DNA of 25,810 nucleotides from positions 1 to 25,810 of IMG/VR virus record IMGVR_UViG_3300010158_000282, one strand, 5' to 3'. The notes under the pieces were generated by a model. The model searched no databases, was not told where the DNA came from, and was given only the letters and a program-made list of their open reading frames with translations. The stretch comes from a virus. The position numbers and the translations under genes were made by a program. Positions 1-25,810 of this stretch are shown one piece after another (the first letter of the stretch is position 1; each line of letters begins with the position of its first letter).

Positions 1-2
1 AC

Positions 3-77
3 GACAACCGCTCCTATGACCGTACTGCCAAACACGCGCTGGTCACCAACAAGCCTTTGAAGCCGAAGAAGAAATAA
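3..77 (+). CDS. C-terminal end of an unidentified upstream gene (partial)
   Basis: The reading frame is open from the window edge to a TAA at 75-77 and gives 24 residues ending in a basic tail, PLKPKKK. The TAA shares its last base with the ATG of the next gene (TAATG), the same junction type used repeatedly in this window, which supports this as a real gene end. A basic C-terminus next to replication genes fits a DNA-transacting protein, but too little is present to name it. Confidence 0.7.
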   Translation, partial: DNRSYDRTAKHALVTNKPLKPKKK

Positions 78-745
78 TGCAAGTACAGGAAAGCAGCTTC
101 ACTTACACAGGTCCGAAGGACGGCCCTAGTTGGCCGACTAGTTTAATAACCGCTAATGAAGCGGCCACACTACTTGGTATCGGCACTGATAGACTTAAAT
201 CTCTGGCTGAGTGTGAGTACGTACCGCACTATCGGGTCGATGGTGGAGAACCCATGTTCCGCGTTTCAGAAGTGAAGCGGTGGTGTGCGGAAAACCTTCT
301 TAAAATACACCCGGGTAAGCTGCTACCGCCGCCGATAATTGTGTGCCCCATGCCGGAACGTGTGGATAACCATATGTTGGTGCCGCACAGTATAAGAAAT
401 ATCATAGGATTATGCGACATAACCACGGAGTCCCGGCGTTGCGGTATTTACTTTTTGGTTAAAGACATGACGCTTATGTACATCGGACAGTCCGTAAACG
501 CAGCCGCACGTATTGCTACTCACGCATCCATATCCCCTCGTACCAACGAGCAAGACAAAGATTTCAATAAAGTTTTCTACTTGCAGTGGCCTGCTGATGA
601 TCTGGATAGGGTAGAAGGTGCGTTAATAAGGGCATTAAAACCCCCGCTTAACGGCAGAAGCACCAATGGCATGGTAAGCTGCCCCGGCTCCAACAAAACC
701 AACGACGATGCTAAAGTTTTATCCAACATAGGTTTTTCTCAGTGA
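77..745 (+). CDS. HTH plus GIY-YIG nuclease
   Basis: This 222-aa protein has two recognisable parts. Residues about 24-73 resemble a MerR/excisionase-like winged helix-turn-helix (TANEAATLLGIGTDRLKSL, then an FRVSEVKRW recognition strand). Residues about 121-195 are a GIY-YIG endonuclease domain: G123-I-Y125, then Y135-I-G137, the expected catalytic Arg (R145), the metal-binding Glu (E180 in RVEGALI) and the family's terminal Asn (N192 in PPLNG). All expected active-site residues are present, so the nuclease is probably active. The ATG overlaps the upstream stop and the 3' end overlaps the next start (GTGA), so it is an integrated cistron rather than a loose insertion. It could be a homing endonuclease or a host-DNA or repair nuclease; the fused HTH suggests site-selective binding. 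Confidence 0.85.
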   Translation: MQVQESSFTYTGPKDGPSWPTSLITANEAATLLGIGTDRLKSLAECEYVPHYRVDGGEPMFRVSEVKRWCAENLLKIHPGKLLPPPIIVCPMPERVDNHMLVPHSIRNIIGLCDITTESRRCGIYFLVKDMTLMYIGQSVNAAARIATHASISPRTNEQDKDFNKVFYLQWPADDLDRVEGALIRALKPPLNGRSTNGMVSCPGSNKTNDDAKVLSNIGFSQ

Positions 746-2127
746 CAATCCTCACCGGTTACCAGTGGACTGGCAAACTCAAGCCGTTCGCCCACCAGAA
801 GACCACGGCTGACTTCCTAGTCAACAATGACAAGGCGTTCTGCTTCAACGAGCAGGGTACGGGTAAGACTGCGTCGGTTATCTGGGCGGCTGACTACCTG
901 ATGAAAAGGGGTCTGGTTAAGCGGGTTTTGGTGTTGTGTCCGTTATCCATCATGCGGGCGGCGTGGCAGCAGGACCTGTTTAAATTTGCCATGCACCGCA
1001 CCTGCTCCATCGCCCATGGGGATGCGAAAACCAGAAGCAAGATACTCAAAGCCGGGTCGGAGTTCGTTATCATTAACTTCGATGGGGTGGGGGTCGTAAA
1101 AGACGAAATACTGGCTGGTGGGTTCGACCTGATAGTGGTGGATGAGGCTACGGCCTATAAGACGGCGTCTACTAATCGCTGGAAAATACTGAAAGAGATA
1201 GTAGTAAAAACTAACCCGCGCCTATGGCTCCTTACCGGTACCCCGGCAGCGCAGTCACCCATGGATGCCTACGGGCTTGGTAGACTGGGTAATCCTGATG
1301 GCACTCCGAAGTACATGGGGGTCTTTAGAGATAGCGTCATGTACAAGGTCTCCCAATTCCGCTGGGTGGCGAAGCCTCAGGCAGAAAAGATAGTGCATGA
1401 GGTGCTACAACCGGCCATACGGTTTGAGCGCAAAGACTGCCTAGACCTGCCCGAAGTGACTTACGCCGAGCGCGACTGCCCGCTGACGACGCAGCAGATG
1501 AAATACTACAAGCAACTGAAAAGTCAGCTACTGATAAGCAGTGATGGGGAAGAAGTCTCTGCCATCAACGCAGCGGCCAAGATGAGCAAACTCCTGCAGA
1601 TCAGCGGCGGAGCCGTGTACACGGATACTGGGGAGGTCTTGGAGTTCGACGTAACCAACCGTCTGGCTGCTGTGCTAGAGGTAGTGGAAGAGGCCTCGCA
1701 CAAATCCCTCGTCTTTGTGCCGTACACCCACACCATAAACCTGCTCAAAGAGTACCTAGAGAAGCATGGGGTGACCTGCGAAGTCATCAACGGCGCGGTG
1801 CCGGTGAACAAGAGGGGCGATATTGTCAACGACTTCCAGAGCAAGCCCGACCCCAAGGTCCTTATCATCCAGCCCCAAGCAGCGTCACACGGGCTCACTC
1901 TCACCGCCGCCAACAACATCATCTGGTATGCCCCAGTAACCTCCGTCGAGACTTATTTGCAGGCTAACGCTCGTATCAATAGACCCGGGCAATACAACCC
2001 CATGCTGATTACCCATATATGTGGTAGCTCGGTGGAGGCGAAGCTCTATGGGATGCTACGTGACAATATCACAAACCATAATAAGATAATCGACCTTTAC
2101 AGACAGGAACTCGCTTCCTCTCCTTGA
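742..2127 (+). CDS. SNF2-family DNA helicase/translocase
   Basis: This 461-aa superfamily 2 ATPase carries the full motif set. A Q-like motif lies near H18-Q19, Walker A is QGTGKT (38-43), motif II is VVDEAT (132-137), motif III is LLTGTPA (163-169), motif V is ASHGLTLTAANN (381-392) and motif VI is QANARINRPGQ (407-417). The QxxxRxxRxGQ form of motif VI and the compact size match phage SNF2-like helicases of replication modules. Such proteins translocate on duplex DNA and assist replication or recombination. The start is GTG at 742, overlapping the stop of the nuclease gene (GTGA), with no strong Shine-Dalgarno of its own, so translation is probably coupled. The primase-helicase gene downstream supports a replication role. 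Confidence 0.93.
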   Translation: MTILTGYQWTGKLKPFAHQKTTADFLVNNDKAFCFNEQGTGKTASVIWAADYLMKRGLVKRVLVLCPLSIMRAAWQQDLFKFAMHRTCSIAHGDAKTRSKILKAGSEFVIINFDGVGVVKDEILAGGFDLIVVDEATAYKTASTNRWKILKEIVVKTNPRLWLLTGTPAAQSPMDAYGLGRLGNPDGTPKYMGVFRDSVMYKVSQFRWVAKPQAEKIVHEVLQPAIRFERKDCLDLPEVTYAERDCPLTTQQMKYYKQLKSQLLISSDGEEVSAINAAAKMSKLLQISGGAVYTDTGEVLEFDVTNRLAAVLEVVEEASHKSLVFVPYTHTINLLKEYLEKHGVTCEVINGAVPVNKRGDIVNDFQSKPDPKVLIIQPQAASHGLTLTAANNIIWYAPVTSVETYLQANARINRPGQYNPMLITHICGSSVEAKLYGMLRDNITNHNKIIDLYRQELASSP

Positions 2128-2153
2128 CAATGTAAAGTAAGAAGCCTAACTAT
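2124..2153 (+). promoter_or_regulatory. Possible sigma70-type promoter before the 2176 gene
   Basis: A perfect -35 hexamer TTGACA (2124-2129) spans the stop codon of the helicase gene. A weak -10 (TAACTAT, 2147-2153) lies 17-18 bases downstream, in one of the few gaps of the early operon. The -10 matches consensus poorly, so this is tentative. It would allow the genes from 2176 onward to be expressed separately from the helicase. Confidence 0.35.
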
Positions 2154-2164
2154 CCGAGAGCAAC

Positions 2165-2178
2165 AAGGAGCAACCATG
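2165..2178 (+). promoter_or_regulatory. Ribosome binding site and start codon complementary to the small RNA
   Basis: The Shine-Dalgarno and spacer AAGGAGCAACC (2165-2175) pair without mismatch with GGUUGCUCCUU (7107-7117) of the predicted small RNA. The AUG (2176-2178) can add three pairs with CAU (7101-7103) across a three-base bulge. By eye, no other ribosome binding site in the window matches this well. That the pairing is used for regulation is an inference. Confidence 0.45.
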
Positions 2179-2595
2179 AGCGACGAAGCAGTAGAAGAGA
2201 CAGTGGACACCCTAGTCCATATCAAAGACTATATCCGCCTCCGAACCCTGCTGGCCCAGAAGGAAGAGGAATACGAAACGGCTATTGCCCCTCTCAAGCA
2301 GGAGTTTGATCTGACTGCGGCCATCCTACTCGGCATCTGCAACACGCAGAACGCAGACAGCATCAAGACACCGGCAGGTACTATCTCTCGCCGGGTACAG
2401 TCTCGGTACTGGACAAGCGACTGGGGCGCGATGTACGAATTCATCAACGAACACCATGCGCCGCATCTACTCGAACAGCGCATCCATAACAGCAACATGA
2501 AAGAGTTTCTGGAAGAGAACCCGGACGTTCTGCCAGCCGGTCTTAACAACGACCGCAAGTATGTCATCCAAGTCCGTAAACCAACCAACAAGTAG
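2176..2595 (+). CDS. Small phage protein with N-terminal coiled coil, function unknown
   Basis: This 139-aa protein has a charged helical N-terminal half (LRTLLAQKEEEYETAIAPLK) likely to form a coiled coil. The C-terminal half follows a pattern I recognise from uncharacterised phage proteins near replication genes: SIKTPAGTISRRV, a Trp/Phe-rich stretch, then KEFLEENPDVLPAGL and a closing beta strand (YVIQVRK). The start is set by a strong ribosome binding site, AAGGAG at 2165-2170, five bases before the ATG. This is one of the few early genes with its own strong site. The 11 bases at 2165-2175 (AAGGAGCAACC) are exactly complementary to the predicted small RNA at 7097-7182, so translation may be RNA-controlled. 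Confidence 0.85.
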   Translation: MSDEAVEETVDTLVHIKDYIRLRTLLAQKEEEYETAIAPLKQEFDLTAAILLGICNTQNADSIKTPAGTISRRVQSRYWTSDWGAMYEFINEHHAPHLLEQRIHNSNMKEFLEENPDVLPAGLNNDRKYVIQVRKPTNK

Positions 2596-2604
2596 GAACA
2601 CACA

Positions 2605-3489
2605 ATGAGCAAAGAAGTCAGCATCTTTAAGAACGGCGGTGCAGTCACCGCTGCCTCGCGTCGGCAGGTCTCGGACCTTACTAGGTCTATGGTATCTGCT
2701 ACCACCAACCGCCGTATCCAGACCAACACCAACGGTACTTTCCGCAAGATGGTCAACGGCGAACAGGTGGGCAACGCCATCCGTGGCGAGCTTAATGTCA
2801 TTATCATCCACGCACTTCCCAAGGTGTCCCGCACGTTTTACGCGGCGGCATATGATCCCGGTGCGGAACCCACTCTGCCTGACTGCTGGTCCAATCTCGG
2901 TGATAAGCCGGAAGCTTCGGCCCGGAATAAGCAGGCTGCTACCTGCCTAGATTGCAAGCAGAACATCAAGGGTTCTGGCGGCGGTGATCGCCGTTCTTGC
3001 CGTTATCAGCGCCGCATTGCGGTTCTTCTGGAAGGTGACGATAGCGGAGATATCTACCAGTTCAATGTCCCAGCCAAGTCCCTGTTCGGCAAGGGTGTCG
3101 GCAACGTGCATCCGTTTGAGAGCTACGTTAAGTATCTGGCGCATAACAATGCGTCCGTGGAAGGCGTGGTTACTACTGTTAGCTACGACCTGAATGCCGA
3201 CAGCATGGAGTTGCAGTTCAACGCCCTGCGCGAAGTGACCGACGAAGAGTACGCGCTTGTTCAGGAAGCTCAGGCCAAGCCAGAAGCCAAGTCCTACACC
3301 ATGCTCACCGTGGCGCAGGCTGATGGGGTCACCAAGCAGCCGAAGAAGGAAGCCGTAGCCCGTTCCGACGAGCCGGAAGAAGAGGCCGAAGAAGTAAAGG
3401 AACCCGTTAAGCGGGCTTCCAAGAAGGCCGAAGCCCCCAAGGCGAAAGCCGCCCTCTCTGATCTTGTTCAGGGCTGGGGTGAAGACTAG
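2605..3489 (+). CDS. Probable ssDNA-binding protein with a four-cysteine cluster
   Basis: This 294-aa protein has a predicted beta-rich core (residues about 60-210) containing four cysteines, C94, C114-x2-C117 and C132. They sit in the arrangement DCWSN...TCLDC...GSGGGDRRSCR, which I recognise from a widespread phage family near replication genes, often considered SSB-like. The cysteines probably bind zinc. The C-terminus is a long acidic/basic Glu-Lys-Ala linker ending in LVQGWGED. An acidic aromatic tip is typical of SSBs that recruit partner proteins. It lies between the helicase and the primase, with a modest AGGA site before the ATG. The SSB role is inferred from architecture and context; a recombination mediator is the main alternative. 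Confidence 0.75.
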   Translation: MSKEVSIFKNGGAVTAASRRQVSDLTRSMVSATTNRRIQTNTNGTFRKMVNGEQVGNAIRGELNVIIIHALPKVSRTFYAAAYDPGAEPTLPDCWSNLGDKPEASARNKQAATCLDCKQNIKGSGGGDRRSCRYQRRIAVLLEGDDSGDIYQFNVPAKSLFGKGVGNVHPFESYVKYLAHNNASVEGVVTTVSYDLNADSMELQFNALREVTDEEYALVQEAQAKPEAKSYTMLTVAQADGVTKQPKKEAVARSDEPEEEAEEVKEPVKRASKKAEAPKAKAALSDLVQGWGED

Positions 3490-3701
3490 TGGCTGGGTAC
3501 AGTACGAGCCTCATCAAGAAGAACAAAGAGGCAGACGGTAAGCTTCCCGGGGTAAAACTCGGGAGGCACTGTATCAAGAACGATATCCCCGTGGCGCGGG
3601 TGGCTTGGCTGTATAAAGTCAGTAGACAGACTGTCTATAACTGGTTCGTCGGTAAAGGGACGCCGCCTAGAGACAAGGCCGCGCACGTCAAATGGCTATA
3701 A
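3489..3701 (+). CDS. Small helix-turn-helix protein
   Basis: This 70-aa protein contains a likely HTH at residues about 33-60: IPVARVAWLYKVSRQTVYNW. The form 'A-hydrophobic-...-VSRQTVYNW' fits a DNA-recognition helix, followed by a basic C-terminus. The start is GTG at 3489, sharing a base with the previous stop (TAGTG), which argues for translational coupling to the SSB-like gene. It is the only small regulator-like protein in the window and so is a candidate for acting on the dyad at 7069-7087, but nothing in the sequence links the two directly. Confidence 0.7.
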   Translation: MAGYSTSLIKKNKEADGKLPGVKLGRHCIKNDIPVARVAWLYKVSRQTVYNWFVGKGTPPRDKAAHVKWL

Positions 3702-3967
3702 GTCTCGGTACCTTGCGCCAGCAACTTCTGCCCGGGCTAGAGGATATGATTATAGGCAAGACTACGCGCCAGAAAGCCAAAGAACTTAGGCATCTGGGTA
3801 TGGTCATGAACTGTAGAAGCCTAGAGATAGTGGGGCGGCAGCTAATGGATGCGAATGAACTTAGTAGTAAACCCATTAACTCCGTACCTCCGTGGTATAT
3901 CCAACCTCCGGGTAGCAGTACTATGGACTGGTCTGATTACTCCGAAGTTTCCCCCCTCCTAAAATGA
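3692..3967 (+). CDS. Small protein of unknown function
   Basis: This 91-aa open frame overlaps the preceding gene by 10 bases and ends 7 bases before the primase start, so it fits the operon spacing. The N-terminal two thirds look helical and basic (TLRQQLLPGLEDM, TTRQKAKELRHLG). The C-terminus is Pro/Trp/Ser-rich (VPPWYIQPPGSS). No motif is recognised. It has no obvious Shine-Dalgarno and is probably translated by coupling. Confidence 0.65.
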   Translation: MAISLGTLRQQLLPGLEDMIIGKTTRQKAKELRHLGMVMNCRSLEIVGRQLMDANELSSKPINSVPPWYIQPPGSSTMDWSDYSEVSPLLK

Positions 3968-3974
3968 TCCCCCC

Positions 3975-6890
3975 ATGTCCGACTTTGATCTTCTCAGCGC
4001 CGTGCAGTCCGACGAGGGCTGGTTCTGCGTCGTGGGTATCAAGGACAAGAGCGTCAAGCAGAAGTTTTATAAGACCAGAGAAGAAGTCGATCAGGCTGCA
4101 CGACAGCTTGTAAACAATAACATCAACGCCTTCTTCGGGGTAGCCAAGTACAAGGAGCCCACAAGCAGGAAAAAAGAAAACGTCCTAGACCTAAAAGCTC
4201 TCTGGCTGGATATCGACTGCGGCGAGGAGAAGGCGAAGGTCAATGAAAAGACAGGTAAGCCAGCCGGGTATGCCGATCAGGCAGCAGGACTTACGGCCCT
4301 TATGGCTTTCTGTAAGGGGACTGGCCTACCTCGTCCCATTGTTGTTAATTCTGGCCGTGGACTACATGTTTATTGGCCCCTCAAGAAGGCCGTAACCCGC
4401 GAAGAGTGGGAGCCGGTGGCGGATCGCCTCCGCCAGACATGTCTAAATAACAACCTTTACGTGGACCCTGCCGTTTTTGAGGCGGCGCGTGTTCTTCGCA
4501 TACCCGGAACCTTGAACTTCAAGGATGACCCGCCGGAAGAGGTGAAGGTCGTAAATTACGGAAACCCAGTCAGTTTAGGGGATTTCTCGGAAAAACTGGG
4601 TGGTGCCACGGCCCCTGTGGTCGCCAAGAAGCCAAACAAGCGACCCCTATCAGCACTCACGCTCGCCCTACGGGGCAATGAAACGACCCTTTTCGACAAG
4701 ATCATGCGCGCCAAACCCGGCTGCGCGCAACTTAAGTCATGTTACCAAGACCGGGCAACCCTATCAGAACCAAGGTGGTTTAATGCGCTCTCAATTGCCA
4801 AATTCTGCGAAGACAAAGACGTTGCTATACACGCTATCTCGGGGGACCACCCGGACTACAACCCCGCCGAAGTCGAAGCCAAAATCAGGCACATCGTTGG
4901 ACCCCACACATGCGAAGTATTTGAACGCAATAATCCGGGCGGTTGTAATGGGTGTCCTTATAAAGGAAAATTTAAAAGCCCTATCGCTCTTGGCAGAGAC
5001 CTCAGTAGCAAAAAAGAAGAAGCTGAAGGTGAAGAAGCCGAATATGAAGAAGGCGAAGAGCCCACGTCGTTTGAAAAAGAAATCCGTAAAATCCCGGCCT
5101 ACCCGCACCCATATGTAAAAGGCCCCACGGGCGCTATTCTTTTAGTAGAAAAAGAAGTTCGTAGTACCGATGGGGAACTAAAGAAAGAAACCGAAACTAT
5201 AGTCGTGTACGAATGCGCCCTGCAGATAGTAAAGCGTATGCACGACCCTGAACATGGCTATGTATTTGTCCTCAAGCATTATATGCCCAAGGATGGCATC
5301 AAGCAGTTTGTTATTCCTGTCTCCTGCATGGCCGACAAAATCGGGTTGCGGGTGGAACTGGCAAAATACAACGTACTCTGTAGTGATAAGAACTACGTAC
5401 ATCTAGCCGCTTACATAACGGCGGCGATCAAAAACCTACTTCATGAAAGAAAGGCAGAAGACATGAGACTTCAATTTGGATGGGCAGACGAGAACAGCAC
5501 CTTTATTATCGGGGATCGGGAGATTACCAAAGATGGTACCGCCCACAGCCCCCCTTCCACCGCTACTACAGAAATCGCATCGCGTATGGTGCCGTCTGGC
5601 TCCTTGGAGAAGTGGAAGGAAGTGTTTAATCTATACGGTAAGAAGGGTCTGGAGCCCCACGCTTTCGGCGCACTTACTGCCTTCGGAGCCCCACTGTTTG
5701 GCTTTCTTGGTCAGAGCGGTGCGATGATTAACCTTATCAATTCTCAGTCTGGGCAGGGTAAATCTACCATCCTTCACATGTGCAACAGCGTATATGGCCA
5801 CCCTAAAAAGCTTTGCTTTACCGGCGATACCCTTAATGGCTTCGTACACAAGCTGGGCGTACATAATAACCTGCCGGTCTGCCCCGATGAGCTTACTAAT
5901 ATTAAGGCAGAAACTCTTTCGGACATGATCTACTGCGTGTCCACTGGTAGCGGTAAGGATCGCATGAAGCAGTCCACCAATGCCCTCCGCGCAAACCATA
6001 CCCGGTGGAACCTGATAGCTCTTAGTACCTCCAATGCCTCCTTCTACGACAAACTCAACTTCCTGAAGAACAACCCGGACGGGGAGATGATGCGCGTAAT
6101 GGAGTACCACATTGAGCAGACTTCGGTACTGGACCCCACCTACGCCAAGCAGATGTTTGACCAGCAGCTTATGGAGAACCACGGCCACGCTGGCGATATT
6201 TACATCAAGTGGGTGCTTAATAACCTAGAAGAAGTTATCAGCATGGTGCGCGACCTGCAGATGAAGATAGACGCGGCGTTGAAACTTACCCAGCGTGAAC
6301 GGTTCTGGTCAGCCATTGTAGCGTCAAATATCTGTGGTGGGCTTATTGCCAAGAACCGCTGCAAACTCATGGACTGGGATATGAACAATATTTATCAGTG
6401 GGCTTGTAGTATGACGGAAGAACTACGCAAGGATGTGTCGCCCCCGATCCTTAACTCCATGGTCGTCATCGGTGACTATATCAACCGCAATCTGCAGAAC
6501 ATGCTCGTCGTTCAGGATGCTCCCGACCCTACAACCGGTAAGGCCCGTCTGCCCACCATGGAGCCTAGAGGGGAGCTTCTTATCCGTTATGAGCCGGATA
6601 CCAAACTGATGTACCTCTCAACCAAGCAGTTCAAGTCCGATTGCTCCAAGAGTCAGGTGTCCTATAAGGAGACCGTCAAGATGTTGGAAACCAAGGGCAT
6701 AATGAAGAAGGAACTGAATGGCACCGCGCGGCTCACCAAGGGTATGAGTAAGGGCATGAAGGTCAACTCACCTGTGGTTCATGCTATTGTGCTGGATACG
6801 TCCCACCCAGAGTTTGCTGGCATGATGGATAATATGGTGGCAGCGGCGACGAACGATACAGGCGGAGTAAGTGAAGCTAGCGGGGGTTGA
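3975..6890 (+). CDS. Primase-helicase: AEP-type primase fused to DUF927-like ATPase
   Basis: At 971 aa this is the replication core of the window. Residues about 1-210 look like an archaeo-eukaryotic-type primase: catalytic D79-x-D81 in WLDIDCG, the GRGLHVYW motif with H131, and the closing motif around D164 and R172-R175 (ARVLRIPGTLNF). Residues about 240-330 hold a Zn-type cluster (C250, C256, H311-x-C313, C324-x2-C327 in the form NPGGCNGCPYKG). An acidic Glu-rich linker follows (about 347-363). Residues about 380-760 match DUF927-type helicase ATPases: Walker A SQSGQGKST (590-598), Walker B-like PDEL (637-640) and a sensor-like NLIALSTSN. It would synthesise primers and unwind DNA at the fork. 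The start has no Shine-Dalgarno: the upstream bases are C-rich, GATCCCCCC. Re-initiation from the stop 7 bases upstream is therefore likely. Confidence 0.9.
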   Translation: MSDFDLLSAVQSDEGWFCVVGIKDKSVKQKFYKTREEVDQAARQLVNNNINAFFGVAKYKEPTSRKKENVLDLKALWLDIDCGEEKAKVNEKTGKPAGYADQAAGLTALMAFCKGTGLPRPIVVNSGRGLHVYWPLKKAVTREEWEPVADRLRQTCLNNNLYVDPAVFEAARVLRIPGTLNFKDDPPEEVKVVNYGNPVSLGDFSEKLGGATAPVVAKKPNKRPLSALTLALRGNETTLFDKIMRAKPGCAQLKSCYQDRATLSEPRWFNALSIAKFCEDKDVAIHAISGDHPDYNPAEVEAKIRHIVGPHTCEVFERNNPGGCNGCPYKGKFKSPIALGRDLSSKKEEAEGEEAEYEEGEEPTSFEKEIRKIPAYPHPYVKGPTGAILLVEKEVRSTDGELKKETETIVVYECALQIVKRMHDPEHGYVFVLKHYMPKDGIKQFVIPVSCMADKIGLRVELAKYNVLCSDKNYVHLAAYITAAIKNLLHERKAEDMRLQFGWADENSTFIIGDREITKDGTAHSPPSTATTEIASRMVPSGSLEKWKEVFNLYGKKGLEPHAFGALTAFGAPLFGFLGQSGAMINLINSQSGQGKSTILHMCNSVYGHPKKLCFTGDTLNGFVHKLGVHNNLPVCPDELTNIKAETLSDMIYCVSTGSGKDRMKQSTNALRANHTRWNLIALSTSNASFYDKLNFLKNNPDGEMMRVMEYHIEQTSVLDPTYAKQMFDQQLMENHGHAGDIYIKWVLNNLEEVISMVRDLQMKIDAALKLTQRERFWSAIVASNICGGLIAKNRCKLMDWDMNNIYQWACSMTEELRKDVSPPILNSMVVIGDYINRNLQNMLVVQDAPDPTTGKARLPTMEPRGELLIRYEPDTKLMYLSTKQFKSDCSKSQVSYKETVKMLETKGIMKKELNGTARLTKGMSKGMKVNSPVVHAIVLDTSHPEFAGMMDNMVAAATNDTGGVSEASGG

Positions 6891-7065
6891 ATACGACATA
6901 GTCTGGCAGAAGTTCCGGCGCGGGACTTCGCTCTTCTTCCCATGCCTAGACCCCCAAAAAGCCCGGGAAGAACTGGGTGTAGTTTTAAAAAGGCTAAATA
7001 TAAAGGTAGTTGTTAAAACTACTATTCAAGAAGGTGTAAAAGGCATTAGGGTTTGGCGGGTTTGA
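6871..7065 (+). CDS. Small phage protein, last gene of the early operon
   Basis: This 64-aa protein overlaps the primase-helicase 3' end by 20 bases and starts at GTG 6871 with GGAG at 6864-6867, an unusually tight 3-base spacing. The composition is basic, with an alternating pattern near the end (VLKRLNIKVVVKTTI, then GIRVWRV). It resembles small uncharacterised phage proteins ending in a '(I/L)RVWR' strand, and may be a small alpha/beta DNA-associated protein. Its stop codon lies inside the -35 box of the small-RNA promoter. Confidence 0.7.
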   Translation: MKLAGVEYDIVWQKFRRGTSLFFPCLDPQKAREELGVVLKRLNIKVVVKTTIQEGVKGIRVWRV

Positions 7066-7090
7066 CGAATACGCAAACCACGCGTATAGT
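7062..7090 (+). promoter_or_regulatory. Near-consensus sigma70-type promoter for the small RNA
   Basis: TTGACG (7062-7067) and TATAGT (7085-7090) each match consensus at five of six positions and are separated by exactly 17 bases. This is the best promoter I can see in the window. It points toward a terminator less than 100 bases away and there is no open frame between them, so its likely product is a short untranslated RNA starting around 7096-7098. Confidence 0.7.
7069..7087. promoter_or_regulatory. Dyad over the promoter spacer and -10 (possible operator)
   Basis: ATACGC (7069-7074) and GCGTAT (7082-7087) form a perfect 6-7-6 inverted repeat. It covers the spacer and reaches into the -10 box, where a bound repressor would block polymerase. 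Its size suits a dimeric HTH protein. It could instead be chance, since only one copy was noticed. Confidence 0.35.
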
Positions 7091-7096
7091 GCCATT

Positions 7097-7182
7097 TGGA
7101 CATGCGGGTTGCTCCTTTTGTCCTTCTTCTTGGTTGAAGATTCCCCAGACCCTCCCCCCGCCCTAACCGGCGGGGGTTTTTT
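7097..7182 (+). ncRNA. Predicted structured small RNA with an anti-Shine-Dalgarno loop
   Basis: A strong promoter and an intrinsic terminator bracket about 86 bases with no credible open frame. Three hairpins can be drawn by eye. SL1 pairs GGACA (7098-7102) with UGUCC (7119-7123) around a 16-base loop that displays GGUUGCUCCUU. SL2 pairs UCUUC (7125-7129) with GAAGA (7136-7140). SL3 is the terminator. A C/U-rich loop in a 5' hairpin is the usual layout of small RNAs that pair with ribosome binding sites. The loop is complementary to the start region of the gene at 2176, so it may repress that early gene in trans. The transcript also lies at the convergence point, antisense to any read-through from the - strand virion operon. 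Expression and function are inferred. Confidence 0.55.
7155..7182 (+). terminator. Rho-independent terminator ending the early operon and the small RNA
   Basis: CCCCCGCC (7155-7162) and GGCGGGGG (7169-7176) form an uninterrupted 8-bp G+C stem around a 6-base loop, followed by six T residues (7177-7182). The T tract is only on the + strand side. The reverse strand has no U tract after the hairpin, so it should stop early transcription but not clearly the converging virion operon. Confidence 0.93.
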
Positions 7183-10100
7183 ATGAGGCAGCGGCGCGGA
7201 TATCGCGCAGGATGTAGTCAGCCTCGTCCTGCTTGAAGTAGCTACCATACAGGCCGAGCCCATGACGTTCGATCTGGGCGTCTATGCTGTTGGAGATAGT
7301 ATCCCCGTCGATAACCATACCCGGGCGTGGGTACCGCTTGTTGTAGGCGCGTATCCGGTCCAGCGCATCCTTAACGTCTTCCTTGGTGTGCTTCTGGAAC
7401 AGGGTGGAAGTAAGTCTATTGAGGACTTGGTTCTTGGTATGGGTCTGCTCAAGGCTCTCGCCGGTACGGTTAAACTTCTCATCCTGCAGACGGGACAGGC
7501 GCTGCGGTTGCACCCCGAGAACCGAAGCCACAAAATGCAGATCATCGAAGTCCGTGGGCTTTAGGATAACGTCGCCGTTAGAAGTAGTTGCGCCTCTATC
7601 AGTGTGTTCGACAGCTTGCAATGTGCCCTTAACCAAGGCGGGGGAGAGTTTCTCCAACCCGCGCATGTAGTTTCCGTTGTCGAAGTCATCCATCGCCCCT
7701 GACATATTAGTACCAGCAGACACACCGGGGCCTAGGTTGGCTAGGATGAAATTCTTGGTGGTTTCCGCCCATGAGTTACCCTTCTGCCCTGAACGCAGCC
7801 ACATGTTATTAAACGAGGTTTTGGAACCCCAGTTCTGGTCCAGCATCGTAGAAATGGGGCCATACATAATCATATCGCTAAGGGTCACGGGGGGTCTGCT
7901 ACCAATACCCGGCACGGAAATATTCCCAAAATGCTCCGGCATGAATTCATAACGGAAGCGGCGATCAGAGTCATCGGCGGTCAGGGGGTTACGAACACGA
8001 CGCTTGCGCTTGGTGTCATCATCTTCAAGCCCGTCCAAAACCACGTCGATAGTAGCGGCTATGGTGGAATACAGGGGCTGGCCAAGAAGTCCGTGGAACA
8101 ACCCACCGATAAGAAGAACACCAGCAAGCTCGTTCATAGCCTGCATCTTTACCGCAGTCGTCTCACCCGCCATGGAGCGATAGGCATTCTCCAAGAAGAA
8201 CTTGGTGGTGTTGATGGCATACTGCTTGAATTGGAACAGGATACGACCTGCATTGTTCTTCATGAAGCTTGGGCGTTCGAACTCACTGTAGTCCCCAAGG
8301 GTATCGTTAATGGTATCTATGGCATCCTGAATGGATTCTTCAAAAGCTTTGGCGTCATCAAACTTAACGCCCGCCTTGGCCGCTGCGGCCTTCTTGGCAT
8401 TATAGGCTAGAGTGAAGGCGGACATACCGGTTATCTCACGGCTCAACTGTTCCATGGCGGCAAAGCCGGAAGTCAACACCTTATAGGCTTTATAAACCCC
8501 ACGTTTTGCGTCGTGGCCGATACCCGGCTCTGTGTCTATATCCAGAGGGGTAAGTTTCACATCCGTGAAAGAACTTGTGGGGGTGTCGTTAAACACGTTG
8601 TGTTCTAGAAGAGTTTTGTAGGCCCGCCCAGATACAGCATCGCCCATCACGCCGGGGGCGTTGCCCATCGAAGGCCACGTAAACACCGTCTTGCCGTTCT
8701 CCTGCTTGGTAAACCGCACAGTCTTCAATACGTTGGAGAACTTGCCAACTGTGGCCGCTGCAGGACCATACCCATATCTGGAACCCAGATTAGGCATAAC
8801 GCGGATAGGGATGGAGGTAGCCTGTGTAATTGCCGTAGCCCCACTGGTAAGCAGCATAAGGTGCGCGAAACGGTTTACTCCCTGCACAAGCCAACTGCGG
8901 GGTTTGGGGTTCAGCTCATCCTCAAACCGCTTGTTCATCTCGTCCACAGCGATCTTAAGCTTTTCGGAGATAGCGGGGTTAGCCTTCTCAGCATTGATCT
9001 TGGCCATCTTCATCTCAGCCCGGATAAGCGGGGCGTACTTGATCTTCGGCAACTGGTTTGAGTACTGGGAAATGGAAGACTCCAGCACCTTGAGAAAGTT
9101 CATGCTGAACCCGGGGACGTTTTCCGCCCGCATCTGGTTCTTACCCAAGCTTCTGGCGGGCAGGTGCGCCAACAGTACTTCGTTAAGAGAAGCCTTCATC
9201 TCCTGCTTTAGCGTATCCGGGTTAGCCCCCTGCAGTTTACCCTTATCAATAATGTCGTACAGCCTACTGACTACAGCACTGGGGTTGTTGGGGTCGTAAG
9301 AATTGTCTTCCGGCATGAACTCCGTGTTAACCAGATTGCGTATAGAAGCCAGATTGGTTGACTTTATACCGTCCCGCGTAAGTAGTTCTTTGATCTTGGC
9401 ATCACGCTTTTTCTGCGAGTCGAACCGGTGATACTCATACTTAGGACCACCAGTGTTCTCGTTTTCGCGCGAAGAGTAGCGAAGCACATAGTCGCCAAAC
9501 CGCTTGAAGGGGAAGTACTGCTCAACGGCTGACGGGTGAGGGGCTCCCATATAGAAATCTTCCCTAGGCGCACCAGCCTCGGCCTCTATGTTCTCATAAG
9601 CCTTCTTGATTTCATCCTTGTCAGCATCGTTGTCTACTTGCGCCATGGCGTTATCCAGCCACCTGCGCTTAAGCAAGGTATACATGTTCCGATAGTACCG
9701 GCGCACGTCGAGGTATAACTGCTGCCCGCCCTTATGGGTACCCAGCTCATCCCAAAGTTTCTTTATTTCATCTATGTCAGCCTGCCTCTTCGCTATGAGA
9801 GCGGATACCTTCTTGGTGCTAGGCAGAGTTTTTAGATACGCGAGGACGGGGTCGGAAGTCGCGGTGGGGTCTATGGAATTGAGACGGGCCTTGCTCATGA
9901 GCGCGCTCATAACCTTCTGCCCATAAGCCCCGTTATAGTCTACATACCGCTGAAGAAGTACGGAGCCAGACCGCATGAAGTTGTGACGCTCTGCAAGCAT
10001 CAGCCGGAGCAAATCTCTGCCTTTCTTAAACTGCGGGATACGCCCGCCCAACCACTTTATGAGGGTAGAAGAGGGCAGTTTATCTATCGTAAACTTAAAA

Positions 10101-13100
10101 ACCTTGGGGTCCAACGTCTGGAGTTTCTTCTCCAGAGAGGCGATAACGGGGTCAGCAGAATGCCCAAGCGTGGCTTCCCGCATGGCAGCGGTCATAGAAA
10201 CGGCGGTATTTGCCGTCTTCATCTTCTCAAGGGCCTGATCCGTCTGTGCCTCGGCCTCCGGCATTGTCTTGGGGGTTTCATTACCGATATTGCTGCCGTA
10301 CTGCACGGCTCCGGGCACACTCTCCACAGAAGGAGCAATCGTGTAATCGCGAGTGTTATTGTTCATGTACCGGACGAAAGCATCATCGGGAAGCCAGCCT
10401 TTATTCTTCGCCCTAGCGAAAAACCTACGAAGAGACTGGGCAACGCGGTAAAAGAACTTTTCGATGACGCTCTGCGGCTTAGACGCACTGGTCGTCCAAC
10501 GGGCCACTTGGTCTGCGTACCACTCCGAGAACGACTCCCAGTAATTGCGGCGCTCCGCAGCAGTCAGCTCTCTTGGTACAGAAGTACTACCAGCCGTCTC
10601 TCTGGCGCGAAGGGCATTGATAAGCCCGCGTGTATCCTTACCTTGAACAGACTTCAACCACTTGGCGTGGGCCGCCCGCAGCATAGCCTTCATCTCCGGG
10701 GAAGCGTTGGTAAACGCTGAAATCTCATGGGCGTGGCCCATCTCGTGGGCGATACGCTCTAGGGTCAACCCCGGCGAAGCCGGGTCATACAGGACGTAGA
10801 AGGTGTTCTTACCTACGTATCCAGACGAGCCCCACTTGGGATCATTCACATCTTCTTCCGGCACCACCAGCCCGCGCAGGGGGCCAGTAAACTTGTCTTG
10901 GTTCTTTCTGGCGTGGTTGATGGTGGAGACGTAGAGGTTCACCCCGGGCAGGAGAAGGTTCTTGAGTGCCGCTACCGTCTTAGCCAGACGAGCGGGCATA
11001 TCAGAGGAGGAAGAGAAGCCATCTTTGTCGAAGGTAACAAAGGGGCGCAGGGCATGTTCTTGTGCTTCGGCGGCTTCCAGACGGGCCTTGGCCGCACGGA
11101 GAGTTTCTGCGTTTTTCGCGCTTACGAAGTCCCCTTCTTCAGTGCCGCCGTAGCGGGTGTTATCCACATCCGACCTGCCCAGAACCCCGTCCACGATGGG
11201 GAGGTAAATAGGCTGGCCGTTTACGACATTGCGTCCTTCAATTAGACCTAGCTTACTATCCCCAAAGACAACCTTGCCGCCGAGGTTCTTGGCATGTTGT
11301 TCGATAGGCTCAAGACGAGAAGGACTAGTGTCTTCAGCAGGGATGCCAGCAGTGTCGGAAACCAAAGCCGGGAGGTCACTAAAAACATCCGCCGCATCAG
11401 TAGGGATATCGGGAGAAACCAACAAATCCGTAGATGGCTGAACAGCGCGCCTACCCCGGATAAGTACCTTGGGTTCTTTTTCAAGAGGTTTCGCAGACGC
11501 ATCCCAAAGCGCATCATTAGACACGTAGGCATCCGTGCCATCTGCTTCGGGGTCGAGTTCACCGGTCTCCTTATCAATAGCGTACTTTACGCCCTTTTTC
11601 GCTCTGGCCTGTACTCTACCGAATTCGTCTACGACATGCGTGGAAGAGTCGAAGTCATCATCAAGCCACGCCAACTCTTCCTGAATGGGCTCTTTAGTAT
11701 CGGAAGATACTTTGTTAGAAGTCTTTTTTTCTTTCGGCGTTTCCGGAAGATTTGAAAACAGGCCGAGTTGCTCGTGGGTATCATTGGCTCCCCAAGCGGG
11801 CATATTATCATGAAGGCCAACGGCTTCTAGAGCTTTAAGCCACTCGCTCTCGACCTCGTGTCTGTTTTTTAGACTAGCATAGTAACTAACAGCTCTTTCT
11901 TGGGGGGTGCCAACAGGAGCTATTTGGGTGCGTTTTCTATCCTTTACACGGGCACCGAGTGTCTGCATCAGGTTCCACTCGCCTGCGTCCTCAATGGTGT
12001 CTCTCTTGAGAAGGTCGAGCCGCTTTACGTCCGTCTTACGCTTGTTAAGAAGAGACTGCAGGGAAGCCATAGCGTTAATTTCGGGGTGCTGCGGTATGGT
12101 CTTGCTGTCTTTAATGAGCTTCTCCAACTCTGCGATATCCGCATCTTGGGTCGCCACTTCCTCTTTAAAGAGTTGGATCAGACGGGCGCGATCAGGACCC
12201 CGTAGGGACATAACAAGCGAAATAATACCGGGAGTATCAGTATACTTCGAAGTCTCGTTACGCATGTAGTTTACGGCGTCTTCCCGTTTACTCTTCAGTA
12301 AGTCCTGCATCGGCTCCATGGCAGTACCGGTGAGGCTATCAATCTCTTCGTCCACTGCAGTGCGACGGGCGTGGTCAAGCTGCCGGTTTCTGTCAGCCAG
12401 CACTCTGGCTCTGCGCTCCGCAGGGGTCTCGGGCTCCACTTGGGAAGCGTCAGGGATGCCGTGCTTGAAGATAAGGGGGGCTTCTACCTTGGGTTTTGCC
12501 GCGCCACGACCCTTTACCACGACGGAAGCAGGAGTAGCCGTTTCGGGCAGGTCTCCGAACAGACCGGGTTCACCAACACCCTTACCCTCCTGCGGGGCCA
12601 TCAAGTTCATCACCCAGCGGAGTGCGACCTCGGGGGGGACTTCGTCTTGCACCGCCAGTGTAGCTGCTTGGGTTATTTGCTTAGGCGTAGCGACAGAGTA
12701 TTCCTCTGGGTTCTTGTCAATTATATCTAATATGTTGGCTTTGGCAGTAGCAGTGCGTTCCTTACGAGGCGCAAGGGGGACAGTCTCCACCACAGGAGCA
12801 GAAGCAGAATTGTTAGCGGGAACGGCAGCGGAAGTATCAACAGCAGGCACACCGCCAAGAGGAGGCGGCCCACCAGAAGTATCTTCCCGTTCGAGTACCT
12901 GAACAAAAGCATCCTGCGGAGCAATACCACTTTTTACCAGCGCCTGAAACCTCTGCGCCTGCGGCTCTGATAACTTAATATTGCTGGGATTAACTTCTTG
13001 GTCTGTAGCGGGCGCGGTAACGGGAGCAGGAGCAGGAGCAGGAGCAGGAGTAGCGGGGGGTTCGGGGAGCTTATCAATGGTGGCCGCTACATTCTCTCTT

Positions 13101-14485
13101 ACGGCCTTCACATCATCCGTGGCTTTGGTTATTCCCGGAATAACCGTGGTATCAAGCCCAAGTACCGTCGCCGCTGCAGCCTCATGGTCCATGCCATGAA
13201 GTGCTACTAGCTGGTTTACCTGCTCGGTTTGCTCCGGAGAGAACTGCGGTTCTTCCTGCTTCTGGACTTCCTGCTCGACACCACTATGCTTCCCAAGCTC
13301 CTGCTCCGCCAGATATATGGAGTCATCAAGGGTATGCCCTTCGTCCTGCTGAATTTTCAGTGCCAGCATCTTCCCGGCATCGGATAGGGCTTCGAACCGC
13401 TTTTTTACGTCGTCATTAGTAGTGCTTATGTCAGTACTGGTGTTCGTGTCTGTCTTATTGTCTTCGCCCGCGAGGCCTTGGCGGGCAGCATTTCTGGTCT
13501 TCAATGCACCGATGGTACCAGCGGGGACACCAAATATGGACGTAAGCGCCAGTGCCCCAGTCGCGGCTTGCTTGTACTCCCCGATAGCGTCGTCATCCCC
13601 AAGGGGAAGACCAGCCTGCCAACGCTCCAAAACCTGTTGGGCTATTTCAGTAGGTACTTCTACAGCGGCACCCTCGACGATACCGCGAGTAATGCCTCCA
13701 GCCACAGTTTTAAGAGTGCCCTGCTGGGCGGCGGCAATAAGCTTTTCGGCAGCACCCTCCGCGCCCTTACCGGCTTTTTCGATGAGCGGTTTCACGAATG
13801 GGAGAGCCTTGACAAGGTGCTTAAGGACCCCGATCTCCACCATATCCAAAGCACCCTCACCAGCACCTGCTACAGCAGCCTTACCGACGTTTACATCTTC
13901 CGGAGTTTGACCCCTATCTATGGCGTCCTGTTGCTGTTTTGCCTGACGGGCTAGGCCTTGGATCATATACTGAGAAGCACTGGTACCTAGGAATGCAGAC
14001 CCGCTGGCAACAGTACCAGCGGTAAGCGTGGGGACAATAGCCGGGGCACCAACAACAGAAGCACCCTCGCCAACCGCCGCCGCGCCAAAAGGAAGTCCCG
14101 CAGCCCAACTTGCCGCAATGGGAGCGGCCATCTGCCCCAAAGAGCCACCAGCTAGTTCCTTCAGGTATTCCCAGTTCTCGCCCTTGCCAAAGTCACCCAC
14201 GCCCTCACCGTGCTTGGACTTTGTAGCTTCAAGAAGGGCTGTCCGGTTATCGTCCGAGGGGTTAGAGGCATAGGCAGTAGCCTCAGGAAGCGCGCCAAGG
14301 GTAGACGCAGCATCTTTGAAAGAACCAAAGAAGCCGGGGCGTTCGGGTGCTTCGGGGGTCGGTGCCTTACCTGCCTCCGGATGAGCTTTTAGGATTACAT
14401 TACGCACTTGTTCAGGCGAAGCGCCGGGAGGTCCTTCGGTAGTGTAAGTTATGCCGTTAGGTGCGGTAATCTGGTACGTCGTCAT
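7181..14485 (-). CDS. Giant polyvalent virion protein with zincin metalloprotease motif
   Basis: At 2434 aa this takes more than a quarter of the window. It starts with a short domain (YQITAPNGITYTTEGPPGAS) common at the N-terminus of large phage ejection proteins. A Gly/Ala hydrophobic stretch follows (about 115-180), then long Pro/Ala/Glu-rich linkers. A zincin active site HEMGH lies at 1247-1251 (HEMGHAHE), with a downstream Glu in SFSEWYAD (E1321) placed to be the third metal ligand. The C-terminal half is typical of 'large polyvalent proteins': long helices, a hydrophobic segment near 2113-2145 (LLIGGLFHGLLG), then a closing region with VLGVQPQRLSRL and a final basic helical tail. Such proteins are packaged in the virion and injected with the DNA to act on the host early in infection. 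It is the last gene of the virion operon, 3 bases after the preceding stop, with only a weak Shine-Dalgarno. Confidence 0.87.
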   Translation of the reverse strand: MTTYQITAPNGITYTTEGPPGASPEQVRNVILKAHPEAGKAPTPEAPERPGFFGSFKDAASTLGALPEATAYASNPSDDNRTALLEATKSKHGEGVGDFGKGENWEYLKELAGGSLGQMAAPIAASWAAGLPFGAAAVGEGASVVGAPAIVPTLTAGTVASGSAFLGTSASQYMIQGLARQAKQQQDAIDRGQTPEDVNVGKAAVAGAGEGALDMVEIGVLKHLVKALPFVKPLIEKAGKGAEGAAEKLIAAAQQGTLKTVAGGITRGIVEGAAVEVPTEIAQQVLERWQAGLPLGDDDAIGEYKQAATGALALTSIFGVPAGTIGALKTRNAARQGLAGEDNKTDTNTSTDISTTNDDVKKRFEALSDAGKMLALKIQQDEGHTLDDSIYLAEQELGKHSGVEQEVQKQEEPQFSPEQTEQVNQLVALHGMDHEAAAATVLGLDTTVIPGITKATDDVKAVRENVAATIDKLPEPPATPAPAPAPAPVTAPATDQEVNPSNIKLSEPQAQRFQALVKSGIAPQDAFVQVLEREDTSGGPPPLGGVPAVDTSAAVPANNSASAPVVETVPLAPRKERTATAKANILDIIDKNPEEYSVATPKQITQAATLAVQDEVPPEVALRWVMNLMAPQEGKGVGEPGLFGDLPETATPASVVVKGRGAAKPKVEAPLIFKHGIPDASQVEPETPAERRARVLADRNRQLDHARRTAVDEEIDSLTGTAMEPMQDLLKSKREDAVNYMRNETSKYTDTPGIISLVMSLRGPDRARLIQLFKEEVATQDADIAELEKLIKDSKTIPQHPEINAMASLQSLLNKRKTDVKRLDLLKRDTIEDAGEWNLMQTLGARVKDRKRTQIAPVGTPQERAVSYYASLKNRHEVESEWLKALEAVGLHDNMPAWGANDTHEQLGLFSNLPETPKEKKTSNKVSSDTKEPIQEELAWLDDDFDSSTHVVDEFGRVQARAKKGVKYAIDKETGELDPEADGTDAYVSNDALWDASAKPLEKEPKVLIRGRRAVQPSTDLLVSPDIPTDAADVFSDLPALVSDTAGIPAEDTSPSRLEPIEQHAKNLGGKVVFGDSKLGLIEGRNVVNGQPIYLPIVDGVLGRSDVDNTRYGGTEEGDFVSAKNAETLRAAKARLEAAEAQEHALRPFVTFDKDGFSSSSDMPARLAKTVAALKNLLLPGVNLYVSTINHARKNQDKFTGPLRGLVVPEEDVNDPKWGSSGYVGKNTFYVLYDPASPGLTLERIAHEMGHAHEISAFTNASPEMKAMLRAAHAKWLKSVQGKDTRGLINALRARETAGSTSVPRELTAAERRNYWESFSEWYADQVARWTTSASKPQSVIEKFFYRVAQSLRRFFARAKNKGWLPDDAFVRYMNNNTRDYTIAPSVESVPGAVQYGSNIGNETPKTMPEAEAQTDQALEKMKTANTAVSMTAAMREATLGHSADPVIASLEKKLQTLDPKVFKFTIDKLPSSTLIKWLGGRIPQFKKGRDLLRLMLAERHNFMRSGSVLLQRYVDYNGAYGQKVMSALMSKARLNSIDPTATSDPVLAYLKTLPSTKKVSALIAKRQADIDEIKKLWDELGTHKGGQQLYLDVRRYYRNMYTLLKRRWLDNAMAQVDNDADKDEIKKAYENIEAEAGAPREDFYMGAPHPSAVEQYFPFKRFGDYVLRYSSRENENTGGPKYEYHRFDSQKKRDAKIKELLTRDGIKSTNLASIRNLVNTEFMPEDNSYDPNNPSAVVSRLYDIIDKGKLQGANPDTLKQEMKASLNEVLLAHLPARSLGKNQMRAENVPGFSMNFLKVLESSISQYSNQLPKIKYAPLIRAEMKMAKINAEKANPAISEKLKIAVDEMNKRFEDELNPKPRSWLVQGVNRFAHLMLLTSGATAITQATSIPIRVMPNLGSRYGYGPAAATVGKFSNVLKTVRFTKQENGKTVFTWPSMGNAPGVMGDAVSGRAYKTLLEHNVFNDTPTSSFTDVKLTPLDIDTEPGIGHDAKRGVYKAYKVLTSGFAAMEQLSREITGMSAFTLAYNAKKAAAAKAGVKFDDAKAFEESIQDAIDTINDTLGDYSEFERPSFMKNNAGRILFQFKQYAINTTKFFLENAYRSMAGETTAVKMQAMNELAGVLLIGGLFHGLLGQPLYSTIAATIDVVLDGLEDDDTKRKRRVRNPLTADDSDRRFRYEFMPEHFGNISVPGIGSRPPVTLSDMIMYGPISTMLDQNWGSKTSFNNMWLRSGQKGNSWAETTKNFILANLGPGVSAGTNMSGAMDDFDNGNYMRGLEKLSPALVKGTLQAVEHTDRGATTSNGDVILKPTDFDDLHFVASVLGVQPQRLSRLQDEKFNRTGESLEQTHTKNQVLNRLTSTLFQKHTKEDVKDALDRIRAYNKRYPRPGMVIDGDTISNSIDAQIERHGLGLYGSYFKQDEADYILRDIRAAAS
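13023..13050. repeat. GGAGCA hexanucleotide microsatellite inside the giant gene
   Basis: Four perfect GGAGCA units are followed by GGAG. On the coding (-) strand they encode an alternating Pro-Ala linker (PAPAPAPAP). Length variation here would change the linker in multiples of two residues and keep the frame. Confidence 0.9.
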
Positions 14486-14488
14486 TCA

Positions 14489-16528
14489 CTATGTCCACGG
14501 TACTGATACAACGCCCGATCCCGAAGAAGCACCACCAAGCCCTGAGCCGCCAACCCCATAAGCATCAAAACGTGCTTGCAGTTGGTCAATCTGGGCCTGA
14601 ATCTTTTTCTTTGTGGCGTCATCCGGTGCTATGAGAAGCTGACCTTGCAAGTCCTTTATGGAATTACGCAGAGCCCCCACCATAGACCCGCCGCCAAACA
14701 AACTGGAGGCAGACTGCTTGTCGATAATAGCCTGCGCCCTAGCCGCAGCCAAACTCATAGGTATACCCGCAGCTTTTGCCTTCTCCATAATACCAGCGGC
14801 AGCGGTATTGATCTCCCACTTACCCTCAGGTTCCGCCTCAATACTAAGCATCTTGTTCTGGTAGTCCTTGGAATTGGCCAGTTCTTCTTTCTTAAGCGCA
14901 AGAGCATCATTATCCTTGCCAGAGGAGCCATATTCCTTGACGCCTGCGGTAACGCCTTCGCCAAACCCACCCAGAGCATCGGGGCGTTTAGTACTCATCA
15001 TGGCACCAGCCACACTCAATAGCGCCATACCCTTACGTTCCTGTTGCTGGTCTGCCAACCACTTAGAAATGGCATCCTCACTAGAAGCCGCAGCAGGAGC
15101 CGTTGTGGGAGTGGCGGCGGGGGTAGTGACAGGAGCCTTAAAAGCAGCTTCCGCAGCAGGATCAGAACCCATCTTATAATAAGGCATATGTGGGCCAGTG
15201 GGGGCGGATGGTTTAGTATCCTCCTTGGGAATCTGATTCTGCGGGACAGTCGCCCAATTATGGACGTTTGCAATAACTTTGCCCGGAAGCACACCAAAGA
15301 GGTTACCAGCTATACCTGCAGCATTTGTACCAACATACCTTGCTGCATCGCCCAACCCAGAACCCGAACCATTAGGATCAATATCCTTCATACTCTGCAT
15401 TGGATAGAGGGAGGGAGGCTTTATATACTTACCGTCGTTTGCCGAGGATATATTATAATAACCCAGCGCACCATCCGGGTCCGGTCCAGAATAGTCATAA
15501 GAAGAACTTGGTGCTGACTTTGGTTTTCTATTAGGAACAGCTTCAGCATCCCCACCAGTGTACGTATCCGCCTGAGCTGACTGCACTGGATTAAGATTAG
15601 CTATGAGCTGGCCAAGACCTGTCTTGCCGCCGTGGAAAACCGTACCGCCGAGTACGGCACTACCGGGATTGTCTTTCATCTTTTGCATGTACCCGATATC
15701 AGTACCGGGGCCATATGCCTTGGGGTTCGCGGAAGAGAAATCTGTCTGGTCCTGCGGTACCTGATCCAACAGGAGAGACGAGCCATAAATATTGTCAGCC
15801 CTGCCCGGATTGGGCCCCTTTACATACAAATTACTCGGGGCGTGGTTGTTCGCCCCCGTACCAGTAACCGACTGGAAAGCATTTGGCTTGGTTAGCGCGC
15901 CTTGAATGCCGCCATCGTCCGTCCTAGCCCTATTAAGGATAGACCCCATAATGCCCGCTTCCTCCTGCGGAACACTCCTTGCGCTTGCTTCGGCGTGGGT
16001 AGCCTTAACCAGCATGTCAAACTCGGCGTCCGAAATCGGCTTACCATAGTACTGTTCCGCGCGAGCTTTTGCGGCGGCGCGGCTCTTGGGGTTACCAAAA
16101 CTACCACCTCCCGAAAAAGCCACAATACCGCCGGGAGCGAAGTGCCGTTCGTTGAACATGCTGTCCGGGAGCGGGAGGTCGATAAGACCACCACCAGCCG
16201 CATGCATAGGAGCCCCACCTTGAGGAGGCGGAGGAGCAGAAGCCATCTGCTGCGGGGGAGGCGAAGCTGGAGGAGCACCGGGAGGAGCCGGAGGAGCCGC
16301 TTGCTGTTGGGGCTGGGGGTTAAGAAGTTGGTCCCTTATAGTCGGCTTCTGCTGCGCCTGTTTCTGGGCCTCCATCTTAAACCGCTGCGCCTCATTAGCC
16401 GCCAGTGTGGCGTCGAGAACGGTAATGGCACCCGAAGCTACCTCCTTACGCAAAAGGTCAGGTTGCCCACCATTGGTGGCCCGAAGAATTTGGTCAGTGC
16501 TGACCTTGGAGAGACTTCCTAGAGACAT
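14489..16528 (-). CDS. Internal virion protein with SleB-like cell-wall hydrolase domain
   Basis: This 679-aa protein begins with a helical segment, then a Pro/Gln-rich linker (about 70-105) and two short Gly motifs, AAGGGL (110-115) and APGGIVAFSGGG (131-142), that recur in phage internal proteins. Residues about 165-310 resemble the SleB (Hydrolase_2) family: a helix with Glu in ATHAEASARSV (E180 a plausible catalytic acid), GIMGSILNRAR, and an N-AFQSVTG segment, closing with GGTVFHGG. These enzymes cleave peptidoglycan. Inside a virion protein this would locally open the wall during DNA entry. The C-terminal third has LLSVAGAMMSTKRPDALGGF, a pattern also seen in ejection proteins, then a coiled-coil-like stretch. 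It is co-transcribed with the 563-aa and 2434-aa genes. Confidence 0.8.
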   Translation of the reverse strand: MSLGSLSKVSTDQILRATNGGQPDLLRKEVASGAITVLDATLAANEAQRFKMEAQKQAQQKPTIRDQLLNPQPQQQAAPPAPPGAPPASPPPQQMASAPPPPQGGAPMHAAGGGLIDLPLPDSMFNERHFAPGGIVAFSGGGSFGNPKSRAAAKARAEQYYGKPISDAEFDMLVKATHAEASARSVPQEEAGIMGSILNRARTDDGGIQGALTKPNAFQSVTGTGANNHAPSNLYVKGPNPGRADNIYGSSLLLDQVPQDQTDFSSANPKAYGPGTDIGYMQKMKDNPGSAVLGGTVFHGGKTGLGQLIANLNPVQSAQADTYTGGDAEAVPNRKPKSAPSSSYDYSGPDPDGALGYYNISSANDGKYIKPPSLYPMQSMKDIDPNGSGSGLGDAARYVGTNAAGIAGNLFGVLPGKVIANVHNWATVPQNQIPKEDTKPSAPTGPHMPYYKMGSDPAAEAAFKAPVTTPAATPTTAPAAASSEDAISKWLADQQQERKGMALLSVAGAMMSTKRPDALGGFGEGVTAGVKEYGSSGKDNDALALKKEELANSKDYQNKMLSIEAEPEGKWEINTAAAGIMEKAKAAGIPMSLAAARAQAIIDKQSASSLFGGGSMVGALRNSIKDLQGQLLIAPDDATKKKIQAQIDQLQARFDAYGVGGSGLGGASSGSGVVSVPWT

Positions 16529-16536
16529 GGCTTTGC

Positions 16537-18228
16537 CTATATCAGTTTAGAGAGACCGAGGGCACCAATACCGGCACCGCCAATCTGGGAAATAAGTGAA
16601 GGCGGAGGCGCATACGTAGTCGCGGTAGAACTCGGCGTAACGGGAACACCGTGCAGGATGGCGCTGTAGTTGTTAAGCAGTTCCTGCGGGTAGTCGCGCT
16701 GACGGAGGAAGTCCGCGTAGTTGGTGTCGAGGTACTGCTGCTGCAGCGCCTGCTGCGATGCACCCGCTGCATTCTTGGCCTGTATTGCCTGAAGCTCGGC
16801 GTTCTGGGACGTGGTGCCGAGATTAGCAAGAGTCGTGGCAGCGGTGTTGGCCTGACTGAGACCCTGAAGACCAAGGCTTGAGCCAAACTGCTTGGACTGC
16901 TCCGCTGCCTTCTGGGCTTCCATATCATACTGCTGATTAGCCAACTGAGCCTGCATACCGGTGTTAGCGCCAAGGGTCTGGACCCCGAGGTTGGCGTTAA
17001 GGTTCGCCTGACCCGTAGTGAGACCCGCTTGCTGGTTAGCTAACGCAGCCTGCATCGCCTGCTGGGCGCTCATACCCTGCATCTGGAGCTTGGCGGCTTG
17101 GTTCTGTACTGCAGCCTGCTGCTGGGCGTTCATGTTGGCAAAGGCAGTCTGATACTTTGACTGCTGCTCGGCATTAAACTGCTGCTGGGCATTCTGGTAG
17201 GCCGACTGGAGACCCGAGGCGGTAATGTTGGCTTGGGTATTACCAAGATTGCGCTCGCGCTCAGTAGCAGCAAGTAACTGCCTTGCCCCACCATAAGTAC
17301 CCTGACGAGCCGCACCAAGATCACCGGTAAGCTGGCTAATCTGGGCATCGCGGGTAGCCTGCTCCTTCTGCCTGTCGATCACGTTCTGGATATACGGCGA
17401 CATGTACTTCTGCGCCGTGCCGTCCTCATTGAAGGACTGGGGGTTGTATCCCATCTGTGCCGCCGTCATTTGGGCGGCGTTACCAGCAAGATTAGGATCA
17501 GAAGTGACGTTCTGCGGGCCGTTCATCTGGTAGTTGTTGAGCCTAGGGCCGCTAACGTTCTGGGCGGAGAACTGCCCGTTCTGGAAGTTCTGACCGGCAG
17601 CAAGAGCGCCGAGACCAGCCTGCTGGGCGATATTAGTGGCGGTGCCAAACTGATTGGGCGTGTTCAGGTTACCGGCTTGGTTCTGCGCTTGGTTCTGCAG
17701 GTCGGAGAAACCAGCCACGCGCTGATCGGGATAGGGGGTGTAGGACTGGTTGGACAGAGCCTGTCCACGCTGCATCAGGTCCGTGAAGTACGGCTGCGCG
17801 TAAGCGGGGAGGTTGGACGTGTTGGTAGTGACGTTTTGAACCGTCGTACCAGCGGGGGTTCCTGAACTAGACATGGTGGTCGCCTGCGAGGTTGGGGTAG
17901 AAGTAGGGGCCGGGGCTGGGTTAATTGATGCAGTGTTGTTCGGGTTAATACCCACACTCGTTGTACCCGGTTGTTGAAGACCTGAATAAGAAGCAGGTGA
18001 CTGACCTACCATAGGCGCAAGCGCACCCAGACCAGATAACTGATCCTTAAGTGAACCGCCACCCGGCATGGGTATGCCGCCATTTATCGGCTGGTTGTAT
18101 TGGGAATTGCTGTCCAATGGTGGTAGCCCATTCGCAGCTCTCTCCGCCGGGGTCAGACTACCCCCCGGACCAGACCCAAAGCCGTCCATCATAATAGGAG
18201 TATTTTCGTCGTATCCGGGACTAGACAT
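16537..18228 (-). CDS. Gln/Ala/Asn-rich internal virion protein
   Basis: This 563-aa protein has a low-complexity Pro/Ser/Thr/Asn N-terminal third. A core follows with YMSPYIQNVIDRQKEQATR and GAARQGTYGGARQLLAATE, which I recognise as a recurrent phage structural family. A long Gln/Ala-rich helical region (about 330-480: repeated NAQQQ, LANQQ, GMSAQQAMQAAL) should form extended coiled coils. The C-terminus is hydrophobic and Gly-rich (ISQIGGAGIGALGLSKLI). The ATG overlaps the upstream stop (TAATG) and has AGGAG at 18236-18240. Its position between two other ejection-type proteins and its helical nature suggest an inner-core or ejection component. No enzymatic motif is seen. Confidence 0.75.
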   Translation of the reverse strand: MSSPGYDENTPIMMDGFGSGPGGSLTPAERAANGLPPLDSNSQYNQPINGGIPMPGGGSLKDQLSGLGALAPMVGQSPASYSGLQQPGTTSVGINPNNTASINPAPAPTSTPTSQATTMSSSGTPAGTTVQNVTTNTSNLPAYAQPYFTDLMQRGQALSNQSYTPYPDQRVAGFSDLQNQAQNQAGNLNTPNQFGTATNIAQQAGLGALAAGQNFQNGQFSAQNVSGPRLNNYQMNGPQNVTSDPNLAGNAAQMTAAQMGYNPQSFNEDGTAQKYMSPYIQNVIDRQKEQATRDAQISQLTGDLGAARQGTYGGARQLLAATERERNLGNTQANITASGLQSAYQNAQQQFNAEQQSKYQTAFANMNAQQQAAVQNQAAKLQMQGMSAQQAMQAALANQQAGLTTGQANLNANLGVQTLGANTGMQAQLANQQYDMEAQKAAEQSKQFGSSLGLQGLSQANTAATTLANLGTTSQNAELQAIQAKNAAGASQQALQQQYLDTNYADFLRQRDYPQELLNNYSAILHGVPVTPSSTATTYAPPPSLISQIGGAGIGALGLSKLI

Positions 18229-20684
18229 TATCTAGCTCCTACCAAGGCACGAAGCCCTGTGTCTACGCCGCGACCACCGTCTTTTTTGGCTGCTTCCATG
18301 CGAGCCTGACGGGCCTTGGCCATTAAAGAATAGAGATATTTTGACCCCTTCTGGGGGTCACCGCCACCGAGGCGGGCTACGGCATGGGGAGAAAACTGGA
18401 CTTCATCGCGCGCAACGCGGGCATCCTGCGTGCCGCCAATATTGGCATGGACAGAGTCACTTACACCGTCACCGGGACCGTGGATGGGTTGACCACCAAG
18501 CCGAGCGAGAAGCTCCTGACCAGCAGAGCTGGAGCCATTACCCAGTTCCGAAACCGTCCGGGCATCCATGACGAAGGAGCCGTTACCCAGTTGGACGGGG
18601 CCACCACGGGCAGAACCCTGCGGCCCGTTAGGAAGTCTTCCAGCCGCATCAGCATTATAATCGCCGCCGAGCCTAGTGGCGCTGTCACCAAAACCACCCC
18701 AACCACCACCGCCACCAGAGCCATTCCACGCACCAGAGCCGCCGATACCGCCAACACCGGAATCGCCTGCGGAACGCCCTGATCCACCCGAGTCACCTAA
18801 ATTACTAAACTGCTGGGCAACCGACTCCCAGTAGCTACTACCGGGGGCAAACATACCCCGTCCGTTTATCATGTCAGAGTTTTGCCTGCTCTCCACACCC
18901 AAGGCCGCATCCTCAGGGCCATAGTAGTTACTCAACATCGCGCTGGGGGAGTTGGTAGTCGTATTGTATATATCGTTTACACCAGCCGCAGACTGGTTAA
19001 ACGCGTCGTTAAAGGGGGCTACCTCCTCCGCAGCAGAATAATCGCCGCCAAGACCATGGTACAAAGAGTCCACGCCCTGAGTAAGAAGCCGCTGAACCAT
19101 TCCCGGCTGACCAGCGAGGTCCCCTGCACCGCTGCCAGTGCTACCCGCTTTATCCGTAATGTGCAGGCCATCTAGGATGGCGGCGATGCCAGAAGGTATT
19201 AACCCAGCCCCCGGTACCAAACCAGCCGCGTTTATAAGGGCCTGCCGCGTGTTATCTCCCGTCCACGAAGACGGAGCCTTTAAGAAGTTACTAGCATAAT
19301 CGCCAACCCTACCCGCAGCAGCGCCTAAACCGGAAGTACCTGTGCTGGAGTCGCCGTACCCAGTATTGCCAAAATTACTCCCGCCGATACCCAGAGTGCC
19401 AAAATTAATATCGCCGCTAATGTCCCTATAGCGGTCCCCAGTCGAACCCGGGTTGCCGTCAATGCCAGCAAAAGTACCGTCGTTAGTGGGTCCGTAAATT
19501 TGCCCGCCGGGGGGCGCACCGTAGCCGCCAGAGAAATCACCAGAACCAGAAGAACCAGTCCCACCAAGATCGACACCAGCAGGCGCTACGATCCCGTAAT
19601 TTTTTTCCCCAGTCCCACCCGTCTCCGGGTGAAAGGTAAAGTCGCGCGGCGGAACCGGAGAGGTAGGACCACCACCGCCATGGTTAATCAAGTCTAAATA
19701 GTCCCTACCCGTCCTCTGCGGCGTACTAGAGTAGACTTTCCCACGTTCGGGTGCGTCGTAGAGATCAGGAGCAGGCGAAGACTCCACGCCACCGCCATCG
19801 GCCAACGCCACCAGACCACCTGTGGCATGAGAAACCACGCCGTAAGGATTGACGTTATCGAAGTACATATGCTCGGCAGAGTCGTAGGCGGCCTGCGGAT
19901 TTCTAATTACTTTTCTGGGTACCGGCGTATATGGACCTTTATAGACAGGGTCAGCGGAAGAAGTAGAAGGGTTGTACGGAGTGGTTTGGGGGCCCGTAGA
20001 ATTAAGAAGCGGCGCAGCCACGCCAAGGGCGGCGGCATAGGGAGCGTACTTGGCGAATGAACCAACAGTATTTTGAAATGGGGTGCCAGCGGCTGCGGCG
20101 GCAGTGAAATTACCCCAACTGCCCTTAGAAGGGTCTATTCCTGCTGTGTTATGAACAATATTGGGCGGTTCGGAAACCGCAGTCGGAGCCTGCCCTGCGG
20201 CGGTATAAACGCCGCCATTAGTTTGAGGGTTTGTATCCATACCCGCAGTCGGAGCCTGCTGCCCCCCAACTTCGCCGCTTGATAAATTAACATCCCCCTT
20301 GGAGAAGTTAGAATTTAACCCAAGAACATCCCTATCAGCTCCACCCAACAGTCCATACCCAATGGACGCACCACCATAAGCACCCAACCCAGCCATCAAC
20401 CCCTTGCTCAAGTCACCGGTAATCGCAGTTTGCACCGCAGCGCCGCCCAAACCCGCAATCCAAGGGTCCACACCCAGAGCGCCACCGGCTACACCAGCCA
20501 GCGTAGGGAGAAGGTCTTCTAGGAAACCCGCTTCGGGGAGGCCTGTTTTGGGGTTAGTGGTGAGGGAGCCACCCGCAGAACGCGCAAGGGCCTGTAATCC
20601 CCCTATTTCCCGTGGGGACATGTGGACTAGAACGGTGTCTTTACCCCGTCCTTGGTCCTGAAGATGTTGTGCGAGAGCCCGCAT
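18228..20684 (-). CDS. Large Gly-rich internal virion protein with duplicated C-terminal motif
   Basis: At 818 aa it has family signatures at both ends. The N-terminus (about 12-118) reads GRGKDTVLVHMSPREIGGLQ, SLTTNPKTGLPEAGF, then Gly/Ala hydrophobic helices, a module I recognise from environmental phage virion proteins. The middle is Gly/Ser-rich and probably flexible, with a SHATGGLVALADGGG motif. The C-terminus has two related units, about 701-730 (NGSFVMDARTVSELGNGSSS) and 759-792 (DEVQFSPHAVARLGGGDPQK), flanking GPGDGVSDSV. These are variants of the 'EFV.PA.VV..LGNG....G' motif of phage proteins. The start has no clear Shine-Dalgarno but lies two bases after the stop of a probable 18-codon cistron, which would explain its translation. 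Confidence 0.78.
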   Translation of the reverse strand: MRALAQHLQDQGRGKDTVLVHMSPREIGGLQALARSAGGSLTTNPKTGLPEAGFLEDLLPTLAGVAGGALGVDPWIAGLGGAAVQTAITGDLSKGLMAGLGAYGGASIGYGLLGGADRDVLGLNSNFSKGDVNLSSGEVGGQQAPTAGMDTNPQTNGGVYTAAGQAPTAVSEPPNIVHNTAGIDPSKGSWGNFTAAAAAGTPFQNTVGSFAKYAPYAAALGVAAPLLNSTGPQTTPYNPSTSSADPVYKGPYTPVPRKVIRNPQAAYDSAEHMYFDNVNPYGVVSHATGGLVALADGGGVESSPAPDLYDAPERGKVYSSTPQRTGRDYLDLINHGGGGPTSPVPPRDFTFHPETGGTGEKNYGIVAPAGVDLGGTGSSGSGDFSGGYGAPPGGQIYGPTNDGTFAGIDGNPGSTGDRYRDISGDINFGTLGIGGSNFGNTGYGDSSTGTSGLGAAAGRVGDYASNFLKAPSSWTGDNTRQALINAAGLVPGAGLIPSGIAAILDGLHITDKAGSTGSGAGDLAGQPGMVQRLLTQGVDSLYHGLGGDYSAAEEVAPFNDAFNQSAAGVNDIYNTTTNSPSAMLSNYYGPEDAALGVESRQNSDMINGRGMFAPGSSYWESVAQQFSNLGDSGGSGRSAGDSGVGGIGGSGAWNGSGGGGGWGGFGDSATRLGGDYNADAAGRLPNGPQGSARGGPVQLGNGSFVMDARTVSELGNGSSSAGQELLARLGGQPIHGPGDGVSDSVHANIGGTQDARVARDEVQFSPHAVARLGGGDPQKGSKYLYSLMAKARQARMEAAKKDGGRGVDTGLRALVGAR

Positions 20685-20686
20685 AT

Positions 20687-20743
20687 CTAAACCCCAAGAA
20701 AGCCAGAATACCCTAAAACCAAAGCAGATACCACGTTATCCAC
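20687..20743 (-). CDS. Probable 18-codon hydrophobic micro-gene
   Basis: Between the 110-aa gene and the 818-aa gene the - strand reads GTG...TAG encoding VDNVVSALVLGYSGFLGV. The GTG shares a base with the upstream stop (TAGTG), as at 3487-3491, and a GGAGGA sequence lies about 7 bases before it. The stop is only two bases before the next ATG. It therefore fills the gap exactly, in the same coupled style as its neighbours. The peptide is hydrophobic enough to sit in a membrane or bind a larger virion protein. It may instead act mainly as a leader that delivers ribosomes to the 818-aa gene, which lacks its own site. Confidence 0.5.
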   Translation of the reverse strand: MDNVVSALVLGYSGFLGV

Positions 20744-21075
20744 TACCCATTCCTCCAGTTCGAACCATCGCAGAAAACAGGTAAGAAGATAGTGCCCCCG
20801 CCCGTGGCGATAGCCCGAAAAACAGGGGCCGCAGCGGCGTCCGTCACAAAAGTCCTAGCCCCCTTGTAATCGGCGGCTGCGGGGAGAGAAGCCACGGTGG
20901 AGTAGTTAACCGAATAGAAGTAGTCCGCTGTATAGCTCTCCGCCTGATTGGGCGTGAGAGAGTCTAACTGGGAAAAATATAACCCTATAATACGCAATAA
21001 CTTCTGCATGAACTCCGGCTCATAAAGCGAGGGAGGCTTCGGCAGTGTGGGTGCATTGAAGAGCTTAAGTCCCAT
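20743..21075 (-). CDS. Small virion-module protein, function unknown
   Basis: This 110-aa protein has a helical first half (EPEFMQKLLRIIGLYFSQLD) and a second half with a strand-rich ending (GGGTIFLPVFCDGSNWRNG). This layout recurs in small phage proteins coded next to gp10-like tail genes, where the Gly-Asp-Gly-x-x-W ending resembles that of tail or fibre proteins. It starts 3 bases after the stop of the stabilisation protein gene. A small tail or head-tail component is likely by position, but the function is not known. Confidence 0.7.
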   Translation of the reverse strand: MGLKLFNAPTLPKPPSLYEPEFMQKLLRIIGLYFSQLDSLTPNQAESYTADYFYSVNYSTVASLPAAADYKGARTFVTDAAAAPVFRAIATGGGTIFLPVFCDGSNWRNG

Positions 21076-21078
21076 GGT

Positions 21079-22977
21079 TTATCTCTTGCCGTCCGGTCTG
21101 GCATCCAAGCGCGGGGAACCAAGCTGCCACTGAACCCCAAGAGTGTTGGACCCCACCCGCATGGCCATCTGGCGACTGCGTGACCGTATGAACACCTGCG
21201 TCGTGTATGAGGTAATAGTCGAATCTGATACCACGCTCTTAGTGTCGGAAGCATTGGATAAGTAAGTCGAACCGGGGGTCCGATGCGAGTAGAGGGTGAT
21301 GTAAGCCGTGGGCGTAGAAGAGGTGGATTCAGAAAAGTCGATATCCGGGATAATCCTACGGGTCAGCATGAACTGGTCGCCGTCACCAATATCAAAGTCA
21401 GAGGACTCGATATAAGCATCCATGGCCACGCCGTTGGCGTCCAGACCGTTCTCATGCTCGTAAAGAGTACCAGATGTGGTTATCGCGGCTTCTGAGGTAT
21501 AGGCACCCATCGGGTGGGCGCGAAGAGAGCTGTCTAGCCACGCCGTGCGGGAAAGACTTCCATAGTACCAGACTTTCTCAGCGTGGTTATACACCACATA
21601 GCTATCATTCCACGTAGCGTTCTGGCTGGGGTAGAACCACCAAATCTCGTTCCACTGCTCGTTCGTACCACAGACAACCTGATCGGACTGGTTGTAGTTA
21701 AAGTTGGCAAATACCTGTTGGCGCAGGGTGCAAGGCAGCGTGTCTACGGCACCGGAATAAGAATAGAATTTACCCTTGCCCATCCAGTAGGTGACATTAG
21801 ACGCCGAGGCGCAGGCGCGGGGGGACATGATGGAGATGTTGTCAGAGTACTCCTGAACCCCGTACACATCAGCGGTACCGAGGAACTGGAGAGTATAGAG
21901 GTTGGAGTCGGTCCAGACCAAGATTTCCTGACGAGTGGAAAGAGCGCGGACAATCATGGAGCCGCGAGAGAGACGAAGGAAACCAGCGGAATTGGTGGGC
22001 GACGGCGTCCAGTTGCCGGGGTCGTCTTGGTTGGACCACCGGATAAGCATGGGGTCGAAGGTAGTAGCGCCATAAGTAGTGCAGCCGAAGGCCAAGACAT
22101 GCTGGTCTTGCTGGGAAACCATCGTCTGCATAGCTTGAAGCGGCACGTCGGAAGCGGCAGCGATAGAGCTTAGGAGAACGCCGCGAGTACCAAGGGCAGT
22201 AGCCGGGTCAGCCAACACACCGCGCGCCCAGTAGTAAATGGCACCGTTGCGGATATTAAAGACTAGATCGTTGCGGGTATTATCCCCAAACCAGTCCCGC
22301 TGCTGCAGGTATACGGGCGAGGTAGAGCCAGAACCCCAAGTGCTTCTACCCCACGTACTGGTGCCCCAACCATAGCCGAGTGTGGTGGAAGCATAACCTG
22401 TGTTGATCTCGAAGCTTATAACGATAACCACACCGCCGGAATTAACCACGGTGGAGGTAGCAGCCGTGTCTACGACAATAGTGAAGTCTGTGCTGTTCAG
22501 CACGGTAATCTGGAAGTTGCCGTTTAGAGAGGCTTGCGGGATACCGCCAATGGGGCCCACAACACCCGAGATCGTTACGAAATTACCTGTGGTGGCGGTG
22601 TGAGGCGTGCCAAGCTTGATGGTAACCGTGGTGGAAGTGATAAGGGTATTGACGCAATTGTTGGTGTTCGGGGTTGAAAGCGTGGGCGTAGTCGCCCGCA
22701 GCGGGGTGATATCGTAGTAATTGCCACCTGCCTCTAGGTAGGTTTTGAGGTTCGTGCCCATGAACAGGAGGTTGTCGTTGTAGGACGTAACCCAGTTGAA
22801 CATCTGGCGGCAGACGCCCAAGAACACACCGATAGCGTTGTTAACCCACCCGCCCATTTTCTCAGGGAAACCTGAATGAAACCGGACAAGGTTGATCTCG
22901 TACCAACCTCCCTCGCTAGAGTAGGCAGTGGCATCACGATCAACACCGGGCCTGAACTCCAGCTTAATGAGGGGCAT
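21079..22977 (-). CDS. P22 gp10-like tail/DNA stabilisation protein
   Basis: This 632-aa beta-rich protein begins with PGVDRDATAYSSEGGWYEIN and VRFHSGFPEKMGGW, the standard opening of phage beta-propeller tail hub/stabilisation proteins. Propeller-like strands follow: NLLFMGTNLKTYLEAGG, MLIRWSNQDDPGNWTPSP, EILVWTDSNLYTLQFLG and YWMGKGKFYSYSG. The C-terminus, with paired strands then RQMAMRVGSNTLGVQW, mirrors the end of P22 gp10. Residues about 116-190 are a Thr/Val-rich insertion (TTVTIKLGTPHTATTGNFVT, NGNFQITVL) resembling a small Ig/SH3-like beta domain seen inserted in many phage relatives. In P22, gp10 closes the portal and holds the packaged DNA. This gene is the main reason to suspect podovirus morphology. 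The ATG overlaps the upstream stop (TAATG). Confidence 0.82.
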   Translation of the reverse strand: MPLIKLEFRPGVDRDATAYSSEGGWYEINLVRFHSGFPEKMGGWVNNAIGVFLGVCRQMFNWVTSYNDNLLFMGTNLKTYLEAGGNYYDITPLRATTPTLSTPNTNNCVNTLITSTTVTIKLGTPHTATTGNFVTISGVVGPIGGIPQASLNGNFQITVLNSTDFTIVVDTAATSTVVNSGGVVIVISFEINTGYASTTLGYGWGTSTWGRSTWGSGSTSPVYLQQRDWFGDNTRNDLVFNIRNGAIYYWARGVLADPATALGTRGVLLSSIAAASDVPLQAMQTMVSQQDQHVLAFGCTTYGATTFDPMLIRWSNQDDPGNWTPSPTNSAGFLRLSRGSMIVRALSTRQEILVWTDSNLYTLQFLGTADVYGVQEYSDNISIMSPRACASASNVTYWMGKGKFYSYSGAVDTLPCTLRQQVFANFNYNQSDQVVCGTNEQWNEIWWFYPSQNATWNDSYVVYNHAEKVWYYGSLSRTAWLDSSLRAHPMGAYTSEAAITTSGTLYEHENGLDANGVAMDAYIESSDFDIGDGDQFMLTRRIIPDIDFSESTSSTPTAYITLYSHRTPGSTYLSNASDTKSVVSDSTITSYTTQVFIRSRSRQMAMRVGSNTLGVQWQLGSPRLDARPDGKR

Positions 22978-23519
22978 TAGGGGAAATTACCCCCAACCGG
23001 GTTCGGGAAGCCTACAGGAGCCGCAGTGCCAATCTTAGCACCCGGAGGAACCGTGGTCGATGTCCACGGGCTTTCGTTCATGGGGCCTACGCAGTCGGCC
23101 AAGGTCGCGCCGTTTACTGGCTTGGGGCGTACTGTGCAGATCATCGACCACATGTTGGAGAACCCGCCACCCGGCTTAGACGTGCTGGTAAAGGTGCGGA
23201 CCACGACGGCGGCGGGTGCCCACGTCGGAGCGACGGGGTAGGTTGTGGCGTTACTGAACAAGGACCAGACTTTGCCCTTGGGGGCCTTACAGGAGCCGTT
23301 CATCAGGCTCAGGTCGGCAATGCTCTCGCCCTTGAGGACTGGGCATACTGAGACACCCATGGGGAACGTGTTGCCGTTAACCTTTACCGTCTTACCGGGT
23401 ACCGCCACCGTCGCGCTGGAGGCGCAGAGGGCATAGGGCGTGTGGCAGATGGCAAGGGACGGCGAGGCGTCAGCCGGGGTTGCGGCGAGAAGGGCTAGGA
23501 CGATCAGGGTCTTTTTCAT
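22977..23519 (-). CDS. Secreted six-cysteine protein within the tail operon
   Basis: I place the start at the ATG 23519, giving 180 aa, because it begins a classical signal peptide: MKK, a hydrophobic core LIVLALLAAT, and an A-x-A cleavage site (PADA, cut after residue 18). It also has a GGAAG site, and the ATG overlaps the stop of the 49-aa gene (ATGA). The longer open frame to 23768 overlaps two other small genes and lacks this logic. The mature part has six cysteines (ICH, LCA, VCP, SCK, ICT, DCV), which could form three disulfides in the periplasm. It also has a Thr/Val/Pro-rich beta pattern and a GGGFSNMWSM segment. Exported proteins are uncommon among structural genes. Roles in the envelope during lysis, superinfection exclusion, or a virion part folded outside the cytoplasm are all possible. 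Confidence 0.75.
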   Translation of the reverse strand: MKKTLIVLALLAATPADASPSLAICHTPYALCASSATVAVPGKTVKVNGNTFPMGVSVCPVLKGESIADLSLMNGSCKAPKGKVWSLFSNATTYPVAPTWAPAAVVVRTFTSTSKPGGGFSNMWSMICTVRPKPVNGATLADCVGPMNESPWTSTTVPPGAKIGTAAPVGFPNPVGGNFP

Positions 23520-23665
23520 GGGGCTTCCGGGGCTGTGTTGGATGGAATCTGCGGCGCGGCCTGCTTCTGGATTTCGGCAATCACCGGGGCGACCTGAATA
23601 TACGGGGCATTGCCCAGTGCGTTCAGGATAATGTTGATCTGGTCGATGGTGAGGTCGAGTTGCAT
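23516..23665 (-). CDS. 49-residue conserved-looking small phage protein
   Basis: The frame starts at ATG 23665, which shares its A with the stop of the 61-aa gene (TAATG), and ends at a TGA overlapping the next ATG (ATGA). The protein begins MQLDLTIDQINIILNALGNA and continues with PYIQVAPVIAEIQKQAAP. This pattern, 'L-T-x-x-x-I-N-I-I-L-N-A-L' followed by a second helix, is one I recognise in tiny phage proteins near tail genes. It is probably a helical hairpin, function unknown. It is easily missed by length cut-offs but the overlaps on both sides support it strongly. Confidence 0.8.
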   Translation of the reverse strand: MQLDLTIDQINIILNALGNAPYIQVAPVIAEIQKQAAPQIPSNTAPEAP

Positions 23666-23850
23666 TAAACGGTTTCTCCATTTGTTTTTTCAACACAGCT
23701 ACGGCACCCGCAGTCTGGACCCGGCTCGCGGCCCGGTTCTGCGTGAATTTCAGCCAAGCGGGCGGCAATAGCTTCGTCGCCCTGAATAGGCGTCAACTGT
23801 TCAACAAGGTATTTGACAGATGCCAACTGATTTTCAGTCATAGGTTTCAT
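23665..23850 (-). CDS. Small protein with CxCxxC motif
   Basis: The start is taken as ATG 23850 (61 aa) because a perfect AGGAGG lies 7 bases upstream (23858-23863). The longer frame to 23889 would overlap the fibre gene and has no such site. The protein is helical at first (MTENQLASVKYLVEQL) and then has EPGPDCGCRSCVEK, a compact Cys cluster that may bind metal. It is followed by an overlapping start of the 49-aa gene. The strong ribosome binding site suggests this small gene leads a coupled group of three or four cistrons. Function unknown. Confidence 0.75.
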   Translation of the reverse strand: MKPMTENQLASVKYLVEQLTPIQGDEAIAARLAEIHAEPGREPGPDCGCRSCVEKTNGETV

Positions 23851-23881
23851 ATTATTTCCTCCTGTAGCGCCGTCTATATTT

Positions 23882-25348
23882 TTAAGCAATTAGGTTACTA
23901 TACGCATAACCAACCAATTCCATTTGGGCCATGACATTTGCGTTGGTAACACCTACCGCTCCAGAACTATTAGCGGTAACTTTAATAACAAGTGTCGTTC
24001 CCGAAAGAACGGTTGTAATTGTAGTGGTAATGGCAGCCACACCGGCATTGATGCTAAATTGTGATCTGGACATATTTACCGGCGTTCCGCCGCTATAGCT
24101 GCCGCCAAAAGAGCCGTATATGATGTTCCATTCTTCGTAGACACTGCAATAACCGGAATTACTATCGTTTATACACGCTGATACTTTTAGCTTTACCGAC
24201 GATTGTAGATTATCAACAGACGCTGTGACCGTCCCTATTGTCGTCGCCGTAGCCGCAGCGATGCTGCCGCTATATACTTTTGTATTACCAAAACTTCCAG
24301 TCGCAGCAATCTTTCCGTTAGTGGAAATCTTTGCGGCGTTATAGACAGTGGTTGTGCCGACAGTCAGTGCCCCCGTGGTGTCGAAGCGGGCGACTTCTGT
24401 GGTGCTGTTAGCAAACAATAAATTACGAGAGCCACCGCCTGCGCCATACGATATAATTACATCATACGATCCAACCAAAAGGCCTTTATTTGCTTGCCAA
24501 CAGCCAGTCGTTGTAAATCCAGTTCCCAAGCAATATAATTCAAAATTGTTATCGCCGTTGGTCGCGCGAAACGCCGATGATGCTGACCCGCTTGCATTTG
24601 AATTAAGCAAAACGACTTTGCTTCCAGCGTTCTGGTTCTGCGTAATATCCAGAATGTTGCTCGGCGTCATGCCGATGCCGACAAGACCGCCATTCGTAAT
24701 AGTGACCTTGGTTCCCGCCCCGGTTCCGGCGTAATAAAGCCCAAGGTCACTTTCACCCGAAGAGGTAGTTGCGAGGAAAGACCAATCCTTCCCGCTGAGA
24801 GAAGAGTTCTTCAAAGTAAAAGAGGCATTGCCCGACGCAGCGGAAGTGGTGAGTAAGCCGCTAAAATTAGCCGCAGCGCCGGTCAGGGTGCCGGTGACAC
24901 CAAGGGTGCCACCAAGCGTAAGGTTACCCATCCAATCAATAGCCTGAACGAAATTAGTCCCGTCGCAGTAGACAAAAGCCTTGTTGCCACTCGGTACTGT
25001 AATACCGGTACCGGAAGAACCAATGACCCGGATGGACTGGCTACCAGAAGTGGCGTTGTAGACTAGGTAAGTCTTGCCTGCGCGAAGGGGGCAGATGAGG
25101 TCACGGGTCGCCGTGAGCGAGCTAACCGACGTGCAGTTGAGGATGTAGTAGCGCCCAGTGCTGTCTACGCCATCCGTAATGGAGATGGTCAGGTTGGCGT
25201 CGGAAGTAAAGCTGGCCGTGGTACGCCCGCAGATGGAGGATTCAATAAGCGGGGAAAGGTTGGTGTTGGTCGTAGTGCCCCAAGTACCGGAGTTTTCACC
25301 CGTCGCCATCAGGGCAAAACCTAATGTTGAAGAATATGTGGTAGCCAT
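23882..25348 (-). CDS. Tail fibre / receptor-binding protein
   Basis: This 488-aa protein starts with ATTYSSTLGFALMATGENSG followed by TWGTTTNTNL, a typical N-terminal attachment module of phage tail fibres. A Ser/Thr/Gly-rich beta region follows, with the fibre signature LGGTLGVTGTLTG (about residues 144-156), and then a C-terminal part with an aromatic/Gly-rich tip (YEEWNIIYGSFGGSYSGG) likely to be the receptor-binding beta-sandwich. The start has AGGAG 7 bases upstream, overlapping the stop of the preceding gene. By eye the C-terminal coding part (about 23880-24700) is clearly richer in A+T than the N-terminal part and neighbouring genes, as expected if the tip was exchanged. No fibre chaperone was recognised next to it. 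Confidence 0.85.
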   Translation of the reverse strand: MATTYSSTLGFALMATGENSGTWGTTTNTNLSPLIESSICGRTTASFTSDANLTISITDGVDSTGRYYILNCTSVSSLTATRDLICPLRAGKTYLVYNATSGSQSIRVIGSSGTGITVPSGNKAFVYCDGTNFVQAIDWMGNLTLGGTLGVTGTLTGAAANFSGLLTTSAASGNASFTLKNSSLSGKDWSFLATTSSGESDLGLYYAGTGAGTKVTITNGGLVGIGMTPSNILDITQNQNAGSKVVLLNSNASGSASSAFRATNGDNNFELYCLGTGFTTTGCWQANKGLLVGSYDVIISYGAGGGSRNLLFANSTTEVARFDTTGALTVGTTTVYNAAKISTNGKIAATGSFGNTKVYSGSIAAATATTIGTVTASVDNLQSSVKLKVSACINDSNSGYCSVYEEWNIIYGSFGGSYSGGTPVNMSRSQFSINAGVAAITTTITTVLSGTTLVIKVTANSSGAVGVTNANVMAQMELVGYAYSNLIA

Positions 25349-25357
25349 AGTTAACTC

Positions 25358-25810
25358 CTAAGTCGGTATTTCGGTCCAAACAGTGGTTTCACTGTCGTCC
25401 ACCGGAGACCACGCAGGTGCCTGAGTATCTGTTATTGGGACCCAAACAGGGGTCTGGGACTCGTCAATAACGCTCCAGACCAGAACCGACCCAATATAGC
25501 CGTAAGCTACTACACCTGTGACCAAAACGCCAACAGATACTGAAGCCACCATAGATACCCCAAGCGGCTGGGTCTGCATCCGGGGCAGGATGGGTAGCGG
25601 GTTGGGCCAGTCGGACCTGTTGAAGGGGAACACATCCCAACCAATAAGAATGTTCCGCACGCCCAAGGGTTGGGTCTGCGTCCGGGGGAGGATGGGTAGC
25701 GGGTTAGGCCACTCAGTCTGGAAGAAGGGCGGCTGGAGACCGGGTAGCTCTAGGGTTTCTCCAAGCGGCTGGGTCTGGATCGGGTAACGAAGCGGTAGGG
25801 GGTTGGGCCA
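25358..25810 (-). CDS. WPNPLP-repeat phage protein (5' end beyond window)
   Basis: The frame is open from the window edge to a TAG at 25358-25360, giving 150 residues. The N-terminal part seen here contains three units of the form W-P-N-P-L-P...Q-T-Q-P-L-G, 33-34 residues apart. The C-terminal part starts with a hydrophobic Val/Gly-rich strand region (VASVSVGVLVTGVVAYGYIG) and ends in an approximately 11-residue Trp repeat: WSVIDESQTPV, WVPITDTQAPA, WSPVDDSETTV, WTEIPT. A TTG codon at 25666 could be taken as a start, but it falls inside the repeat array, so the gene surely begins further upstream. Repeat proteins with WPNP units occur next to tail genes in environmental phages. Their role is not established; a virion surface or adhesion role is a reasonable guess. 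Confidence 0.75.
   Translation of the reverse strand, partial: WPNPLPLRYPIQTQPLGETLELPGLQPPFFQTEWPNPLPILPRTQTQPLGVRNILIGWDVFPFNRSDWPNPLPILPRMQTQPLGVSMVASVSVGVLVTGVVAYGYIGSVLVWSVIDESQTPVWVPITDTQAPAWSPVDDSETTVWTEIPT
25559..25810. repeat. Tandem imperfect repeat of about 100 bp
   Basis: Three copies of a G-rich block beginning CCAAGCGGCTGGGTCTG or CCCAAGGGTTGGGTCTG start near 25559, 25662 and 25761, at spacings of about 103 and 99 bases. The third runs off the window. They encode the WPNPLP units. The spacer parts are much more diverged than the block cores. Confidence 0.8.

Follow-up and report, generated by a model that had tools for sequence, protein, structure and literature searches.

Introduction

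Phages are known to encode short RNAs that act on messages of the same phage. The sar RNA of P22 (68/69 nt) and the c4 RNA of P1/P7 (77 nt) act on ant mRNA, and the OOP RNA of lambda (77 nt) acts on cII; of these, sar interferes with translation initiation (PMC12197685). The functional phage sRNAs collected in Table 1 of a 2025 review were found singly, in phages that had been cultured or in prophages, most of them temperate (PMC12197685). In alphaproteobacteria, SuhB/MmgR and AbcR are anti-Shine-Dalgarno sRNAs that are short, are built of stem-loops that include the terminator, and carry unpaired CU-rich motifs (PMC7143759). In Vibrio cholerae, OppZ and CarZ are RNAs from the 3' ends of operons that are released by RNase E and inhibit translation of their own operon transcript (PMC7398697).

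Here we examine a predicted small RNA of a virus whose 25.8-kb IMG/VR record, analysed as a whole, is called the window. Working from comparative sequence alone, we delineate an sRNA family that is conserved among uncultured phages, and we predict a target for it. Having both makes an RNA brake on phage early genes directly testable.

A predicted RNA between two convergent gene blocks

The plus-strand and minus-strand gene blocks of the window run head-on into each other and meet at 7066-7180 (Table 1). The 64-aa protein encoded at the edge of the plus-strand block is strongly conserved and ends in GLRxWR; throughout this phage group its gene immediately follows that of the primase/helicase. 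The protein has no match in Pfam, PHROGs or NCBIfam. The gene that approaches from the other side is the last of the late block and is convergent with the sRNA in most relatives. Its product is 2434 aa long and has no Pfam match.

A preliminary description of this DNA had proposed a stand-alone small RNA gene at this meeting point, and most of what it read by eye was borne out by calculation. The TTGACG-N17-TATAGT promoter at 7062-7090 matches at 10 of 12 positions. The 8-bp stem followed by six T residues is a strong intrinsic terminator with G-C in 8/8 pairs, and the computed fold is identical to the three ordered hairpins that had been suggested. The RNA of the window has a minimum free energy of -32.6 kcal/mol versus -25.0 for shuffles (z -2.6), with 2/200 shuffles folding as well, and the UUGCU portion of the seed loop is predicted to be unpaired.

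It had also been claimed that nothing in this interval can be a protein gene, and we likewise found no gene that fits on the plus strand of 7066-7180. On the minus strand, the window has an ORF of 25 codons at about 7025-7101 with a Shine-Dalgarno sequence. In the window only, the complement of the CUCCUU motif described below stands 3-9 nt ahead of the start of this ORF. A hidden minus-strand gene, with its Shine-Dalgarno on the other strand, was considered as the cause of the motif and rejected, as a comparable ORF is present in only 3/55 clusters of relatives.

Table 1. Positions of the predicted RNA, its parts, its predicted target and the surrounding genes in the window
Feature	Position	Strand	Remarks
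Replication-type block	77-7065	+	SNF2 helicase, primase/helicase and others
Predicted target site AAGGAGCAACC	2165-2175	+	ribosome-binding site of gene 2176, directly before ATG
Predicted main target gene, 139 aa	2176-2595	+	PHROG 13900; replication block
Conserved 64-aa gene	6871-7065	+	last gene of early block
-35 element TTGACG	7062-7067	+	overlaps stop codon of 64-aa gene; same place in L001
-10 element TATAGT	7085-7090	+	17-nt spacer
Predicted small RNA, about 86 nt	7097-7182	+	ends placed by the -10 (5') and the T-run (3')
5' hairpin, seed in loop	7098-7123	+	stems vary among relatives, pairing retained
Seed GGUUGCUCCUU, anti-Shine-Dalgarno plus specific flank	7107-7117	+	perfect complement of 2165-2175
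Second hairpin (UCUUC/GAAGA)	7125-7140	+	not clearly conserved in L001
Intrinsic terminator	7155-7182	+	8-bp stem 7155-7176, then TTTTTT
Convergent late-block gene	7181-14485	-	stop codon overlaps terminator T-run
Structural block	25.8 kb down to 7181	-	late genes

Conservation in related phages

Relatives were collected with one primase query, which gave 80 viral loci, and a second query, which gave 80 more, some of them on the same contigs. The junction was readable at 146 loci, and the compared set, limited to gaps of 40 nt or more, comprises 55 non-redundant clusters. The order of primase, 64-aa gene, short gap and convergent gene is kept in most related loci, and the arrangement first noted in the window, an RNA at the convergence of two blocks, recurs in related phages. 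The element is kept at the junction in the 55 clusters, with a terminator-like T-run in 48 of them. No such gap is present in L004/L005, L028, L064/L102 and L068, and L007/L008 have a short element only, without CTCC. In Pseudomonas phage Rollin, a cultured distant relative, no 64-aa gene could be recognised and the element is missing, and a nucleotide search of cultured phages left the region unmatched.

Two observations were made along the way. The 3' half of the sRNA model, comprising a hairpin and the terminator, matches a second place in several relatives (G015:C1:7579-7629, G017:C1:4641-4691 and G013:C1:7662-7713; E 7e-5 to 0.008). These genomes perhaps have another such element, or the terminators are simply alike. 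The single match in a cellular genome was the replication block of a relative on an 8-kb contig of an Actinomycetota MAG (L163, JAFMIT010000073.1), which is either a hint at the host or a mis-binned phage contig.

The RNA bodies without the terminator fold to a mean of -12.1 kcal/mol versus -8.8 kcal/mol for dinucleotide shuffles (paired p 3e-9). The hairpin that bears GCUCC is built on 24 distinct stems. Its own arms pair over 5.2 bp on average, versus 3.7 bp when arms are swapped between phages; these pairs were counted by script because alignment A2 places the length difference outside the loop. Subfamily I has an extra 5' hairpin in which the stem varies and pairing is kept (AACAG/CUGUU, GCAGA/UCUGC, GUAGGUC/GACCUAC and others). 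Pairing in this hairpin was taken from individual folds because alignment A1 leaves it unaligned. The preliminary description had named conserved promoter and stem pairing in relatives beforehand as the test on which it should stand or fall, and both are found in the 55 clusters, where stems change and still pair.

CTCCTT occurs in 39/55 clusters versus 4.2 in shuffles, and GCTCC in 36 of 55 versus 6.7. The reverse motif, AAGGAG, is absent from all 55 clusters. As RNA, CUCCUU is complementary to the core of the Shine-Dalgarno sequence and can be called an anti-Shine-Dalgarno motif. As is general for trans-acting antisense sRNA genes, the locus has its own promoter and an intrinsic terminator around a non-coding RNA, and a seed that lies exposed and is complementary to the region where translation of another gene begins. 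The comparison argues strongly for a small RNA gene.

Predicted targets among the early genes

The seed has perfect 11-nt complementarity to the site directly before gene 2176, the best match among 17 gene starts, and outside the sRNA gene this is the only 11-mer match to the seed. Cofolding the sRNA with the gene 2176 site gains about 14.7 kcal/mol over the separate folds. At the counterpart of gene 2176, L017 has GUUUGCUCC with GGAGCAAAC, L049 has GCUAGCUCC with GGAGCUAGC, L094 has GUUAGCUCCUUCGU with ACGAAGGAGCUAAC, and L100 has CUAUCUCCUUG with CAAGGAGAUAG.

Matches of at least 9 nt were found at the gene 2176 counterpart in 24/49 clusters, and at four neighbouring control genes in 0-1 of 52-55 clusters, with start codons that were picked automatically and are possibly imprecise for some control genes. 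Pairs of an sRNA with its own gene 2176 counterpart match over 7.88 nt on average versus 6.65 nt when permuted (sd 0.20; maximum 7.39 in 2000 permutations). The excess sits on the specific flank (2.66 versus 1.34 nt), not on the Shine-Dalgarno core. In longer relatives the counterpart ranks 1/90, 1/72, 1/57, 1/67, 2/76 and 3/84 among gene starts. L001, the closest relative, has no match at this gene. Co-change of sRNA and target was not significant when only disjoint sister lineages were compared (11/20 and 8/15), and lineage pairs that differ by presence or absence were too few. Among the phages compared, the complementarity is gene-specific and clade-specific, and fine-scale compensatory evolution with the target is unsupported by the sister-lineage tests.

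The family of the gene 2176 product, phrog_13900, is named 'minor head protein' in PHROGs, yet the gene sits in the replication block. A relative of this product in L164 weakly matches the Mu Gam and Sipho_Gp157-like models, and the head label may be wrong.

The second match is a gene for an AAA ATPase, called MoxR-like on the strength of its sequence, in genomes long enough to include it; the window ends before this gene. Perfect matches at the MoxR-like gene extend over 18 nt in the phage of L086, 13 in that of L084, 12 in that of L119 and 11 in several (permutation p 0.0003). In L040 and L044 the match is made by the linker UUGUUUCUCCU. The linker of L035 (G026) is without CUCC (UUCUUCUC), and the ribosome-binding site of its MoxR-like gene is AGGAGAATCAA versus AGGAGAAACAA in L040/L044, changes that could possibly reflect a coupled loss. 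Across 12 genomes, sites of at least 9 nt occur at 32/371 early gene starts versus 8/436 late ones, a total of 40 versus 3.7 for shuffled sRNAs. sRNAs swapped in from other phages also score well in several of these genomes, because early genes share similar ribosome-binding sites.

The comparison with relatives shows a conserved promoter, structure and seed, and complementarity that is gene-specific, and we consider it probable, with some reserve, that the RNA belongs to a new family of phage trans-acting antisense sRNAs that repress translation of a small number of early genes of the same phage. Where the early, replication block ends, a sigma-70-type promoter belonging to the RNA itself would drive transcription of about 86 nt, which would stop at the intrinsic terminator, ahead of the head-on late block. 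The 5' hairpins and linkers would present the CUCCUU seed with its specific flanking bases. The seed would then pair in trans with the ribosome-binding site of an early gene. In the window this site is AAGGAGCAACC, ahead of gene 2176; in some relatives the ribosome-binding site of the MoxR-like ATPase gene would be a further partner. Pairing would hide the Shine-Dalgarno sequence and so repress translation. The predicted RNA sits at the downstream edge of the very block in which its main target is encoded, and repression would therefore amount to negative feedback or a timing brake on early genes. The preliminary description had offered no function; the complementarity suggests one, in that the RNA is probably a built-in brake on the gene 2176 protein. 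Transcription, pairing in the cell, repression and its timing are the parts of this scheme that we infer.

A bolder version is possible, though we put it forward only tentatively. Two changeable seeds, one in the hairpin loop for the Gam-like gene 2176 and one in the linker for the MoxR-like ATPase, might shut early-gene translation on a timer in widespread uncultured phages. If true, an RNA circuit would control several genes as one regulon during infection, whereas the known RNAs are mostly lysogeny regulators with a single target.

The clade L100-L162 is mostly without strong phage targets, and there the RNA may have other mRNAs or the host as its target. CUCCUU is kept even there, as would be expected if the main targets of a conserved phage sRNA were host mRNAs, with CUCCUU broadly blocking host ribosome-binding sites in favour of phage translation and the phage matches being secondary. 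Several known phage sRNAs do act on host mRNAs (PMC12197685). However, long gene-specific complementarity with clade-specific flanks is unexpected of a general host blocker, and we regard host mRNAs as rather unlikely main targets.

A promoter within a conserved coding sequence

Only 4 sites as good as 7062-7090 were found on both strands of the window, and because these score equally well the promoter match alone is weak evidence, so that the relatives decide. In most clusters a -10-like TATACT lies 1-4 nt past the stop codon of the 64-aa gene; in columns 3, 4, 6, 7 and 8 after the stop, T is found in 46, A in 50, A in 44, C in 39 and T in 42 of the 55 clusters. In relatives the Leu-Arg codons of the conserved GLRxWR end supply the -35 (TTTACG or TTGCGN). 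The Leu codon over the -35 is TTA or TTG (TTR) in 41/45 clusters (binomial p 8e-18), against a background of 29.6% TTR among Leu codons in neighbouring primase genes and 8-41% at other Leu columns of the same 64-aa gene. As judged from codon usage, protein constraint is not the explanation for this choice, and DNA-level selection for a promoter is. A promoter embedded in protein-coding codons is thus readable from codon choice. Because the clusters are not fully independent, the p-values of this promoter comparison overstate its strength. In the window and L001 the usual -35 position is lost, and an equivalent promoter lies about 18 nt downstream, still next to the hairpin.

The element comes immediately after the block's last gene, where a terminator is expected, and its promoter score taken alone is unexceptional. 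Both points would suit an element that serves the early operon only as a structured, mRNA-protecting 3' UTR with a terminator; the promoter-like sequence would then be little used and there would be no role in trans. Against this, TTR over the -35 and the position-fixed -10 point to promoter selection, and the promoter moved in the window and L001 with its distance to the hairpin kept. A 3' UTR of this kind predicts neither CUCCUU nor the match to a target, and we find the idea improbable.

The early operon may nevertheless contribute to the RNA. The preliminary description called the gene stand-alone, and this holds as regards its own promoter; as to sole origin it goes too far, since read-through from the upstream operon would also carry the RNA as a 3' UTR. 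A further proposal keeps the target but has the RNA cut from the long operon mRNA in the style of OppZ and CarZ, either alongside transcription from its own promoter or in place of it. Its location at the downstream end of the operon with gene 2176 fits, and such feedback has a precedent in Vibrio (PMC7398697), but with a conserved promoter present the main route need not involve processing, and we regard this origin as very unlikely. Despite the convergent position and a size near that of lambda OOP (77 nt, PMC12197685), we give hardly any credence to an antisense RNA to the 3' end of the late operon or a replication-primer type of transcript as once proposed for OOP, because the RNA ends at the late gene stop codon, so that only untranslated read-through RNA could pair with it, and neither predicts the conserved CUCCUU or the gene 2176 match.

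Comparison with known RNAs

A trans-acting repressor of early genes, the explanation we favour, can be set beside described RNA families. In Rfam, no family scored above threshold for the window or the tested relatives. With the SuhB/MmgR model (RF00519; threshold 41 bits) L030 scored 34.4 and the window 15.9. The likeness of L030 comes through the CU-rich strand and the terminator, whereas the first stem of the model does not fit the L030 hairpin. With the anti-hemB model (RF02837; threshold 49.5 bits) the window scored 17.1 and several relatives 19.6-22.1; the two stems, the terminator and the CU-rich stretches are alike, but the stems do not fit. SuhB/MmgR and AbcR are chromosomal, in contrast to the present RNA, which is phage-encoded. 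From its sequence features the phage RNA appears to work like MmgR and AbcR, with membership below threshold. In the open-licence literature we found no description of this phage RNA. We would class it as a new sRNA family, a phage anti-Shine-Dalgarno sRNA that would be aimed at the phage's own early genes.

No sequence match between sar, c4 or OOP and the phage RNA was found. Like them, it is a short phage-encoded RNA complementary to an mRNA of its own phage. They are found in temperate phages and act on one lysogeny-related gene, whereas the targets predicted here are early replication-type genes; no lysogeny gene was identified beside the RNA, which lies about 4.5 kb from gene 2176 between the replication and structural blocks. 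It also differs in having an anti-Shine-Dalgarno seed and in not being antisense by overlap. As with OppZ and CarZ, the RNA would act on the operon at whose 3' end its gene lies, on the same strand and in the same block, with co-transcription presumed; unlike them, it has a conserved promoter of its own. By analogy, among phage RNAs it would work most like sar and c4, and lambda OOP, and by position it recalls OppZ and CarZ.
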